A DNA stretch of 64,000 bases from Pelagihabitans pacificus (lineage in GTDB: Bacteria > Bacteroidota > Bacteroidia > Flavobacteriales > Flavobacteriaceae), in the NCBI RefSeq assembly GCF_009371985.2, contig NZ_VIKU02000004.1, positions 1-64,000 of the forward strand, given 5' to 3'. Shown piece after piece: positions 1 through 64,000 of the stretch; position 1 is the first letter of the stretch, and each line of letters begins with the position of its first letter. The notes under the pieces are model-generated. The model ran no database searches. It saw only the letters and a program-made list of their open reading frames with translations, and was not told the DNA's origin. The translations under genes were made by a program, and so were the position numbers.

Positions 1-1668
1 GTTGGCCTGGCCCGCTCCCACGCCGGCGAAGACGTAGTCCGGTCCCTGTAGGTTGTCCTCCCAGACGGGCGCCAAGAACGAGATAGCGCCGTCCTCGTTG
101 GTCAGGGTGTCCGGACAGGAATTGGTAGATGCCGTTACCCAGGTCATCGCATCATAGTCTTGCTGGTTGAAGTATACCACTTCTATAAGTTCGTACCCGG
201 GATTAGCCCATAGTTGACCAGCCTCGTTCTCGTAATAGGGAATCACTTGGTTGTGGCTACCGGTAAGGCTCTGTCCTGCGGGAATGCGGATACCATTGCC
301 AAAATCCACACCAGGCGCTTCCAGATTATCGCTAATGCCATTGTTGTTAGTGTCGATAATAGTACCCACATCGTTCAATGAATCATACCCTGCGGCTTCA
401 GAAAATTGCCGATACCCACCCCCGGTAAATCCGTCTCCGTTTATAAATTCACCCGTGTTGCTGATCGCATTATTGATAGATCTCACATCTTCTGCATCTC
501 TGGACATACTTGCTCCTATGTGCGGTAACATAATGCTTTCCAAGTCTCCGGAAGGAATAGCTTTTGTTGCAAGTCCTGTGAAATTAAAAGGGGCCATTAC
601 CCTATGTGTGCCCTCGCTAATTGCATTTATGTTATCGTCATCTGAACCGACAAAAGCCCATTCGGTTTGACTTGATAGTGTTCTCTTGTGACTGTAATTG
701 TCATTGACGTAAAGTCTATGGTTAGCGAAATTCGGAGATGTAAATACACGGTTATCTGGCCAATGGAACCCATATCTATTAGTATTCGTGTTCGGCCCTG
801 GTTTCATTTTGTTGCCAATAAAATCGGCCTTGTAAGTTCCTATTCCAGGATTAATTTGAATGCCGAACGCTCCATGGTTGTAGATATAATTGTTCACGAA
901 TTCGATTTTGGTGTCCCCGGTTGATTTTCCTTGAATATTTGGATTCCTTTGATTGTTGTTGGCCATTAAGTTGCCAAAATAAGTTACGTTTGGCGTTGCC
1001 GAAGTTAATGTACCCATGCTATGTAATGGCCCATTGCTCTCATGCCCTGCGTAAGCTAGTGCGGAGGATATGATCGAATACTGCATAGTTATTGATCCCT
1101 GTGTGGAGAACGATACGTTTTCATCGACCCCGAATGCAAAACTACAATGGTCTATAATATGTACGCCGTCATTTCCCCAAGGCTCGAAATTGTCTCCGGC
1201 ATCGTTTTGGCCATTATTGGTTCCGCCACGGAACCTTATATAGCGCATTACCGCATTACCCCATCCATTTGCCTCCGTTCCTCCCGAAGATAGTAAGGGG
1301 ACAGTCGTATTCCCCCCTACCTGCTGCCTCAGCGAAATTCCATCTCCTCCTGCCCGAAAAGCTGATTGTCCGAAAAGAGTATAGTCGCTCAAAGGGACAA
1401 TACTGCTCGATCCCGGGGTAATATAGCCGGCTTTTTCAAAAACGATATACCTAGGACCACTTGTTGTCAATGCCCGCCTTAGACTTTCTTCCCCTGAAGA
1501 GTCTAGATTGTTTACCTTAATAACCTGCCCGGTGCGGCCACCGGTAGCATACTTTCCAAACCCTTCCGCTGAAGGGAAAGCCTTCAACTCATCCTGTATT
1601 TGACAATAAGAATATGGGATAGTAAAAATGGAACAAATTAGTGTAAAAAGCAGGTATTTGTTTTTCAT
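1..1668 (-). CDS. Pectate lyase-like secreted protein (PL1-like), 3' end outside window
   Basis: The frame stays open from the ATG at 1668 to the left edge, giving 556 codons without a stop, so the C-terminus is missing. Residues 1-22 form a signal peptide. Residues about 30-45 read FPSAEGFGKYATGGR, the usual opening of family 1 pectate-lyase-like beta-helix proteins, followed by a 'GEESLRRAL' segment and N/G-rich strands typical of parallel beta-helices. Near residue 450 a DTNNNGISD segment resembles a calcium-binding thrombospondin-3-like motif. The likely role is cleavage of pectin or a related polyuronate outside the cell; substrate is inferred. A sorting domain for type IX secretion could lie beyond the edge. 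Confidence 0.75.
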   Translation of the reverse strand, partial: MKNKYLLFTLICSIFTIPYSYCQIQDELKAFPSAEGFGKYATGGRTGQVIKVNNLDSSGEESLRRALTTSGPRYIVFEKAGYITPGSSSIVPLSDYTLFGQSAFRAGGDGISLRQQVGGNTTVPLLSSGGTEANGWGNAVMRYIRFRGGTNNGQNDAGDNFEPWGNDGVHIIDHCSFAFGVDENVSFSTQGSITMQYSIISSALAYAGHESNGPLHSMGTLTSATPNVTYFGNLMANNNQRNPNIQGKSTGDTKIEFVNNYIYNHGAFGIQINPGIGTYKADFIGNKMKPGPNTNTNRYGFHWPDNRVFTSPNFANHRLYVNDNYSHKRTLSSQTEWAFVGSDDDNINAISEGTHRVMAPFNFTGLATKAIPSGDLESIMLPHIGASMSRDAEDVRSINNAISNTGEFINGDGFTGGGYRQFSEAAGYDSLNDVGTIIDTNNNGISDNLEAPGVDFGNGIRIPAGQSLTGSHNQVIPYYENEAGQLWANPGYELIEVVYFNQQDYDAMTWVTASTNSCPDTLTNEDGAISFLAPVWEDNLQGPDYVFAGVGAGQAN

Positions 1669-1902
1669 GACAATGTATTTTTATGGTGAACGATTTCCTG
1701 AAGATATAGCAATGCCTTTTTCGTAATCTCTGATGTCAATGATAGAAACATCATAATTTACAAACAATGTAAATATAATTGTTAATTTAAGCAAAGTAAT
1801 AGCTACTTATCTTAAAGTATACTGATAAATTAAAGCAGTATAAACTTACAAATACTAGTAAAAATCATTTGTAAATAATAAATTAGATTAAAGATGCCTT
1901 TA

Positions 1903-1931
1903 TTGACGAGAGCCTATATTTATTATCTTTA
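1903..1931 (+). promoter_or_regulatory. Possible promoter of the serine hydrolase gene
   Basis: TTG at 1903-1905 and TATCTTTA at 1924-1931 are 18 bp apart, close to the Bacteroidota TTTG/TAnnTTTG pattern, and the box ends 18 bp before the ATG at 1950. The last base of the -7 box deviates. Confidence 0.3.
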
Positions 1932-1949
1932 TCAAATAACAATGGAGTA

Positions 1950-3104
1950 ATGAAACTCGTTGCATCCTCATTTATATTTTTATCGACCTTTACTTTTTTA
2001 GTCGCCCAGACCACATACTATCCCCCTGATGGGAATTCCATTTGGGAACAAAAACTCCCTAAAGAGGTAATGATGGATTCGGGGAAACTCATTGAGGCGG
2101 TCGCGTTTGCAAAAGCGAATGAGTACTCCGGTTCTCGAGACCTGCGCATCGCCATTCTAAAAGGTTTTGAAAGGGAGCCGTTTCACGAAATTTTAGGCCC
2201 CACCAAAAAGCGGGGTGGTCCCGCGGGAATGATTTTAAAAAGTGGTTACTCGATTGCTCAATGGGGCGATACCAAGAGAGTCGATATGACCTTTAGCGTT
2301 ACAAAGAGCTTTTTAAGTACGGTTGCGGGGCTCGCCGTAGACCAGGGTTTAATCGGCAGTACCTCTGAGAAGGTAAATGCCTACATATGGGATGGTACCT
2401 TTGGAGGGGAACATAATAGCAAGATAAGGTGGGAACATCTTTTACAACAGAATTCAGACTGGTCGGGTGAACTTTGGGGTGGAAAGGATTGGGCCGACAG
2501 GCCCCCGAAAGAAGGTGGCCTTGATGAGTGGAAATTCCGGAAGCTCAACGAACCTGGTACCGTTATGGAATACAATGATGTGCGGGTCAATGTACTGGCC
2601 TACGCATTGACCCACGTTTGGCGAAAACCGCTACCCGTGGTGCTCAAGGAACATCTGATGGATAAAATCGGGGCATCTACCACATGGCGCTGGCATGGAT
2701 ACGAGCATGCGTGGACGGAAATTGACGGACTACAGATGAAATCGGTCACTGGGGGCGGCCATTCCGGGGCAGGACTCTTTATCAACACCGAGGACATGGC
2801 CCGTTTTGGGCTTCTATTCCTGAACAGGGGTACATGGAACAACGAACGATTGGTCAGTGAATCATGGATCCAAAAAGCCATTGAACCCTCTAAACCCAAT
2901 ATCAACTATGGCTATATGTGGTGGTTGAACAAGAAGGGTGCCCGTTATTGGGAGGGCCTTTCGGAAAATCTATACTATGCAGCAGGTTTTGGAGGTAACT
3001 TTATTATCATTGACGAGGAAAACGATATGGTAATAGTCACCCGTTGGTTGCAGCCCAATAAAATAGGTGAGTTCATGGCCATGGTCAATGCAGCCTTGGA
3101 ATAA
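1950..3104 (+). CDS. Serine hydrolase, beta-lactamase class C family
   Basis: A 384-residue protein with an N-terminal signal peptide (about residues 1-19, ending LVAQ). The nucleophile motif SVTK (S116, K119) and an HSGAG segment at about 271 match the beta-lactamase/penicillin-binding-protein-like fold (PF00144). The second motif reads Y208-N-D rather than the common YSN, so the third catalytic position is atypical. Family members act as esterases, peptidases or carboxypeptidases rather than true beta-lactamases; the substrate cannot be told from sequence. It stands alone, convergent with the LytTR regulator gene. Confidence 0.85.
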   Translation: MKLVASSFIFLSTFTFLVAQTTYYPPDGNSIWEQKLPKEVMMDSGKLIEAVAFAKANEYSGSRDLRIAILKGFEREPFHEILGPTKKRGGPAGMILKSGYSIAQWGDTKRVDMTFSVTKSFLSTVAGLAVDQGLIGSTSEKVNAYIWDGTFGGEHNSKIRWEHLLQQNSDWSGELWGGKDWADRPPKEGGLDEWKFRKLNEPGTVMEYNDVRVNVLAYALTHVWRKPLPVVLKEHLMDKIGASTTWRWHGYEHAWTEIDGLQMKSVTGGGHSGAGLFINTEDMARFGLLFLNRGTWNNERLVSESWIQKAIEPSKPNINYGYMWWLNKKGARYWEGLSENLYYAAGFGGNFIIIDEENDMVIVTRWLQPNKIGEFMAMVNAALE

Positions 3105-3114
3105 AGGTATTTCG

Positions 3115-3813
3115 CTACAATTTCAGCTTTTTCTTTAAGGAAGCCTTGTATACACGGCCTATTGGGATTTTCTTACCTTGGATAAAAATAGTGTTCCCAA
3201 CTATTTTATCGATTTCGCTATAATTGATAATGTACGATTTATGTACCTGGACAAATTGTGAATCAGGTAGCGTTTCCACCCAGTTCTTCAAGGATTCCAA
3301 GTAGGAGAGCTTTCCGTTTCGGGTGGCGACGGTGACATAGTTTTTGTCCGATTCGATGTACAGAATGGTATCGATTTCAATTTTATGCAAGGTCTTATCA
3401 ACGTTCAAGAAAAGGGCATGCGCAGGCTTTCGTACCGAATCGCGTTGAAAGCTGCTGCGTTTCCAATGCTTTCGGGCTTTGTTTATGGCCTTCAAGAAAC
3501 GCTCGAACGAAAAGGGCTTTACCAAGTAGTCGCAAATCGTATCCAATTCAAAACTTTCGACGGCATGCTCGGGATAAGCGGTGGTTATAACAATAGCCGG
3601 GGGGTTACTAAGTGTTTTGATATAGTGTAGTCCCGATATATCAGGTAGGTTAATATCAAGGAATACAACATCGATTTGCTGGTTCTGCAACATAGAATTC
3701 GCTTCCAATGCCGATTGATAACTATTAATTAACTGCAAATCAGGCAGTTTGGCCATATAGTTTTTTAGTATCCTTTGTGCAGGAAGTTCATCTTCAATAA
3801 TAACGCACTTCAT
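3115..3813 (-). CDS. LytTR-family response regulator
   Basis: A 232-residue regulator: receiver domain at residues 1-120 with acidic pocket E7/D8, phosphoacceptor D53 in FLDINLPD and K99 in LVKPF, then a LytTR DNA-binding domain from about 135 to 232. LytTR domains bind pairs of 9-bp direct repeats spaced about 21 bp centre to centre. Its start overlaps the stop of the upstream histidine kinase gene by 4 bp, so the two are co-transcribed and form one two-component system. Its targets are unknown; the 21-bp direct repeats at 52.8, 53.1 and 57.2 kb in this window are candidates in kind. Confidence 0.93.
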   Translation of the reverse strand: MKCVIIEDELPAQRILKNYMAKLPDLQLINSYQSALEANSMLQNQQIDVVFLDINLPDISGLHYIKTLSNPPAIVITTAYPEHAVESFELDTICDYLVKPFSFERFLKAINKARKHWKRSSFQRDSVRKPAHALFLNVDKTLHKIEIDTILYIESDKNYVTVATRNGKLSYLESLKNWVETLPDSQFVQVHKSYIINYSEIDKIVGNTIFIQGKKIPIGRVYKASLKKKLKL

Positions 3814-4781
3814 GTCAGATGCAATTTTAGATAAACGGTATAGTCCTCGGTCTCTGTAATTCGTAGTTCGTGCTGGTTGGGATACAAAAGTGACAGTCGC
3901 TTCTGAAGATTTTTGAGCCCGATTTTTGAGCTGACCTCCTTGGCTTTCCTTGACACGGGTCTATTACTGCATTCACATTCCAGAACCCCTTCCTTTATTC
4001 GTATTTTGATAGCAACCTTACTTTTTGGGGCACTGTGTTTGAAGGCGTTTTCAATAATTGTGATGAGCAATAAAGGAGCAATTTCATGGTTGGTTGCGTC
4101 TACGTCAAGGCGGTAGTCGATTTGTTTGATATTTTGCGTGCGTAGTTTTTGAAATGCAATATAGTTTTCGATATAATCCAGCTCTTTCTGAAGCTCTATT
4201 TTATGGGTATTGCTTTCATAAAGGACATGTTTCAGATTGTCGGAAAGCATCAAGATCATTTCCGGCACTTCATCCGGTTGTTCCAAGGAATAGGAATAGA
4301 TGGTATTCAAATTGTTGAACAGCACATGCGGGTTAATCTGTGACTTTAGGAACTGTAATTCCATTTCGGTATTTTCTTGTTTGATAGCTTCTAGCTCATC
4401 TTGTTTTTTCAGATATCCATATAACATCCATAAGAAGGAAAAGAAAACGATAGGCACTAGGGTTTGCCAAAGATAATCGGATAGGCATTTCATGATACTA
4501 CAGCCACATTCCGCAAAAAAGTGACAATAGGCCTGTGTTCCTAAAAAGGAGATGGCCCCTATGGTTAAGGCATACAAAAGATAGTAGCGTTTTCGAATAA
4601 AAAAGGGCAATAGCACCCCGTTGTTTGTATATACAATACCGACTAGTATAAAGAAATATTGCAAAAAAGGGTTTTCCCGCCAGTAGTAATTCGAAAAAAC
4701 AAAGAGCGATACAAATACAAACAAGGCCCAGAATAGTAGGTGTATCAGCACTTCATAAATTCGATGGCTTAAAGTAGACAT
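3810..4781 (-). CDS. LytS/YehU-type sensor histidine kinase
   Basis: A 323-residue membrane kinase. Residues 10-125 hold four hydrophobic segments, a coiled stretch follows (about 125-145), and the His_kinase domain (PF06580) contains the phosphoacceptor H152 in QINPHVLFNNLNT. An ATP-binding domain follows with N-box-like IENAFKHS. The N-terminal half has no recognised sensor domain beyond the membrane segments and a Cys-rich loop (ECGCSIMKC, about 91-99). It is the partner of the downstream LytTR regulator (4-bp overlap). Confidence 0.9.
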   Translation of the reverse strand: MSTLSHRIYEVLIHLLFWALFVFVSLFVFSNYYWRENPFLQYFFILVGIVYTNNGVLLPFFIRKRYYLLYALTIGAISFLGTQAYCHFFAECGCSIMKCLSDYLWQTLVPIVFFSFLWMLYGYLKKQDELEAIKQENTEMELQFLKSQINPHVLFNNLNTIYSYSLEQPDEVPEMILMLSDNLKHVLYESNTHKIELQKELDYIENYIAFQKLRTQNIKQIDYRLDVDATNHEIAPLLLITIIENAFKHSAPKSKVAIKIRIKEGVLECECSNRPVSRKAKEVSSKIGLKNLQKRLSLLYPNQHELRITETEDYTVYLKLHLT

Positions 4782-4984
4782 AGGGGGAAAGTAGCGAAAA
4801 AGTACAGACTGTTCAAAAACACTATATGAAAAGCCGTTTCAATCATATAAACGACCTCTTTTATAAGACTTTGCGTTTTATAGGCTCGAAAAGGTAGTTG
4901 GAACTGCCGTTTCCGGTTTGGGTCTAGAAAGCTGGCAGGGCGATTCATGGCGCCATAGGTTTGGGAAAATTAAACCCATAGCGT

Positions 4985-5560
4985 ATGAGAACGAATGTAG
5001 TATTTACACTAGCGATACTTTGTTCTGTGATAGCTGTCAACTGCCATGGCCAGAACGTCAATCAGAAGGTTATTGAATCAAACGGTCAGGAAAAATTACT
5101 GGGCCAGGTCAATAAAATTGCCTTCATGAAAGATTCTTTTGTAAGCTGGTTCGAGCCAGAGTTTACAGGGTACACTGTAGATACCGCTACCTTGAAAGGG
5201 GTCAATGAACAATTAAAAAAGTATAAGATAAAGGCATTTATGGGCACTTGGTGTGGTGACAGCAAAAGGGAAGTTCCTCGATTTTACAGCGTCTTGGAAG
5301 CGGCGAAGTTTCCGATGGATCAATTACTCATGGTGGCAGTCGACCATGTACAACCGAATTACAAAAAAAGCCCTGGAGGGGAGGAAAAGGGTTTGAATAT
5401 CGTAAAGGTGCCGACCTTTATTTTCTACAAGGATGGTAAGGAGGTCAACCGAATCATAGAATCACCGGTAATTTCAATCGAGAAGGACATGGAGGCCATT
5501 GTTACGGGAAAGAATTACATACCCAACCACAGCAAAGTGCGTTTGGTTCCCATGGATTAG
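4985..5560 (+). CDS. Secreted thioredoxin-like protein with single-cysteine active site
   Basis: A 191-residue protein with a signal peptide (about 1-22) and a thioredoxin fold. The active-site region is WCGDS (C90...S93) where classical thioredoxins have WCxxC, and the cis-proline is in KVPTFIFY (P143). The CxxS arrangement suits an isomerase or mixed-disulfide role better than a dithiol reductase. It is probably periplasmic. The gene is convergent with the aminotransferase gene and the two stop regions overlap by 4 bp. Confidence 0.8.
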   Translation: MRTNVVFTLAILCSVIAVNCHGQNVNQKVIESNGQEKLLGQVNKIAFMKDSFVSWFEPEFTGYTVDTATLKGVNEQLKKYKIKAFMGTWCGDSKREVPRFYSVLEAAKFPMDQLLMVAVDHVQPNYKKSPGGEEKGLNIVKVPTFIFYKDGKEVNRIIESPVISIEKDMEAIVTGKNYIPNHSKVRLVPMD

Positions 5561-6714
5561 AGTTTATTCAAAATATTGGTTGCGCTTTCCAAAGTCTCCT
5601 CGGTTTTGGCAAAACAAAAACGCAGCAATTGGTGATCTTGGTGATCAAGATTAAAAGAGGAAATCGGAATGCAAGCCAGTTTATGATCAATAATCAGTCG
5701 CTCGGCAAGCGCTTCGTCCGATTCGCTGCTTACTTCGGAAAAATCGAGCAATTGAAAATAAGTGCCGTGAGAGGGGGTAAACTTGAATTTTGAACTGGAT
5801 AAACGATTGAGGAAGAAATCCCTTTTTTGTTGGTAGAAACCACCTAGCCCTAAATAATTTCGTTCGTTTCTTAGATATTCCGCCAAGGCCCGCTGCACAG
5901 GATGGTCTACCGAAAAAACCGCAAACTGATGGGTCTTTAGAAACTCTTTCATCAATGGCGCAGGGGCAACGCAGTAGCCCATTTTCCAACCAGTGACATG
6001 AAAGGTTTTGCCGAATGAGGCGCAGACAAAGCTGCGGGAAGCCAGATTATCGAAACGGGATGCACTTTCATGCTCTTGGCCGTCGAACACAATGTGTTCA
6101 TACACCTCATCACTTACGAGAATGATGTTGGTGGGCCGCAATATTTCCTCTAGTTGCAGCATATCTTCCCTCGAAAAAATAGCGCCGCTCGGATTGTGCG
6201 GTGTATTGATTATGACCATTCTGGTCTTAGGGGAGATTATACTTCGGAATGCATTCCAATCTACCTTGAAATCCTTGTTGTTCAGTTGTAGTAAAACGGG
6301 AATACCCCCACTCAATTCGATGGCAGGTTCATAGCAATCGTACGCCGGTTTTAGCACGATTACCTCATCCCCAGGATGCACGAAGGCGGTGATAGCCGTA
6401 AAAATGGCCTGTGTAGCGCCAACGGTAATGGTAATTTCATTTTCAGGATCATACATCCTTTGGTGCAGCTTCTGTATTTTGTTTGTAATCGCTTCCCGCA
6501 AGCCGTAGTATCCTTGCATCGGGGCATATTGGTTATGCCCTTTTTTCATGGCTTGGGCCACCAATTCGATAAGTAGGGGATCTGCATCGAAATTGGGAAA
6601 ACCTTGGGACAGGTCAAGGGCGCCATGTTTTCGCGCAAGGTTGCCGACAGTGGTAAAAATCGTTGTTTTTACATTAGGGAGTTTGGAACGGAAAGTGTTT
6701 TTTGAAGCTAGCAT
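5557..6714 (-). CDS. PLP-dependent class I/II aminotransferase (methionine/kynurenine aminotransferase-like)
   Basis: Fold-type I aminotransferase with LDLSQGFPNF near the N-terminus, the cofactor contact NTPHNPSGAIF, the DEVYEH Asp-Tyr pair and the Schiff-base lysine in SFGKTFHVTGWKMGY. The ORF extends further upstream, but the ATG at 6714 (MLASKNTF) leaves a normal family N-terminus, 385 residues, so I use it. Closest in style to YbdL-type methionine aminotransferases that use keto-acids such as 2-oxo-4-methylthiobutyrate; substrate specificity is inferred. Confidence 0.85.
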   Translation of the reverse strand: MLASKNTFRSKLPNVKTTIFTTVGNLARKHGALDLSQGFPNFDADPLLIELVAQAMKKGHNQYAPMQGYYGLREAITNKIQKLHQRMYDPENEITITVGATQAIFTAITAFVHPGDEVIVLKPAYDCYEPAIELSGGIPVLLQLNNKDFKVDWNAFRSIISPKTRMVIINTPHNPSGAIFSREDMLQLEEILRPTNIILVSDEVYEHIVFDGQEHESASRFDNLASRSFVCASFGKTFHVTGWKMGYCVAPAPLMKEFLKTHQFAVFSVDHPVQRALAEYLRNERNYLGLGGFYQQKRDFFLNRLSSSKFKFTPSHGTYFQLLDFSEVSSESDEALAERLIIDHKLACIPISSFNLDHQDHQLLRFCFAKTEETLESATNILNKL

Positions 6715-6784
6715 GGATATTGAAGTCACTTCAAAAGTACGTAAATAGCCACTGATATATAGTACCTGAACGTCATTTTCCCCG

Positions 6785-7057
6785 CTATAACAATCGGTTG
6801 AGGTATTTCTTGTCTCCTTCGGCCTGTAACTGTTTGGCCAATGAGTTGTCAAAGGCAATTTTGATGAGCGCTTGGATAGCCTTGGAATTTCCTTTGGTCA
6901 AACTGTTGGTTCTGTATATCACATCCCTAATGGTAGAAAAACTAATGTTGGTACGACCGGCGACATTGGCATAGTCGTTCTTGGTAGTGTTCCTACGGAG
7001 GGTAGTTGACAATCGCTCATCTATAGGCTTTCCGAAGTCTTCTTCATTGAATTTCAT
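6785..7057 (-). CDS. Small putative DNA-binding protein
   Basis: A 90-residue protein, divergent from the XRE-type regulator. The central part (about residues 27-65) alternates polar and hydrophobic residues in a helix-turn-helix-like way (NVAGRTNISFSTIRDVIYRTNSL), which suggests DNA binding, but I do not recognise a named family. The arrangement, a short protein back-to-back with an XRE/S24-like repressor, resembles an immunity-region switch; this is inference. Confidence 0.55.
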   Translation of the reverse strand: MKFNEEDFGKPIDERLSTTLRRNTTKNDYANVAGRTNISFSTIRDVIYRTNSLTKGNSKAIQALIKIAFDNSLAKQLQAEGDKKYLNRLL

Positions 7058-7153
7058 GTTGGTTTATTTAATAGTTAAGGTTACACTTTTTTGAGGGGCA
7101 CCGGATATGTTGGTCAAATCGGGGCAAATACTCAATTAGGTTGCATATTTTGT

Positions 7154-7161
7154 TATATTTG
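7154..7161 (+). promoter_or_regulatory. -7 promoter box of the XRE/S24-like regulator
   Basis: TATATTTG is an exact match to TAnnTTTG about 85 bp before the ATG at 7246. No good -33 box is seen at the usual distance. It lies in an AT-rich divergent gap. Confidence 0.35.
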
Positions 7162-7184
7162 TTTGTAAACGGGTTACAGATAGA

Positions 7185-7230
7185 TGTAATAATATGTGCT
7201 ATAGTATTCAATATATGTAAGATTATTACA
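7185..7230. promoter_or_regulatory. Inverted repeat, possible autoregulatory operator
   Basis: TGTAATAAT (7185-7193) and ATTATTACA (7222-7230) are perfect reverse complements separated by 28 bp, in the leader of the XRE-type regulator gene and within its divergent gap. Regulators of this type usually bind inverted repeats near their own promoter. Confidence 0.3.
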
Positions 7231-7245
7231 CAATATTATGATTTT

Positions 7246-7953
7246 ATGTTTATATTCAAGCAATTAAGGCGTAAAAAAAATATAAGTCAGACGGATTTAG
7301 CCGTAGCTATTGGTGTGAGTTTACGTACAATTCAGCTTTATGAGAAGAAAAACGCTAATATACCCATCAAAAATCTTACAAAAATTGCGCAATACTTCGA
7401 GATGACCCTTTCGGAATTGTATCGGCTCGAATTGGAGGAAAATCAAGGGCTTTATCATATCAATGGAACTAATTTAAGGGGAAACAGCGAATTCAAGACC
7501 TTGGAGAACAACAAGTACTTGGCGATAGTTCCTTTGATCACCGAAGATTTTTATGCCGCTTATGTAAGGAGTTATGAGGATGACGATTTCATCCTGAAAC
7601 GCCCTCGCGTAAGTTTTGTGCTAGAGCACTACGACCAAAGCGAATGCGTGGCCTTCGAAATTGCAAACCGGGCTATGGATAATGGAGAAGTCGAAAGCAT
7701 TCCGCTTAACTCGGTTGTTCTTGGCAAACTGGTTTCCAAGAAAAATATAGGCCAGTTGATTGAAAAGCACCACATTTTCATCATTGTATATAAGGAAGGT
7801 ATTTTGTGTAAAGAGATAGTTGGTGTCAATGAAAAGCAGGATACCATTATCTGCCATAGTTTCAATACCTCTCCCGAATATGCCGACTTCGCGATTTTGT
7901 TGAAGGATATCAACCAACTTTTCGCCGTCATCAAAAAGCAGGTAGATAGCTAG
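7246..7953 (+). CDS. XRE-family regulator with degenerate S24/CI-like C-terminal domain
   Basis: Starting at the ATG at 7246 (MFIFKQLRRKKNISQ) the protein has 235 residues; an upstream in-frame start only adds a hydrophobic stretch. Residues 5-60 are a clear XRE helix-turn-helix (ISQTDLAVAIGVSLRTIQLYEK). The C-terminal half resembles the LexA/CI S24 fold: FEIANRAMDNGEVESIPLNS aligns with the usual GDSM segment, but the nucleophile position is Ala (A143), and the later lysine region reads ILCKEIVGV. It is therefore probably a dimerising, non-self-cleaving repressor. It is convergent with vsr (4-bp overlap). Confidence 0.8.
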   Translation: MFIFKQLRRKKNISQTDLAVAIGVSLRTIQLYEKKNANIPIKNLTKIAQYFEMTLSELYRLELEENQGLYHINGTNLRGNSEFKTLENNKYLAIVPLITEDFYAAYVRSYEDDDFILKRPRVSFVLEHYDQSECVAFEIANRAMDNGEVESIPLNSVVLGKLVSKKNIGQLIEKHHIFIIVYKEGILCKEIVGVNEKQDTIICHSFNTSPEYADFAILLKDINQLFAVIKKQVDS

Positions 7954-8429
7954 TCATCAGGGTTTATTTCACTTAAATGGGAGATGACTTCCTGTATGCA
8001 ACGGTCCAACTCTTTTTTGATTTCACGCTCCCAAAATCTAAAAACCGTATAGCCAAGTCGATTTAATTCGGCGTTCACTTCGAGGTCTCGCTGAATGTTC
8101 CGTTCTATTTTGGCAATCCAAAAATCCCGGTTCGTCTTAATTTTTGGTTTTCGTTCTTCCCAGTTGTGGCCGTGCCAATATTCACCATCGATAAAAATAA
8201 CGGTCTTGTATTTTTTTAGGGCGATATCGGGTTTACCGATTAATTTTTTATAGTCTATTCGATATCGGTAGCCTGCAGCATACAGCGCTTTTCGAAAGGC
8301 AAGCTCCGGCTTCGTATCCTTTCCCCGGATTTTACTCATGATTTTTGAACGTTCGGGAGTGGTGTAAAACCCGGATTCCTCGTTGAAACGAGGTACTTTG
8401 ATACGTTTTTCCGAATAGTTTTTGGACAT
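7950..8429 (-). CDS. vsr: Very short patch repair endonuclease (Vsr)
   Basis: A 159-residue protein from the ATG at 8429; a longer ORF would start inside the sdh terminator and is unlikely. Family motifs are present: TTPERSKIMSKIRGKDTKPE at the N-terminus, then KPDIAL and FIDGEYWHGHNW with catalytic Asp/His residues, and FRFWEREI. Vsr nicks beside T in T:G mismatches arising from deamination of 5-methylcytosine. No Dcm-type cytosine methyltransferase is in the window, so the gene is an orphan here. Confidence 0.92.
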   Translation of the reverse strand: MSKNYSEKRIKVPRFNEESGFYTTPERSKIMSKIRGKDTKPELAFRKALYAAGYRYRIDYKKLIGKPDIALKKYKTVIFIDGEYWHGHNWEERKPKIKTNRDFWIAKIERNIQRDLEVNAELNRLGYTVFRFWEREIKKELDRCIQEVISHLSEINPDD

Positions 8430-8436
8430 CTCTAAA

Positions 8437-8475
8437 AATAAGAAGACCCCAAGGGTTTTCAAAACCTTGGGGTCT
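8437..8475 (-). terminator. Intrinsic terminator of the sdh operon
   Basis: Arms AGACCCCAAGG and CCTTGGGGTCT (8444-8475) form an 11-bp stem; on the minus strand it is followed by a T-rich run. It lies between sdhB and vsr, so sdh transcription should end before vsr. Confidence 0.75.
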
Positions 8476-8526
8476 AACTCTTGACTTTATAAAGTACGCT
8501 GCCTAGTGCTTTAGATTTTAAGGGGA

Positions 8527-9273
8527 TTAGGCTTTCACTGCAGCATTTAAATACTCCCTATTCATACGTGCTATGTTCTCTAAAGAGATGCCTTTTGGGC
8601 ACTCTACTTCACAGGCACCGGTATTGGTGCAATTTCCAAAGCCTTCCAAGTCCATTTGGCGAACCATGTTCTGCACCCTTTCGGTAGCTTCCACTTGACC
8701 TTGCGGTAACAGGGCGAATTGTGATACTTTGGCAGACGTAAAGAGCATGGCACTGGCATTCTTGCAGGCAGCCACACAGGCGCCACATCCAATACAGGTC
8801 GCGGCATTAAATGCTTGGTCGGCCACATCTTTTTCTATGGGAATGGCGTTGGCATCGACAGGGTTTCCCGAAGTGTTTACCGAGATGTAGCCCCCTGCCT
8901 GTTGAATTCTGTCGAAAGCAGTTCTGTCGACAATCAAATCTTTTATCACAGGAAAGGCTTTTGCACGCCATGGCTCAATGACGATTTCATCACCGTCATT
9001 AAAGCTACGCATGTGTAATTGGCACACCGTGATACGCGTATCGGGACCATGTGCACGGCCATTGATCATCAAGGAGCAGGTACCGCAAATACCTTCCCTG
9101 CAGTCATGATCAAACTCAATAGGCTCTTCCCCTTTGCTGATCAACTGCTCGTTCAGTACGTCTAGCATTTCCAAAAAAGACATATCCTCCTCAACCCCGT
9201 TCAAAGGATAATCCACCATTTGTCCTTTGGAATTCGCATCTTTTTGGCGCCAGATCTTTAAGTGTAATTTCAT
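8527..9273 (-). CDS. sdhB: Succinate dehydrogenase/fumarate reductase iron-sulfur subunit
   Basis: 248 residues. The N-terminal plant-type ferredoxin domain carries CREGICGTC and a further Cys in VCQLHM for the [2Fe-2S] cluster. The C-terminal part has [13 protein letters not shown] and [15 protein letters not shown] for the [4Fe-4S] and [3Fe-4S] clusters. It carries electrons from SdhA to the menaquinone site in SdhC, on the cytoplasmic face of the inner membrane. It is the last gene of sdhCAB; 73 bp separate it from sdhA, and a strong terminator follows. Confidence 0.97.
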
Positions 9274-9346
9274 AGCAATTAATTTGAAAATTTGTCAATT
9301 TTAGTATTGTATCAATTGTTTTAAGAATACATTACTGATTGATAAA

Positions 9347-11350
9347 CTACTTATAACTTCTTGTTTTCACTTCAATATTTTCGTAGACCAACTCTTCTTT
9401 GTGAAGAACGGCATCTTTCGGTTCTCCTTTGTACTCCCATGCTGAAACGAACGTAAAATTTTCGTCGTCTCTAAGGGCTTCGCCTTCCGGAGTTTGATAT
9501 TCTTCACGGAAATGTCCGCCACACGACTCATTTCTGGTCAAGGCGTCCTTTGCGAACAGTTCTCCCAGTTCCAGGAAATCTGCCACACGACCCGCTTTTT
9601 CAAGTTCTTGATTTTTACTGTCCGCAGTGCCCGGAACACGAACGTTTTCCCAGAAATCGGCACGCAGTTCTGCAATCTCATCGATGGCTTCCTGCAACTC
9701 CTTCGCATTGCGGCTCATTCCGCACTTGTTCCACATGATTTTGCCCAACTTCTTATGATAGTAGTCCACGGAATGTTCTCCTTTGCCAGACATCAATTTT
9801 TCCAATCGTTCCCTTACATGGGTTTCGGCTTGGTCGAACTCGGGGGAATCGGTAGGTATTTTACCGGTACGAATATCATTTGATAAATAATCCCCTATGG
9901 TATAGGGCAGTACGAAATATCCGTCGGCCAGTCCTTGCATCAACGCGGAGGCCCCCAATCGGTTGGCTCCGTGATCGCTAAAATTACACTCTCCGGCGGC
10001 ATAACATCCGGGAATAGTGGTCTGAAGGTTGTAATCGACCCAGAGTCCGCCCATGGTATAATGCACTGCGGGATAAATCATCATCGGGGTCTTATAAGGG
10101 TTCTGATCAACAATTTTTTCATACATCTGGAAGAGGTTTCCGTACTTGGCCTCGACTATTTCCTCACCTAATTTGCGAACGGTCTTATCATCCGCATCCT
10201 TCATTCCCGACGTCAGGGCTTTTTCCCTACCATAGCGCATAATTGCGGCATCGAAATCAAGGTATACGGCCTCACCGGTTTTATTGACACCGTATCCCGC
10301 ATCACAACGTTCTTTGGCAGCCCTGGAGGCAACGTCTCGCGGCACTAAGTTCCCAAAAGCGGGATACCGCCGCTCCAAGTAGTAGTCACGATCCTCTTCT
10401 TTTAACTGGGTGGGTTTTAGTTTACCCTCTCGAATGGCTTTTGCATCTTCCAATCTTTTGGGTACCCAAATACGGCCATCGTTTCGCAGCGATTCCGACA
10501 TCAGGGTGAGTTTCGATTGGTGATCTCCCGAGACGGGAATGCAGGTAGGGTGTATTTGTGTAAAACATGGGTTGGCGAAAAAGGCCCCTTTCTTATGCGC
10601 CTTCCAGGCGGCCATTACATTGGCCCCCATACAATAGGTCGAAAGAAAGAATAGGTTTCCATATCCTCCGGTAGCCAAAACCACGGCATGGGCCGAATGG
10701 CGTTCTATTTCACCCGTTACTAGATTCCTTGCGATAATTCCGCGTGCCTTACCATCGACCAATACCAGGTCGAGCATTTCATGACGGGTATGCGACTGGA
10801 TTTTTCCACGTTGTATCTGGCGGTTCATGGCGGCATAAGCCCCCAAGAGTAACTGTTGTCCGGTCTGGCCTTTGGCATAGAAAGTACGGGATACCAATAC
10901 CCCACCAAAAGAGCGGTTGTCCAACAGGCCGCCATACTCCCTCGCAAAAGGAACTCCTTGTGCGACACATTGGTCAATGATGTTGGTCGACACTTCGGCC
11001 AATCGGTATACGTTGGCCTCACGCGATCGATAGTCGCCCCCCTTTACGGTATCATAGAAAAGGCGGTATACACTGTCGCCATCACCCTGATAGTTTTTGG
11101 CGGCATTGATTCCTCCCTGTGCTGCAATTGAATGCGCCCTCCTTGGTGAATCTTGATAGCAGAAGGTCTTCACGTTGTAGCCGAGCTCTGCGAGGGTAGC
11201 TGCGGCCGAACCTCCGGCGAGCCCTGTTCCCACAACGATGACATCGATGTTTCGCTTGTTGGCCGGATTGACCAGTTCAATATGGTTTTTATGATTCGTC
11301 CATTTATCGGCCAGTGGCCCGGAAGGTACTTTAGAATCCAATATGCCCAT
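9347..11350 (-). CDS. sdhA: Succinate dehydrogenase/fumarate reductase flavoprotein subunit
   Basis: 667 residues, the size usual for type-B enzymes. The dinucleotide-binding motif [19 protein letters not shown] opens the protein. [14 protein letters not shown] contains the histidine that usually binds FAD covalently, and HPTCIP plus the C-terminal [11 protein letters not shown] carry active-site and FAD contacts. It oxidises succinate to fumarate in the TCA cycle (or the reverse), working with SdhB and SdhC. It starts 2 bp after the sdhC stop, so translation is probably coupled. Confidence 0.97.
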
Positions 11351-11352
11351 GA

Positions 11353-12021
11353 TTAATGTGTTATTGGGTTAAGGTGGTGGTAAATGGCGATAAAAGCAAA
11401 AGCCAACGGAACGACCACCGCGAATATTTTTGTAAACGATTTGATTGCGGGCGTGTATTTGTTGTTTACACCCATGGTCTGGAATGAGGAAGCAAACCCA
11501 TGCCATAAATGTAGACTCAACAATACAAAAGCTACAACATAGATAAGAGTTCTCCAGATAGGTTCAAATTTTTCCACTGTTTCAACGTAGTATCTCGTTG
11601 GATCTGCCGGATTGGCTTCCACATACTTATATGCCATTTCATGGATCCAGAAATCATAAAAATGCAATCCTAAAAAGGCTAGGACGACCAAACCGGAATA
11701 AATCATGTTCCTAGACACCCAAGAGGCATTGGCACTCCCTTTGTACATTACATAGCCTACCCCTCGCGCTGCCCTGTTTTGGGCCTCCAGGATAAATCCC
11801 ATCACAAAATGTATGATGACGCCCGCGATTAAAATCGGCTGCATCACAAATTGGACCAAAGGGTTATATCCCATAAAATGGGAAGCCTCATTGAAAAAAT
11901 CCGGTGAAACCACCGAAGCGAGGTTAAGGGATACATGCAAAACGAGAAAAAGAACTAGGAAGAGGCCTGAAAGCGCCATCACTACTTTTCGGGCCAACGA
12001 AGATTTTATCAATCCGCTCAT
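11353..12021 (-). CDS. sdhC: Succinate dehydrogenase cytochrome b558 subunit (type B)
   Basis: 222 residues with five hydrophobic helices and conserved histidines (LHVSLN, HFVMGF, LHFYDFW, HLWHGF, YHHL) expected to ligate two b-type haems. It is a single anchor subunit instead of SdhC plus SdhD, the type-B layout of Bacteroidota. It anchors SdhAB and reduces menaquinone. It is first in the operon, with a well-formed promoter upstream. Confidence 0.95.
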
Positions 12022-12041
12022 TAGTTGTTAATTTAGCTTTG

Positions 12042-12073
12042 CAAAGTTACGGTACGGGCAAGTTATTAACAAA
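12042..12073 (-). promoter_or_regulatory. Promoter of sdhCAB
   Basis: Read on the minus strand, TTTG (12070-12073) and TAACTTTG (12042-12049) are 20 bp apart and match the Bacteroidota -33/-7 consensus exactly. The ATG of sdhC is 21 bp downstream of the -7 box. Confidence 0.65.
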
Positions 12074-12173
12074 CTTTGGGAGGCTTTAGTATCTTATTTG
12101 GAATTATTTTGTCCAAACTGTTTCATCTGTTGAATTAAACTTGGTGTCTATAGCATAAAGTAGGGTATTTCTT

Positions 12174-12202
12174 AAACAAAAACTCCTGAACAATCAGGAG
12201 TT
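12174..12202 (-). terminator. Intrinsic terminator after the kelch lipoprotein cluster
   Basis: AACTCCTGA and TCAGGAGTT (12181-12202) pair across a 4-nt loop and are followed by TTTGTTT on the minus strand. It ends the transcription unit of the gene at 12251-13438. Confidence 0.7.
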
Positions 12203-12250
12203 TTAAACATAGCATGCCGATGGTGTATTAGCCAAAGACAATCGACTTTC

Positions 12251-13438
12251 TTACTCAATAGTAATGTCATCGATTACGCAACAGTCCGGGTCTTGCAAAG
12301 ACCAGATATCGGAAAGTACCGAATACAGGACTTCCCCTTTTTTAGGGATACCTTGACCGTTTAGTACCCAAAGCCTATTGTTGAAGAACACCGAGGAATG
12401 ATTCGTTCTACCCGGAAATTGTTCCATAGTACCGGCCTCAATCCAATCCAATCCATTCTTGCTATACCATACATCAGTACCCAAATAGTGATCTTCGTTT
12501 ACTGCCCCGTGGCCGGCGATGAGCCATAAGTGGGATCCGTCATGTAAAAGGCTATGGCCGTTTCGATGACCAAATGGGGGGTCTTCAAGTGCCTTGTTCC
12601 AATCAGCACCATTAATACTATACCATATTTCCCAGTAGCCACCTTTTAGTTCTCCGCCTATGAGTACTAACATATCATCCGTGGCCACAGTGGTATGGGA
12701 GGCCCTTAAGTTGAAGGGTGCCGAACCTGTAACCCGGACCCAATCGGAGCCATTGGAACTTTTCCAAACATCCCTGAAACCACAACATATGGCATATGAC
12801 TGATCATTACTGGTACCGCCAATTAGCCAAAGAAATCCGTTAAATGCAGTAAGCGTATGCCCATTTCTAGGTTCAAAGTCGGCGTTAGCGGTGACCTGTA
12901 CCCAGTTGACCCCGTCCGAGGAGGACCAAACATCGTTTAGTTCTGAATACGCATCATCATACAAAGAATGGTCATGGTCTTCCGGATATTGCTGATCATG
13001 GTCCTCCGGATCATACATTTTTCCCCCAACAACCCACATTTTACCGTTAAAGACAGTGGATGCATGATCATAGCGTGCAGGGAAAGGAGCACTTGAAGTT
13101 GCAACCTGCCAATCGGTGCCATTGGCACTATATTGGATATCGTTTTTTGGAATCGCTTCTTCGCCTTTACCGGCAAGAACCCACATCTTATCGTCGAATA
13201 CCAAGGAAGTATGGCCATACCTTGGAACTAATCCCGCCCTTTTGGTATGTTCCACGGTTTTTAAGGATTTTTTCTTTGTGGTCAATTTAAATTTTAATGC
13301 GGCATCTTGGCTGGTAGCAGCTTGAGTATTGTCGAAGATGCCGGTGGTCTCTTTGTGACATGAAACGAACCATAAAAGCACGCCTAGTAAATAAATGCTG
13401 CCTGATGTCTTGATGTTTCTAAGTTTTTTTGTTTTCAT
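12251..13438 (-). CDS. Kelch-like beta-propeller lipoprotein (copy 1)
   Basis: 395 residues. A lipoprotein signal ends in WFVSC (Cys about 26). The rest is built of six or so repeats of about 50 residues of the form 'PRYGHTSLVFDDKMWVLAGKG...DIQYSANGTDWQVAT', with the kelch-like H-T/S...LW-GG core, so a beta-propeller is likely. It is exposed at the outer membrane or periplasm by inference. It is a clear paralogue of the protein at 14161-15291, with the same KKSLKT segment after the lipobox. Function unknown; kelch propellers often bind proteins or glycans. Confidence 0.8.
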   Translation of the reverse strand: MKTKKLRNIKTSGSIYLLGVLLWFVSCHKETTGIFDNTQAATSQDAALKFKLTTKKKSLKTVEHTKRAGLVPRYGHTSLVFDDKMWVLAGKGEEAIPKNDIQYSANGTDWQVATSSAPFPARYDHASTVFNGKMWVVGGKMYDPEDHDQQYPEDHDHSLYDDAYSELNDVWSSSDGVNWVQVTANADFEPRNGHTLTAFNGFLWLIGGTSNDQSYAICCGFRDVWKSSNGSDWVRVTGSAPFNLRASHTTVATDDMLVLIGGELKGGYWEIWYSINGADWNKALEDPPFGHRNGHSLLHDGSHLWLIAGHGAVNEDHYLGTDVWYSKNGLDWIEAGTMEQFPGRTNHSSVFFNNRLWVLNGQGIPKKGEVLYSVLSDIWSLQDPDCCVIDDITIE

Positions 13439-13488
13439 GATTTTACGATTTATAGGATGTTCAGCTAGTAAGCATAATCTGTAGAATT

Positions 13489-14106
13489 CTAATTAACCGA
13501 GAAGGTTACGTTGACATAGTGTTTGTATTCAGCGGCAGGAATATCATGGTACAATGACGTCTCGACCATTTCTCCCCATCTGTTGTTCAAATCTTCCACC
13601 TCTTGAATACTGCCCAGTTACTTGTCCATAGCGGCGGCGATGGCAACTGCTTTGTCCTTTGCATTTGCCAAAGCGAGTTCGTTTAGTCTTTTGACCTCAT
13701 GTGCGTCAATAGCGAACCTTGCAAAGCTTCTAAGATGTTGAAGGCCAAAGGTTTTGATTGTTAAAAATTTTTTCATTTCTAAAACGGAAGTTGTCCTGTA
13801 CTCATATATCGTACCCTCTTTTTCATAGCCCAATGTTTCATAGCCAAAATCATTGGGGCTTTCTTTAAGGGTATCCCAAGAGATGCCTGCTTTTTTTAGG
13901 GCTTCCCGATATCGAATTTTCATTTCCTCGAGGCCAACAACTTCAGATGGAAAATTTGAATAAGAACCGCTTAACGATACGATTGCATTAAAGGAAGGAG
14001 TGGGGTCGATATGAACTGCATGGCCACTTACCTTTATAATAGCCTTATTTTGCCGGGACATTACCAACATCGGTAACAGAATGAACAAGAGACTTATTTT
14101 TTTCAT
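13489..14106 (-). pseudogene. SIMPL-domain (DUF541-like) periplasmic protein with in-frame stop
   Basis: From the ATG at 14106 (MKKISLLFILL, a signal peptide) the frame runs 162 codons to a TAA at 13618-13620. Reading through that one stop in the same frame gives 42 more codons (LGSIQEVEDLNNRWGEM... ending in NVTFSVN) to a TAG at 13489. The combined length of about 205 residues and the shape 'AAAMDK-x-LGSIQEVED' match the end of SIMPL-domain proteins, where this stretch normally continues. So this is either a nonsense mutation (a lysine codon to TAA is the simplest) or a base-call error. The gene lies between the two kelch paralogues. Confidence 0.7.
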
Positions 14107-14160
14107 TACAATAATTTTTTGGATTAGGTCCTTCAGGGCGTTTTGTCCCAATGAACATCG

Positions 14161-15291
14161 TTAATTTTCATAGCTTAAATCTTGGGTTTTACCTTGGGTA
14201 TAGGCAGGGTCTTCAAATGACCAGACGTCGGAATGAACATTGTAAGGTCCGTTTATGTTGCTGGGCGCCGTACCATTGATGACCCATAGTTTGCCATTAA
14301 CGAATACGGAAGCATGTTGTGCTCGTTTCGGAAATGTCTGAGAGGTTTCGGCCTGGTACCAAGTTACTCCATCACTGCTGTACCAGATGTCATTTTGATG
14401 TCCGTTTAACCCTATATAGCCAGCAATAAGCCACATCAGTTTCCCATCGCTTTCCACGGTATGAAATACCCGGGCCGAAAAGGGATAGTTGTCCGTTGCC
14501 TGAATCCATTGAGATCCATTCTCGGTATACCAAACATCTTTAAGGGCACTGGTATCGCCACCTCCCACGACCCACAGCTTGCCGTCATGAACTACCGAGG
14601 CATGCCACCTGCGTGGGCCAAAAGAGGCCTTATCGGTAACTTTTATCCAATTGACGCCATCGGAGCTCCTCCAAATATCCGCTAGGGTGTCATACATATT
14701 GGTCTTCTCATTGAAACCTACTCCCCCGATCAACCATAACGATCCATTGAAGGCGGTAAGGGTGTGTTCAAATCTTTGGGGGAATGGTGCCTTGGGTGTG
14801 ACCAGCTTCCATTCAATGCCATCTTCGGAAGACCAAACATCGTTCTTTAAATCTGTCGTGTTTGAGGGCTCTTTTTTTACGATTCCACCGGTAATCCACA
14901 TTTTATCCTGGAACACCGTGGCACCGAATAGTGAACGATTTGGGAAGTTTGCTTGTTCGGAGACAGACTTCCAATGGGCACCATCAGTACTAAACAATAC
15001 GTCATCACTCGTATAGTTATCATAGTCACCGGCCTCGAGAAGATTTCCTCCCAAAATCCATATTTTGTTTTCAAATGCAAGGCAACGGTGGTTGTACCTA
15101 GGGCTCAAACTTCCCTTAGGGTCCAGTTTTTTGGTTTTCAAGGTCTTCTTATTGGAAGTAAACCCCATTTTTAGGGTGGTTGAATTTTCTTTGGTCGCTT
15201 CCGAAACGGGCATCGAATCCAAGGGTTCCTTTTGGCACGAAACAAAAACAAGGATTACGGGTATAAGGTATTTGAAATTCAAGTTTTTCAT
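14161..15291 (-). CDS. Kelch-like beta-propeller lipoprotein (copy 2)
   Basis: 376 residues. The lipoprotein signal ends FVSC (Cys about 19). Repeats of about 50 residues such as 'SPRYNHRCLAFENKIWILGG' and 'PRRWHASVVHDGKLWVVGGG...DVWYTENGSQW' indicate a kelch-type propeller. It is paralogous to copy 1 along its whole length; the duplication now brackets the broken SIMPL gene. The gene directly upstream on the same strand encodes the collagen-like lipoprotein, so these may form one envelope operon. Confidence 0.8.
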   Translation of the reverse strand: MKNLNFKYLIPVILVFVSCQKEPLDSMPVSEATKENSTTLKMGFTSNKKTLKTKKLDPKGSLSPRYNHRCLAFENKIWILGGNLLEAGDYDNYTSDDVLFSTDGAHWKSVSEQANFPNRSLFGATVFQDKMWITGGIVKKEPSNTTDLKNDVWSSEDGIEWKLVTPKAPFPQRFEHTLTAFNGSLWLIGGVGFNEKTNMYDTLADIWRSSDGVNWIKVTDKASFGPRRWHASVVHDGKLWVVGGGDTSALKDVWYTENGSQWIQATDNYPFSARVFHTVESDGKLMWLIAGYIGLNGHQNDIWYSSDGVTWYQAETSQTFPKRAQHASVFVNGKLWVINGTAPSNINGPYNVHSDVWSFEDPAYTQGKTQDLSYEN

Positions 15292-15330
15292 CGATTGTTC
15301 TTTTAAGGTGACGGGAATTTAAATTTTGAA

Positions 15331-15356
15331 CGCCTTGCCGGCATGCCGGCAAGGCG
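15331..15356. repeat. 26-bp perfect GC-rich palindrome
   Basis: Arms CGCCTTGCCGG and CCGGCAAGGCG surround CATG, giving a perfect 26-bp palindrome in an AT-rich gap of 73 bp between two genes. No clean T-run follows, so it is a poor terminator. It looks like a REP-type element or processing hairpin. Confidence 0.55.
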
Positions 15357-15364
15357 CATCTGTA

Positions 15365-16123
15365 CTACTCAGGAATATTGAATTGCTCCAAAATGTCCCG
15401 GTAACTCATTTTAGATAAATCTGTATGTGAGGTTTTATTACCTAGTGTATCCGATCCACTGTTACCGCCAGTTGATTGTCCACCTGGAATAAGGATATAT
15501 CGGTACTCACCAAAAAATGGAACGCCCACGGGTTCACCTTCTTCATTGGCGGCGACCACAATATCTAACTGCCCAGCTGTTTCTGCCCGAAAATAATGTG
15601 ATTGCTGAAGCGCTGCACCGAATACAATGGGTATTCCATATACATCGGTATCGTTGGTAACAGGATTGGGTTTTGATTTTCCAAAAACGAGGATGACACC
15701 GGTATCGATAATACCTTGAGTCATAAGTGGGGCATCTATGGAAAAGGAGGCAGAGGTTGAGATGACGTTGTTGGCAAGTTCAGAATCGATCCAACCTGAA
15801 TAAATGACATTGGCAGTGCCGGTCTCACCCTGTTCCCCTTGCGGCCCGGCAGGCCCTTGTGGACCGGTCTCACCCTGTTCTCCCTGTGGTCCCTGAGGGC
15901 CTTGCGGACCAGTTTCACCTGGTTCCCCTTGTGGGCCGGGAACCCCCAGTGCCTCACCATCTTGACCCGCAGGCCCTTGGGGTCCTTGAGGTCCCTGTTC
16001 CCCTTGAGGTCCTTGTGGCCCAATCGGGCCATCTACACCATCTTTACTGCAGGCGACCAATAGGCCCGCTATAAATAGAATGCTAAAAAATCTCTGTGTA
16101 AATCTCAGTTTTGTTTTCATCAC
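15365..16123 (-). CDS. Collagen-like (Gly-X-Y) repeat lipoprotein
   Basis: 252 residues. The lipoprotein signal ends LLVAC (Cys about 25), followed at once by roughly 25 Gly-X-Y triplets (residues about 28-105) rich in PQG, EQG and ETG, with one break at EALGVPG. A globular C-terminal domain of about 145 residues follows (from [12 protein letters not shown]), like the domain seen after collagen-like stalks in other bacterial surface proteins. The stalk should trimerise; cell-surface display is inferred. The DNA encoding the repeats is itself repetitive and may vary in length between strains. Confidence 0.85.
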
Positions 16124-16488
16124 TATTTTTTTAATTGTTAATAATGAAACAAACCTATGGGTGATATGTGCTTGGAATGTCCTAAATATTTAGCTTCAAA
16201 AGAATCGGGACATATTGAAACGACATTTAATACACTGAAATACAGCAATATACGTCTAAATTTTGCAGGCTATAATCAAATTTTTGCAACTCATCATCTA
16301 TTTTTGACCATTCGTACAAAAACCTAAAGGGGGAGTTGGTAAACTAAAATATTTTGAAGTGCTGGTAACTTTCTTGCAGAAGGAATTAAGGCTTCATAAA
16401 CGTAGGAAAGCGCATTGCACCTTCGGTTTTCTAGAACCTTGTTCAAAAGGATGTTTGTATTGTGTACGGCCCTTGGAAGGGGATTTCC
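16124..16488. other. 365-bp gene-free stretch
   Basis: No ORF with coding character, RNA gene or clear terminator is seen. On the minus strand TAGGTTTG at 16150-16157 matches the -7 consensus and could serve the collagen-like gene; no matching -33 box is found. Confidence 0.4.
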
Positions 16489-17409
16489 CTATACGTGTAC
16501 CAATTCTTGGTATCTTTGAATCGTTGACCTCGATGACCGTGTGGTATGTTCCTTGTAACGAGAAGGTGTTATTCCGGTATGTTTTTTAAAAGCGGAGTAA
16601 AATGCGGATTTGGAGTTAAATCCGGCTTCGAGGCCAACCGAGACAATGGTATAATGTGAATACTGGCTGGATAGCAGATTTCTTTTGACCTCCGATATAC
16701 GGTATTGGTTGATGTAGTCAATAAAACCAACTTTAATGTAAGTATTGATCATACTCGAAAGGTAGCAGGCAGATATTCCTAAAAGATTTGCGGTAGCCAC
16801 CAGACCGAGATCGGGATCCCGATAAATTTTATGCGTCCGCATCAAGGTCTCCAGTTTTTTGAAATATTTGTTTGCGGTGGTCAGGATTTTTCTGCTTCTA
16901 GCCTGTAGTTCTTTGATTTTTTGGGAACAAAGCGCTGCAACGATGGTAAGTAGGTGTAGGTGTCTTTCGGTAAAGAAGTTCTTCTCGGGATGTTCTGAAT
17001 CGATAATTCCGAAAAGTTGATCGTTCACAAAGATAGGCACACATATTTCGGAGCACCTTACTTCGTCATCTATAATATAACGTGGATCCCCGAGTGTGTT
17101 CGGTATTATTTCGGCTTGTTTATTCAAAGCAACATGGCCGACGATACCTTTCCCAAGGGGAATCTCAATTTGATGATAGATAATGGCCCCGGAGGGATTT
17201 TTCTTCCCGTAGGCAGCCTTTTGTACCAGTACATTTCTTTTTTTATCGAAGGCGTATACCACACAGTCTACAAAGCCCAACCTTTGGATCACATTCCTGG
17301 TAACGTCCCAGAAGACCTCTTCTATCGACTCCTTTTCATGTAGGGAAGTCGAAAAGTAACTGATGGCCCGAATTTCGTCAAGTGCCTCCCCTATGCTATT
17401 GGTGTTCAT
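16489..17409 (-). CDS. GAF-domain AraC-type transcriptional regulator
   Basis: 306 residues. Residues 20-165 form a GAF domain (IPLGKGIVGHVALNKQAEIIPN, then SEICVPIFVNDQLFGIIDSEH), a small-ligand sensor fold. Residues about 195-290 are an AraC-type DNA-binding domain with SVGLEAGFNSKSAFYSAFKKHTGITPSRY. No membrane segment is present, so it senses a cytoplasmic ligand of unknown nature. It lies 66 bp downstream of the hybrid sensor gene and on the same strand. Confidence 0.87.
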   Translation of the reverse strand: MNTNSIGEALDEIRAISYFSTSLHEKESIEEVFWDVTRNVIQRLGFVDCVVYAFDKKRNVLVQKAAYGKKNPSGAIIYHQIEIPLGKGIVGHVALNKQAEIIPNTLGDPRYIIDDEVRCSEICVPIFVNDQLFGIIDSEHPEKNFFTERHLHLLTIVAALCSQKIKELQARSRKILTTANKYFKKLETLMRTHKIYRDPDLGLVATANLLGISACYLSSMINTYIKVGFIDYINQYRISEVKRNLLSSQYSHYTIVSVGLEAGFNSKSAFYSAFKKHTGITPSRYKEHTTRSSRSTIQRYQELVHV

Positions 17410-17475
17410 ACGCTTTGTTTAAACTCAAAGCTATGGGATATGCCTTTGACCTTGCTGTTCTAATGTAACATACTG

Positions 17476-20400
17476 CTATGATATTGTAACATTGGCCGTA
17501 AAAGCCCTGTTTTTCAAGGATACCTGATATTCCGAAGGCGTTTGTCCGAAGGTTTCCTTAAAACGCTTCATAAAATAAGTAGGAGTCGAGAAGCCCACGG
17601 CATACCCCACTTCACTGATGGTAAAATCGGAGTCTTTAAGCAATCGCTTGGCCTGCCGTAGGCGTTGGGAGCGGATAAAGGCCGATGTGGAGAGCCCCGT
17701 GTAGGCCAGTAACTTCCGGTGTAGTTGCATACGACTCATAGTTGCCTTTGCGCTAAAAGTAGCGGCGTTGAAGGAAGGATCGTAGAGGTGGTCGTCCAAG
17801 ATTTGCTGTACCTTTTCGAAAAATAGCTCATCGGCAGCGCTTACAACGATATTTTTGGGTTTGAGTACCAACTCCTTATTATAGCGAGCACGAAGGGCCT
17901 GGCGTAATGAAATAAGGTTTTCCATTCGTTTTTCAAGAAGCTGTATCTTAAAGGGCTTGGCGACAAAATCGTCCGCACCCGAATCAAGTCCCGTAAGTTC
18001 CATTTCTTGGGAATTGTTGGCCGTCAGAAGGATGATGGGGATATGTGAGGTTCTTCCATCGGCCCGTAACCGGTTGCAGAGCTGAATACCGTTCATGATG
18101 GGCATTCGAATGTCGGAAACAATAATATCGGGCACTTGCTCCAAGGCGATACGCAACCCGACTTGACCATTCCCGGCTTCCAAAACACGATAGCTTGTTT
18201 GGAACGATTGCTTAATGAACGAGCGTATTTCTGCATGATCTTCTACCACCAACAGAATGGGGCGTTCCCCTTCATTGATTACTTTTTTTCCCTCAGCCAT
18301 GTCATCATGCTCCCGTGTTGCCATTACTATTCGGGAACGGCAATTGTCGGAACTATCGGTTTCGGCCAAAGAATCCTCCTGGATCGGAAGGATAACCTTG
18401 AAAGAGAGTTTGTCTTTTTCCTCAAAAACTACTTCGATGTTGCCTCCATAAAAAGCCACTAGTTCTTTGACCAGGGAAAGACCAACCCCGATGCCTTCCG
18501 CAAATTCATCCTTTTGATAAAACCGTTCAAAGAGTTTTTCGGGGTCTAACCGATGACTTTCATGGATAGTGTTTTGAACGGTTATCAAAACGGATGCTTC
18601 TTCATATTTTACGTAAAAGCCGCAATATCCTTTCTCCGGGGAATACTTAAAGGCATTGGATAAGAGGTTGGTCACGATTTTTTCCAAAATATCCTCATCA
18701 TACCAGACGCTGCCCGTTGGGTCGATGCGTACGTCATAATGCATTCGTTTTAATGAGGCCCGATATTCGAACGATTTTGAGATCATATGTAGAAAAAGAC
18801 CCAAATCGGCTTTCTGAAGTGTCTTTTGTAGCTTGCCTTCTTCCAGTTTCGACAGCTGTAATAGTTGGTCGACCAGAGAAGTCATCCGATAGGCATTGCG
18901 TTTCACCATGGCCAGGTTTGAGTACTCGCTTTCCGACAAACTACTTTTAGTCAGTTGCTGGTCAATGGGTCCCGTTATAAGACTTAGGGGGGTTTTAAAC
19001 TCATGGGCGATGTTGGTGTACAATTTTGATCGGAAATCATTTAGTTTTTGAAGTCGAATGGCTTCCTCCTCCTTTAACTGTAAATGAAGTTTCATGGTCC
19101 ATCTCCATTTGAGATATCGGTAGATTCCATAACATGCCATTACCAATAACAAGGCATACACCGATTTGGCCAACGTACTTAGGTACCAAGGCGGAGCGAT
19201 ATTAATTTTCAATTGGGAAATAGCGTCATTTGTCGAATGCCCATCGTACAGCGCCCGTACCTTTAAAAGATGGTTACCGTACGGAATATTGGTGAAGTAC
19301 GCAGTCTGTAGGTCGGTCGTTTTCCAATTACCGTTGTCCAAGGAGTAGCTATACTGTATTTTTTCGGGATGTAAAAAATCCAGGGCGGAAAACCGTACCG
19401 AAAAATCATTCTGTACTGCTGTAAGCGACACTTCTTCCATAAAAGGTATTTGACCTGCATGAAAGATTTCTTCCCCAGAGTTGGACTGCACGTTGAATCC
19501 CGTAATTATTGGAGTATGGCTTATTTTTTTGGTAGCGTATTTGTCAAGGTTTATTTGCTGCACGCCCTCGTCGGTGCCAAAGTAAATTTTTTGATCGGGG
19601 GCGTCGAAAAAACCAGAACCGTACAGAAACGCATTCGATATTAGACCGTCATTTTTGGTAAAATGCTGTAGATAATTTTCCTCGGAACGGTATACATAAA
19701 TTCCATCGTTAATAGTGGTTATCCACAAATTGTTCCGGTCGTCTGATCGAAGCGTCATGATTTTTTTGTCGAAAAGTGCCCCTTGGTAGTACATGCGTTC
19801 AAAATCGTCGTTGCTTTCGTGGTATCTTACTATGCCAATATCGGAGCCAAACCACAAATTACCATCCCTATCTTCCTCCAAGGTTACCAAGATATTACTC
19901 GATAGCGATCGAAGGTTTTCTTTTTGATATCGATAATTCTTTATTCGAGCGTCTACGGCATCCAAATCTATGTTGGATACCCCATCGATTCGATAGATGC
20001 CATTGGCTGCTGTAATGATCCAAAGACGGTCTTTTGTATCGATGTGCATTTTTGTTGTCTTGGCTTCCCAATCTTCCGATTCGTGATTCAGTATAATATA
20101 ATTTAGAAGCCTGTCATTTTCATCGTACACCGCGATGCCTTTCCAAGTACCTACCCATAGTCGTTTGTTTTGATCACGCACCATGCCAAGGACCGTAAGG
20201 CGACCACCTTTATTCGGGATAGGGATCTCCTTTATGGTTTTCCCTGTAAGCTTGTAGATAGAAGGCCCGTCAGACCCGGCATAAATGGCATTCTCTTCAG
20301 CAAGTATAGCCATGATGGGTCGGTCGGAGAGCTGTTCAATGGAGTCCGGATGGCTCACCCCATAAAGGCCTTCGGCACCTCCGACATACAGTGTACCCTT

Positions 20401-21468
20401 ATGCTTGGTAATACGTCTGGCATGCATGTCCAAATTTCCCGAATCAAAGGCTTCGTGATATTTCTTTTCTTTAAAAATCCCCTTGGGAGTGCCTATCCAA
20501 AGGCTTTGCTGTTGGTCTACAAAAAAAGTGTTGATGCCTTTATCCAATAACCCTGGTTCCAGGATGATGGGGGCAAGGCTCATGTGGTTTGGGTCGAAAC
20601 GGTATATGGAAGCGGCATTTCCAATCCAATAATTTCCTTGGCTATCGGTGGTTATATGCGTAAAAGTCTCTTGAACGGGAAGCTCCCTTTGAACAGCTCC
20701 ATTTTTATAGAGTATCATAGTGTTCTCCAAGCAAACCAACAACCCTATGTTCGGAATATATTCCAGTAGCCTTATTGGGGAATCAAAGGTAAATTGATGT
20801 TGTAGTCGTTCCTCTCCGGGGTGAAAGGAGAATAACTCATTATTTTTATCTACCAACCAAATAACATCGGTACCCACGGCTATGGGCCGGTTAAAACTAC
20901 CGATTCCCAAGTTCTTGTAAGCATTGGTATGGATGTTGAAAAGAGTATAGCCCCCATCGGAAACACTTATTAGCCGGTCTTTATCGACCGGCTTTATTTT
21001 GGAAACAAGAGTGCCTTTAAATGAAAAGGGATAATCCGTTGAAAAATTGACGAACTTCATGTTCTTGGCTGAAAACTTGGTAATACCTCCACCGTAAGTG
21101 GCCAACCAATAGTTTTGATTGGAATCAATGGTAATATCCTTTATCCAATTGGCCGCTATCGACTGCGGATTCTCCGGGGAGTTTCTAAATATTTGATATT
21201 CATAGCCATCATAACGATATAGTCCGTCTTGGGTACCTATCCAAATAAATCCCTTCGGGTCTTGAACAATGGAAGATATCCATTCGTTCGACAGTCCCAT
21301 CTCCATAGTTTTAAGGACTGTTGTCTGTTCTTGCGAAATACAAAGGGAGGCGTATAAAAAGGAAATAACCAGGCATGTCCTAGACCTTCTGCGCTGTGTT
21401 CTTTTCAAGGGGCGCATTGAATCGAACCGTTTTGAAAGCCGGGAAAAATAGCGTCGTACCGTTTTCAT
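17476..21468 (-). CDS. Hybrid two-component system sensor-regulator (HTCS, SusR-like)
   Basis: 1330 residues combining a full signalling chain: an N-terminal membrane signal, 'reg_prop' beta-propeller repeats (WIGTQDGLYRYDGYEY style, about residues 50-690), a Y_Y_Y domain, a membrane helix near 765-785, a HisKA domain with H822 (IAHEFKTPLSLI), an ATPase domain (about 925-1030), a receiver domain with D1119 (VSDIRMP), and an AraC helix-turn-helix (about 1225-1325). Such proteins sense oligosaccharides in the periplasm and switch on polysaccharide utilisation loci. No SusC/SusD pair is present in the window, so the target locus is not adjacent. Confidence 0.95.
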   Translation of the reverse strand: MKTVRRYFSRLSKRFDSMRPLKRTQRRRSRTCLVISFLYASLCISQEQTTVLKTMEMGLSNEWISSIVQDPKGFIWIGTQDGLYRYDGYEYQIFRNSPENPQSIAANWIKDITIDSNQNYWLATYGGGITKFSAKNMKFVNFSTDYPFSFKGTLVSKIKPVDKDRLISVSDGGYTLFNIHTNAYKNLGIGSFNRPIAVGTDVIWLVDKNNELFSFHPGEERLQHQFTFDSPIRLLEYIPNIGLLVCLENTMILYKNGAVQRELPVQETFTHITTDSQGNYWIGNAASIYRFDPNHMSLAPIILEPGLLDKGINTFFVDQQQSLWIGTPKGIFKEKKYHEAFDSGNLDMHARRITKHKGTLYVGGAEGLYGVSHPDSIEQLSDRPIMAILAEENAIYAGSDGPSIYKLTGKTIKEIPIPNKGGRLTVLGMVRDQNKRLWVGTWKGIAVYDENDRLLNYIILNHESEDWEAKTTKMHIDTKDRLWIITAANGIYRIDGVSNIDLDAVDARIKNYRYQKENLRSLSSNILVTLEEDRDGNLWFGSDIGIVRYHESNDDFERMYYQGALFDKKIMTLRSDDRNNLWITTINDGIYVYRSEENYLQHFTKNDGLISNAFLYGSGFFDAPDQKIYFGTDEGVQQINLDKYATKKISHTPIITGFNVQSNSGEEIFHAGQIPFMEEVSLTAVQNDFSVRFSALDFLHPEKIQYSYSLDNGNWKTTDLQTAYFTNIPYGNHLLKVRALYDGHSTNDAISQLKINIAPPWYLSTLAKSVYALLLVMACYGIYRYLKWRWTMKLHLQLKEEEAIRLQKLNDFRSKLYTNIAHEFKTPLSLITGPIDQQLTKSSLSESEYSNLAMVKRNAYRMTSLVDQLLQLSKLEEGKLQKTLQKADLGLFLHMISKSFEYRASLKRMHYDVRIDPTGSVWYDEDILEKIVTNLLSNAFKYSPEKGYCGFYVKYEEASVLITVQNTIHESHRLDPEKLFERFYQKDEFAEGIGVGLSLVKELVAFYGGNIEVVFEEKDKLSFKVILPIQEDSLAETDSSDNCRSRIVMATREHDDMAEGKKVINEGERPILLVVEDHAEIRSFIKQSFQTSYRVLEAGNGQVGLRIALEQVPDIIVSDIRMPIMNGIQLCNRLRADGRTSHIPIILLTANNSQEMELTGLDSGADDFVAKPFKIQLLEKRMENLISLRQALRARYNKELVLKPKNIVVSAADELFFEKVQQILDDHLYDPSFNAATFSAKATMSRMQLHRKLLAYTGLSTSAFIRSQRLRQAKRLLKDSDFTISEVGYAVGFSTPTYFMKRFKETFGQTPSEYQVSLKNRAFTANVTIS

Positions 21469-21679
21469 TCGCCAAGAGAGTTCATTTTGAAAATAGAAAA
21501 GATACTGATCATCCCTTTCAAGTGAATCTTTTTTTTATAAATGGGTCCAAATAGTGTATAGAATGCCCTTTTTAAGACTTCCACAAGGTTTTTAAAGGCA
21601 AAAACAGGGATGGCAGAACACAAATTCCATTTTTTGCCCGATATTCATGGTGTCAATTAAAAGCTAACCAATCTTTGCA

Positions 21680-22573
21680 ATGGATATCGGCCTTCTTTCC
21701 GTAAGCATGAATGTGTATTCTACCAAACGAATCGCTGAAGAAGCCGTTAAAATGGGTCATTATATCGAACTGATCGATCACACCAGATGTTCGGTGAAAC
21801 TTGGGGGAGATAAACCTCGCATTTTTCTGGGGGAGGAAGATATCACCGACGGGTTCGATGCGGTCATTCCAAGAATTGGAGCCAAGGTCACACGCCACGG
21901 GGTCGCGATCGTCAAGCAATTCGAAATGAACGGAGTGTTCAGTACGGCGCGTTCTTTGAGTATCGCGAGGGCGAGGAACAAGGTGCGAACCCTTCAGATT
22001 ATGGCCCGCAAGGGCATCCCGATTCCTGAAACCCTGTTTTCTATTAATCCCGATAACATCGGACAACAGATAGAAATTTTGGGCGGTGCCCCGGTGATTA
22101 TTAAAATTCAGGAAGGCACGCAGGGGCTCGGGGTCATTTTGGCGGAGACCAAGAAATCGGCCAAGTCGATTATCGATACTTTTTATAAAATGGATACCAG
22201 TATTCTTATGCAGGAGTATATCGAAGAGAGCAATGGCGAAGATATCCGGATTATCGTCGTTGGTAATAAGATTGTGGCCAGTATGAAACGCACAAGCGAT
22301 GTAGAAGAATTCAGATCCAACATACATCGGGGAGGCACTACGGAGGCTATCAAACCTTCGACCAAAGAACAATTCATTGCTATCAGTGCCGCAAAACATT
22401 TAGGTTTGGGGGTAGCAGGGGTCGATTTAATACGTTCCAACCGAGGGCCGTTGTTAATAGAAGTGAACGCCTCGCCGGGCCTTCAGGGAATTGAGGCGGC
22501 AACAGGTACCAATGTAGCAAAGGAAATCATTCTGTATGTCGAGCGAAATAGGAAAAAGCGAAGAAGGCGATAA
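21680..22573 (+). CDS. rimK: RimK-type ATP-grasp ligase (ribosomal protein S6 glutamate ligase family)
   Basis: 297 residues: an N-terminal RimK domain followed by an ATP-grasp fold with IIKIQEGTQGLGVILAE, LMQEYIEESNGEDIRIIVVG and the metal-binding LIEVNASPGLQGIE. RimK adds glutamates to the C-terminus of ribosomal protein S6 in gammaproteobacteria; in Bacteroidota the acceptor is not established. The C-terminal tail is very basic (RKKRRRR). It is followed within 55 bp by an aspartoacylase-family gene, a pairing that suggests linked amino-acyl chemistry. Confidence 0.88.
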   Translation: MDIGLLSVSMNVYSTKRIAEEAVKMGHYIELIDHTRCSVKLGGDKPRIFLGEEDITDGFDAVIPRIGAKVTRHGVAIVKQFEMNGVFSTARSLSIARARNKVRTLQIMARKGIPIPETLFSINPDNIGQQIEILGGAPVIIKIQEGTQGLGVILAETKKSAKSIIDTFYKMDTSILMQEYIEESNGEDIRIIVVGNKIVASMKRTSDVEEFRSNIHRGGTTEAIKPSTKEQFIAISAAKHLGLGVAGVDLIRSNRGPLLIEVNASPGLQGIEAATGTNVAKEIILYVERNRKKRRRR

Positions 22574-22627
22574 GTTTCGAGACCGAGTTTCAAGTTATGT
22601 GATTATACAATACTATTTTTTGTTTAG

Positions 22628-23587
22628 ATGGACCAACATGGAAATATCATTATTGGTGGTGAAGCGGTACAACCGGGGGAGAACAAGCTGCTTAAAATAA
22701 GTATCGACCGTTTACCAACGGGAACCTTGATCGACATACCCGTTTATGTCTTTAATGCAAAAAATCCTGGGCCAACACTATTGGTTCAGGCAGGACTCCA
22801 TGGAGACGAGATCAACGGGATCGAAATCGTTAGGCGCATGTTGCACGAGAAACGATTTCATATCGAATCGGGAGCAGTTATCGCCGTACCCATTCTCAAT
22901 ATTTTTGGATTTATCCATTTTTCGAGGGACGTACCCGACGGAAAAGACGTAAACCGAAGTTTTCCCGGTACCAAGTCGGGCTCGATGGCCAGTAGAATTG
23001 CCTATCACTACGTTTCTGAGATCATGCATCAAATCGATTATGGGGTTGATTTGCATACGGGAGGAGGTCAACGGCACAATTTTCCACAAGTGAGGTATAC
23101 CCATGAAGACCTGGAAAGTGCGCGACTGGCCGAAATCTTTAATGCACCATTTTCCTTTTCATCCAGATTGATAAAGGGTTCATTTCGAAATACTGCCTTC
23201 AAGATGAAAAAGCCTACGGTCGTCTATGAAGCCGGTGAGAGTATGCGATTCGATGATTACGCTATTTTGGAAGGGATGCAAGGGATTCTTAATGTGATGA
23301 GGCATCTGGGGATGATAACAAGCATAGAACCTACCTATTCGGAGCGATTCCAAAGTATACGCCTCTTGGAGCGAAAATGGTTACGGGCTCCGACCGCCGG
23401 AATGTTCATTCCAAAAATTACCAATGGAAGCGAACTCAAGAAAGGGCAGGCGATCGGGGTCATTACGGATACCTACGCGAAACATAGCAAAACAATCAAG
23501 GCTCCGTTCGGAGGTCATGTGCTTTGTATCAACCACCAAGCAGTGGTTAACCAGGGGGATGCCTTATTTCATGTGGGTAAAGCCTAA
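22628..23587 (+). CDS. Succinylglutamate desuccinylase/aspartoacylase family hydrolase
   Basis: 319 residues of the M14-like AstE/AspA family. Zinc ligands are seen in QAGLHGDEING (His and Glu) and in GVDLHTGGGQRHN (His), with a catalytic Glu in VVYEAGESMRFD. The C-terminal 90 residues form a lipoyl-like beta domain common in this subgroup (APTAGMF... GQAIGVITD). Members remove acyl groups from N-acyl amino acids; the true substrate is unknown. It is probably co-transcribed with rimK. Confidence 0.85.
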   Translation: MDQHGNIIIGGEAVQPGENKLLKISIDRLPTGTLIDIPVYVFNAKNPGPTLLVQAGLHGDEINGIEIVRRMLHEKRFHIESGAVIAVPILNIFGFIHFSRDVPDGKDVNRSFPGTKSGSMASRIAYHYVSEIMHQIDYGVDLHTGGGQRHNFPQVRYTHEDLESARLAEIFNAPFSFSSRLIKGSFRNTAFKMKKPTVVYEAGESMRFDDYAILEGMQGILNVMRHLGMITSIEPTYSERFQSIRLLERKWLRAPTAGMFIPKITNGSELKKGQAIGVITDTYAKHSKTIKAPFGGHVLCINHQAVVNQGDALFHVGKA

Positions 23588-23653
23588 AAGGAATAGTTCA
23601 AACGCCTATACTTTAAAACAATGCTTTTCGTTCTATCTTAAACCTCTCTTTGG

Positions 23654-24022
23654 ATGCTACAACGCTGGAAATCGCTTAGCTATACCACCAGATTCTCCAT
23701 CGTGGCCAGTATCATTATGTTCGTTTTGGGGTTTCTAGGCATGGGTATTACCGGTGCGATGCTTTACTACATGGTTTTTTTCGCTCTGGGAAAACATCCC
23801 CATTTTGATACTTGGCATGGCGATTGGGTCTGGCCCGCCATGTTGCTCGTAAGCATGGTTTATCCCTTAGGATTTATCTTTGGCGGACTCGCTTGGCATT
23901 ATTTAAAGAAGCAGATCGACTCGAAGTGGATTCTTCGTATCATGTATGTTTCAATTTTATGGCTTTGGGCCGTATTTTTATGGTATGTAACCATTCAAAT
24001 AAACCTACATCATCTAGAATAA
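23654..24022 (+). CDS. Small integral membrane protein
   Basis: 122 residues with three hydrophobic helices (about 14-42, 60-82 and 92-114) and a His/Trp-rich loop HPHFDTWHGDWVWPA between the first two. I do not recognise a family. It follows the aspartoacylase-like gene by 66 bp on the same strand and may be in its transcription unit. Confidence 0.65.
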   Translation: MLQRWKSLSYTTRFSIVASIIMFVLGFLGMGITGAMLYYMVFFALGKHPHFDTWHGDWVWPAMLLVSMVYPLGFIFGGLAWHYLKKQIDSKWILRIMYVSILWLWAVFLWYVTIQINLHHLE

Positions 24023-24167
24023 GGTACTTCTGAATAATGGTTTGGCCGACCAATCGGTCTGTTCTTCTTGTCGGTATACTATTTTTAAAAGCAGATCTGC
24101 CCCTTCATCGTTGTTTTAAGGAAATAATCGGCCTCTGCCATAAGAGCGGAACAAACCCAAATCATCA

Positions 24168-24189
24168 AAACCGACCCATTGGTCGGTTT
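24168..24189. promoter_or_regulatory. 22-bp palindrome resembling a TetR-family operator
   Basis: AAACCGACC and GGTCGGTTT are perfect inverted arms around CATT. ACCGACC/GGTCGGT arms are common in TetR-type operators. A partial second copy (CCGACCAATCGGTC) lies at 24046-24059. It could also be a hairpin ending the upstream plus-strand genes. No TetR gene is in the window. Confidence 0.35.
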
Positions 24190-24315
24190 GTTGTTACGAT
24201 AGTTATCTGGTAAAAGTAGATGCGATTTGCTCAATTTACCTCTGCATGGGAGGTCAACAAGTACTTTTCCATGATTTATTCGGAACAAAAAGACGTCAAA
24301 ATGACTCGGCGACCT

Positions 24316-24741
24316 CTACGCAAGTTGTTTTCTTTTTTTGATTTTTTCCATACTCCACGCGATGGCTTCTTCCAAGTCGTTGAATTGCCGAATGGAGTTT
24401 TTAAAGAACATACGTTCCAGGACCAGACTCGCAAAACTACCTTGGGTACTTCCCACAACGGAGTAGAAACTGAGTTGGTGCCTGTTTTTGTAAAACTTGA
24501 TCCAATCGGTGGGCACCACGTAGTATTTGTTGATTCGGTTGGAGATGTATGCAATCGGTTGGTCCTCACCAAAGACTTGGTGGGCAACCTTAACAGCTTT
24601 TTCCGCCATTTCCCAATCAAAGACCACCCCTTCTTTTATTTCGGAGATAACCAAACCATCGAAATAATAGAAAACACCGAATTCAAATTCCCAGACTTCC
24701 TTTATGTTCTTAAAGAAATCAAGATTCTTTACGCATTTCAT
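24316..24741 (-). CDS. Conserved hypothetical protein (STAS/SpoIIAA-like fold possible)
   Basis: About 141 residues from the ATG at 24741 (MKCVKNLDFFKNIKEV); the frame is open further upstream to an ATG at 24876, but the shorter form begins where the conserved part begins. Key features are FGVFYYFDGLVISEIKEGVVFDW, PIAYISNRINKYYVVPTDWIKF and a C-terminal FNDLEEAIAW. Small proteins of this kind recur in flavobacteria without known function; the terminal 'F-x-x-LEEAIAW' is reminiscent of SpoIIAA/STAS-like domains. Confidence 0.65.
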   Translation of the reverse strand: MKCVKNLDFFKNIKEVWEFEFGVFYYFDGLVISEIKEGVVFDWEMAEKAVKVAHQVFGEDQPIAYISNRINKYYVVPTDWIKFYKNRHQLSFYSVVGSTQGSFASLVLERMFFKNSIRQFNDLEEAIAWSMEKIKKRKQLA

Positions 24742-24885
24742 GGCCAAAAGAATATCAAGTTTTGGAGGATTAAATATACCAACAATTATTGATTTCCGCT
24801 GTAAGTAAATAGATACCGAAGCCACCATGGTTTCTGATAGTTTTTGATGGCCTTTGGAGGTTTGCCAATGTTTCAAAATCGCGTA

Positions 24886-25275
24886 CTACCCCTCCATATC
24901 ACCTAGCTGAATGGAAAGGGCCTTGGTCGACAATTGTACTTCGATGAGGGATAGTAGCAACGAAATCATCAGGAAAACAAGGCTGATTCCGAAAACAATA
25001 TTTGCCATGACAGTCATTTCCACATAGATTAAAAACATAGTAATGGCAGAAAGTAGAAAGCTGATAATGGCAGTTGCCTGCATGTTTTTGATGATGGTCA
25101 GCCGTTTGCGCAATTGTTTAACTTGTCGGCCAACGGACGTGGATTCTGTTTCCCGATATTTTTGATGCAATTGACGTATGAGGGCGGCAATAGCCAAATA
25201 TCGGGCGTTGTACGCCAACATCGTGAGCGAAATGGCCGGAAATAGTAGGGCGGGAATACTTAGGGTCAGTTCCAT
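24886..25275 (-). CDS. DUF2721-family membrane protein
   Basis: 129 residues with one hydrophobic helix at the N-terminus, a basic cytoplasmic-looking middle (QLRKRLTIIKNMQ) and two helices at about 68-85 and 90-112. The pattern matches DUF2721. Function is unknown. Its ATG overlaps the stop of the ThuA-like gene (TAATG), so translation is coupled. Confidence 0.8.
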   Translation of the reverse strand: MELTLSIPALLFPAISLTMLAYNARYLAIAALIRQLHQKYRETESTSVGRQVKQLRKRLTIIKNMQATAIISFLLSAITMFLIYVEMTVMANIVFGISLVFLMISLLLSLIEVQLSTKALSIQLGDMEG

Positions 25276-26249
25276 TACTTCTTTTCGAATTTCCTGGAAC
25301 TTGACTTTTCCGCAGTTGGAAAGCCTTCAGGGATCTCTTGGGTCACTTTTCCTGTTGCCGCCCATTCGGAACCTCTAAGCATGGTGGTCATAAAACCGAT
25401 GCATTCCACGGAATAATCGGCATGCCCCATGATGTTATGAAAAATGCGGCCTTTTCCGTAGTTCAAGACCATTAAAGCCGGTTCATGTCTTCCCGTGCCC
25501 TTATTGTCGGGGTCGGCATAGGCGGTGGCCAATATCGTCATATTTTCCGCTGGGCCTCGAAGGCTGTTGTAAAGCTCGTCTTTGGTGTGCATCCAAAGCT
25601 GCGGCATGCCTTTGGTGATGGGATGTTCGGTATTTCTGAGCTGAATTTGGTATTCGCTCTGAGGGCCATGGGCACCGGCTGGCCCAGGCGTAGTATCCCT
25701 GATTTCCTCACCTTCATCATTGTAATAAACATACGGTCCGTCTTTTTCGGTACGGTCGCCCCAACCCCCAAGCCCAATCATTTTGTTATAGGCCTCCCAC
25801 TGGGGAAAAGAGTTGTCGGCTGCGTGGAACACGACCAGTCCGCCCCCGTTCAGCATGAAAGTTTCAAAGGCTTTTTGCGTCGTCTCTGGCCAAGGGGCCG
25901 CATTCCATCCAAAATTGGAGATGACCAAATCATATTTTGAGAAATCCGGGCTGTAGTCGGGATCGGTCTGGGGTTTGTCCAAGGCTTGGGTTTTTGGGAC
26001 TCCATCGATGGCATAATCGGCCAGGTACTCTTCCCCTTCCCACGTATAGGCAGCGCGTGCTACATCTACCGTAAACAGCCCGCTTGCTTCCATTTCGGCT
26101 TTTAGCATGTAGCTAATTTTAGGCCATTGTTCGTGGTTGTTTTGACCGTCGAGGATAAGGGTCCTGATTTTAGGCTGCGCTCCTTGGGCAAGTAAGCCAC
26201 CTAATGTAGAATTGAAAATGATAAGTATTAGACAAACGCTTTTCTTCAT
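25275..26249 (-). CDS. Secreted ThuA-like domain protein
   Basis: 324 residues with a signal peptide (about 1-21). The ThuA fold (PF06283, glutamine-amidotransferase-like) is shown by IRTLILDGQNNHEQW near the start, DLVISNFGWNAAPWPE, GGGLVVFHAADNSFPQW and the late IFHNIMGHADYSVECIGFMT. ThuA-like proteins are frequently found with sugar metabolism and are often exported in Bacteroidota; enzymatic activity is unproven. It sits in a tight minus-strand run with GyrI-like and BNR-repeat genes. Confidence 0.87.
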   Translation of the reverse strand: MKKSVCLILIIFNSTLGGLLAQGAQPKIRTLILDGQNNHEQWPKISYMLKAEMEASGLFTVDVARAAYTWEGEEYLADYAIDGVPKTQALDKPQTDPDYSPDFSKYDLVISNFGWNAAPWPETTQKAFETFMLNGGGLVVFHAADNSFPQWEAYNKMIGLGGWGDRTEKDGPYVYYNDEGEEIRDTTPGPAGAHGPQSEYQIQLRNTEHPITKGMPQLWMHTKDELYNSLRGPAENMTILATAYADPDNKGTGRHEPALMVLNYGKGRIFHNIMGHADYSVECIGFMTTMLRGSEWAATGKVTQEIPEGFPTAEKSSSRKFEKK

Positions 26250-26271
26250 TATCTAGATATTTTTAGGTTTA

Positions 26272-26775
26272 TCAATGGTTTTTGGAAACTTCTTTTCTTT
26301 TTATTGGAACCCAAACCTCTTCCTCGGAATCGGGATGGTTGTTTCGATATTTTTCGCCTAATAGCTCAAAGTGGGGTCGATGATCCGGTTCGTAATCTGA
26401 ATTGGGCAACCAATGGTTATAAATGAACTGGGCCATTTTCGGAAAATCCGAAGAAAGTCCTTTAAAATCGAAAACAGCGTATAGTCCCGCGGGAAGGTCG
26501 AATATTTCAAAACCATTCGGTATATTTTGTAGCTTGTCGGCTTCCATGCACGCCCATTTCGTAAAGGTATTGTGAGGATCGAAATTCTTGAAGTATCCTA
26601 GGTCGTACAGCTGTACGGAATACCGTGTAGTAGTTGTGATCGAATTTTCCCCAACCACATCTTTCATAAAACCGTTCCACAATTCCCGGGTTCTGTTCTC
26701 GATCAATGACATCCTCACCGATTTGCCAACCAGTTTCTTTGACGACAGTAGTTCTAAACGTGGTTCCGATGGCAT
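26272..26775 (-). CDS. GyrI-like/AraC effector-binding domain protein
   Basis: 167 residues forming a free-standing GyrI-like domain: start EPRLELLSSKKLVGKSVRMSL, then WNGFMKDV, and the ending NGFEIFDLPAGLYAVFDFKG...HWLPNSDYEPDHRPHFELLGEKY typical of effector-binding domains. No DNA-binding part is present, so it probably binds a small molecule directly. It is 1 bp downstream of the BNR-repeat gene, so the two are co-transcribed. Confidence 0.85.
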   Translation of the reverse strand: MPSEPRLELLSSKKLVGKSVRMSLIENRTRELWNGFMKDVVGENSITTTTRYSVQLYDLGYFKNFDPHNTFTKWACMEADKLQNIPNGFEIFDLPAGLYAVFDFKGLSSDFPKMAQFIYNHWLPNSDYEPDHRPHFELLGEKYRNNHPDSEEEVWVPIKRKEVSKNH

Positions 26776-26776
26776 A

Positions 26777-29626
26777 CTACTCTATTTCAAATTCGACTTG
26801 CTGGCTCGATCCGTTTCCGTTGAGCGCAACCAGGTACTTCCCTTTTGGCAAATAGGTCTTTCCGTTCTTCGCCTCCTTAAGTTCCTTTTTGTTCTTTTTT
26901 AAATAGGCCGATTTTCCCGATTTGGAAAAGGCCAGATCATACGACAGGATGTTCAAACCTTTATCGGCTTCGATTTCGGTAGTGCTGACCTCGATTCCGT
27001 CAACCGTTTTGATTTTGGCCGTGTAACTACTCGGGTTTGAGCTGTAAAAAGTAATATCCAAACCAGGGGTCTGGGGTTTTGACCACGAACTCCAGGGGTT
27101 GCCCCAACGAGGGGAATGTTTGATATTTTGCAGTTTAAAGGCGTGGAGTGCCTGACCCATAATTTCGGGCGTCATTTTTTGCAAGTTGGAAATATCGGCT
27201 CTATAAATACTTCGCCCATGAGTACCGACCAATAAATGCTTGGCTTCAGGCTGGATCACTAAATCGTGCACGGCCACGTTGGGCAGGCCATTTTGGAAGG
27301 CTTCCCAGGATTCCCCACGGTTGAAGGTTACATAGAGTCCGTTATCGGTACCTACAAACAAAAGGTTTTCATTTTCGGGATCTTCAAGAATAACATTCAC
27401 CGGGGAAGCCGGAATAGTACCGGCAATACTTTTCCAGGTAGTACCGTAGTCTTCACTGACATAAACGTATGGCGCAAAATCGTCCCACCGGTACCCGTTC
27501 AAGGTGGCATACACCCGTTCCTTTTTATGTTGGGAGGCCGCTACCCTACTCACCCAGAGATCTTTTGGAAAGGAGGTGGAAATGTTTTTCCAACTCCCTC
27601 CTGCATTTTGGGTAATTTGAACAATTCCGTCATCACTTCCCACATATATCAATCCGAATTTAAAGGGCGATTCCGAAACGGTGGTCAGTGTTCCATAGGC
27701 CACGTTCCCCTTTTTACCCCCTTGGGTAAGGTCGGGTGAAATTGTTTCCCAATCATCGCCCTGATTGAGCGATCGGTGCAGTTTGTTGCTGCCCAAATAG
27801 AGTATATCCTGATTGTGGGGGGAAAGCAAGATGGGGGTCTGCCAATTGAATCGATAAGGGGTTTCGCCCAGTTCGTGTTTGGGCTGAATGTATTTTCGCT
27901 CCTTACTTTCCTTATTGAGCCTAAAATAATTGCCGAATTGAAAGCCCGTATAGACCACATTGTGGTTGCGGCTATCGATTTGTACCTGCATTCCATCACC
28001 GCCCATTATTGATTTCCACGGATATTGCCCCGTCTGATGCCACCGACTATTCTTTTGAGCATTATGCGGTCCTTCCCAAACACCATTATCCTGGAGACCA
28101 CCATAAACGTGGTAGGGTTCTTGGTTGTCGACATTGATGGCATAGAACTGCCCCACTTCCGGCGAGTTGTTCTTTATCCAGTTTTTTCCATCGTCATAGG
28201 TGATGTTGACACCTCCATCGTTTCCGTTGATGAGGTGCCCGGGCTTATTGGGGTTGATCCATAGCGCATGATGATCGGAGTGTACGTTGTCGCCATTGAT
28301 CGACGTAAAGGTTTTTCCACCGTCGTCGGATTTAATGATGGGAACGCCCGATAGATAAATTTTGTTTTCATCGTTCGGGTCTACACCGATTTGCGCAAAA
28401 TAGTAGCCGTAACTATAAAAGAGGTCATCGATGTATTTTTCGTTCTGTTTGTCCCATGTTTTGCCCCCATCATTGCTGCGGTACACCTCGGCACCAATGA
28501 CCGGGGTATCGAATAACATGGAGTTTGCATCTTCTAAATATTTTGAAATATCAGCTGGTTTTGCCGTACCCGACCGTACCAGCTGCTTTATGTTTTCGGC
28601 CCTGTATTTTTCTTGGAAGCCGTTGGTTTTTAAGAAGTCGTTTAGTTCTTTGTCATCGAGTTTAAGGAAATCATCCGTAGACATCGTTTTGAAATCCTCT
28701 TTGGTGAGGACATCTGACTTTTTTTTGGCCTCTTGTGATTTTTCCCTTCGGAATTGATTGTCGTGCACGGCATAGACGATATTCTCATCAAAAACCGCTA
28801 AACCGATACGCCCAACCCCTTCTCCGGTCGGAAAGCCACTTTCAGGAGTGGAAACCCTGCTCCATGTGGTACCGCCATCAGTACTTTTGTAGATGCCCGA
28901 AGCATTTCCATTGCCGAGAAAATTCCAGGCCTTACGGTCTTTTTGCCATGCTGCGGCGTATTGTACACTGAAATTATTCGGAGAAAAGGCCACATCAATA
29001 ATTCCGGTATCCGATGCGACAAAAAGCGTTTTCTGCCATGTGGTACCGCCGTCGATCGTTTTGTAGACCCCTCGTTCTTCATTGGGAGAATAGAGGTGTC
29101 CGGCAGCGCCCACCACCACCTCGTCCGGATTGTTCGGGTTGATGATAATACGACCAATATGATGGGAATCGGTTAGCCCCATGTTTTGCCAAGTGGTGCC
29201 CTTATCGTTGGATTTTAAGATTCCGATACCGGCATAGGATGAGCGTGAGGCATTATTTTCCCCAGTTCCCACCCAGATGGTACCTGTCGGCCAATGCACG
29301 GCGACATCCCCCACATTTTGGGTTTCCGAGGTATCGAGTACCGGGGTAAAACTGATGCCGTTGTTATTGGTGTGCCAAAGTCCTCCGGAGGCATAACCTA
29401 CATAGAACTCAGTGGGGTCCTCTGGGTTAACGTCCACATCGACAACCCTTCCGCTCATGACCGTAGGACCAATATTTTTCAAGGGTATATTTTTGACCAG
29501 CGAATTGGCCTCCAGTTGCCTTTTTTGTTCGAGTGCTTGTTGAACCTTCAACGCAGTCGTAGGTGCGATTTGTGAAAATAAGGGAATGGACAGCAACAGG
29601 GGGAAAAGCAATAACAATTTCTTCAT
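26777..29626 (-). CDS. Large secreted BNR/Asp-box repeat protein (sortilin/VPS10-like propeller)
   Basis: 949 residues with a signal peptide (1-18). It carries many Asp-box repeats of the form S-x-D-x-G-x-T-W (SNDKGTTW, TIDGGTTW, STDGGTTW, SNDGGKTW, SDDGGKTF, SEDYGTTW), which mark a multi-bladed propeller like those of exo-sialidases and VPS10/sortilin domains. A charged helical insert (about 290-370) and a C-terminal beta domain follow. No catalytic sialidase residues can be assigned. It is probably extracellular. It is the first gene of the run on this strand. Confidence 0.85.
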   Translation of the reverse strand: MKKLLLLFPLLLSIPLFSQIAPTTALKVQQALEQKRQLEANSLVKNIPLKNIGPTVMSGRVVDVDVNPEDPTEFYVGYASGGLWHTNNNGISFTPVLDTSETQNVGDVAVHWPTGTIWVGTGENNASRSSYAGIGILKSNDKGTTWQNMGLTDSHHIGRIIINPNNPDEVVVGAAGHLYSPNEERGVYKTIDGGTTWQKTLFVASDTGIIDVAFSPNNFSVQYAAAWQKDRKAWNFLGNGNASGIYKSTDGGTTWSRVSTPESGFPTGEGVGRIGLAVFDENIVYAVHDNQFRREKSQEAKKKSDVLTKEDFKTMSTDDFLKLDDKELNDFLKTNGFQEKYRAENIKQLVRSGTAKPADISKYLEDANSMLFDTPVIGAEVYRSNDGGKTWDKQNEKYIDDLFYSYGYYFAQIGVDPNDENKIYLSGVPIIKSDDGGKTFTSINGDNVHSDHHALWINPNKPGHLINGNDGGVNITYDDGKNWIKNNSPEVGQFYAINVDNQEPYHVYGGLQDNGVWEGPHNAQKNSRWHQTGQYPWKSIMGGDGMQVQIDSRNHNVVYTGFQFGNYFRLNKESKERKYIQPKHELGETPYRFNWQTPILLSPHNQDILYLGSNKLHRSLNQGDDWETISPDLTQGGKKGNVAYGTLTTVSESPFKFGLIYVGSDDGIVQITQNAGGSWKNISTSFPKDLWVSRVAASQHKKERVYATLNGYRWDDFAPYVYVSEDYGTTWKSIAGTIPASPVNVILEDPENENLLFVGTDNGLYVTFNRGESWEAFQNGLPNVAVHDLVIQPEAKHLLVGTHGRSIYRADISNLQKMTPEIMGQALHAFKLQNIKHSPRWGNPWSSWSKPQTPGLDITFYSSNPSSYTAKIKTVDGIEVSTTEIEADKGLNILSYDLAFSKSGKSAYLKKNKKELKEAKNGKTYLPKGKYLVALNGNGSSQQVEFEIE

Positions 29627-29807
29627 AAAGCGTCATTTTAGATTGGCAGGGGGAAGGTAAGAAAACCTAGTAGTGATGGCAAAACTTTTGCGTATAAAGG
29701 CATTTAAAGACATAAAATGACGAATCCTCAAAATTGGGCTTAATAAAAATTAATATGTCAGTTATTTTGTTAATTTTATGACATACAATCAACTAAAACC
29801 AATAATT

Positions 29808-30134
29808 ATGGAAGAGTACTTACCGTTGATCATTCAATTGGTTACGGGCGCCCTTGGGGGTAACGTAGCAGGAAAACTATTAAAGAATTTGTCTTTGGGC
29901 ACTGTTGGAAATACCCTGGCCGGTATTGTCGGTGGTGGTATCGGTGGTCAACTTCTGGGAATGCTTGGCCTTGGTGCAGGAGCCGCCTCCGGAGTGGATA
30001 GCTCGGCAGCTACGGATGCCGTAGCCGGGGGAATGGATCTTTCAAGCATTTTGGGAAGCGTGGCCGGCGGTGGTGTTGGCGGTGGCGTCATCATGGCCAT
30101 TATTGGTGCCATTAAAAACGCTATGTCCAAATAA
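29808..30134 (+). CDS. Small glycine-rich (glycine-zipper) protein
   Basis: 108 residues from the ATG at 29808 (MEEYLPLIIQL); an in-frame ATG at 29778 is the alternative. Glycine repeats (GALGGNVAGKLL, AGIVGGGIGGQLLGMLG, VAGGGVGGGVIMAIIGAI) give a glycine-zipper pattern of membrane-associating helices. No function is known. A clear terminator follows, so it is a single-gene unit. Confidence 0.75.
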   Translation: MEEYLPLIIQLVTGALGGNVAGKLLKNLSLGTVGNTLAGIVGGGIGGQLLGMLGLGAGAASGVDSSAATDAVAGGMDLSSILGSVAGGGVGGGVIMAIIGAIKNAMSK

Positions 30135-30165
30135 TCTGGCAATACGCCGAATATCGAATTTAATC

Positions 30166-30199
30166 AACCCGCCCGGTTTCAAAAACGGGTGGGTTTTTT
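30166..30199 (+). terminator. Intrinsic terminator after the glycine-rich gene
   Basis: AACCCGCCCG and CGGGTGGGTT (30166-30195) form a 10-bp stem with one G-T pair, followed by TTTTTT. Confidence 0.75.
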
Positions 30200-30219
30200 A
30201 GTGCGGTCTATAAAACGTC

Positions 30220-30227
30220 TATATTTG
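30220..30227 (+). promoter_or_regulatory. -7 promoter box before the cyclophilin gene
   Basis: TATATTTG is an exact match to TAnnTTTG, 49 bp before the start codon and at the head of the duplicated leader. The -33 region is unclear. Confidence 0.4.
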
Positions 30228-30274
30228 ATCATCATTGAGATTTACATAATTTGATCATCATTGAGATTTACATA
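30223..30274 (+). repeat. Perfect 26-bp tandem duplication in the cyclophilin leader
   Basis: The 26-bp unit beginning ATTTGATCATC and ending TTTACATA occurs twice head to tail (30223-30248 and 30249-30274), ending 2 bp before the ATG at 30277. It overlaps the putative -7 box. Confidence 0.9.
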
Positions 30275-30276
30275 CT

Positions 30277-30849
30277 ATGAAAGTACTCTTTTATCTACTA
30301 CCGTTCATCTTTTTACTAGCGTGCCAAGCTCAGAAATCCTATGAGATCGGTCAAATAAAAACCCCGAAGGGTGAAATCTTGCTTTGGCTTTACGACGAAA
30401 CACCCAACCATAAGAAGAGTTTCATGCAGCTGGCTAAGGACGGGTATTGGGATTCATTGACCTTTAATAGGGTAATCCCCGATTTTGTGGCGCAAGGTGG
30501 GTGCCCGGATACACCGGAAGGTTTTAACGACCCAAACTATTTATTGGAGCCCGAGTTTAACGACCAATTGTTGCATGAGTACGGTGCCCTTGGCGCCGGT
30601 CGTGATAACAACCCGGGAAAGCTATCGGCACGATGTCAGTTTTACATTGTTCAAAACGCGGAGGGGGAGCACCGATTGGATGGTGACTATACCGTATTCG
30701 GAAAGGTCATCAAAGGAATGGACGTTGTTGATGCCATTGTCAATGTACAACGTGATTCCTTGGACCAACCATTGGTTCCTATTTCTTTGGACGTGAATAT
30801 CATTTCTATGGAAGAAAAGGAGCTAAGAAAACTGTACGACGGGTTTTGA
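30277..30849 (+). CDS. Cyclophilin-type peptidyl-prolyl isomerase lipoprotein
   Basis: 190 residues. The lipoprotein signal ends LLAC (Cys 16). The cyclophilin core shows FNRVIPDFVAQGGCPD (catalytic Arg and Phe), LGAGRDNNPGKLSARCQFYIVQ and DYTVFGKVIKGMDVVDAI. The usual GS-QFF is SARCQFYI, a common bacterial variant. It should assist proline isomerisation of exported proteins in the periplasm or at the outer membrane. It is monocistronic, with a duplicated 5' leader. Confidence 0.92.
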   Translation: MKVLFYLLPFIFLLACQAQKSYEIGQIKTPKGEILLWLYDETPNHKKSFMQLAKDGYWDSLTFNRVIPDFVAQGGCPDTPEGFNDPNYLLEPEFNDQLLHEYGALGAGRDNNPGKLSARCQFYIVQNAEGEHRLDGDYTVFGKVIKGMDVVDAIVNVQRDSLDQPLVPISLDVNIISMEEKELRKLYDGF

Positions 30850-31087
30850 TTCCCGAATAATAACAACCTTCTACGAGCAGACTATGCCGTTTGCCGATAG
30901 TGAGATTTCTACATTACAATGGTACCCGTACTGGATATTGTTTTAAGGCGAAAATGAAGTTTGTCATACCGTAATGAAGCGATTTTATGGTTAGATCACC
31001 AGAGCTTCGGAAGCTAAGGATAGGAAAGTTGGGGAGCAAAATGTGAAATTCGTAGATAAATAAGCGCCCCAAAACGAGTTCATTGTC

Positions 31088-31095
31088 TATTTTTG
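31088..31095 (+). promoter_or_regulatory. -7 promoter box of pepP
   Basis: TATTTTTG matches TAnnTTTG exactly and lies 15 bp before the ATG at 31111. This rules out the in-frame TTG at 31093 as start. Confidence 0.45.
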
Positions 31096-31110
31096 AACAA
31101 ATGCATTCCG

Positions 31111-32403
31111 ATGAAGTACGACCTAATTCCAAACAGCCTATTCAAAAAGAATCGAAAAAAGTTCATGGCCCGGATGAAGCCGCATAGCCTTGCCGTCTTT
31201 AATTCAAACGATATTTATCCCATAAGTGCCGACAGTACCATGCCCTTTGAACAGCACCGCGATATTTTTTACCTGAGCGGTGCCGATCAGGAAGAGACTA
31301 TTCTACTGCTATTTCCCGATGCGGTCGACCGAAAACACCGGGAGGTATTGTTCGTAAGGGAAACAAATGAACACATCGCTGTCTGGGAGGGGGCGAAATT
31401 GACCAAGGAGAAAGCGACACAGGTTTCCGGTATCGAAACCATTTATTGGCTCTCGGAATTCGACAAAGTATTCTTTGATTTGATGACCGAGGCGGAAACG
31501 ATCTACCTGAATACCAACGAACACTATCGGCAGGCGGTGGAGACACAGACACGGGAAGAACGGTTTATCCTGGAGTGCAAACGCAAATTTCCTGCCCATC
31601 AGGTGGCCAAGAGCAATCCAATTCTTCAAGAGATTAGAGGAGTCAAAGAGCCTGAGGAAATCAAGCTGATGCAAAAGGCGTGCGACATCACCGAAAAGGG
31701 TTTTCGGAGATTGCTGAATTTCGTAAAGCCCGGGGTTTGGGAATATGAAATTGAGGCAGAACTGCTACACGAGTTTGTACGCAATCGTTCCAAGGGGTTT
31801 GCTTATACCCCGATCATCGCTTCGGGGAACAATGCGAACGTGCTCCACTATGTCGAAAACAACCAGCAATGTCAGGATGGGGATATGGTACTAATGGATG
31901 TCGCCGCGGAATACGCGAACTATTCGAGCGATCTTACCCGGACCATTCCAGTAAACGGAAAATTCACCAAACGGCAGAAAGAAGTATACGAGGCAGTGCT
32001 TCGCGTAAAGAAGGAAGCCACCAAAATGTTGGTTCCAGGGACGATTTGGGCCGAATACCATAAGGAAGTGGGCAAAATAATGACGTCTGAATTATTGGGG
32101 TTGGGATTGTTGGACAAGGCCGACGTGCAGAACGAAAATCCAGATTGGCCCGCCTATAAGAAGTATTTCATGCATGGTACCAGTCATCATATTGGGCTCG
32201 ATACCCACGATTATGGCGAACTCAAAACACCGATGAAAGCCAATATGGTGTTTACCGTGGAGCCCGGGATATATATTCCCCAGGAAAAAATGGGTATCCG
32301 TATCGAGGACGACGTGGTCATCCAGGAAAAAGGGGAACCTTTTAATTTGATGGGAAATATTCCCATAGAGGTAGATGAGATCGAGGGGTTGATGAACAGG
32401 TAG
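31111..32403 (+). CDS. pepP: Xaa-Pro aminopeptidase (M24B)
   Basis: 430 residues from the ATG at 31111 (MKYDLIPN). An N-terminal creatinase-like domain (to about 170) precedes the pita-bread catalytic domain. Dinuclear metal ligands are visible in LMDVAAEYANYSSDLTRT (two Asp), GTSHHIGLDTHD (His), FTVEPGIYIP (Glu) and IRIEDDV (Glu). The enzyme removes an N-terminal residue preceding proline, in the cytoplasm. It is a single gene with its own promoter. Confidence 0.93.
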   Translation: MKYDLIPNSLFKKNRKKFMARMKPHSLAVFNSNDIYPISADSTMPFEQHRDIFYLSGADQEETILLLFPDAVDRKHREVLFVRETNEHIAVWEGAKLTKEKATQVSGIETIYWLSEFDKVFFDLMTEAETIYLNTNEHYRQAVETQTREERFILECKRKFPAHQVAKSNPILQEIRGVKEPEEIKLMQKACDITEKGFRRLLNFVKPGVWEYEIEAELLHEFVRNRSKGFAYTPIIASGNNANVLHYVENNQQCQDGDMVLMDVAAEYANYSSDLTRTIPVNGKFTKRQKEVYEAVLRVKKEATKMLVPGTIWAEYHKEVGKIMTSELLGLGLLDKADVQNENPDWPAYKKYFMHGTSHHIGLDTHDYGELKTPMKANMVFTVEPGIYIPQEKMGIRIEDDVVIQEKGEPFNLMGNIPIEVDEIEGLMNR

Positions 32404-32531
32404 TTAACTGTTTTAGTGTCTGCGGGCAGCTCTTTTGAATTACATTTATTACCGAATTTTAAATTTTCCGCTCTCTGAGATAATAAGGATGTGGTTTAGC
32501 TAAATGAGGAGAGTTGCATTTCAATTATTCG

Positions 32532-32539
32532 TAATTTTG
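32532..32539 (+). promoter_or_regulatory. -7 promoter box of the DUF433/PIN-like pair
   Basis: TAATTTTG fits TAnnTTTG and lies 17 bp before the ATG at 32557; a TTG 15 bp further upstream is closer than ideal. Confidence 0.35.
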
Positions 32540-32556
32540 ATATGTAATAGATAGTG

Positions 32557-33228
32557 ATGAATTTCGAGAATCGCCCGAAAATAGGTAATGGTATCTATAC
32601 TGCTAGTGAAATAGCAAGAATCCTGCGTATCCCCTATCGAAGTGTATATATTTGGATGAATAGGTATTGGGATGGTAAAATTGGTAAGGAATTTGGTTCA
32701 AAATATTCTTGGGATATAAATGGGAAAAGAGCGGTCAGCTTTCACACATTTATTGAATTTTATGTCATGATGAGGTTCTCAGAGGCTGGAGTGAAGCCGA
32801 AACAAGTACTTGAGGCCCATTCAGAATTGGCTAAAATGTATACAACTGCTTTTCCCTTCGCTAGAAGAGAGGTCCTTAAAGGAATAAAGTCCGATGGGAA
32901 GCATATTTTTTTAAAAAATAAGCACGGAATTATTGAGCTTAATGGCACCAAACAGTTCAACCTTGATTTAATCGAGATTTTCTTTGTGAATCTTGAGTTT
33001 GATAAGGACAATTTGGCTTCGAGATTTTGGCCCATTGGGAAAGAAAAATCAATTTTGGTAGACCCCAAAAGAAGATTTGGTCGACCTGTAATCGAAGGGA
33101 AGAATATAAACCCGGAAATCATTTTTAATCATCACAAAGCGGGTGATCCAATTCCTTACATTGCCCATGTATATCAAATTTCCGAGAAACAAGTCAATCA
33201 TGCAATTGAATATTGTGAAGCGGCATGA
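32557..33228 (+). CDS. Antitoxin: MerR-like HTH plus C-terminal DUF433
   Basis: 223 residues from the ATG at 32557. Residues 10-85 look like a MerR/excisionase-type helix-turn-helix (YTASEIARILRIPYRSVYIWMN) with the following helix VKPKQVLEAHSELAKMY. Residues about 150-222 are a DUF433 domain (RRFGRPVIEGKNINPEIIF, ISEKQVNHAIEYCE). Plain DUF433 antitoxins are about 75-80 residues, so this is an extended form that carries its own DNA-binding part. Its stop overlaps the next gene by 4 bp. The region looks more AT-rich than its neighbours, which would suit horizontal gain. Confidence 0.82.
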   Translation: MNFENRPKIGNGIYTASEIARILRIPYRSVYIWMNRYWDGKIGKEFGSKYSWDINGKRAVSFHTFIEFYVMMRFSEAGVKPKQVLEAHSELAKMYTTAFPFARREVLKGIKSDGKHIFLKNKHGIIELNGTKQFNLDLIEIFFVNLEFDKDNLASRFWPIGKEKSILVDPKRRFGRPVIEGKNINPEIIFNHHKAGDPIPYIAHVYQISEKQVNHAIEYCEAA

Positions 33229-33641
33229 TAATTTATTTCGATGAAAACATGCCCAAACATCTTGCACATGGTTTTAATACTATTCAGATTGCCGAGGGAT
33301 TAAAAACTGGTCATGAGGTTACGGTTAAATTTCTTCCAGAAGTTTTTAATTATGGAGCCGATGATGCAGAATGGATTCCTAAGGTAGGAAAAGAAAGAAG
33401 TTGTGTAATAACACAAGATTTGAATATTTCCAAGAGGAAAGATGAATTAGAACTTTATCAAAAAAATGGTGTTGGCATGTTCTTTCTTCGTGGGAGGTCA
33501 AAAAAGCAGGGGCTTAGCATTTGGGAGATGGTCCAAGCTCTTTCAAAAAATTGGGACGCTATTTGTAAAATAGCGTTGGAAGAAGAAAGACCATTTGGGT
33601 ATACCTTCCAATTGAATGGAAAGATGCGGAAAGTCGTCTGA
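33225..33641 (+). CDS. PIN-like (DUF5615/Mut7-C type) toxin
   Basis: 138 residues. The start FDENMPKHLA carries the DEN motif of DUF5615/PIN-like nucleases, followed by AEWIPKVGKERSCVITQDLNISKRKDE, where Asp in TQDLN is a second expected acidic metal ligand, and FLRGRSKKQ. PIN-fold toxins cleave RNA. The pair with the DUF433 gene (4-bp overlap, antitoxin first) is the standard order for such systems. The RNA target is unknown. Confidence 0.82.
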   Translation: MIIYFDENMPKHLAHGFNTIQIAEGLKTGHEVTVKFLPEVFNYGADDAEWIPKVGKERSCVITQDLNISKRKDELELYQKNGVGMFFLRGRSKKQGLSIWEMVQALSKNWDAICKIALEEERPFGYTFQLNGKMRKVV

Positions 33642-33648
33642 GTATGCT

Positions 33649-34941
33649 TTACTGATTCTTTTGAGAGCTAAATAGCGTTACTTCAATGAGGTTCACCAAA
33701 ACAAAAACTACCAACCCTGGCAACACCCACCCAATACTAAATTCACTTAGGGGGATATAGGACTGTAGTCCCACGATCGTGTCTCCCAAGCCAATACTGC
33801 CCATGAAATCCGGAACACTAAATAGCATGGTGGTAATGACTACTGCCCTAAAAACTTTGGGAGATGCATATTTTTCAGGAACGACATTCAACAAAATCAA
33901 CACAATGGTAATTGGGTAGATAAACATCAAGGCAGGTAGCGCGACCGCAATGATATATCCCACATTGAACTGCCCCATCACTACTCCGAGTACACAACTG
34001 ATGATGGCCGTTATCAAATACGCCTGTCGCGATTCCTCAAAACGGTATTTGACAAAGTCTGCCGTTCCGGTTACGATACCGACCGCCGTGGTGAAGCAGG
34101 CCAGGCCCACCAAGATACTCAGGAAAAGGTTTGCCGTACCACCTAGGGTTTTAAGACTGATCCCACTCAATAGTGCGGTACGCGTAATACCTACTTCGAA
34201 TGCTCCATGCATCAAAGCACCCGTAATGATGAGTCCGGCATAGATTAGAAACAATCCGAGTCCGGCCAACCATCCCGCACGGCGGATCAATCCTTTCTTT
34301 TCCTCATAGGATGCTATATCGTTCTTTAAATTGATGGAAATAATGATTACGCCCCCCACTACTACCGCGCCAATGGCATCGAACGTTTGATAGCCCTCCA
34401 GAATGCCATCTGAAAACGGACGCTCAAAAACAGTTTCCCCAAACGTAAAATCGAATGAAAATAGAGTGATTCCGATGATAAGTATAAGAATAAGGATAAT
34501 TGCCGGGGTCAATAACTTTCCGATAATGTTTAAGATTTTGGAACGGTTCATCACAAACACGAATACCAAAACAAAGTACATGATGCTCGTCAACAAGGAT
34601 GAGCTACCGAAAAGTGGGGCAATCGCCATTTCATGGGTAACGGCCGCCGTCCGGGGAGAAGGCAAACTGATGGAAATGGCATAGATTAAAAAGGAATAGA
34701 CCAGGCTAAAGAAGGGAGATACCTTTTTCCCGAAGTCATAGATTGTGCCTTGCAACCTTGCATGGGCCAAGATGCCGAATAGGGGAATAAGCACGGCCGA
34801 AATACAGAAACCGAGGGCTACCAACCACCATAGGGAGCCCGATTGAAAACCAAGCAAGGGAGGAAGAATTAGGTTGCCCGCCCCAAAGAAGAGCGAGAAG
34901 AGAGCAAAGGCAGTAACCAACGTCTCCTTGGTATTACTCAT
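33649..34941 (-). CDS. brnQ: Branched-chain amino acid transporter (LIVCS family)
   Basis: 430 residues from the ATG at 34941 (MSNTKETLV); the ORF extends upstream, but the conserved start TAFALFSLFFGAGNLILPP follows directly. Twelve hydrophobic helices are visible. BrnQ imports leucine, isoleucine and valine with Na+ or H+ across the inner membrane. It is convergent with the toxin gene, 7 bp apart. Confidence 0.92.
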   Translation of the reverse strand: MSNTKETLVTAFALFSLFFGAGNLILPPLLGFQSGSLWWLVALGFCISAVLIPLFGILAHARLQGTIYDFGKKVSPFFSLVYSFLIYAISISLPSPRTAAVTHEMAIAPLFGSSSLLTSIMYFVLVFVFVMNRSKILNIIGKLLTPAIILILILIIGITLFSFDFTFGETVFERPFSDGILEGYQTFDAIGAVVVGGVIIISINLKNDIASYEEKKGLIRRAGWLAGLGLFLIYAGLIITGALMHGAFEVGITRTALLSGISLKTLGGTANLFLSILVGLACFTTAVGIVTGTADFVKYRFEESRQAYLITAIISCVLGVVMGQFNVGYIIAVALPALMFIYPITIVLILLNVVPEKYASPKVFRAVVITTMLFSVPDFMGSIGLGDTIVGLQSYIPLSEFSIGWVLPGLVVFVLVNLIEVTLFSSQKNQ

Positions 34942-35286
34942 AGTTCGGTTTGGTCTGGATTCGACAATGGAACATTCTTCGGTTGGGGAAGATAGGTATT
35001 TCAAAGAAAATGGGCATTGCGAAATTTGGACAACTATCGTTGGTAATAATGGAAGTATACCTCAGGATAGGTGTTGGTAGTTCATCGAAATTTTGATTTT
35101 TTTTACCGAAAAAGTAACCGTTCATCGAAAATATTACGAAAAACCTAGAAGGGCTCCAATAAAAAGTTAAGGAAAGGCGTTGAAGAAAAAAGCCTCTATT
35201 AGAGGTTTTGAGATTGACCCAAATTTTATTCGGCATTCATGATTTTCCCAAAGAATCTATGAAAGCGTACCTAAAAACCTACTGGC
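34942..35286. other. 345-bp gene-free stretch
   Basis: No coding region is seen. AAGCCTCT and AGAGGTTT (35187-35205) form a short hairpin with a 3-nt loop; read on the minus strand it is followed by TTTTTT and could be a terminator, though no gene on that strand is upstream. A TTTTTTTT run lies near 35095. Confidence 0.35.
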
Positions 35287-35505
35287 ATGAAAAAACTATT
35301 TTGTAACCTGTTCGGGCACCATTACTCGGTGTCCAAGAAAGTGACCTTACACATTAAGGAATACAAATGTATCCATTGTGGCAAAGAGGTCACTACAGAT
35401 GTGAGTGGAAACCTTTCTACACTGACCCCTGAGCTTCAGGATATCAACAACACGCTAGAAGTTATTTATAAGAAAAGACATAGAGCTGCACAGCAAGTAG
35501 CTTAA
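35287..35505 (+). CDS. Small zinc-ribbon-like protein
   Basis: 72 residues: MKKLFCNLFGHHYSVSKK, then YKCIHCGKEVTTD. The Cys/His set (C6, H11, H12, C27, C30) could bind zinc. Small proteins of this type are common in flavobacteria; function is unknown. A CCGTTCC/GGAACGG hairpin follows. Confidence 0.7.
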   Translation: MKKLFCNLFGHHYSVSKKVTLHIKEYKCIHCGKEVTTDVSGNLSTLTPELQDINNTLEVIYKKRHRAAQQVA

Positions 35506-35526
35506 TTATGCTTTGGCAACCGAATT

Positions 35527-35550
35527 CCGTTCCTCCTGGGAACGGGGTTT
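35527..35550 (+). terminator. Possible terminator after the zinc-ribbon gene
   Basis: CCGTTCC and GGAACGG (35527-35545) form a 7-bp stem followed by GGTTT only; the short T-run makes this weak. Confidence 0.35.
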
Positions 35551-35688
35551 AAGAAAACTTCCTGGAAATCAAGTAAGCGCCCGCATTCTTCACTGTCGTA
35601 TGCCCCACAACAGTTAAGCCGGAACGCCCTTGACTTTCGGGAATTTTCTTTTTAGTGAGACCCTATTTCTTAAAGCATTTCGTGCGCA

Positions 35689-35719
35689 TAAAAAATGGTC
35701 GGGTGGGCTAACCCCGACC
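35689..35719 (-). terminator. Intrinsic terminator after the alpha/beta hydrolase gene
   Basis: GGTCGGG and CCCGACC (35697-35719) pair; on the minus strand the stem is followed by ATTTTTTATG. It ends transcription from 36816. Confidence 0.7.
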
Positions 35720-35778
35720 GCAGCGTCTGGGTAGGCTTAACCAAAAAATAGCACCGCGCTCTCTCTTGTCAAACGACT

Positions 35779-36816
35779 TCAATTTGGGATTTTCCCAAAA
35801 TGGAGAACCATCGCATCGGTAATTTCACCGATGGCCGCCTCCGGTATATCGTGCCCCATGTTTTTAACCCATAAACTATCCGCATCCGGAAGAAGGCACA
35901 CAAGTTTTTTACTGTGTGAAATAGGCATTACGGGGTCTTGTACACCATGGATGACCAACGCGGGAATAGTCAGTTTTGAGAGCGCCTCATAACGGGGTCC
36001 TGCCAGTTGAATGGCCTTATAGTGATGCCGGGCAGCTATAATACGATATCCGTTCCGTTCTTTGAGGTTGTATAGTGCTGTTTCCGCCATGGTTTTCACA
36101 TCGATGTCTCCCGTAGCGGCACCCATTAGTATTCGTCTATGAACGATCTGTCTTTTTATTTGTCCCTTTTTATTTCCGAAAAGGCCATGCTTCAACACCG
36201 TACTCACCATTTTAGGGAAAATTTCTTGGGACATAGGAGGCAGGTTTGGGTCCATGACATCGCCAGAGGACATAATGGAAGTGAGGCTCACGGTTCTTTC
36301 CGGATGGTCGATTGCGATAATTTGGGCGATCATTCCGCCCATGGAGACCCCTACTATATGTACTTTCTCGAGGCCTAAGGTATCCAGTATCGCCACAGCG
36401 TCATCGGCCATGTCGTTGAGCGTATAGTGATTTTTCCGGTTCCACTTCTTCTCGGAAGTAGATAATCCCGTGCCCCGGTGATCAAAGCGAATAACTTCGT
36501 ATCCTTGCTGCACTAAAGGGTAAATAAAGCTTTGCGGCCAGGTAAGCGCATCATTCCCATTTCCCATGATCAGCAGTACAGAACCTTTGATAGAGTCCTT
36601 CGGTTTTTGACGTTCGAACCAGATTTGATGACCGGTCGATTGGGCAAAGCCTGTTTCACCCTGTATTATTTTAGGAAGTGGAGCTTTAAGAACTTCATTG
36701 ATTGTCCGTTTGTTTTCTTTGGATAGTTTTGGAACGGAGGCGCACCCAATCAACCCTGCCAGAAATGTGTACATTATTGCCTTTCGAAAATACGAGCTGC
36801 TCCGAGGGATTTTCAT
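35779..36816 (-). CDS. Alpha/beta hydrolase lipoprotein
   Basis: 345 residues. After a basic start, a lipoprotein signal ends GLIGC (Cys about 25). The hydrolase fold shows the oxyanion loop VLLIMGNGNDALTW, the nucleophile elbow GVSMGG, an Asp in HGVQDPVMP and a late His in MGHDIPEA, giving a complete Ser-Asp-His triad. Substrate is unknown; esterase or lipase activity is likely. Probably anchored in the outer membrane or periplasm. Confidence 0.85.
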   Translation of the reverse strand: MKIPRSSSYFRKAIMYTFLAGLIGCASVPKLSKENKRTINEVLKAPLPKIIQGETGFAQSTGHQIWFERQKPKDSIKGSVLLIMGNGNDALTWPQSFIYPLVQQGYEVIRFDHRGTGLSTSEKKWNRKNHYTLNDMADDAVAILDTLGLEKVHIVGVSMGGMIAQIIAIDHPERTVSLTSIMSSGDVMDPNLPPMSQEIFPKMVSTVLKHGLFGNKKGQIKRQIVHRRILMGAATGDIDVKTMAETALYNLKERNGYRIIAARHHYKAIQLAGPRYEALSKLTIPALVIHGVQDPVMPISHSKKLVCLLPDADSLWVKNMGHDIPEAAIGEITDAMVLHFGKIPN

Positions 36817-36869
36817 TTACTTTGGCATTGTTACCGGTTAAAACTGTTTCCCGCCATGGAATATGACAT

Positions 36870-37919
36870 TTATTTGGTTTGGAAAGAATTCCATCCCTGT
36901 GCGGTTAATGGAATTTTACTGCCGTCTCGGGTCACCAGATGGGCGCTTTCGTTTGCTTCGGTCATATGGCCGATGACCGTTAAATTGGGATTGCCCTTAA
37001 TTTTTGGGAAATCACCTTGGTCAATGGTGAACAACAGTTCGTAGTCTTCCCCGCCGCTAAGGGCCACCAATGTACTATCGATTTTGAATTCTTCACAAGC
37101 CGAAATAACTGTGGGGTCTAACGGAATCTTATCCTCGAACAAATTACAACCCACCTCACTGTGTTTGCATAGGTGTAGAATTTCGGAGGAAAGTCCGTCA
37201 CTGATATCGATCATCGAGGTGGGTCGTACTTCCAGTTGCTTCAATAATTCGATAACATCTTTTCTGGCCTCCGGCTTCAATTGGCGTTCAACGATATACG
37301 AGTAAGGTTCCAAGTCTGGTTGGTTGCCGGGATTCACCTTAAAAACCTCTTTTTCCCGTTCCAACACCTGTAATCCCATATAGGCGCCACCGAGATCCCC
37401 GGATACCACTAGAAGGTCGTTAGGTTTGGCGGCACTTCTATAAACAATATTCTCTTTCAGCGCAACCCCAAGTGCTGTGACACTAATCAACATTCCCGTT
37501 TGTGATGAGGTGGTATCCCCACCGACCAAGTCTACCCCATAGGTGGTGCACGCAAGTTGAATACCTGCGTATAATTCCTCTAGCGCCTCTAAAGGAAAAC
37601 GATTCGAAACCGCAATGGAAACCGTTAGTTGGGTGGGCGTGGCGTTCATCGCATACACATCCGACAGGTTCACCATAACGGCCTTGTAGCCCAGATGCTT
37701 TAGTGGCATATAGCTGAGGTCAAAATGCACGCCTTCGATCAATAAGTCGGTGGTCAACACGGTTTTTTTGCCTTTAAAATCCAAAACAGCGGCGTCATCA
37801 CCGATTCCTTTCACGGTCGATTGCTGTTTTAGGGTAAAGTGACGGGTCAGATGGTCGATCAATCCAAATTCTCCCAATTGTTCCAAAGAGGTACGCTCCT
37901 GATTTTTGTCTTCTAACAT
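36870..37919 (-). CDS. thiL: Thiamine-monophosphate kinase
   Basis: 349 residues with the conserved AIR-synthase-like motifs IGDDAAVLDF, LTTDLLIEGVHFDL, LVGGDTTSS, VSGDLGGAYMG and IDISDGLSSE. ThiL phosphorylates thiamine monophosphate to the diphosphate cofactor. A TATTTTTG box at 37924-37931 on the minus strand lies only a few bases before the ATG, so the mRNA may be nearly leaderless. It is 53 bp upstream of the hydrolase lipoprotein gene. Confidence 0.93.
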   Translation of the reverse strand: MLEDKNQERTSLEQLGEFGLIDHLTRHFTLKQQSTVKGIGDDAAVLDFKGKKTVLTTDLLIEGVHFDLSYMPLKHLGYKAVMVNLSDVYAMNATPTQLTVSIAVSNRFPLEALEELYAGIQLACTTYGVDLVGGDTTSSQTGMLISVTALGVALKENIVYRSAAKPNDLLVVSGDLGGAYMGLQVLEREKEVFKVNPGNQPDLEPYSYIVERQLKPEARKDVIELLKQLEVRPTSMIDISDGLSSEILHLCKHSEVGCNLFEDKIPLDPTVISACEEFKIDSTLVALSGGEDYELLFTIDQGDFPKIKGNPNLTVIGHMTEANESAHLVTRDGSKIPLTAQGWNSFQTK

Positions 37920-38069
37920 GGTGCAAAAATAGGGGTAATTTTTTAGCTGTTCAGATAGAGTCTTGGCAGGGTTATTGGGGTATTGTTTGAAAGCTTAGAA
38001 GATTGGAACCACCTGCATATATCCAAGAAATCCTATCTTTACCCGTATAAAAAACTAAAATTGCCTTTG

Positions 38070-39305
38070 ATGAAAAAGTTGCCTTCCGCGGTTCTCTTTG
38101 TACTGCTTATCTTCTCTTGTTCCAACAATGACGACGGTCCGGTACCCGAGATGGTGCCGAATACCCCTGATAGTGGAGGTACCCCGACCACTTCCTTTGA
38201 ACCATGTGAGAACGGCATGGCGGGCGATTACCCATGCGATGGGTATGACTTATTGGGTCAGATATCGCTATCGAGTTTTAATGCGACATCAGGGAACGAT
38301 TGCTGGGGATGGACCGATTCCACCACGGGTAGGGAATATGCCCTAATGGGTTTGGATAATGGTACTGCTTTCGTGGATATTTCCGATGAAGGTAATTTGG
38401 TCTATTTGGGAAAACTTCCTACAGCTACACAATCCAGTACTTGGCGGGATATCAAGGTTTATAACGATCACGCTTTCATCGTATCGGAAGCCCCCGGCCA
38501 TGGGATGCAAGTTTTTGACCTTACGCGTCTTCGCGACGTAAGCAACCCGCCAGAAACGTTTACCGCCGATTTTCGTTATGACGAATTCGGCAATGCACAT
38601 AATATCGTCATTAATGAGGAAACGGGCTTCGCCTATGCCGTGGGTACGGATACTTTTGATGGTGGTGGGCATTTCGTCGACCTACAAGACCCTGATAATC
38701 CTGTTTCGGCCGATGGTTATAGTGCCAGTGGCTATACCCATGATGCCCAAGTGGTCACCTACAACGGTCCCGATGCTGATTATGCCGGATCTGAAATTTT
38801 TATTGGAGCCAACGAAAATAACGTGGTCCTTGTGGACGTTACCGATAAGGAAAATGCCAGCCAAATAGCATCGCTTCAATATGGTAACAGGGGTTATACC
38901 CATCAGGGGTGGTTTACCGAGGACCAACGCTATTTCATTTTGGGCGATGAGCTCGATGAATTGAATTTCGGACTTAATTCACGTACCCTTATCTTCGACT
39001 TTACAGATTTGGATGCTCCCGTATTGCACCATACCTATATCGGCCCCACTAGCGCCATCGACCATAATGGCTATGTAAAAGGGAACGAGTTCTTTCTTGC
39101 CAATTATACGGCAGGCATGCGCGTTTTGGATATTTCGGGTATCGAGGGAAAATCGATTTCCGAAATAGGTTTTTTCGATACGTTTCCCAGTTCAAGCGTA
39201 ACCGATTTTAGCGGGGTGTGGAGTGTATACCCCTATTTCGAAAGTGGAAAAATTGTGATGAGCGACACCGACCGGGGACTCTTTGTTGTCAGAAAATCGA
39301 ATTAG
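38070..39305 (+). CDS. Choice-of-anchor B family lipoprotein
   Basis: 411 residues from the ATG at 38070 (MKKLPSAVLFVLLIFSCSNNDDG), where a lipobox ending FSC (Cys about 17) fixes the start; the ORF is open for 29 codons upstream. The segment YPCDGYDLLGQISLSSF and the later GNDCWGWTD, followed by LVIVD-like propeller repeats (AFVDISDEGNLVYLGKL, VVLVDVTDKENASQIAS), identify the 'choice-of-anchor B' family. Exposed on the surface by inference; function unknown. Confidence 0.85.
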   Translation: MKKLPSAVLFVLLIFSCSNNDDGPVPEMVPNTPDSGGTPTTSFEPCENGMAGDYPCDGYDLLGQISLSSFNATSGNDCWGWTDSTTGREYALMGLDNGTAFVDISDEGNLVYLGKLPTATQSSTWRDIKVYNDHAFIVSEAPGHGMQVFDLTRLRDVSNPPETFTADFRYDEFGNAHNIVINEETGFAYAVGTDTFDGGGHFVDLQDPDNPVSADGYSASGYTHDAQVVTYNGPDADYAGSEIFIGANENNVVLVDVTDKENASQIASLQYGNRGYTHQGWFTEDQRYFILGDELDELNFGLNSRTLIFDFTDLDAPVLHHTYIGPTSAIDHNGYVKGNEFFLANYTAGMRVLDISGIEGKSISEIGFFDTFPSSSVTDFSGVWSVYPYFESGKIVMSDTDRGLFVVRKSN

Positions 39306-39307
39306 AA

Positions 39308-40669
39308 ATGAAAGGTGTACTGATAAGAAACTTGGTTTATATGGTTTCGATGGGAATGGTCATTTGCTGTACCAATAATATCGAAGAGCTTGCCGAGATA
39401 CCGGAACCGGAAACCCGGTTCCTGGGAGAGGTCGATTGGATTAGAAACTTTGGGGGTTCAGGGGAAGAGACCGCACGGTCTATCATTAAAACTTCTGATG
39501 GTGGCTACGCCATAGTAGGCTTTTCAAACAGTACCGATGGCGATTTGGCCGGTAAGGAGCTACCTGTAAACGATTACTGGCTGTTAAAATTGGATGCGGA
39601 AGGCAAACTGCAATGGTCAAAGACGTATGGTGGTAGTAAAGACGACCGTGGACAAGCTTTGGTGCAGACCAACGATGGTGGCTATGCCCTAACGGGCTAT
39701 GCTATGAGCGATGACGGCGATGGGAGCAATAACCAAGGGTTTCACGATAACTGGATTATTAAGGTAGATGGTTCGGGAAATTTGCAATGGGAAAAAAGTT
39801 TTGGTTTCTCTGGTCACGACCATTCCTACGATATTCTACAGACCGCCGATGGAGGGTTCTTTTTCGTGGGTTTTTTGGATGTGACCGCAGCTCGGGCCGA
39901 TGGTTTTACCGAAAAGGGAAATTCTTTGACGCGACACGGGGTTGGGGAATTTTGGGGTACCAAATTGGACGCCCGGGGAAATATCGAATGGAGAAGGTAT
40001 TTCGGAGGTTCTAATAACGATAGGGCCCACGCGGTGGTACAGGCGGAAGATGGAGGTTTCGTGATGATCGGCTTTAGTGAGAGCGCTGATTTTGATATTA
40101 GCAATAGCCGCGGCAGTTATGATTTTTGGGTCTTGAAAATCGACAAAAACGGCGATTTGCTCTGGGAACGCTCTTTTGGGGGATCCGGCATCGAAGTTTC
40201 CTACGACATTACGAGAACATTGGATAACGGCTATGCCATTGTCGGCAATACCTTTAGTACCGACTTGGATATTTCAAAAAACTACGGGGAGTCCGATATT
40301 TGGCTGGTCAAGATTGATGATGGCGGCGACCTGCTTTGGGAACGTTCTTTCGGAGGCAGTGAATTTGATGCTGCCCGAGGCATCCGGTTGAGCAGGGATG
40401 GCGGATTTATCATATCCGGGAATTCGAAAAGTGCCGATATCGACCTTACTTCCAATACCGGTGAAAATGACATTTGGGTATTAAAGACCGATGCAAACGG
40501 TCTATTGGAATGGCAAACATCTTTTGGGGGTTCTGGTCTCGATTTCGGGTTCGATGCTATTGAAAATGAGGATGAAAGCATCCTCCTGGTAGGGGAAATC
40601 GCTAGTAGTGATATGCCAGGAGTCACCCAGAAGGGAATGACCGATGTGATCGTGATTAAAGTTAAGTAG
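39308..40669 (+). CDS. Repeat beta-propeller lipoprotein
   Basis: 453 residues from the ATG at 39308, 2 bp after the previous stop, with a lipobox-like VICC. The body contains about seven repeats of 55-60 residues of the form FGGSGxExA-x-DGGYAIVGFSNSxDxD...DYWLLKLDxxGxLxW, typical of delta-60/PQQ-like propellers. The ORF reads open further upstream but that would overlap the previous gene. Probably translated together with the choice-of-anchor B gene; function unknown. Confidence 0.82.
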   Translation: MKGVLIRNLVYMVSMGMVICCTNNIEELAEIPEPETRFLGEVDWIRNFGGSGEETARSIIKTSDGGYAIVGFSNSTDGDLAGKELPVNDYWLLKLDAEGKLQWSKTYGGSKDDRGQALVQTNDGGYALTGYAMSDDGDGSNNQGFHDNWIIKVDGSGNLQWEKSFGFSGHDHSYDILQTADGGFFFVGFLDVTAARADGFTEKGNSLTRHGVGEFWGTKLDARGNIEWRRYFGGSNNDRAHAVVQAEDGGFVMIGFSESADFDISNSRGSYDFWVLKIDKNGDLLWERSFGGSGIEVSYDITRTLDNGYAIVGNTFSTDLDISKNYGESDIWLVKIDDGGDLLWERSFGGSEFDAARGIRLSRDGGFIISGNSKSADIDLTSNTGENDIWVLKTDANGLLEWQTSFGGSGLDFGFDAIENEDESILLVGEIASSDMPGVTQKGMTDVIVIKVK

Positions 40670-40740
40670 CCGTTTTCCCGGCCCATCTTCTTCCACATAG
40701 AAAACCCCTATTTACCGATACGTTATAATAATGTTAGGAA

Positions 40741-40773
40741 TTAGGTGCAAATCCTACTTATAGCGTATATTTG
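40741..40773 (+). promoter_or_regulatory. Promoter of sufA and the suf cluster
   Basis: TTAGG at 40741-40745 and a perfect TATATTTG at 40766-40773 are 20 bp apart. The ATG of sufA lies 29 bp after the box. Confidence 0.6.
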
Positions 40774-40802
40774 TCACCTATTTAGAATAAATCCAAATAC
40801 CC

Positions 40803-41132
40803 ATGATTCAAGTTTCTGAAACGGCCAAAAGAAAAGTAATCGATTTGATGACCGAGGAAGGCTATAACGCCAGTCAGGACTATGTACGGGTCGGTGTAAA
40901 AAGCGGCGGCTGTAGCGGCTTGTCCTATGAATTGAAATTCGACAACCAAGTACAGGAATCCGACAAGGTCTTTGAAGACAACAACGTTCGCATCATCGTG
41001 GACAAAAAAAGTTTTTTATACCTCGTAGGCACTGTCTTGGAGTATTCAGGAGGGCTTAATGGCAAAGGGTTTGTATTTAACAATCCCAATGCACAGCGCA
41101 CTTGCGGGTGCGGGGAGAGTTTTTCGCTCTAA
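40803..41132 (+). CDS. sufA: HesB/IscA-type iron-sulfur carrier
   Basis: 109 residues with the three conserved cysteines of A-type carriers: GGCSGLSYEL and the C-terminal TCGCGESF. It accepts clusters from the SufBCD scaffold and delivers them to target enzymes. It is first in the suf cluster behind a clear promoter, with sufB 66 bp downstream. Confidence 0.93.
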   Translation: MIQVSETAKRKVIDLMTEEGYNASQDYVRVGVKSGGCSGLSYELKFDNQVQESDKVFEDNNVRIIVDKKSFLYLVGTVLEYSGGLNGKGFVFNNPNAQRTCGCGESFSL

Positions 41133-41198
41133 ATATGACAATTTGATTATGAACTAATGAATCGATTGTTGCAGTAACAGTTGATAAACTGAACAAGT

Positions 41199-42644
41199 AT
41201 GGCATATACCGAAGAAGAATTAAAAAAAGAACTGGAGACCAAGGAATACGAATACGGTTTCTACACCGATATCGAATCGGATACCTTGCCGGTTGGTTTG
41301 AACGAGGATATTGTTATCGCCATCTCGAAGAAGAAGAACGAACCGGAATGGATGACCGAATGGCGATTGGAATCGTTTCGATATTGGAAGGAAATGGAAG
41401 AGCCCGAGTGGGCCAACGTAACCTATAAAAAACCGGACTTCCAGGCCATTTCTTATTATTCAGCACCTAATAGCAAACCCAAGTACGACAGTTTGGATGA
41501 GGTTGATCCCGAATTGTTGGAAACCTTCAAAAAACTTGGCATATCGCTTGACGAGCAAAAGAAATTGGCCGGGGTAGCGGTTGACATCGTTATGGATTCC
41601 GTTTCAGTGGCCACCACTTTCAAAAAGACGTTGGCTGAAAAGGGAATCATTTTCTGTTCCATTTCCGAAGCCATCCAAGAGCATCCCGAATTGGTAAAAA
41701 AATATATTGGGACGGTAGTGCCCCAAAAAGACAATTTCTATGCGGCCCTGAATTCCGCGGTTTTCTCCGATGGTAGTTTCTGCTACATTCCGAAAGGTGT
41801 TCGGTGTCCGATGGAACTATCTACCTACTTTCGTATCAATCAAGCTGGTACGGGTCAATTCGAAAGAACGTTGGTCATTGCCGACGAAGGTAGTTACGTG
41901 AGCTATTTGGAAGGATGTACCGCTCCGTCACGGGACGAAAACCAACTGCATGCGGCCGTGGTAGAGCTCATAGCCCTCGATGATGCGGAAATAAAATACT
42001 CAACGGTACAAAACTGGTTTCCTGGAGGTAAGGACGGTGTTGGCGGGGTTTTCAATTTTGTGACCAAAAGGGGATTATGCGAGAAGAATGCGAAAATTTC
42101 GTGGACCCAGGTAGAGACCGGTTCCGCGGTTACCTGGAAATATCCTTCCTGTATTCTGAAGGGGGATAATTCGATCGGGGAGTTTTATTCCATTGCCGTG
42201 ACCAACAATTATCAGCAAGCCGATACCGGAACGAAAATGGTCCATTTGGGAAAGAACACCAAAAGCACTATCATCTCAAAAGGAATCTCCGCCGGAAAAT
42301 CACAGAACAGTTATCGCGGCCTGGTGCACGTAAATAGTCGTGCCGAGAACGCCCGTAACTTTTCACAGTGCGATTCGCTCTTGATGGGTAACGAATGTGG
42401 GGCACATACGTTTCCTTATATCGAAGCCAAGAACAGGTCCGCGCAGATAGAGCACGAGGCTACTACCAGTAAAATCGGGGAAGATCAGATTTTCTATTGC
42501 AACCAAAGAGGGATTGATACGGAGAAAGCGATCGCCCTGATCGTAAACGGTTTTAGTAAGGAAGTATTGAACAAGTTGCCTATGGAGTTTGCCGTTGAAG
42601 CCCAAAAGCTATTGGAAATTAGTCTCGAAGGTTCTGTCGGGTAA
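41199..42644 (+). CDS. sufB: Fe-S assembly scaffold SufB
   Basis: 481 residues, full length. The conserved core shows [38 protein letters not shown] and the late [20 protein letters not shown] with the cysteine expected to hold sulfur or cluster. SufB forms the SufBC2D scaffold complex on which clusters are built from persulfide sulfur and iron. The gene is followed by an unrelated lipoprotein gene rather than directly by sufC. Confidence 0.97.
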
Positions 42645-42705
42645 CCCTCGGACGTTCTTTTGAAGGGCATGGAAAGGGCCTTCTTGAGAGATTAAATATG
42701 GAATA

Positions 42706-43584
42706 ATGAAAAAATACATTTTTTTAGTTGGAGTCTTATTGGGGCTCACGGCCTGTAAGCAAACCAAGAAAGAAAACACCGAAACGGCTGAAGTAATCTT
42801 GGATACCTCACAGCCTGAGGTGAAGTTGTATACCTTCGATGGAGGTACGGTTGTCGTGAATCAATTGCAGCTTTTTTCCCAAGACACGACCTATAAGGGA
42901 CAAAGCAAGGAATTTGCAGATGCTTTCTACGTAATTGAACATCCCCAAGGTATTTTGATGTGGGATGCCGGTCTTCCGGAAAGTTTGGTAGGAATGCAGG
43001 AACCCTACACCGATGAAAGTGGTGCCTTTACGGTTTCCAGAAAAGATTCGGTCATCAACCAACTCAAACAAATAGGGATGACCCCGGATGATTTTAAGTA
43101 CATCTCCCTCTCCCATACCCATTTTGATCACAGCGGACATGCCAATGTTTTTAAGAATGCGACCTGGTTGGTACAGGAAGCAGAGTACGATTTTATCACC
43201 AGCAAGGAAACACGTGAAAGTAACGCTGATTTGTACAATGCCATTAAGGATTTAAAAAAGATAAAGAAAATCAAAGGTGACCATGATGTGTTCGGCGATG
43301 GCACGGTGGTGCTTAAATATGCACCGGGCCACACCCCGGGTCATCAAGTGCTATATTTGAATTTGGCCGATCACGGTCCCATGCTGCTCGCCGGGGATCT
43401 CTATCATTTTTCGGAGAATAGGGAGTTCAGAAGAATCCCCATCTTCAATTATGATGTAAAGCAAACAAGGGCCAGTATGGATGCGTTTGAGGCCTTTGCC
43501 GAAGAAAAAAGGGCGAAAGTATACCTACAACATTCCATCGAAGATTTTGAAAAAATGCCAAAGGCACCCAACTATTTAAATTAA
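42706..43584 (+). CDS. Metallo-beta-lactamase-fold lipoprotein (AHL-lactonase-like)
   Basis: 292 residues. The lipoprotein signal ends LTAC (Cys 17). The MBL motif HTHFDHSGH, then PGHTPGHQVLYL and LLAGDLYHF, gives a complete two-metal site. The shape resembles N-acyl-homoserine lactonase-type enzymes, but activity is unproven. It is exported, unlike the cytoplasmic Suf proteins, yet lies 61 bp after sufB and 11 bp before sufC on the same strand, so it is probably transcribed with them. Confidence 0.88.
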   Translation: MKKYIFLVGVLLGLTACKQTKKENTETAEVILDTSQPEVKLYTFDGGTVVVNQLQLFSQDTTYKGQSKEFADAFYVIEHPQGILMWDAGLPESLVGMQEPYTDESGAFTVSRKDSVINQLKQIGMTPDDFKYISLSHTHFDHSGHANVFKNATWLVQEAEYDFITSKETRESNADLYNAIKDLKKIKKIKGDHDVFGDGTVVLKYAPGHTPGHQVLYLNLADHGPMLLAGDLYHFSENREFRRIPIFNYDVKQTRASMDAFEAFAEEKRAKVYLQHSIEDFEKMPKAPNYLN

Positions 43585-43595
43585 ATACAAGAACG

Positions 43596-44348
43596 ATGTT
43601 AAAAATCAACAATCTGCACGCTAGCGTTGAGGATAAGGATATTTTAAAAGGAATCAACCTTCAGGTTAACGCCGGAGAGGTGCATGCCATTATGGGCCCC
43701 AATGGTTCGGGTAAAAGCACCTTGGCATCCGTTATTGCGGGGAAGGAAGAATTTGAAGTTACCCAGGGTTCCGTGGAACTGGATGGTGAGGACTTGGAAG
43801 ATAGTGCGCCCGAGGAAAGGGCTCATAAAGGCATTTTCATGTCGTTTCAGTATCCCGTGGAAATCCCAGGGGTGTCCGTGACCAACTTCATGAAAACCGC
43901 CATCAACGAGTCCAGGAAGGCTAGGGGCTTGGAGGACATGCCTGCCAATGAAATGCTCAAGCTCATTCGGGAGAAATCGGAAATGTTGGAGATCGACCGT
44001 AAATTTTTGTCCCGTTCCTTGAACGAAGGTTTTTCCGGGGGCGAAAAGAAGCGAAACGAGATATTTCAAATGGCCATGTTGGAACCGAAATTGGCGATTT
44101 TGGACGAAACCGATTCCGGTCTGGATATCGATGCACTGAGAATAGTCGCGAACGGAGTGAACAAATTAAAGAGCAAGGACAACGCTGTAATCGTGATTAC
44201 GCACTATCAGCGCTTGTTGGAGTACATAGTTCCCGATTTTGTTCACGTATTACACGATGGTAAAATCGTAAAATCGGGCGGCAAGGAATTGGCCTTCCAG
44301 TTGGAAGAAAAAGGATACGACTGGATCAAGAATGAAGCGGTTGTTTAG
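43596..44348 (+). CDS. sufC: Fe-S assembly ATPase SufC
   Basis: 250 residues, an ABC-type ATPase with Walker A GPNGSGKST, the signature SGGEKKRNE, Walker B AILDETDSGLD and the switch His in ITHYQRLL. It powers the SufBCD scaffold in the cytoplasm. It starts 11 bp after the lactonase-like gene. Confidence 0.97.
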   Translation: MLKINNLHASVEDKDILKGINLQVNAGEVHAIMGPNGSGKSTLASVIAGKEEFEVTQGSVELDGEDLEDSAPEERAHKGIFMSFQYPVEIPGVSVTNFMKTAINESRKARGLEDMPANEMLKLIREKSEMLEIDRKFLSRSLNEGFSGGEKKRNEIFQMAMLEPKLAILDETDSGLDIDALRIVANGVNKLKSKDNAVIVITHYQRLLEYIVPDFVHVLHDGKIVKSGGKELAFQLEEKGYDWIKNEAVV

Positions 44349-44427
44349 GTTGTTTTCGACATTGTTCCCACCATCGTTGGAAGCAGTTGAGGTATCTTAA
44401 AAATTTAATGAAAGACAAGAATTGCAA

Positions 44428-45744
44428 ATGGATTTAAAAGACAAATTGATAGCATCGTTCATGGCATTCGAAAACAATGTCGATATCGACCATCCTGTGC
44501 ATGATGTGCGTACAGAGGCCATCAAGAATTTTGAAACAAAGGGTTTTCCTTCCAAAAAAGAGGAGGCTTGGAAATACACTTCGCTCAACAGTTTGCAAAA
44601 AATTGATTTCAGCATCTTTCCCAAAGAGGTCAATGCGCTGGAGTATCGGGATGTAAAAAAGTACTTCCTTCATGAGATAGATACCTACAAAATCGTCTTC
44701 ATCGATGGTATTTATAGTTCGTATCTCTCGGAGACTACCCATGACGGTGTTGACATTTGTTTGATGAGTTCGGCCTTGACCAAACCCATGTACAAGCAGG
44801 TTATCGATGTTTATTTCAATAAGGTAGCGTCCAAGGATGAGTCATTGACCACATTGAATACGGCTTTTAGTCGAGAGGGGGCCTACATTTATATTCCCAA
44901 AAGTAAGATGCCCAAGAAACCTGTAGAAATATTGCATTTCGCGACGGGCAACGAGGCGTCGTTATTGTTACAACCGCGAAACTTGATCATCGCCGAGGAA
45001 AATGCCGAATTGCAGATAATCGAACGCCACCAAAGCCTTACTTCCAATGAGGTGTTGACCAACTCGGTGACCGAAATCTTTGCCGGTAAAAACGCTATCG
45101 TCGATTATTACAAAGTGCAAAACGATGCATCGACCGCTTCTTTGATCGATAATACCTATATCAGTCAAAAGGACACCAGCGTCGTGAAGGTACATACGTT
45201 CTCTTTCGGGGGTAAGCTTACGAGAAACAATCTCAATTTTTATCAGAACGGGGAACATATTGATTCTACCATGAAGGGCGTCACCATTTTGGGCGAAAAA
45301 CAACATGTAGACCATTACACCTTGGTGCATCATCAACAGCCCAACTGCGAAAGCCATCAGGATTACAAAGGAATCTACGGCGACAGTTCTACAGGAGTGT
45401 TCAACGGTAAGATTTATGTGGATAAGATTGCCCAAAAAACCGATGCCTTTCAACAGAATAACAACATTTTGATCAGCGACAAGGCCACTATTAATACAAA
45501 GCCACAATTGGAAATTTTCGCCGACGATGTCAAATGTTCCCATGGCTGTACCATCGGGCAATTGGATGAGGACGCACTTTTTTACCTGCAGACACGCGGA
45601 ATACCCAAAAAAGAGGCCAGGGCACTTTTAATGTACGCCTTTGCCAATAACGTGCTGGAAAGCGTGCGCATTCCGGAATTAAAAACACGGATCAATAAGT
45701 TGATAGCCAATAAGCTGGGTGTTCGATTGGGATTTGATTTGTAA
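44428..45744 (+). CDS. sufD: Fe-S assembly protein SufD
   Basis: 438 residues from the ATG at 44428 (MDLKDKLIASF). The N-terminal part has FPSKKEEAWKYTSL and the C-terminal core ends CSHGCTIGQLDEDALFYLQTRGI, the usual SufD signature related to SufB. It pairs with SufB and SufC. It is separated from sufC by about 80 bp and followed by two outer-membrane barrel genes. Confidence 0.95.
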   Translation: MDLKDKLIASFMAFENNVDIDHPVHDVRTEAIKNFETKGFPSKKEEAWKYTSLNSLQKIDFSIFPKEVNALEYRDVKKYFLHEIDTYKIVFIDGIYSSYLSETTHDGVDICLMSSALTKPMYKQVIDVYFNKVASKDESLTTLNTAFSREGAYIYIPKSKMPKKPVEILHFATGNEASLLLQPRNLIIAEENAELQIIERHQSLTSNEVLTNSVTEIFAGKNAIVDYYKVQNDASTASLIDNTYISQKDTSVVKVHTFSFGGKLTRNNLNFYQNGEHIDSTMKGVTILGEKQHVDHYTLVHHQQPNCESHQDYKGIYGDSSTGVFNGKIYVDKIAQKTDAFQQNNNILISDKATINTKPQLEIFADDVKCSHGCTIGQLDEDALFYLQTRGIPKKEARALLMYAFANNVLESVRIPELKTRINKLIANKLGVRLGFDL

Positions 45745-45792
45745 TAAAAGACGCAAAAGACCGTTCTTAGGAAAAATCGAAGCCAAATTCGT

Positions 45793-46389
45793 ATGATACG
45801 TTTGTTCCTAACGGGTATGTTACTTTTTGTTTTTTCTTCTTCCTCATATTCTCAGGACTTACACTTTGGGATAAAGGCAGGATTGAATCGTAGCAACTAT
45901 GTTGGCGACCAATATGGGGATTTCAAGGCGCGCACTTCCTTTCATGTGGGAGTTTTTGCCGAAACGCCGATAGGGGGTATTTTCTCTTTTCATCCAGAAC
46001 TGTTGTATTCCCGGCAAGGAGGTCGTTTGGCGCTGAGTCCGTTTATTGTTGCTGATCCGGGCGACCCTGTTATTAACGAATTGCCGGAATATGCAGAGTT
46101 CTACGACAACTACCTGCAGTTTCCTTTATTGTTTAGAATAAACCTAGGAGAAGTGTTCTCATTTGAACTCGGACCACAAATAGGTATTTCCTTAACCAAT
46201 GATTCACGTTTTGATTTTGCCCCGGTAACTGGTTTGGGATTCGATCTAGGGGATAAGTTTAAATTTCAGATACGCTACTTTTTAGGGATTTCGGACATAG
46301 TTCGTTCTACCGAACTTGGTGGCACGACCCTTAATGATGATAGATTTGATTCCGTTTTTCAACTAGCCGCCGGATACGTACTGTTCTAG
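45793..46389 (+). CDS. Outer-membrane beta-barrel protein (PorT-like), copy 1
   Basis: 198 residues with a signal peptide (about 1-20, SSYSQ). It has amphipathic strands such as LHFGIKAGLNRSNYVGD, SFHVGVFAETPIGG and FHPELLYSRQGG, and a final aromatic residue (YVLF), as in small 8-strand barrels of the OMP_b-brl_2 kind. It is homologous to the next gene. No functional link to Fe-S assembly is evident. Confidence 0.8.
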   Translation: MIRLFLTGMLLFVFSSSSYSQDLHFGIKAGLNRSNYVGDQYGDFKARTSFHVGVFAETPIGGIFSFHPELLYSRQGGRLALSPFIVADPGDPVINELPEYAEFYDNYLQFPLLFRINLGEVFSFELGPQIGISLTNDSRFDFAPVTGLGFDLGDKFKFQIRYFLGISDIVRSTELGGTTLNDDRFDSVFQLAAGYVLF

Positions 46390-46409
46390 AAACGATTGCC
46401 ATACAAGGG

Positions 46410-47060
46410 ATGCAAGTGAGGTTCTTTTTTGTTTTTCTGGTGTTATCGATGTTCGTGCCGTTGACCGCATCCTCCCAACAAATCCGGTTCGGCCTCAAAG
46501 CCGGACTCAATTATAGCACCATTGTGGGGGATTTGACCCAAGGTATCAACCCCAGATTATCCGGGCACTTTGGGGGGTTTGCCGAGATACGGTATTCCGA
46601 TCGATTCGCCCTACAGCCCGAATTGGTGTACTCCTCCCAAGGGTTTCAATTCAATACCGATTTGGCGTTTATTGAAGGAAATTCTCCGGGAGATGGGAAC
46701 GATTTTAAAACGGCCGTGCAATTGAACTACCTTACGATTCCCTTACTGGCCGATTTCACCCTCAATAATCGTTTTGCCATTCAGTTTGGGCCGCAGGTTG
46801 GCTTTCTGCTCAATGAGGTCACCAAGTTAAAGAACTTTGAGGGAATCGATGAAGCCGCAATCGATGGGAAGCAAACGGTCGACGGTCGTTTTCAGCTAGA
46901 TTATGGTGTTGCAGCCGGGGTCCGGTATAGCTTGAACTACCACTGGGCGCTGACAGGTCGGGTATACCAGGGAATTCGAAATCGCCTGAACAATGGTGGT
47001 GGGGATGTGCAAAACTTCAATACAGTGTTTCAGCTTTCCCTGAACTATCTTTTCCTATAA
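46410..47060 (+). CDS. Outer-membrane beta-barrel protein (PorT-like), copy 2
   Basis: 216 residues with a signal peptide ending ASSQQ. The strand pattern IRFGLKAGLNYSTIVGD, LQPELVYSSQGFQFN, YLTIPLLADF, FGPQVGFLL and the final LNYLFL follows the preceding paralogue, which it trails by 20 bp. The pair is a tandem duplication placed between sufD and sufS. Confidence 0.8.
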   Translation: MQVRFFFVFLVLSMFVPLTASSQQIRFGLKAGLNYSTIVGDLTQGINPRLSGHFGGFAEIRYSDRFALQPELVYSSQGFQFNTDLAFIEGNSPGDGNDFKTAVQLNYLTIPLLADFTLNNRFAIQFGPQVGFLLNEVTKLKNFEGIDEAAIDGKQTVDGRFQLDYGVAAGVRYSLNYHWALTGRVYQGIRNRLNNGGGDVQNFNTVFQLSLNYLFL

Positions 47061-47115
47061 GTATTTTCAATGTCGATTTCACGGCGATAGCCGCATTAAA
47101 TTAGCACTTAGTGGG

Positions 47116-47123
47116 TATCTTTG
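47116..47123 (+). promoter_or_regulatory. -7 promoter box of sufS
   Basis: TATCTTTG matches TAnnTTTG exactly, 18 bp before the ATG at 47142. It shows that sufS can be transcribed apart from sufABCD and supports this start codon. Confidence 0.5.
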
Positions 47124-47141
47124 CAGCTCATAAGAACCGCT

Positions 47142-48356
47142 ATGTTAGATGTGACTAAAATCCGTGCCGATTTCCCCATCCTTTCCCGAGAAGTAAACGG
47201 AAAGCCCTTGGTGTATCTGGATAATGCGGCGACCTCGCAGACCCCCCAACAGGTCATCGATGTAATCGTCGATTACTACTCCAATTATAACGCCAATATC
47301 CATAGAGGAGTGCATGCGTTGTCACAGGAAGCCACTGATAAATACGAACAGGCTCGACAGAAAATCCAGAAACACTTTAATATTGCCCAAGCCCATGAGG
47401 TCATTTTTACTTCCGGTACCACCCATGGTATTAATTTGGTTGCGAACGGATTCACCTCGCTTCTCAAAAAGGGAGACGAATTACTGGTTTCAGCCATGGA
47501 ACACCACTCGAACATCGTGCCCTGGCAGATGCTCTGCGAGCGAACCGGTGCTATTTTGAGGGTGATTCCCATGAGCCGGGAGGGAGAGTTATTGATGGAT
47601 GCGTACCATGAACTGCTTTCTGATAAAACAAAACTCGTTTTCTGTAACCATATTTCCAATGCCCTGGGCACCATCAATCCCATTGAGGAAATCATTGACG
47701 CAGCGCATCAATTTGGTGCCGTGGTACTGGTCGATGGCGCACAGGCGGCTCCCCACATTAAGGCCGATATGCAAGCTTTGGATGTCGATTTTTATACCGT
47801 TTCCGCGCATAAGCTATGCGGTCCGACCGGAGTGGGGATACTGTATGGGAAGTCTGACTGGCTGACAAAACTACCCCCGTACCAAGGGGGAGGTGAAATG
47901 ATTGCTGAAGTTACCTTTGAAAAGACTACCTATGCCGATCTGCCCCATAAGTTCGAGGCCGGTACCCCGAACATCTGTGGTGGAATCGCCTTTGGTGCCG
48001 CTTTGGATTATTTGAACGCCATTGGATTGGAGGAGATCGCAGCTTACGAATCGGAGCTGCTAAAGTATGCCACCGAGCAGCTGTTGCAAATAGATGGACT
48101 TAAAATTTATGGTACGGCGGCCAGGAAAACTTCGGTGATATCTTTTAATATCGAAGGCATCCACCCATACGATATCGGAACCATACTCGATAAATTGGGC
48201 ATCGCGGTACGAACCGGGCACCATTGTGCCCAGCCTATTATGGACTTCTATAAAATTCCAGGTACGGTACGGGCCAGTTTTAGTTTTTACAATACGAAGG
48301 AAGAGGTAGACACCTTAGTAGAAGCTATCCGAAGAGCCAAAGCCATGCTTTCCTAA
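47142..48356 (+). CDS. sufS: Cysteine desulfurase SufS
   Basis: 404 residues from the ATG at 47142 (MLDVTKIRADFPIL). The PLP lysine is in YTVSAHKLCGPTGVGILYG, and the catalytic cysteine is in GHHCAQPIM. It withdraws sulfur from L-cysteine as a persulfide and passes it to SufE and then SufB. It has its own promoter, so its supply of sulfur can be tuned apart from the scaffold genes. Confidence 0.96.
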   Translation: MLDVTKIRADFPILSREVNGKPLVYLDNAATSQTPQQVIDVIVDYYSNYNANIHRGVHALSQEATDKYEQARQKIQKHFNIAQAHEVIFTSGTTHGINLVANGFTSLLKKGDELLVSAMEHHSNIVPWQMLCERTGAILRVIPMSREGELLMDAYHELLSDKTKLVFCNHISNALGTINPIEEIIDAAHQFGAVVLVDGAQAAPHIKADMQALDVDFYTVSAHKLCGPTGVGILYGKSDWLTKLPPYQGGGEMIAEVTFEKTTYADLPHKFEAGTPNICGGIAFGAALDYLNAIGLEEIAAYESELLKYATEQLLQIDGLKIYGTAARKTSVISFNIEGIHPYDIGTILDKLGIAVRTGHHCAQPIMDFYKIPGTVRASFSFYNTKEEVDTLVEAIRRAKAMLS

Positions 48357-48505
48357 AATAGTAGCGATTTTTCCCGGCAAATTTTGAGCGAACCTCAAAA
48401 TTGTTAACAACTTTTTTGTAGTCTACATCCTACGCTATATCGGTCAGCATCGACGAACAACATCATAGTATTCATTTCGGAAAGGACAAAATATTTAACA
48501 ATAAG

Positions 48506-48535
48506 TTGAATAGTTGTTAAGAAATAATATCTTCG
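48506..48535 (+). promoter_or_regulatory. Promoter of the M43 metalloprotease gene
   Basis: TTG at 48506-48508 and TATCTTCG at 48528-48535 are 19 bp apart, with one deviation from TAnnTTTG. The ATG is 32 bp downstream. With the terminator at 49664 this gene is a separate unit. Confidence 0.45.
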
Positions 48536-48567
48536 CCGTCGATTAATTTAAACAAATTCCCCTTTTT

Positions 48568-49641
48568 ATGAGAAAAGTAATTTTAACTGCAGGGGTGCTG
48601 GCGGTACTGCTGGTCTCCTGCGAGAAAGATTCATCAGAATCACAAAACAATGCAACTGACGCCCAAGAGCAAGAGGTGGTAGTCGACATGAGCGATTTTA
48701 GTCTGTATGTCGAAAGCGATGACCTTACAGGAAAATCATCCGGTGCCGTGGAAAAATGCGTATCTATGAAAAACTTGGAATACCGTTTAGGCAAAAACAA
48801 GGGCCTTGCCAAGAAGATGTACGACATCGAGTACACTACCCGGAAGGCGATTGCCTTAAAAGCGAATGGAAAAGGAAAACCCGGCGGCGGCGGCGGGGGT
48901 GGTGGAACCCCTCCCCCCATTTATGAGGGTGCCATAACCATTCCTGTGGTGATCAACATCATTGAAAAGTTCCCAGGCGAGGTCACACAGTCACAAATTA
49001 CCTCGCAAATCCGTATTCTGAACGAGGATTTCAACAACAATAATTCCAACACCAGCGGCGTTCCTTCCGCTTTTGCAGGATTGGTTGCCGATGTAGATAT
49101 CACCTTTGTGGCCGGAACCATCAATAGAGTCGTTAATACCAGGAACTCTTGGGGCACCAACGATGCGATGAAAGATCCTTCCCAAGGAGGGATTGCCCCT
49201 ACCGACCCGGCCAACAACCTGAATATATGGGTCTGTGAGATAGGAGGCGGTATCTTGGGCTATGCCCAGTTTCCAGGCGGTGCCGCGGCTACCGACGGGG
49301 TGGTGATAGGAACCGATTTCTTCGGGGAAAATAGTGCCGGAGGTATCTACGGAAAAGGAAGAACCGGAACCCACGAGGTGGGGCACTGGTTGAACCTGCG
49401 TCATATATGGGGCGATGGAAGGTGTAATCGAGACGATTTTGTAGCCGACACCCCGAAATCGGATCGGGCCAATTACAACTGTCCGACCTATCCAACTACC
49501 CATTGCAGGAGTGCCGACATGACCATGAACTATATGGATTATGTACAGGATGATTGTATGTACATGTTTACGCTCGGACAAAATGAAAGAATGCGTGCCC
49601 TTTTTGTTGCAGGAGGGCCTAGGGAGGGTTTTGTCAACTAG
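48568..49641 (+). CDS. M43 (pappalysin-like) zinc metalloprotease lipoprotein
   Basis: 357 residues. The lipoprotein signal ends LLVSC (Cys 18). A pro-like region (about 20-100) and a run of eight glycines (residues 106-113) with TPPP form a flexible linker before the catalytic domain. The zinc site HEVGHWLNLRH (H269, E270, H273, H279) and the Met-turn MTMNYMDY fit family M43. It probably cleaves surface or extracellular proteins. It lies between sufS and sufE but has its own promoter and terminator. Confidence 0.9.
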   Translation: MRKVILTAGVLAVLLVSCEKDSSESQNNATDAQEQEVVVDMSDFSLYVESDDLTGKSSGAVEKCVSMKNLEYRLGKNKGLAKKMYDIEYTTRKAIALKANGKGKPGGGGGGGGTPPPIYEGAITIPVVINIIEKFPGEVTQSQITSQIRILNEDFNNNNSNTSGVPSAFAGLVADVDITFVAGTINRVVNTRNSWGTNDAMKDPSQGGIAPTDPANNLNIWVCEIGGGILGYAQFPGGAAATDGVVIGTDFFGENSAGGIYGKGRTGTHEVGHWLNLRHIWGDGRCNRDDFVADTPKSDRANYNCPTYPTTHCRSADMTMNYMDYVQDDCMYMFTLGQNERMRALFVAGGPREGFVN

Positions 49642-49663
49642 TCCGTTTTCATAAGATTAACTT

Positions 49664-49692
49664 AAAAAGGTGTCCGAAAGGATGCCTTTTTT
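49664..49692 (+). terminator. Intrinsic terminator after the M43 protease gene
   Basis: A 12-bp stem with a GAAA tetraloop (AAAAAGGTGTCC with GGATGCCTTTTT) runs into TTTTTT. This is a strong intrinsic terminator. Confidence 0.85.
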
Positions 49693-49722
49693 GTATACTT
49701 AAACCTTACTATTCCCTATCAA

Positions 49723-50157
49723 ATGAAGTACGTGTTGTTATATATTCTGAGCTTTAGTAGTTTGTTGGGTTCGGCCCAGCAAACTACGGAAGAAGAAGAG
49801 TCGCTTTCAATTATATATGAGGCGATGACCCGGGGCTCCAGCTTTCATTGTGCCGTTACTAAAGGCCGCATCTCTGTCAAATCCTCTGGAAAGACTATTA
49901 CGATGGAAACCAGGGCGATCGCAAAAAAGGATTGGCAAGAAGTTGAACAACAGCTAAAAACGGTGCTTTTAGAGCATATAGGTAATCTTGAGGCACCTAG
50001 TGCGGAAAGTCAAACGGATCGCGCAAGAATCGCGACCCTAAAAGTTAAGAGGGGAGATAAGATTTTTGAATCGGCCCCGTTCGATGAAGGAAATCCCCCA
50101 AAAGAACTAAAACCATTGATAGACAAAATATTGGCATTGGCAGAAACTGTTGAATAG
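49723..50157 (+). CDS. Hypothetical secreted protein
   Basis: 144 residues with a signal peptide (about 1-19, LLGSAQQ). The mature part is mixed: TRGSSFHCAVTKGRISVKSSGKTITM and WQEVEQQLKTVLLEHIGNLEAPS. No family is recognised. It sits just before the sufE promoter on the same strand, after a terminator. Confidence 0.65.
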   Translation: MKYVLLYILSFSSLLGSAQQTTEEEESLSIIYEAMTRGSSFHCAVTKGRISVKSSGKTITMETRAIAKKDWQEVEQQLKTVLLEHIGNLEAPSAESQTDRARIATLKVKRGDKIFESAPFDEGNPPKELKPLIDKILALAETVE

Positions 50158-50180
50158 CTGGGTTGCTTGTCGTATTTTTG
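50150..50180 (+). promoter_or_regulatory. Promoter of sufE
   Basis: TTG at 50150-50152 and a perfect TATTTTTG at 50173-50180 are 20 bp apart; the ATG follows 14 bp later. It overlaps the end of the previous gene. Confidence 0.55.
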
Positions 50181-50194
50181 CATAAAACTAGCGA

Positions 50195-50620
50195 ATGGGT
50201 ATACAAGAAATACAGGAAGGGATCGTGGATGAATTTTCGATGTTCGATGATTGGATGCAACGCTATGAATATATGATTGAATTGGGGAAGTCACTGCCTC
50301 TGATCGACGAACGGTACAAGACGGATGACAATATCATTAAAGGTTGTCAGAGCAAAGTTTGGGTGCATGCCGAATTGAAAGACGATAAACTAGTATTCAC
50401 GGCCGATAGCGATGCGATTATCACCAAGGGAATCATCGCTATTTTGATCAGGGCCTTTAGCAATCAAAAACCACAGGACATCATTGATGCCGACACCCAG
50501 TTTATTGACGAAATAGGGCTGAAGGAACATTTAAGCCCGACTCGGGCGAATGGCTTGGTGAGCATGATCAAACAACTAAAACTATATGCAGTTGCGTATC
50601 AGACGCAACTGAGTCAATAG
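50195..50620 (+). CDS. sufE: Sulfur acceptor SufE
   Basis: 141 residues, full length. The acceptor cysteine is in IKGCQSKVWVHAEL. It takes persulfide sulfur from SufS and enhances its turnover. It is first of a sufE-sufT-DUF2480 run with its own promoter. Confidence 0.95.
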   Translation: MGIQEIQEGIVDEFSMFDDWMQRYEYMIELGKSLPLIDERYKTDDNIIKGCQSKVWVHAELKDDKLVFTADSDAIITKGIIAILIRAFSNQKPQDIIDADTQFIDEIGLKEHLSPTRANGLVSMIKQLKLYAVAYQTQLSQ

Positions 50621-50671
50621 GTTCGGGACTTGCCCAAAAGGGGAAATATCCGAACCCCAAATAAGCAAAAA

Positions 50672-51004
50672 ATGAGTGAGGAAACCACCACCATCGATAC
50701 CCAGGAGCTGGGTGAAAAAATAGTAAAGGTACTCAAGACCATCTACGATCCTGAGATTCCGGTCGATATATATGAACTGGGCCTTATTTACGACGTATTC
50801 GTGAACGAGGATAACGACGTTAAGATCCTGATGACGCTTACCTCCCCGAATTGCCCAGTGGCGGAAACCCTGCCGGTCGAGGTGGAGGAAAAGGTAAAGT
50901 CGTTGGATATGGTCAAGGATGCGGAGGTAGAAATTACTTTTGACCCGCCATGGACCCAAGATTTAATGAGCGAGGAAGCCAAATTGGAACTAGGATTGCT
51001 CTAA
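50672..51004 (+). CDS. sufT: SufT-like MIP18/DUF59 protein
   Basis: 110 residues from the ATG at 50672 (MSEETTTID); an upstream ORF extension has no conserved residues. The MIP18 fold shows VLKTIYDPEIPVDIYELGLIYDV and LTSPNCPVAETLP with the conserved Cys, then VEITFDPPWTQDLMSEEA. SufT family members aid maturation of Fe-S proteins. It begins about 50 bp after sufE. Confidence 0.92.
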   Translation: MSEETTTIDTQELGEKIVKVLKTIYDPEIPVDIYELGLIYDVFVNEDNDVKILMTLTSPNCPVAETLPVEVEEKVKSLDMVKDAEVEITFDPPWTQDLMSEEAKLELGLL

Positions 51005-51068
51005 TTGGATGTGTGTTTGAGTGTGAATCTTTAACCGCGAAGACGGAAATTATTCTAAATTTCAGCAA

Positions 51069-51575
51069 ATGGCCGATGAAATCATTAACCGTGTTGCCCA
51101 AAGTAAATTGGTCACATTTGACCTGGAAACGTATTATCCGGAGGGAAAAAGGGTACAGCTAGATATCAAAGACTGGTTGTATGAGGGGCTTATACTGAGG
51201 GAAAAAGAATTCAGGGCCGCTGTGAACGGCCATTCCTGGGAAAACTATCAAAATACCTATGTAGCCATCAGTTGTTCCTCGGATGCCATCGTTCCGGGAT
51301 GGGCCTACATGTTGGTGACTACAAAATTGCAGCCCTTTGCCAAGAAAATCGTACAGGGTACCCTGGAGCAGTTAGAGACCGTTCTGTACCAAGAGGTAAT
51401 AGATTCACTAGAGGTTTCTGAATTTGAGGGAAAACCCGTGATCATAAAAGGATGTAGTAAAAAGCCGGTACCTCCCAATGCATATCTGTGGATAACCGCC
51501 AAACTGCAGCCAATTGTAAAATCCCTAATGTACGGCGAGGCGTGCTCTTCTGTGCCTTTGTTCAAAAACAAATAA
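51069..51575 (+). CDS. DUF2480 family protein
   Basis: 168 residues, soluble and without a signal peptide. The start EIINRVAQSKLVTFDLETYYPEG, then GWAYMLVTTKLQPFA and CSKKPVPPNAYLWITAKLQPIVKSLMYGEACS match DUF2480, a Bacteroidota family. A shared segment (TTKLQP/TAKLQP) appears twice, which may reflect two related halves. Its steady place by sufE/sufT suggests a link to Fe-S assembly; function is unproven. Confidence 0.85.
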   Translation: MADEIINRVAQSKLVTFDLETYYPEGKRVQLDIKDWLYEGLILREKEFRAAVNGHSWENYQNTYVAISCSSDAIVPGWAYMLVTTKLQPFAKKIVQGTLEQLETVLYQEVIDSLEVSEFEGKPVIIKGCSKKPVPPNAYLWITAKLQPIVKSLMYGEACSSVPLFKNK

Positions 51576-51612
51576 TTGTTAATAACCCTGTTTATTATTT
51601 GTTAGCAATTCT

Positions 51613-51620
51613 TACATTTG
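51613..51620 (+). promoter_or_regulatory. -7 promoter box of the DUF3078 gene
   Basis: TACATTTG matches TAnnTTTG exactly, 33 bp before the ATG at 51654; a TTTA lies 18 bp upstream as a weak -33 box. Confidence 0.4.
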
Positions 51621-51653
51621 TTGCTATTAACAACTTCTAAACACTATAGTACC

Positions 51654-52586
51654 ATGAAAAAAATTGTCTTTACTCTGCTGTCCTTTTTTGTCATATCGAC
51701 CACGTTTGCACAGACACTGGAGGAACTGAAAGCTGCGAAAGCCGCAAAAAAGGATTCTATCAACGCCATTCAGGGAAGGGTAGATGCGCTTCAAGGACAG
51801 ATTGACGCGTTCCCCGGATGGAAAATAAGGGCTTTTGGAACCATTGGGGCGAATATTTCGAGTTTTAACAACTGGTATTTGCAAGGAACACCCAATAATA
51901 ATTCCGGTAACATCGGGGTAACGGTAAATGCCATCGCCAATCTTAACAAGGAGAAGTTTTTTTGGAGAAACTCGGCGAACGTTAACTTGCAATGGGTGAA
52001 ATTGGATGATAAGGATGATCCAAACGATAGCGATAGCTTTGACGGTACGACCGATGTCTTTAACATCACTTCTTTATACGGCTACAAGCTAAGTGAAAAG
52101 TTTGCCATCTCGGCCCTTGGCGAATATCGTACCTCTATCATAAACAACTTTAACAATCCAGGATATCTCGATTTTGGTATTGGTGCCACTTGGACCCCCA
52201 TTACCGATATGGTGGTCGTTATCCACCCCTTGAACTATAACTTTGTGTTCGCTGAAAATGATGCGGTATACGAATCTTCCGCTGGTGCCAAAATTGTGGT
52301 AGATTATACCAGACAAATTGGTAAAGTGAACTTTAAGACCAACTTCTCTACCTTTCAGAGTTATAAGAGTGGTGATTTGAGCAACTGGACATGGATCAAC
52401 TCTTTTGGGTATACTCTTTGGAAGGGAATAGGCCTTGGTTTTGAATTTGGATTAAGAGGCAATAAGCAAGAGACATTGGCCAATGCCTTGGCCCAGGAGC
52501 CAGCATTGACTCCGACCCCTACCTTTGATAATATAGACAACGAGACCCAGAGCTATTGGTTGCTTGGTCTAAACTATGCTTTCTAA
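51654..52586 (+). CDS. DUF3078 family outer-membrane-type protein
   Basis: 310 residues from the ATG at 51654 (MKKIVFTLLSFF), which gives a clean signal peptide ending TTFAQT. The mature part has a short helical region (EELKAAKAAKKDSI), then barrel-like strands (FGTIGANISSFNNWYLQG, WRNSANVNLQWVKL) and ends in YWLLGLNYAF with a terminal Phe. This is DUF3078. An outer-membrane barrel is likely. It closes the suf region and is followed 40 bp later by a strong bidirectional hairpin. Confidence 0.87.
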   Translation: MKKIVFTLLSFFVISTTFAQTLEELKAAKAAKKDSINAIQGRVDALQGQIDAFPGWKIRAFGTIGANISSFNNWYLQGTPNNNSGNIGVTVNAIANLNKEKFFWRNSANVNLQWVKLDDKDDPNDSDSFDGTTDVFNITSLYGYKLSEKFAISALGEYRTSIINNFNNPGYLDFGIGATWTPITDMVVVIHPLNYNFVFAENDAVYESSAGAKIVVDYTRQIGKVNFKTNFSTFQSYKSGDLSNWTWINSFGYTLWKGIGLGFEFGLRGNKQETLANALAQEPALTPTPTFDNIDNETQSYWLLGLNYAF

Positions 52587-52625
52587 AAGTTCTTTCTGAA
52601 AGAGTTGTCCAAACCAGCTAAAAGT

Positions 52626-52763
52626 AAAACGCCCCGACAGTCTCGGGGCGTTTTTTGTTAAGTAGGATTCGTTACATTTGGTTGCACAGTCAATAAAATC
52701 GAACTTGTAAGGTCATATGCAGATTTGGGCAAATCCAAACACTATAAACACTAAATCTTAAAT
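52626..52763 (-). ncRNA. Putative small RNA A (three-member family)
   Basis: Start is estimated from the -7 box at 52769-52777. The putative transcript of about 138 nt has no long ORF and ends in a 12-bp hairpin (arms AAAACGCCCCGA and TCGGGGCGTTTT, 52626-52654). Just before the hairpin lies GTAACGAATCCTACTT, shared in form with copies B and C. The hairpin has T-runs on both sides and also serves as plus-strand terminator for the DUF3078 gene. Existence as RNA is inferred from the shared layout; start and length are estimates. Confidence 0.6.
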
Positions 52764-52768
52764 ACAAA

Positions 52769-52834
52769 ACGAAGGTATAGGCAAATGAACGCAAGGCTAA
52801 ATTTTTGTTGTGAACGCTACGAAAGATGTTGTGA
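52769..52834 (-). promoter_or_regulatory. Promoter and 21-bp direct repeats of putative sRNA A
   Basis: On the plus strand TTGTTGTGA (52805-52813) and ATGTTGTGA (52826-52834) are exactly 21 bp apart. Three bases from the first is CTAAA (52797-52801, read TTTAG), and exactly 19 bp further TACCTTCG. The spacing is identical in all three copies. Pairs of 9-bp repeats 21 bp apart are the form bound by LytTR regulators. Confidence 0.6.
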
Positions 52835-52878
52835 AGTACGTTAAAATACGTGGTTTCATCGATGAAATACACTAAAAT

Positions 52879-52907
52879 AAGGGGTATTATCCGATTAGAA
52901 ACCCCTT
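52879..52907. other. Hairpin between putative sRNAs A and B
   Basis: AAGGGGT and ACCCCTT are perfect inverted arms around a 15-nt loop. It may back up the terminator of copy B or be a structural spacer. Confidence 0.35.
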
Positions 52908-52915
52908 TAAAATCA

Positions 52916-53022
52916 AAAGCCCCGACGTGGGTCGAGGCTTTCATTAAAGTAGGTTTGGTCTAATTTGGTTTGGTATTTCTTCCAGGTAAAGTATTGATCG
53001 GGTTTCGTGCCATCATTTAATG
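52916..53022 (-). ncRNA. Putative small RNA B (three-member family)
   Basis: Estimated at about 107 nt, from a start about 6 nt after the -7 box (53028-53036) to the hairpin at 52916-52941 (outer stem AAAGCC/GGCTTT, one mismatch, inner stem CGAC/GTCG), followed by TTTTGATTTT. The last part before the hairpin reads ACCAAACCTACTTTAA, nearly identical to copy C. Between promoter and this motif the sequence is not conserved with A or C, which suits trans-acting RNAs with different targets. Confidence 0.6.
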
Positions 53023-53027
53023 ACGAT

Positions 53028-53093
53028 GTAAACTTACTGCCGATTTCACTGTTTTCTAAATTATTGTTGTGACATACGCCAAGAATGTTGTGA
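53028..53093 (-). promoter_or_regulatory. Promoter and 21-bp direct repeats of putative sRNA B
   Basis: TTGTTGTGA (53064-53072) and ATGTTGTGA (53085-53093) are 21 bp apart; CTAAA at 53056-53060 (TTTAG read in reverse) lies 3 bp from the first, and TAAGTTTAC (53028-53036, minus strand) is 19 bp further. The layout equals A and C base for base in spacing. Confidence 0.6.
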
Positions 53094-53615
53094 AAAATAC
53101 CACTGGTCGGAATCCTCGTTGAACTGCAGGTCTAGTTTCTAATTTTTTGAGCCAATCACCGGATTCCGTTCTTGGCAGATGGATACCACGGCTTAATCTC
53201 GAGTGCCTTTTCAAAGGAATAACGGACTTTTTGAACCTGCGGTTTTCCTCATTGTTGGTTAACATAAATAACACCTTGATTCCTGCCCGTACTTCCAAAA
53301 AAACTCCTTCCGCCCCTTAGTACACCAGTATGAAATACGATTTTTCCCAACGAACCGTTCTTTGCAATCGGCCATGACGAACCTAACTCGGCTGGATAAT
53401 TTGATCTTATATCGATGGTGTTTTCATTTTGTAATACCACTCAATCGAAGAGCCGTGTATCACCCATAATTACAAAATGGCCGGTTAAACAAGGGTTAAG
53501 AACCGGATAATCCCATTTTGGAAAGTGTCATACCTTATTAACACAAAGAAGAAAATGTAATAGGGGTTGGGGTTGGGCGATCAATTAACGTTAACGGTGG
53601 GTTAACGGTATTCAA
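53094..53615. other. Gene-free stretch of about 520 bp
   Basis: No coding region is convincing; two overlapping minus-strand ORFs of 63 and 80 codons look random. CGGAATCC (53108) and GGATTCCG (53161) are inverted 8-bp arms. The stretch may be degraded DNA, or hold the upstream control region of the sensor kinase gene. Confidence 0.35.
53473..53520. promoter_or_regulatory. Long imperfect inverted repeat upstream of the sensor kinase
   Basis: CAAAATGG with CCATTTTG, and inside it CCGGTT with AACCGG, form nested stems (14 bp in all) with a bulge on one side. It lies about 160 bp before the histidine kinase start. GTTAAC sequences recur at 53585-53607. Confidence 0.35.
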
Positions 53616-53650
53616 TTGTTGGGCAAGACTTTGCCTATGTACTACTTTTG
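53616..53650 (+). promoter_or_regulatory. Promoter of the OmpR-type two-component operon
   Basis: TTG at 53616-53621 (two overlapping choices) and a perfect TACTTTTG at 53643-53650 are 21-24 bp apart. The ATG at 53680 follows 29 bp later. Confidence 0.5.
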
Positions 53651-53679
53651 GAGTGTTGGGTGTAAAACACCAGACCGTT

Positions 53680-55065
53680 ATGCAGAAAAAAATAAACATA
53701 TTGATAGCCACCGCCATAGCAACCTTGCTCGCACTGATCGGCATACAGGCCTACCTTGTTTACAATACCTATGAGCTTAAAAAGGATGCTTTTCTTAAGG
53801 AGACCAAAAAATCGATCGGGCGAATCGACGATGAGTCGGAAAGGGTCGTGACCACCAATGAAATATGGGCCCAGGAATTTATGGAGTTGCTTTGGCAATA
53901 CCGATTTGAAAACTTGAGCAAGGAAAGATTCGTTGAAGGGCTTACCAAAAACACCGATTCCCTGACAGGAAGCTATAATAGACTGTATAAAGAAGAATTG
54001 AAAAAAACCGATTTGGGGTATGATATCAAATTTAAAAAGAATATTTACTCCATTATCATCCTCGATTCTGTAGCCAACGATACCATGTTTCCTTTCGGGG
54101 ATAGAAAGCGATTGTTTATGCTAGGGGAAGATTTTGATGAAGACCAAGGGTACGACGTGAGTCAGGCTCGTTGGCAAACAGACTATACCAAGGTAGTGGA
54201 TGGTGAGGAAAAGACGGTAGAATTCCGTGTAGTAACTAGAGATCGGATGAATATTTCCGATTGGAAACGAATCGTATTAAGCAGAATGGCTATTCTCCTG
54301 ACAGGTTCTGTGCTGCTATTGCTCTTTGTGGTCGGACTGTTCTATTATTCGATTAAAAATCTGATCAAGCAAAAGAAAGTCGCCGATATAAAGACCGATT
54401 TTATCAACAATATCACCCACGAGCTAAAAACGCCTTTGGCTACTTTGGGCATTGCATCAAAAAGCCTTCATAAAAGGGAAATCCAAGAATCCCCCGAAGC
54501 TTTCAAGAATACCCTTGGCATCTTGGATCGGCAAAACACCCGACTTCAAAAGTTGATCGATCAGGTGATGACCAATAGTTTGGGCTCCGAAGATTTGGTG
54601 CTGCACAAAGAGCAGGTGATAGATGATGCCTATTTTAACAATTTGCTCGACGATTTCTCCCTTTCGGTTCAAAGCAAAAACCTGACAATCGACCGGCATA
54701 TTGAAAGTGAGGAAGTGGTCTTGAGGCTCGATACTTTTCTATTCACCACGGCCCTTTTCAACATTTTGGAGAATGCGGTCAAATACGGGAAAGAGTCTTT
54801 GGTACTGACCTTTACTACGCGATTGAGGAACAATCACTACGAAATTGTAATTGCCGATAACGGCATTGGAATCAACGAAAAACACCTGAAGTATGTTTTC
54901 GATAAATTTTTTAGGGTCGAATCGGGTGACGTTCATAATGTGAAAGGGTTAGGACTTGGGTTGTACTACACCAAACAGGTAGTAGATGCGCATAAAGGGA
55001 GTATCGAACTCGAAAGTGAACTTGGCAAAGGAAGCAAATTCAGTATCACTATACCGGTTAATTAG
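53680..55065 (+). CDS. Membrane sensor histidine kinase
   Basis: 461 residues from the ATG at 53680 (MQKKINILIA), after the promoter. Helix 1 is at about 6-27, a periplasmic domain of about 175 residues follows, and helix 2 is at about 200-222. The HisKA motif FINNITHELKTPLATLG carries H247; the ATPase domain shows NILENAVKYG, IADNGIGI and GLGLGLYYTKQVV. The periplasmic domain matches no family I recognise. It pairs with the regulator 6 bp downstream. Confidence 0.93.
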   Translation: MQKKINILIATAIATLLALIGIQAYLVYNTYELKKDAFLKETKKSIGRIDDESERVVTTNEIWAQEFMELLWQYRFENLSKERFVEGLTKNTDSLTGSYNRLYKEELKKTDLGYDIKFKKNIYSIIILDSVANDTMFPFGDRKRLFMLGEDFDEDQGYDVSQARWQTDYTKVVDGEEKTVEFRVVTRDRMNISDWKRIVLSRMAILLTGSVLLLLFVVGLFYYSIKNLIKQKKVADIKTDFINNITHELKTPLATLGIASKSLHKREIQESPEAFKNTLGILDRQNTRLQKLIDQVMTNSLGSEDLVLHKEQVIDDAYFNNLLDDFSLSVQSKNLTIDRHIESEEVVLRLDTFLFTTALFNILENAVKYGKESLVLTFTTRLRNNHYEIVIADNGIGINEKHLKYVFDKFFRVESGDVHNVKGLGLGLYYTKQVVDAHKGSIELESELGKGSKFSITIPVN

Positions 55066-55071
55066 GATATC

Positions 55072-55755
55072 ATGGCACACATATTATTGGCAGAAGATGA
55101 TTTTGATTTTGGCAGTATCTTAAAACAGTACCTCGAAATTCATGAGTACGAGGTCACTTGGGCCAAAGATGGTAAAGAGGCGCTGACACTGTTCCCCCGA
55201 CATTATTTCGATATCTGTGTATTCGATGTGATGATGCCCAAGATGGATGGCTTTAGCTTGGCCGAAAAAGTAATTGAAATCAACCCCGAAGTTCCCTTTG
55301 TATTTCTCAAGGCCAAAAAATTGAAGGAAGACCGTATCAGAGGCTTGAAGCTTGGCGCAGACGACTATATCGTAAAACCCTTCGAAGCGGATATTTTAGT
55401 GCTTCGATTACGAAATATTCTGAAGCGTACGCAACGCATTCAACCCAAAAAAGAAAAACTGCACAGTATCGGGGCCTATGATTTTGACACGGTCAACCAC
55501 AAGCTTCTATTTCAAGGAAGTGAACAACGCCTTACAGAAAAAGAGACGGTACTCATACAGTATCTCTACCAACATAAAAATACCATGATCAAGCGCGAAG
55601 ACCTCCTCAAAGACGTTTGGGGCAACGACGACTTTTTCTCCGGAAGAAGTATGGACGTATTTATAAGCCGCCTCCGAAAATACTTTAAGCAAGACTCATC
55701 AATTGCTATAGAAAGTGTTCGAGGAGTCGGACTCACGTTTAAAGTAAATCAATAA
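55072..55755 (+). CDS. OmpR/PhoB-family response regulator with altered switch residue
   Basis: 227 residues. The receiver has D9/D10, phosphoacceptor D52 (FDVMMPKMDG) and K102 (IVKPF). In the position where most regulators have a switch Thr/Ser (FLTAK-type), this one reads FLKAKKLKEDR (K80). The C-terminal winged helix (about 135-225) has LTEKETVLIQYLYQHKN and SRLRKYF. The Lys may shift the balance between active and inactive forms; this is inference. It is partner to the sensor kinase. Confidence 0.92.
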   Translation: MAHILLAEDDFDFGSILKQYLEIHEYEVTWAKDGKEALTLFPRHYFDICVFDVMMPKMDGFSLAEKVIEINPEVPFVFLKAKKLKEDRIRGLKLGADDYIVKPFEADILVLRLRNILKRTQRIQPKKEKLHSIGAYDFDTVNHKLLFQGSEQRLTEKETVLIQYLYQHKNTMIKREDLLKDVWGNDDFFSGRSMDVFISRLRKYFKQDSSIAIESVRGVGLTFKVNQ

Positions 55756-55786
55756 ATAGAGTTTATTCATCAAAAAAAACGAAAAA

Positions 55787-56254
55787 ATGAAAAATGTATT
55801 GAGTATCAGCTGTCTCGTGTTTTTATCCGTTTCCGGACTCTTTGCACAAACCAAGGAAAAGGAAAACACCTTTCTATTAGGGTTTAATATCGTGAAAGTC
55901 TACGATTTTGAATCATCGCCTAAGAGCAAAGGATTTTTTCTGGTCGATGTGTTCGAGGACGATTATCGTTTGAAGCTAACGAGAAAGACTTACAAGGTAA
56001 ATCTTGTATTTGACGAAGCCAGAAAAGAAGCAATACAAAGAATGGTCTCAAAGGTTTTGGATGGGGAAAAGCCCGTTGTTGGCTACGACCCGATGATCTG
56101 GAAGGGAACGACCCAAAACGGAGCCCCCATGTATGAAATTAAACTGGAAGGAAACAACCTAAAGATGCGGATATACCGCAAGCATATCGATTCGGATGGC
56201 TTTAGTGTAATTAATCGCTTAGGAACCGAATTTTTAAAGGAGATTAACAGTTAA
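55787..56254 (+). CDS. Hypothetical secreted protein, first of a paralogous pair
   Basis: 155 residues with a signal peptide (about 1-21, SGLFAQTKE). The mature part has DDYRLKLTRKTYKVNLVFDEA, then MIWKGTTQNGAPMYEIKLEGNNLKMRIYRK. The same order of elements (a 'W-K...G-x-x-YE-x-x-L-x-x-G-x-L-K' block) recurs in the next protein, so the two are distant paralogues. They follow the two-component genes by 32 bp and may be its regulated outputs. Confidence 0.7.
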   Translation: MKNVLSISCLVFLSVSGLFAQTKEKENTFLLGFNIVKVYDFESSPKSKGFFLVDVFEDDYRLKLTRKTYKVNLVFDEARKEAIQRMVSKVLDGEKPVVGYDPMIWKGTTQNGAPMYEIKLEGNNLKMRIYRKHIDSDGFSVINRLGTEFLKEINS

Positions 56255-56266
56255 AAAACGAAAATC

Positions 56267-56899
56267 ATGAGAATCATTGTCTATTTTTTATTGAGCATGT
56301 TGATAGGGATCATAGATGCCTATACGCAGGAAACAGAAACCAAAACCAAACAGACTACCACATCGAGCATATCGATTTCAGTGGACGACGACACTGGCTT
56401 TGTCGAAAAAAGCCGCACCTATTTTTCGATAAGCGATTCCGATGATACGTATCGGGTACGTTCCGATTTCCATAAATCAAAAACAACCAAGATACGTTCG
56501 TATTTGGCCGAAGAATTGGGCACTGAATATATGACCGCTTCGGGAAGCAGACAAAAATGGAAGCGCGAGTACGGAGGAGACACCGGCTATGAGGTAAGAT
56601 TGGACGAGGGTACGCTGAAAATCTATCTCGATAAGGAATTACTCTCGAGTGGCATGGTCAATAAATTCAAGACCATAACCCGGAATATTAAAAACTATGC
56701 CTCGGGAAAATCGGAGGAAAAACGTTTGGAAGAACAGCAAAAAAGAGAGGCCGAGCAAGTACAAAGAGAGGCACAACAAGCACAACGGGAAGCCGAAAGA
56801 CTCCAGCGCAAAGCGGAGCAGAAAATCCGGGAGGCCGAGCACTTACAGCGAGAGGCCGAACGTTTGAAACGTGAAGCCCAGAAGAAAAAGGATAGTTAA
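56267..56899 (+). CDS. Hypothetical secreted protein with charged coiled coil
   Basis: 210 residues. Signal peptide about 1-20. The middle (about 30-145) matches the previous protein in outline (WKREYGGDTGYEVRLDEGTLKIYLDK). Residues about 150-210 are a single Glu/Arg/Ala/Gln-rich helix of repeated EAE(R/Q)xQREA type, a likely coiled coil. An envelope scaffold role is possible; function unknown. A terminator follows, closing the operon. Confidence 0.72.
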   Translation: MRIIVYFLLSMLIGIIDAYTQETETKTKQTTTSSISISVDDDTGFVEKSRTYFSISDSDDTYRVRSDFHKSKTTKIRSYLAEELGTEYMTASGSRQKWKREYGGDTGYEVRLDEGTLKIYLDKELLSSGMVNKFKTITRNIKNYASGKSEEKRLEEQQKREAEQVQREAQQAQREAERLQRKAEQKIREAEHLQREAERLKREAQKKKDS

Positions 56900-56904
56900 A
56901 AACG

Positions 56905-56929
56905 ACCCCTCAAAACGGAGGGCTTTTTA
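56905..56929 (+). terminator. Intrinsic terminator of the two-component operon
   Basis: CCCTC and GAGGG (56907-56922) pair across a short loop and run into TTTTT. Confidence 0.6.
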
Positions 56930-56995
56930 AATAGTTGAATGATCTACTGTTTTTGTACTTAACTTCGATACAGGTGAATCAAGTTTGGATGCATA

Positions 56996-57151
56996 AAAAA
57001 ACCCCGACGGGGAGCCGGGGTTTTTTAAAGTAGGTTTGTTACATGTTGTACTGTTAAATGGTTATAAGCAAGTAGGTTAGTTGGTGTGTCTTTTTATTCA
57101 GCGTTTTCGGTTAAGCTCAAGGTGATTTGGGGTCAGCTTGGTTACTTAATT
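56996..57151 (-). ncRNA. Putative small RNA C (three-member family)
   Basis: Estimated at about 156 nt. The terminator hairpin (AAAAAAACCCCG with CGGGGTTTTTT, 56996-57026) has T-runs on both sides. The minus strand just before it reads GTAACAAACCTACTTT. Unlike A and B, a second copy, AACCTACTT, lies at 57070-57080. No ORF of note is on the minus strand. It lies 1.3 kb from the plus-strand two-component operon and upstream of no gene on its strand, so a free small RNA is the simplest reading. Confidence 0.6.
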
Positions 57152-57156
57152 ACACT

Positions 57157-57222
57157 GTAAATATAGAACGGAATGGGAAGGGGACTAAATTATTGTTGTG
57201 AACCTATCACAATCTGTTGTGA
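57157..57222 (-). promoter_or_regulatory. Promoter and 21-bp direct repeats of putative sRNA C
   Basis: TTGTTGTGA (57193-57201) and CTGTTGTGA (57214-57222) are 21 bp apart; CTAAA (57185-57189, TTTAG in reverse) is 3 bp from the first; TATATTTAC (57157-57165, minus strand) is 19 bp further. The same geometry as A and B. Confidence 0.6.
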
Positions 57223-57398
57223 AAAATACAAACGGTTCAATTTGTTCGACAAAGGGTAGCCACATGGAGGCAGTTTCTTAAAATCTTTTTTGCACAAAGG
57301 ATTGTAGCGACATCTTTTTATGCCCACGAAGGAGCATAAAAAATACAGCGGAAAGCCTGGTCTTCATGAGTCAATGAAGATGGGCCACTAATTTCTTT

Positions 57399-58610
57399 TT
57401 AGTACTCGTCCAAATGTTCGGGGTACAGGAAGTTGTTGTAAGGGAAACGGGTCACGTGAATGGCACGCACCTCGTCGTAGACCCGCTTGCGAAACTCATC
57501 TAGATTTTCTTTGTTGAGGGCTGAGATGAATAGGGCATTGTTACCGAGTCGCCGCATCCACGTTTTTTTCCAGTCTTCGATGGTGAAGTGTTTTTGGGTC
57601 CTTTCGGTCGTTAGGTCATCGTCTTCGATGGTATCGTGCTTGTATTGGTCAATTTTATTAAAGATCATGATCGTATTTTTATCCGCACTGCCAATTTCAC
57701 CGAGTATCTTGTTGACCGATCCGATATGTTCCTCGAACTGGGGATGCGAGATATCGACCACGTGTAGCAGCAGGTCGGCTTCGCGCACCTCATCCAACGT
57801 GCTTTTAAAACTTTCGACCAATTGGGTGGGAAGCTTTCGTAAAAAACCCACTGTATCGCTCAACAGGAACGGCAGGTTGCCGATGACCACTTTGCGAACG
57901 GTAGTATCCAGGGTGGCAAATAGCTTGTTCTCGGCGAAAACGTCACTTTTACTAATGACGTTCATCAAGGTAGACTTGCCCACGTTGGTATAACCGACCA
58001 AGGCGACCCGCACCAAGGCACCGCGGTTGCTTCTTTGGGTTTCCATCTGACGATCTATTTTCTGTAGCTTCTTCTTTAACAGGGTAATGCGGTCCCGTAC
58101 GATACGCCTATCGGTCTCGATCTCGGTCTCCCCTGGTCCGCGCATACCGATACCCCCCTTTTGACGTTCCAAGTGGGTCCATAGCCCTGTGAGCCTTGGT
58201 AATAAGTATTCATATTGGGCCAGCTCTACCTGCGTGCGGGAGTAACTGGTTTGAGCACGTTGGGCGAAAATATCGAGAATAAGTCCGGTACGATCCAATA
58301 TCTTGCACCGAAGCTGTTTTTCAATATTGCGCTGTTGGGCAGGGGTGAGCTCATCGTCGAAAATTACCGAACCAATTTTATGCTCATCGACGTAGGCTTC
58401 GACTTCCTTCATTTTTCCGCTACCGATCAAGGTTTTGGGGTTAGGAACGTTCATTCGTTGTACGAAACGTTTACATACCTCCCCACCCGCGGTATAGGTA
58501 AGAAATTCAAGCTCATCGAGATATTCCGTCACTTTTTCTTCGTTCTGTTGCTGGTTGATGACCCCGATCAGCACGGTCTTTTCATATTCTATCGACTTCT
58601 TTTCTAGCAT
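57399..58610 (-). CDS. hflX: GTPase HflX
   Basis: 403 residues: a glycine-rich N-terminal domain with GGIGMRGPGETEIETDRR and a C-terminal GTPase domain with Walker A GYTNVGKSTL, LSDTVGF, IFNKID and SAL. HflX binds the 50S subunit and rescues stalled ribosomes under stress. It is divergent from the gene at 58688. Confidence 0.95.
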   Translation of the reverse strand: MLEKKSIEYEKTVLIGVINQQQNEEKVTEYLDELEFLTYTAGGEVCKRFVQRMNVPNPKTLIGSGKMKEVEAYVDEHKIGSVIFDDELTPAQQRNIEKQLRCKILDRTGLILDIFAQRAQTSYSRTQVELAQYEYLLPRLTGLWTHLERQKGGIGMRGPGETEIETDRRIVRDRITLLKKKLQKIDRQMETQRSNRGALVRVALVGYTNVGKSTLMNVISKSDVFAENKLFATLDTTVRKVVIGNLPFLLSDTVGFLRKLPTQLVESFKSTLDEVREADLLLHVVDISHPQFEEHIGSVNKILGEIGSADKNTIMIFNKIDQYKHDTIEDDDLTTERTQKHFTIEDWKKTWMRRLGNNALFISALNKENLDEFRKRVYDEVRAIHVTRFPYNNFLYPEHLDEY

Positions 58611-58626
58611 ACACGTATTTAAAGTG

Positions 58627-58634
58627 CAAATCTA
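58627..58634 (-). promoter_or_regulatory. -7 promoter box of hflX
   Basis: TAGATTTG on the minus strand matches TAnnTTTG, 16 bp before the ATG at 58610. No good -33 box is visible. Confidence 0.4.
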
Positions 58635-58651
58635 CGCAATACTTCCCAAGC

Positions 58652-58659
58652 TATTTTTG
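58652..58659 (+). promoter_or_regulatory. -7 promoter box of the EEP-family gene
   Basis: TATTTTTG matches TAnnTTTG, 28 bp before the ATG at 58688. It faces the hflX promoter across 17 bp, so the two may compete. Confidence 0.4.
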
Positions 58660-58687
58660 TAAATTTAATTCCCCAAAATACCAATTC

Positions 58688-59662
58688 ATGCCTTTGTCAT
58701 TCCTAAAGAAAAAACCAAAGGGAACACTTTTCAGTATTGCCTTTTACAATCTCGAGAATCTTTTCGATACGATTGACGATCCCGATACGCTCGATGACGA
58801 GTTTACACCGGAGGGGGAGAAGAGGTGGTCTCGGAAACGCTATAAAAGAAAGTTGTACAAACTGGCCAAGACGATTTCCGAAATAGGGGCCAATACTACG
58901 CACGATGTACCCGTGTTGGTCGGGGTTGCCGAGGTAGAAAACGAACGAACCGTACAGGATCTCATAGGTGCGGAACCGTTACGCGACATCGATTACGGGT
59001 ATGTCCACTATGATTCTCCCGATGAACGTGGTATTGATGCAGCCTTGATCTACCGCAAGAAAAATTTTAAGGTGCTCTATTCCGAACCCATTACCCTATA
59101 TGTAAACAATCCCGATGGTCAACGTGATACCACCCGGGATATTTTATACGTACACGGAGTTTTGAACGGGGAACCCTTACACGTGTTTGTAAACCACTGG
59201 CCCTCGAGACGTGATGGTGAAGTGGAGACCGATTACAAAAGAATCAAGGCGGCAGAGACCCTGGTCGGCTTTATAAAGGACATCGAAGAAGAACTACCCG
59301 ATTCGAACTACATTATCATGGGGGATTTTAACGACGGTCCCGACTCTAAGAGCATACAGACCTTGATGCAGCTTCAGAATCTGTACAATCCCTCGGAAAA
59401 ACTGGTCACCCAATACAGGGGAACCGCCAATTACAAACGGCAATGGAGTATGTTCGATCAGATCATCTTTTCCCATAACTTCCTAAATTACGAAAAAGGT
59501 ACCCATAGTTTTGCACACGCCAACATTTTTGACGAGGCTTTCTTAACGGAGTTCAAAGGCAAATACCGGGGTACGCCCTATCGTACCTTTGCGGGCCGCA
59601 AGTATATCGGCGGGTACAGCGACCACTTTCCCGTGTACATTCAATTGAAATACAATAAATAG
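58688..59662 (+). CDS. Endonuclease/exonuclease/phosphatase family protein
   Basis: 324 residues of the EEP (DNase I-like) fold: IAFYNLENLFDTIDDPDT (Asn and Glu metal ligands), VGVAEVENERTVQDL, VNHWPSRRDGE, IMGDFNDGPDS (catalytic Asp-Asn) and YSDHFPVYIQL (Asp-His). All catalytic residues seem present. No signal peptide is seen. The substrate (nucleic acid or a phosphoester) is unknown. Confidence 0.88.
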   Translation: MPLSFLKKKPKGTLFSIAFYNLENLFDTIDDPDTLDDEFTPEGEKRWSRKRYKRKLYKLAKTISEIGANTTHDVPVLVGVAEVENERTVQDLIGAEPLRDIDYGYVHYDSPDERGIDAALIYRKKNFKVLYSEPITLYVNNPDGQRDTTRDILYVHGVLNGEPLHVFVNHWPSRRDGEVETDYKRIKAAETLVGFIKDIEEELPDSNYIIMGDFNDGPDSKSIQTLMQLQNLYNPSEKLVTQYRGTANYKRQWSMFDQIIFSHNFLNYEKGTHSFAHANIFDEAFLTEFKGKYRGTPYRTFAGRKYIGGYSDHFPVYIQLKYNK

Positions 59663-59692
59663 GAATATTGTTAAGGAGGAGGCACCTGGTAT

Positions 59693-60406
59693 TTACACTC
59701 GTTGTACTTCGGTGTCCTCCAACAAATCGTCATTGCGCAATCGCAGAAAAACCTGTGCCGTCGCCACCACATCCAATTCACAATAGGTAATAATCCGGTC
59801 TAAGTCGTTTTCTTCATAATACACCTGGCATACCATACTGCCGTCGATGTCCTGTTTGGGAGAGGGAATGCCCAGAATGTTGGTAAGTAGTTTTAAGGAG
59901 GTAAAGTGCTTATAGTCGCCAAATTTCCAGAGTTCCATGGTATCCAGATGTGGAATTTCCCATGGTTTTTTTCCAAAGAGATTCAGTTTATAGGGCAGTT
60001 CGATGCCGTGAACGATCATCCGTCGGGCGATATAGGGGAAATCGAACTCCTTGGCATTGTGACCACATAAAAGGTGTTTTGTGCTGCTAAAATGGCCAAT
60101 CAACAAGTTTTTAAACTCCTTGAGCAATTTGATTTCCTCTCCGTGAAAAGTAGTAGTTCGAAAGGTTCGAACATCGCCCTTGATATTGAAATAACCGACC
60201 GAGATACAGATAATCTTTCCGAATTCTGCCCAGATACCGGCCCGCTCATAAAATTCCTCGGGGGTGTATTCATCTTTCCGTTGGTATTTTGATTTCTGTT
60301 CCCACAACGCCTTCTTTTCGTCGTCGAGCTCATCAAAACTGCGTTTTTCGGGAACGGTTTCGATATCGAGAAATAGAATGTGTTCCAGATTAATTTTTTG
60401 TAACAT
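59693..60406 (-). CDS. DEDDy 3'-5' exonuclease (PolB-like, PF10108 type)
   Basis: 237 residues with DEDD-family acidic residues in LFLDIETVPE (Asp, Glu), LCGHNAKEFDFPYIARRM (Asp) and YCELDVVATAQV (Tyr, Asp). This matches predicted 3'-5' exonucleases related to DNA polymerase B. It lies 3 bp after the DUF4153 gene and so is probably co-transcribed with it, which is an unusual pairing. Confidence 0.87.
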   Translation of the reverse strand: MLQKINLEHILFLDIETVPEKRSFDELDDEKKALWEQKSKYQRKDEYTPEEFYERAGIWAEFGKIICISVGYFNIKGDVRTFRTTTFHGEEIKLLKEFKNLLIGHFSSTKHLLCGHNAKEFDFPYIARRMIVHGIELPYKLNLFGKKPWEIPHLDTMELWKFGDYKHFTSLKLLTNILGIPSPKQDIDGSMVCQVYYEENDLDRIITYCELDVVATAQVFLRLRNDDLLEDTEVQRV

Positions 60407-60409
60407 ACA

Positions 60410-62218
60410 TTATTGCCTTAAAAACAGATACCCACTGGAGTGGTTCAAGAAGATACTATCATTCTTACGCACTTGATAGCTTAAATCTGTAAAAATCAAT
60501 TTCCCTAAAATACGATCCTTTTTAAAATCGAGCACCATTTCGCCCAAGCGATTTTCGGGAAGCGAAGAATTATACTGTTTCAGATGCAATAGCTTTTCCC
60601 TTAGCGATACCTGATATTGCTCGGTACTGTCTGTTTTGGAAACAAAACATAAGGAGACGGAATTATTTTGGTACGATACATAAAAATCCCCTATTTCGTT
60701 TTGTTTTTCATCATAGCGAATCAGCTGAATGGCAGAAAAATAATCATAGTTTTCAATGGAAAGGGACTTGCCATTGTAGAAATGGTTGCCGTAGTAGTTG
60801 TAGGACTCGCCGTATAAGAACGGATTGTCCCCCAATTCATCCGGATTCAGGGTGATTCCCATCGAGTCGATGACCTTTTGTGTATCGAGCCAACGATAAT
60901 TGTACCGATATGACTCGTCATCATTGATAGTATCTTTAAAGGCAGGTACCATTGCGATACCGGTAACAGGGTCTAGTTCTGAAAGCATTTTCCTGTCATC
61001 GAGATAGTTGAGAATCGACTTAAGCTGATTTATTTGGTTGGAGCTGGCCACCTTCTTGTTGGATAAAACATTTTCATACACTTTTTTAAATCGTCGTATT
61101 TGACTCTCCTTTGAGACCTGAAAAGCACTCCAAAACCCAAAAGACGATAAAATTACCAGCATAAAAAACGAGCTTGGAAGTACGATTAATTTTCGGTTTC
61201 GGGCAAACAGCAAATAGCCTATCATCGAGGTTATCCAAAAGGCCGTCAATAACACGAAATACCGGTTCTCGGTAACACCGTAATCAAGGATGCGTCGAAA
61301 AATAGCGATATATAGCAAAACCAGTAACGGCAACATCAAGTAATAGAACCAAGGGAAAAATCGATTGATGGTCCATGCCTTGATCTTTTTTTGTATCGGA
61401 TCGATGATGATTTGTACAATGAAACCTAAAAGCGCCAGAATAGTCACTAGATAGGAAACCCATCCTTTTGGAAGCTCCCACTGGATTAAGATTTTAAAGC
61501 TGTAGGCGTACAGGATAAGTAGATACAGCAACACTAGGGGGATCAAGATATATTTTACAAAGACCTCCAAGGCTTTTTGAAAACGAACCTCGGTCGTGTT
61601 CCGGATTTTCCTTGGAAAATCGGACAGGTATATCCATGTATTCACCGTGCCTAGACACAAAAAGAACAATTGCAGATAGCGTCGGTCCTGAATATAGGTA
61701 TCAAAAAGCGCGTCTATGGCGACCAGGGCAATGACCAATCCAATATAGAGCACCCCCGCAAAAAAGCCACTGCGGACTATGGCTGTGCCAATGGCCTTTA
61801 GATAGTTCCAATAGGCCGCTTTGTTCCACTCCTTAATAAACGGAGCGAAGAAAACGAACAGATGCCCGGCAATCAAAAACAGAAAAAAGCGGATAAACTG
61901 TTCGGGAGAACGGTCGTATTCGTTGCTTGGAAAGAAATACCAAAAAAGAAATAGCGCGAGTAATACCAATAATTTCATCGGCCACCATCTTTTTGGATTC
62001 GTTTGTTGCTCGATAAAAAATTGGGTTCCTATCAACCAGCTGACGCCCAAAATGAGGGTGAGCAGTACTTCCAGATAGTCATCAAAAAGGTCATTGGCAG
62101 CGTTGTTGGTGACGACTATACAGAACAACGTGCCGAAAATCGACCATAGCAGCGTCACAGGAAATCGTTTAAAGGTGTTTTGTGCTTTATCGGTGATTTC
62201 GGTGAAGGATAAAAGGCC
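60410..62218 (-). CDS. DUF4153 integral membrane protein
   Basis: 602 residues from the ATG at 62218 (MGLLSFTEITDKAQNTFKRFPVTLLW); the ORF opens 14 codons earlier with little conservation. Ten or more hydrophobic helices span about residues 20-380, then a soluble C-terminal domain of about 220 residues follows. This matches DUF4153. Function unknown. It is the first gene of a two-gene unit with the exonuclease. Confidence 0.83.
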   Translation of the reverse strand, partial: GLLSFTEITDKAQNTFKRFPVTLLWSIFGTLFCIVVTNNAANDLFDDYLEVLLTLILGVSWLIGTQFFIEQQTNPKRWWPMKLLVLLALFLFWYFFPSNEYDRSPEQFIRFFLFLIAGHLFVFFAPFIKEWNKAAYWNYLKAIGTAIVRSGFFAGVLYIGLVIALVAIDALFDTYIQDRRYLQLFFLCLGTVNTWIYLSDFPRKIRNTTEVRFQKALEVFVKYILIPLVLLYLLILYAYSFKILIQWELPKGWVSYLVTILALLGFIVQIIIDPIQKKIKAWTINRFFPWFYYLMLPLLVLLYIAIFRRILDYGVTENRYFVLLTAFWITSMIGYLLFARNRKLIVLPSSFFMLVILSSFGFWSAFQVSKESQIRRFKKVYENVLSNKKVASSNQINQLKSILNYLDDRKMLSELDPVTGIAMVPAFKDTINDDESYRYNYRWLDTQKVIDSMGITLNPDELGDNPFLYGESYNYYGNHFYNGKSLSIENYDYFSAIQLIRYDEKQNEIGDFYVSYQNNSVSLCFVSKTDSTEQYQVSLREKLLHLKQYNSSLPENRLGEMVLDFKKDRILGKLIFTDLSYQVRKNDSIFLNHSSGYLFLRQ

Positions 62219-62403
62219 CATATCGATGTGGATTACAGTTTCAAACAATAAAACTACCAAGAAGCGGTTTTCAAGGGTACCCTGAAAACGGGGATAATTC
62301 TGAACTATTGTAAGGGCAATCGCCGGTAGTTCATCGAAATAAGGGCTACCTACTCAATTTTCAGGGTGAACGATACGTTTTAAGAGGGATGTTTTAAATC
62401 CGC

Positions 62404-63213
62404 ATGCGTATGAAAGCTGTCAACACTTTCCAACACTATATTGATCGACTGCCGTTTGTGGTCTTGCTATCGATCGGTATCCTATCGACCGCCTGTTCCA
62501 AGGAAAGTTCCGAGACCGCGTTTCAAGAGGAATTGGTTCAAGAGGAACAACCGGACCAAGAGGAACCAAGCGATACTCCCGTTCCAGAATGTTCGAATGT
62601 GGCCGACTACGTCTTTTCGGAGAAAGACGGCCTGGTAAAAGTACAATTCGAGGAAACAGTTTTTGACGAATTGTGGCAGTTGAACGATGATGGTGACGCG
62701 TTTTCCGGAAAGGGTTATATGCTATGGACCGGGGAGCAGTCGCTGAGCAATCCGGGGTCGGGGAAAGCCGTATTTAAACTACAGATCGTGACTACCGGAT
62801 CATATCGTTTTATTTGGAAATCTGCCGTAAAAATGGGGAACAGCGGTACCGATCATAATGATACCTGGTTACGTTTTCCCGACGCGACCGATTTCTATGC
62901 CCAAAAAGGGGAAAGCATCGTGTATCCAAGGGACAGTGGTAAAACACCCAACCCTGAAGGAGCTTCAAAAGACGGTTGGTTCAAAATATACCGAAGTGGC
63001 AGCGATCTCGACTTTAAATGGCAAGCGAGTACGTTCGACAACAACGCGCACGATATTTTTGTGACCTTCGGCACTCCTGGAATCTATACCATGGAAATTT
63101 CGGCACGTTCCTCTGGACATGCTATTGACCAATTTGTACTCTTCAACGAGGCTTATACTAAGAGCGATGCCACTGATAATGCGCAACCATTCAGCGCAAT
63201 TACTTGTAACTAG
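62404..63213 (+). CDS. Secreted lipoprotein with carbohydrate-binding-like domain
   Basis: 269 residues (or from the second ATG at 62410). The lipoprotein signal ends LSTAC (Cys about 31), then an acidic Glu/Gln/Pro linker (EELVQEEQPDQEEPSD). The C-terminal domain holds SAVKMGNSGTDHNDTWLRFPD, GKTPNPEGASKDGWFK and ISARSSGHAIDQFVLF, a module common in exported flavobacterial proteins next to sugar-active domains and similar to the C-terminal part of GH115-type enzymes. No catalytic domain is attached, so it probably binds a glycan. Confidence 0.75.
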   Translation: MRMKAVNTFQHYIDRLPFVVLLSIGILSTACSKESSETAFQEELVQEEQPDQEEPSDTPVPECSNVADYVFSEKDGLVKVQFEETVFDELWQLNDDGDAFSGKGYMLWTGEQSLSNPGSGKAVFKLQIVTTGSYRFIWKSAVKMGNSGTDHNDTWLRFPDATDFYAQKGESIVYPRDSGKTPNPEGASKDGWFKIYRSGSDLDFKWQASTFDNNAHDIFVTFGTPGIYTMEISARSSGHAIDQFVLFNEAYTKSDATDNAQPFSAITCN

Positions 63214-63267
63214 CCGTGTTCCTACTAGACTAAAAATAATAAGAAACGATCTGTCATCAGCGGGCCA

Positions 63268-63741
63268 TTAGAACAAGCTTTGCTGCTTTACGGGATTTTC
63301 ATGGGCCAGCAGCCACTTTTTTCGATGCAATCCCCCGGCATAACCCGTCAGCGAACCATCGGTTCCGATAACGCGATGACAGGGCACCACAATCCATAAC
63401 GGATTTTTCCCATTGGCGGCGGCAACGGCACGAATGGCCTTTATATCGCCCAGTTTTTTGGATAGTTCCAGGTAGGAAACGGTCTTCCCATAGGGAATTT
63501 GTAGGAGGGCATGCCAAACCCTTTTTTGAAAGTCGGTGCCCTGGGGATTCAGTTCCAGATCAAAGACCTTTCTTTTTCCATCGAAATATTCCCGTAATTG
63601 GTAGGCGGTATCTTCCAACACTTCGGGAAGCACTGCCGTAGGTACTTCTTGTTTGTCCAATACGGTAATTGAGGCCAAGCCTGCTTCATCGCCTTCCAAA
63701 CGTGCGATACCCAATGGGGTTTCGATGAAAGCGGTTTCCAT
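63268..63741 (-). CDS. ogt: Methylated-DNA-protein cysteine methyltransferase
   Basis: 157 residues from the ATG at 63741 (METAFIETPLGIARLEG); an upstream start would overlap the next gene heavily. The active site PCHRVIG is present with GTDFQKRVWHALLQIPYGKTVSY and the final NPLWIVVPCHRVIGTDGSLTGYAGG. It repairs O6-alkylguanine by transferring the alkyl group to its own Cys. Its start overlaps the stop of the next gene by one base (TAATG). Confidence 0.93.
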   Translation of the reverse strand: METAFIETPLGIARLEGDEAGLASITVLDKQEVPTAVLPEVLEDTAYQLREYFDGKRKVFDLELNPQGTDFQKRVWHALLQIPYGKTVSYLELSKKLGDIKAIRAVAAANGKNPLWIVVPCHRVIGTDGSLTGYAGGLHRKKWLLAHENPVKQQSLF

Positions 63742-64000
63742 TACTGATCGGATTTTTCGATTTTCTCGATGACCCCCGCTTTTTTGGCCCGTACTTCCCA
63801 ATTTTTTCTGGCAAATTCCTGGAGATCGGCGATATTATCGCTCTCATCCATGATCTCTAGCCCAAGCAAGGTTTCGATGATATCCTCCATCGTAACGAGT
63901 CCGCTTACCGAACCGTACTCATCGACCACCAGGGCAATATGTTCCCGTTTGCTGATGAAGGTATCGAACAGCTGGGGTATGGGTGTATTTCTCTTTGTAA
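63741..64000 (-). CDS. CBS-domain membrane protein (CNNM/HlyC-CorC family), C-terminal fragment
   Basis: The frame runs open to the right edge, so this is the last 85 or so residues of a longer protein. Visible are IALVVDEYGSVSGLVTMEDIIETLLGLEIMDESDN, the second CBS repeat of CNNM/CorC-type transporters, and a basic tail. Such proteins pair a DUF21 membrane domain with CBS domains that sense nucleotides, and may move Mg2+ or other ions. The N-terminal and membrane parts are outside the window. Confidence 0.85.
   Translation of the reverse strand, partial: TKRNTPIPQLFDTFISKREHIALVVDEYGSVSGLVTMEDIIETLLGLEIMDESDNIADLQEFARKNWEVRAKKAGVIEKIEKSDQ

Follow-up and report, generated by a model that had tools for sequence, protein, structure and literature searches.

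In Staphylococcus (AgrA-RNAIII) and in Clostridium perfringens (VirR with VR-RNA, VirT and VirU), a LytTR regulator binds paired direct repeats upstream of the promoter of a regulatory RNA. In Clostridioides difficile, the VirR-type regulator RgaR activates the sRNA SpoZ, of about 528 nt, through repeats 21 bp apart, with critical G's at -51 and -72 (PMC10602386). Little is known of the control of sRNAs in Bacteroidota, and for the FopS family of Bacteroides thetaiotaomicron a possible regulator is described as unknown (PMC11697453). In this study, we analysed a stretch of 64,000 nucleotides from the marine flavobacterium Pelagihabitans pacificus (NZ_VIKU02000004.1, positions 1 to 64,000, hereafter the window), together with the rest of its genome, the other 9 congeneric genomes and 249 genomes of the family. 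Three predicted sRNA genes of the window, A, B and C, share one promoter layout, and we consider it likely, although transcription and binding are unproven, that they are switched on together by a single LytTR sensor-regulator pair encoded elsewhere in the genome.

The pattern TTCACAACA-N13-TCACAACAA-N3-TTTAG matches exactly three times in the window, always on the minus strand (Table 1). No further match appears with up to 3 mismatches, and 100 dinucleotide shuffles gave none. In the whole own genome (4.56 Mb), the strict pattern with up to 3 mismatches gives these three sites plus one 3-mismatch site, against 0 in the reversed control. The two repeats are 21 bp apart, TTTAG follows after 3 bp, and a -7-like TAnnTT box starts exactly 19 nt after TTTAG in all three copies. 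CCTACTT lies just before a terminator-like hairpin in all three (3 matches, 0.05 expected); copy A reads AATCCTACTT rather than AACCTACTT. Mechanical open reading frames of 80-84 aa overlap the minus strand near A and B; however, the alignment of A shows many indels, so no gene is indicated.

Table 1. Coordinates of the features described in the window, with the observations on which each one rests.
Position	Strand	Feature	Basis
52797..52835	-	Operator and -33 element of sRNA A	Exact pattern match; PWM score 54.9
52770..52777	-	-7-like box of sRNA A, TACCTTCG	Sequence
52621..52766	-	Predicted sRNA A (about 140 nt, start inferred), convergent with the DUF3078 outer-membrane protein gene	Alignment of 18 sequences; RNA model R1 hit, E 6.8e-18 (this sequence is in the model)
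52722..52729	-	CCCAAATC motif in sRNA A	Sequence; in 56 of 110 family sites; more unpaired than the rest in 53 of 59 cases
52660..52666	-	CCTACTT motif of sRNA A	Motif search; more unpaired than the rest in 59 of 78 cases
52626..52654	-	Intrinsic terminator of sRNA A	Terminator scan; consensus fold of 18 sequences
53056..53094	-	Operator and -33 element of sRNA B	Exact pattern match; PWM score 58.2
53028..53036	-	-7-like box of sRNA B, TAAGTTTAC	Sequence
52908..53024	-	Predicted sRNA B (about 115 nt); CCTACTT at 52947-52953; terminator hairpin about 52942-52916	Sequence, hairpin seen by eye; B-type relatives among the genus loci
57185..57223	-	Operator and -33 element of sRNA C	Exact pattern match; PWM score 68.2
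57157..57165	-	-7-like box of sRNA C, TATATTTAC	Sequence
56993..57153	-	Predicted sRNA C (about 160 nt); CCTACTT at 57028-57034 and 57070-57076; CCCAAATC at 57124-57131; terminator 57016-57000	Sequence; terminator scan; alignment of 7 sequences
53680..55755	+	Local histidine kinase and OmpR-type response regulator, an optional insert	Pfam; response regulator ortholog in 6 of 10 genus genomes
51657..52586	+	DUF3078 outer-membrane protein gene, conserved neighbour of sRNA A	Present in 15 of 15 A-type loci

The preliminary description of the locus had proposed that one regulator controls several sRNAs with a common 3' end, and the comparative evidence supports the proposal of one regulator. The geometry recurs in 10 of 10 congeneric genomes (reversed control 0) and in 30 of the 249 family genomes. 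Of 110 family sites found by the repeats plus TTTAG, 101 have TAnnTT exactly 19 nt on and 8 more have it at 20 nt. In the loci examined, the repeats were not absent from relatives that keep the flanking genes. Two points require amendment. The shared 3' part is only a short CCTACTT motif plus a terminator on otherwise different bodies, and the battery is larger than three: the own genome has four further sRNA genes of a second family, here named X, and some coding genes behind a similar promoter.

The candidate regulator is a LytTR response regulator located at G000:C12:97740-98480 (G000 being the own genome and C12 a contig), among genes read as menaquinone synthesis and beside a histidine kinase. 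Its domains are Response_reg and LytTR (PF04397, E 1.5e-17), and those of the kinase are TPR, HisKA_2 and HATPase_c. The regulator was found (E <= 1e-80) in 51 of the 249 family genomes, and all 30 operator-positive genomes lie within the 51 (hypergeometric P 2.4e-25). The X core (<=2 mismatches) occurs in 45 of the 249, again all within the 51 (P 2.2e-43). These P values were not corrected for phylogeny and overstate independence if the regulator-positive genomes form one clade. Moreover, 21 of the 51 regulator-positive genomes show no operator at <=2 mismatches, and LytTR paralogs in these genomes were not excluded.

Position provides further evidence of the association. A regular expression for the gaps behind the regulator gene found the promoter in 33 of 78. 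A 70-nt PWM trained on 94 sites, none of them inside the tested stretches, scores >=8 in 87 of 94 stretches behind the regulator gene (85 of 92 distinct loci), in 0 of 94 reverse strands and in 0 of 282 Markov shuffles; 7 of the 94 gaps score under 8. In the 80 named loci, 115 of 117 hits lie within 1 kb behind the gene on its strand, although the prefilter used in this survey misses weak sites: locus L185 shows none there but scores 13.1 without it. Loci L175 and L176 carry 4 and 5 operators between regulator and kinase. We also approached the question from the RNA side. Of the 30 loci returned for an sRNA-A model, 25 of 25 in regulator-positive genomes have an operator and 0 of 5 in regulator-negative genomes do, although 11 of the 25 genomes supplied model sequences. 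At E <= 1e-6 the model finds 16 genomes, all regulator-positive, and the first regulator-negative hit (genome G014) appears at 4.9e-6. At E <= 0.01 it finds 75 of 249 genomes, including many regulator-negative ones, which we take as chance.

Family X has 3-5 matches at <=3 mismatches in each of the 10 genus genomes, against 1 match in the reversed control, and 67 of 67 copies examined, picked by core sequence, have the promoter. A hairpin and a T-run are seen by eye, and 25 nt of the core are exact in at least one copy in 44 of 45 genomes. A search with the X complement ACACTATATGAAAATG (<=2 mismatches) showed that ACATTGTATGAAAATG recurs in 6 of 10 genomes, where it lies at the start of one CAP-family lipoprotein gene. 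In these 6 congeners, X can pair 21-23 consecutive nt across the start codon, whereas shuffles reach at most 16. However, the CAP match was not found in the own genome at <=2 mismatches over 16 nt. Of the other hits that were fetched, L419 and L420 are starts of an S4-like ribosomal protein gene (named by eye), L421 and L422 are not starts, L423 (in genome G005) is a start with 20 nt, and L424-L426 (own genome) reach 13-14 nt, within the shuffle range of 13-14.

For A, B and C, no target is supported. The search TTAAGTAGGTN{0,20}ATGA in 10 genomes gave 4 matches against 12 in the reversed control, and the same-sense CCTACTT in 5 of 6 CAP leaders does not fit a simple pairing seed. Evidence from RNA structure is limited to the terminator, the only part that folds consistently, where 1 of 7 pairs changed on both sides; AACTTAACC and ATAGTGTT are not unusually exposed. 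The only Rfam match in the window is Flavo-1 at 57287-57366, outside the sRNAs, and 8 loci of the regulon gave 0 matches. Literature searches showed no description of these RNAs or of this operator (papers consulted: PMC9723704, PMC10602386, PMC4227749 and PMC11697453).

Taken together, these observations are best explained by sRNA genes that are each switched on by a phosphorylated LytTR-family response regulator, which would bind the two 21-bp-spaced direct repeats immediately upstream of the -33 element of a Bacteroidota-type promoter. We give this reading a probability of roughly 0.8, with transcription, direct binding, activation and every effect on targets inferred rather than observed. 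The same regulator would drive family X, probably its own kinase gene, and a few other genes. The RNAs are inferred to act post-transcriptionally, X most likely by pairing across start codons, with the CAP-domain lipoprotein mRNA as the best candidate, and A, B and C through the CCTACTT and CCCAAATC motifs exposed in predicted folds.

An alternative that concerns only the mode of action, and does not touch the regulator claim, is that A, B and C are decoys. CCTACTT would then be a binding site for an RNA-binding protein or another RNA, drawn away from mRNA leaders that carry the same motif, perhaps in the manner of CsrB/RsmZ. CCTACTT occurs in the same sense in the CAP lipoprotein leader, with one or two copies in 5 of 6 congeners, it is preferentially unpaired, and the complementary pattern is not enriched near start codons. 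However, no binding partner is known, the motif is short, and the leader copies lie next to the X pairing site and may serve X instead; we regard this possibility as doubtful. A still wider view, which we put forward only tentatively, is that the LytTR/TPR-kinase pair of the menaquinone locus forms an undescribed global RNA-output signalling system of the Maribacter-Zobellia-Arenibacter group. Its main output would be a battery of two kinds of sRNA working together on the same envelope mRNAs, X by pairing across the start codon and A, B and C by titrating a factor that reads CCTACTT in the leaders, joining respiratory or envelope state to wide post-transcriptional control.

It is unlikely that another regulator restricted to the same clade, either a LytTR paralog or an AraC-type protein, binds the repeats and that the menaquinone-locus LytTR gene only travels with them. 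AraC-type proteins may also use 21-bp direct repeats beside the -35 region, and the clade was not resolved phylogenetically. However, the promoter lies directly behind the LytTR gene in most distinct loci, and an operator-like site (3 mismatches, PWM 22.4) stands before its kinase gene in the own genome. It also appears improbable that the elements are promoters of short translated peptides or mRNA leaders. Although some sites precede coding genes, such as a GNAT gene in ten genomes and a PAS kinase in four (judged by N-terminal likeness), and one own-genome site precedes two tandem short open reading frames of about 32 codons, A, B and C end at terminators before any gene, the A alignment is rich in indels, and the conserved core of X holds no ATG.

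The adjacent histidine kinase and OmpR-type response regulator lie between copies B and C in the window and in 5 of the other 9 congeneric genomes. However, four congeners (G002, G004, G007 and G009) have no ortholog, with best hits of 39-42% identity, but keep the operators, and OmpR-type sites may usually be 10-11-bp repeats rather than 21 bp; we therefore consider local control very unlikely. Finally, mobile or repetitive (MITE/REP-like) copies without regulatory function, which the multiple copies per genome and the identical X cores at distant loci might suggest, are disfavoured because only promoter and short motifs are shared on differing bodies, sRNA A stays in synteny across genomes of several genera, and occurrence is tied to one regulator, although terminal repeats were not searched for separately.

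As in the AgrA and VirR systems, predicted promoters of this kind lie next to the regulator and kinase genes; that they are driven by these is inferred. The present system differs from these in phylum, promoter type, kinase (TPR + HisKA_2) and repeat sequence, and it has several short dispersed sRNAs rather than one long RNAIII. The repeat spacing is the same as that described for RgaR, which is associated with one sRNA. Rfp18 of Flavobacterium psychrophilum is a conserved flavobacterial sRNA (PMC9723704). The FopS/GibS sRNAs are multicopy short sRNAs of Bacteroidota with a single-stranded 5' part and a terminator, acting near start codons, but FopS promoters are described as plain sigma-ABfr, possibly with an unknown regulator (PMC11697453). 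The system described here comprises one candidate regulator, one operator, predicted sRNA genes and one candidate target in culturable marine genera (Maribacter, Zobellia, Arenibacter and Cellulophaga), and it would extend LytTR-to-RNA wiring, which is known to us only from Gram-positive bacteria, to a distant phylum with several sRNA families under one switch.

The three minus-strand sites of the preliminary description, which had claimed three putative small RNA genes with an identical promoter layout, are present as stated. Allowing up to 3 mismatches, the strict operator pattern (two direct repeats followed by TTTAG) occurs three times in the window and 0 times in 100 shuffles, and it occurs four times in the 4.56-Mb Pelagihabitans pacificus genome (the three sites plus one 3-mismatch site), compared with 0 in the reversed control. 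Each of the three sites is followed after exactly 19 nt by a TAnnTT box (TACCTTCG for A, TAAGTTTAC for B and TATATTTAC for C) and later by CCTACTT and a terminator-like hairpin, although the hairpin of B was recognised by eye.

All 10 genomes of the genus hold 2-3 such sites at <=2 mismatches, whereas the reversed control gave 0. Most of these sites lie in one syntenic block that consists of the DUF3078 outer-membrane protein gene, sRNA A, sRNA B (not in all), a variable insert, sRNA C and HflX; however, one site of the congeneric genome G009 lies elsewhere, and further genes can sit between sRNA C and HflX. In the window, the insert contains a histidine kinase, an OmpR-type response regulator and two ORFs without a Pfam match. 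In the window and in the stretches L029, L031, L033, L034 and L035, the slots between these sRNA genes hold two-component genes, ORFs of 1326 or 1923 aa, or nothing, between fixed flanks, and the region looks like an insertion-prone site framed by sRNA genes. The local OmpR-type regulator cannot be the shared regulator, because an ortholog (83-100% identity) is present in only 6 of 10 genomes, and the other four have just 39-42% paralogs and still keep operators.

At <=2 mismatches, the operator occurs in 30 of 249 family genomes, and the reversed control occurs once, in one genome. We retrieved 56 stretches around these sites and combined them with ten stretches from the genus; after the removal of duplicates and of sites with less than 150 nt downstream, 110 sites with <=3 mismatches remained. 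TAnnTT starts 19 nt after TTTAG in 101 of these sites and 20 nt after it in 8, although the box was not used for selection, and within 240 nt CCTACTT is present in 68 and CCCAAATC in 56. sRNA A, which was recognised by its 5′ part, lies beside the DUF3078 gene in 15 of 15 loci. Some sites precede coding genes, namely a GNAT gene in ten genomes (based on N-terminal likeness, with only one locus, L098, scanned with Pfam) and PAS kinases in three (only locus L120 scanned). Moreover, in five genomes (loci L098, L111, L116, L122 and L126) an sRNA site of this type lies near genes read by eye as succinate dehydrogenase and CoA-transferase, with another site close by, before a GNAT gene in three of them, which is a possible link to respiration.

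In locus L101, one of the family stretches, a response regulator gene lies immediately upstream of four operators. Its ortholog in P. pacificus (72% identity) has a REC + LytTR architecture, and the downstream kinase is TPR + HisKA_2 + HATPase_c. A search of the same draw of 249 genomes for this regulator hit 53 genomes at E <= 1e-55, of which 51 were hit at E <= 1e-80 and two had 43% paralogs. Every one of the 30 operator-positive genomes is among the 51, and none of the other 198 has the operator. The hypergeometric P is 2.4e-25, but this value is not corrected for phylogeny and the regulator-positive genomes may be one clade; in addition, LytTR paralogs were not excluded, and 21 of the 51 regulator-positive genomes show no operator at <=2 mismatches. 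In the 16 loci examined, the regulator gene follows a menA-like gene in 16 (with a UbiA match for the P. pacificus copy) and is followed by the TPR kinase and a menC-like gene in 15; menF-, menD- and menE-like genes are found in 12-14 and a menB-like gene in 4, all named by eye. The gap between regulator and kinase is 383-917 nt in 14 of these loci and about 1750 nt in locus L176.

To determine whether the promoter is positioned near the regulator, a 70-nt weight matrix was built from 94 sites with TAnnT at the right place; L101 and L140, which adjoin the regulator, were left out, and no training site lies inside the tested stretches. The matrix scores >=8 in 87 of 94 stretches behind the regulator gene, in 0 of the 94 reverse strands and in 0 of 282 Markov shuffles (best -3.2). 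Two pairs of stretches are duplicates (L178/L275 and L181/L260), and 85 of 92 distinct stretches pass; the seven stretches that fail are L184, L259, L262, L295, L321, L323 and L326. In 80 named regulator loci (589 kb; the best 80 of 406 confirmed), which come from organisms including Maribacter, Zobellia, Eudoraea, Kriegella, Pricia, Arenibacter, Cellulophaga, Euzebyella and Ulvibacterium, 115 of 117 hits lie within 1 kb behind the gene on its strand. In the 64-kb window, only A, B and C pass (54.9, 58.2 and 68.2).

The gap between regulator and kinase also holds a unit with TTTTTTCATTTTCATATAGTGTTCTCGTAAAAGAG and a terminator, which we call X. A 23-nt stretch of X matches 3-5 times (<=3 mismatches) in each of the 10 genus genomes, with four exact copies in P. 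pacificus and 1 match in the reversed controls. A 25-nt stretch at <=2 mismatches is found in 45 of 249 family genomes, is exact in at least one copy in 44 of them, and gave 0 in the controls; all 45 genomes are within the regulator-positive 51 (P 2.2e-43), and the regulator-positive genomes without X are G038, G068, G085, G104, G231 and G243. Of 67 distinct X copies in the 60 loci returned, which were picked by core sequence alone, 67 score >=8 for the promoter matrix, whereas a stricter regular expression found the promoter in 47 of 67. In four of the regulator loci (L179, L182, L186 and L187), a further unit with CCCAAATCTTA and a terminator-like hairpin lies before the kinase gene and is possibly a third sRNA type.

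A test starting from the RNA was also performed. A covariance model of the last 90 nt or so of sRNA A (18 sequences) hits 16 of 249 genomes at E <= 1e-6, all of which are regulator-positive; 11 of the 16 had supplied model sequences and five had not. The best hit in a regulator-negative genome is 4.9e-6 (G014), and at E <= 0.01 75 genomes are hit. Of the 30 loci returned, 25 come from regulator-positive genomes and all 25 show an operator, whereas the 5 from regulator-negative genomes show none.

In the P. pacificus genome, a relaxed operator-plus-box pattern gives 13 sites, against 0 in the control. These sites comprise A, B, C, four X, the kinase gene beside the regulator, a PAS-type histidine kinase gene of the kind seen in the loci L102, L120 and L135 of three other genomes, which is a recurrent coding member of the regulon, and four less certain sites. 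The latter lie before an ECF-sigma-like gene, before two tandem short ORFs, before a secreted-protein-like gene, and 565 nt before an RNase R-like ORF; the genes were named by eye, without a family search. The two tandem ORFs have about 32 codons and products that resemble each other, and CCTACT stands just before the second start; they are possible small peptides in the same regulon.

Locations of the regulator gene and of individual features (G000 is the P. pacificus genome and G005 a congener; locations outside the window are given as genome:contig:positions)
Feature	Location	Strand
LytTR response regulator gene	G000:C12:97740-98480	
Region with variable slots between the sRNA genes	window 53100-56900	
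Flavo-1 RNA (RF01705)	window 57287-57366	+
L408, operator-like site before two tandem short ORFs	G000:C16:73525-73586	
L411, operator of the PAS-type histidine kinase gene	G000:C18:28957-29018	
L423, locus with a possible second X target	G005:C48:37300-39100	

Among the hits of a search for the X complement in the genus, one sequence, ACATTGTATGAAAATG, recurs in 6 of 10 genomes (G001, G002, G003, G006, G007 and G009). In all six, it is the start of an orthologous 158-161-codon gene with a lipoprotein-like signal (MKM...C), and the two copies scanned belong to the CAP family (E 5.9e-12 and 8e-13). X can pair with 21-23 consecutive nucleotides over the end of the leader and the start codon, and the two departures from the perfect complement that are common to all six keep the pairing as G-U pairs. 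Shuffles of the same leaders reach at most 16, and the duplex energies are -26.2 to -31.9, compared with shuffle minima of -16.6 to -20.1. This gene is a candidate target of X, although the P. pacificus genome has no such match at <=2 mismatches over 16 nt. No operator stands within 500 nt upstream of the gene. The leader carries CCTACTT in the same sense as A, B and C, in one or two copies in 5 of 6. In one congener, X can also pair with 20 consecutive nt at the start of another gene, a 305-codon membrane-protein-like ORF (L423), which is a possible second target.

LytTR proteins bind two direct repeats next to the -35 region. In C. difficile, RgaR needs G's at -51 and -72, 21 bp apart, to activate the sRNA gene spoZ (PMC10602386), and AgrA binds two repeats upstream of P3/RNAIII, with unusually long promoter spacers (PMC4227749). 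In the present case, the repeats fall at about -48 and -69 if transcription starts 4-5 nt after the box. We therefore propose, on comparative evidence alone, that the sRNA genes are activated by the phosphorylated LytTR regulator, with feedback on its kinase gene; X would then block translation starts. For A, B and C, two modes of action remain possible. The first is titration of a factor that reads CCTACTT in leaders, and the second is pairing through CCTACTT and CCCAAATC, which are more unpaired than the rest of the RNA in 59 of 78 and 53 of 59 cases, respectively, whereas AACTTAACC (7 of 25) and ATAGTGTT (2 of 13) are not. The negative seed search (4 hits against 12 in the control) and the same-sense motif in the CAP leader lean towards titration.

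No Rfam family matches the RNAs. A Flavo-1 RNA (45.6 bits against a threshold of 42), for which one study reports no clear function (PMC9723704), lies directly behind the promoter of sRNA C. Our literature searches showed no account of this operator, regulator or RNA set. However, LytTR regulators that drive regulatory RNAs are known, namely AgrA, VirR and RgaR, and multicopy sRNAs are known in Bacteroidota, as in the case of FopS (PMC11697453).
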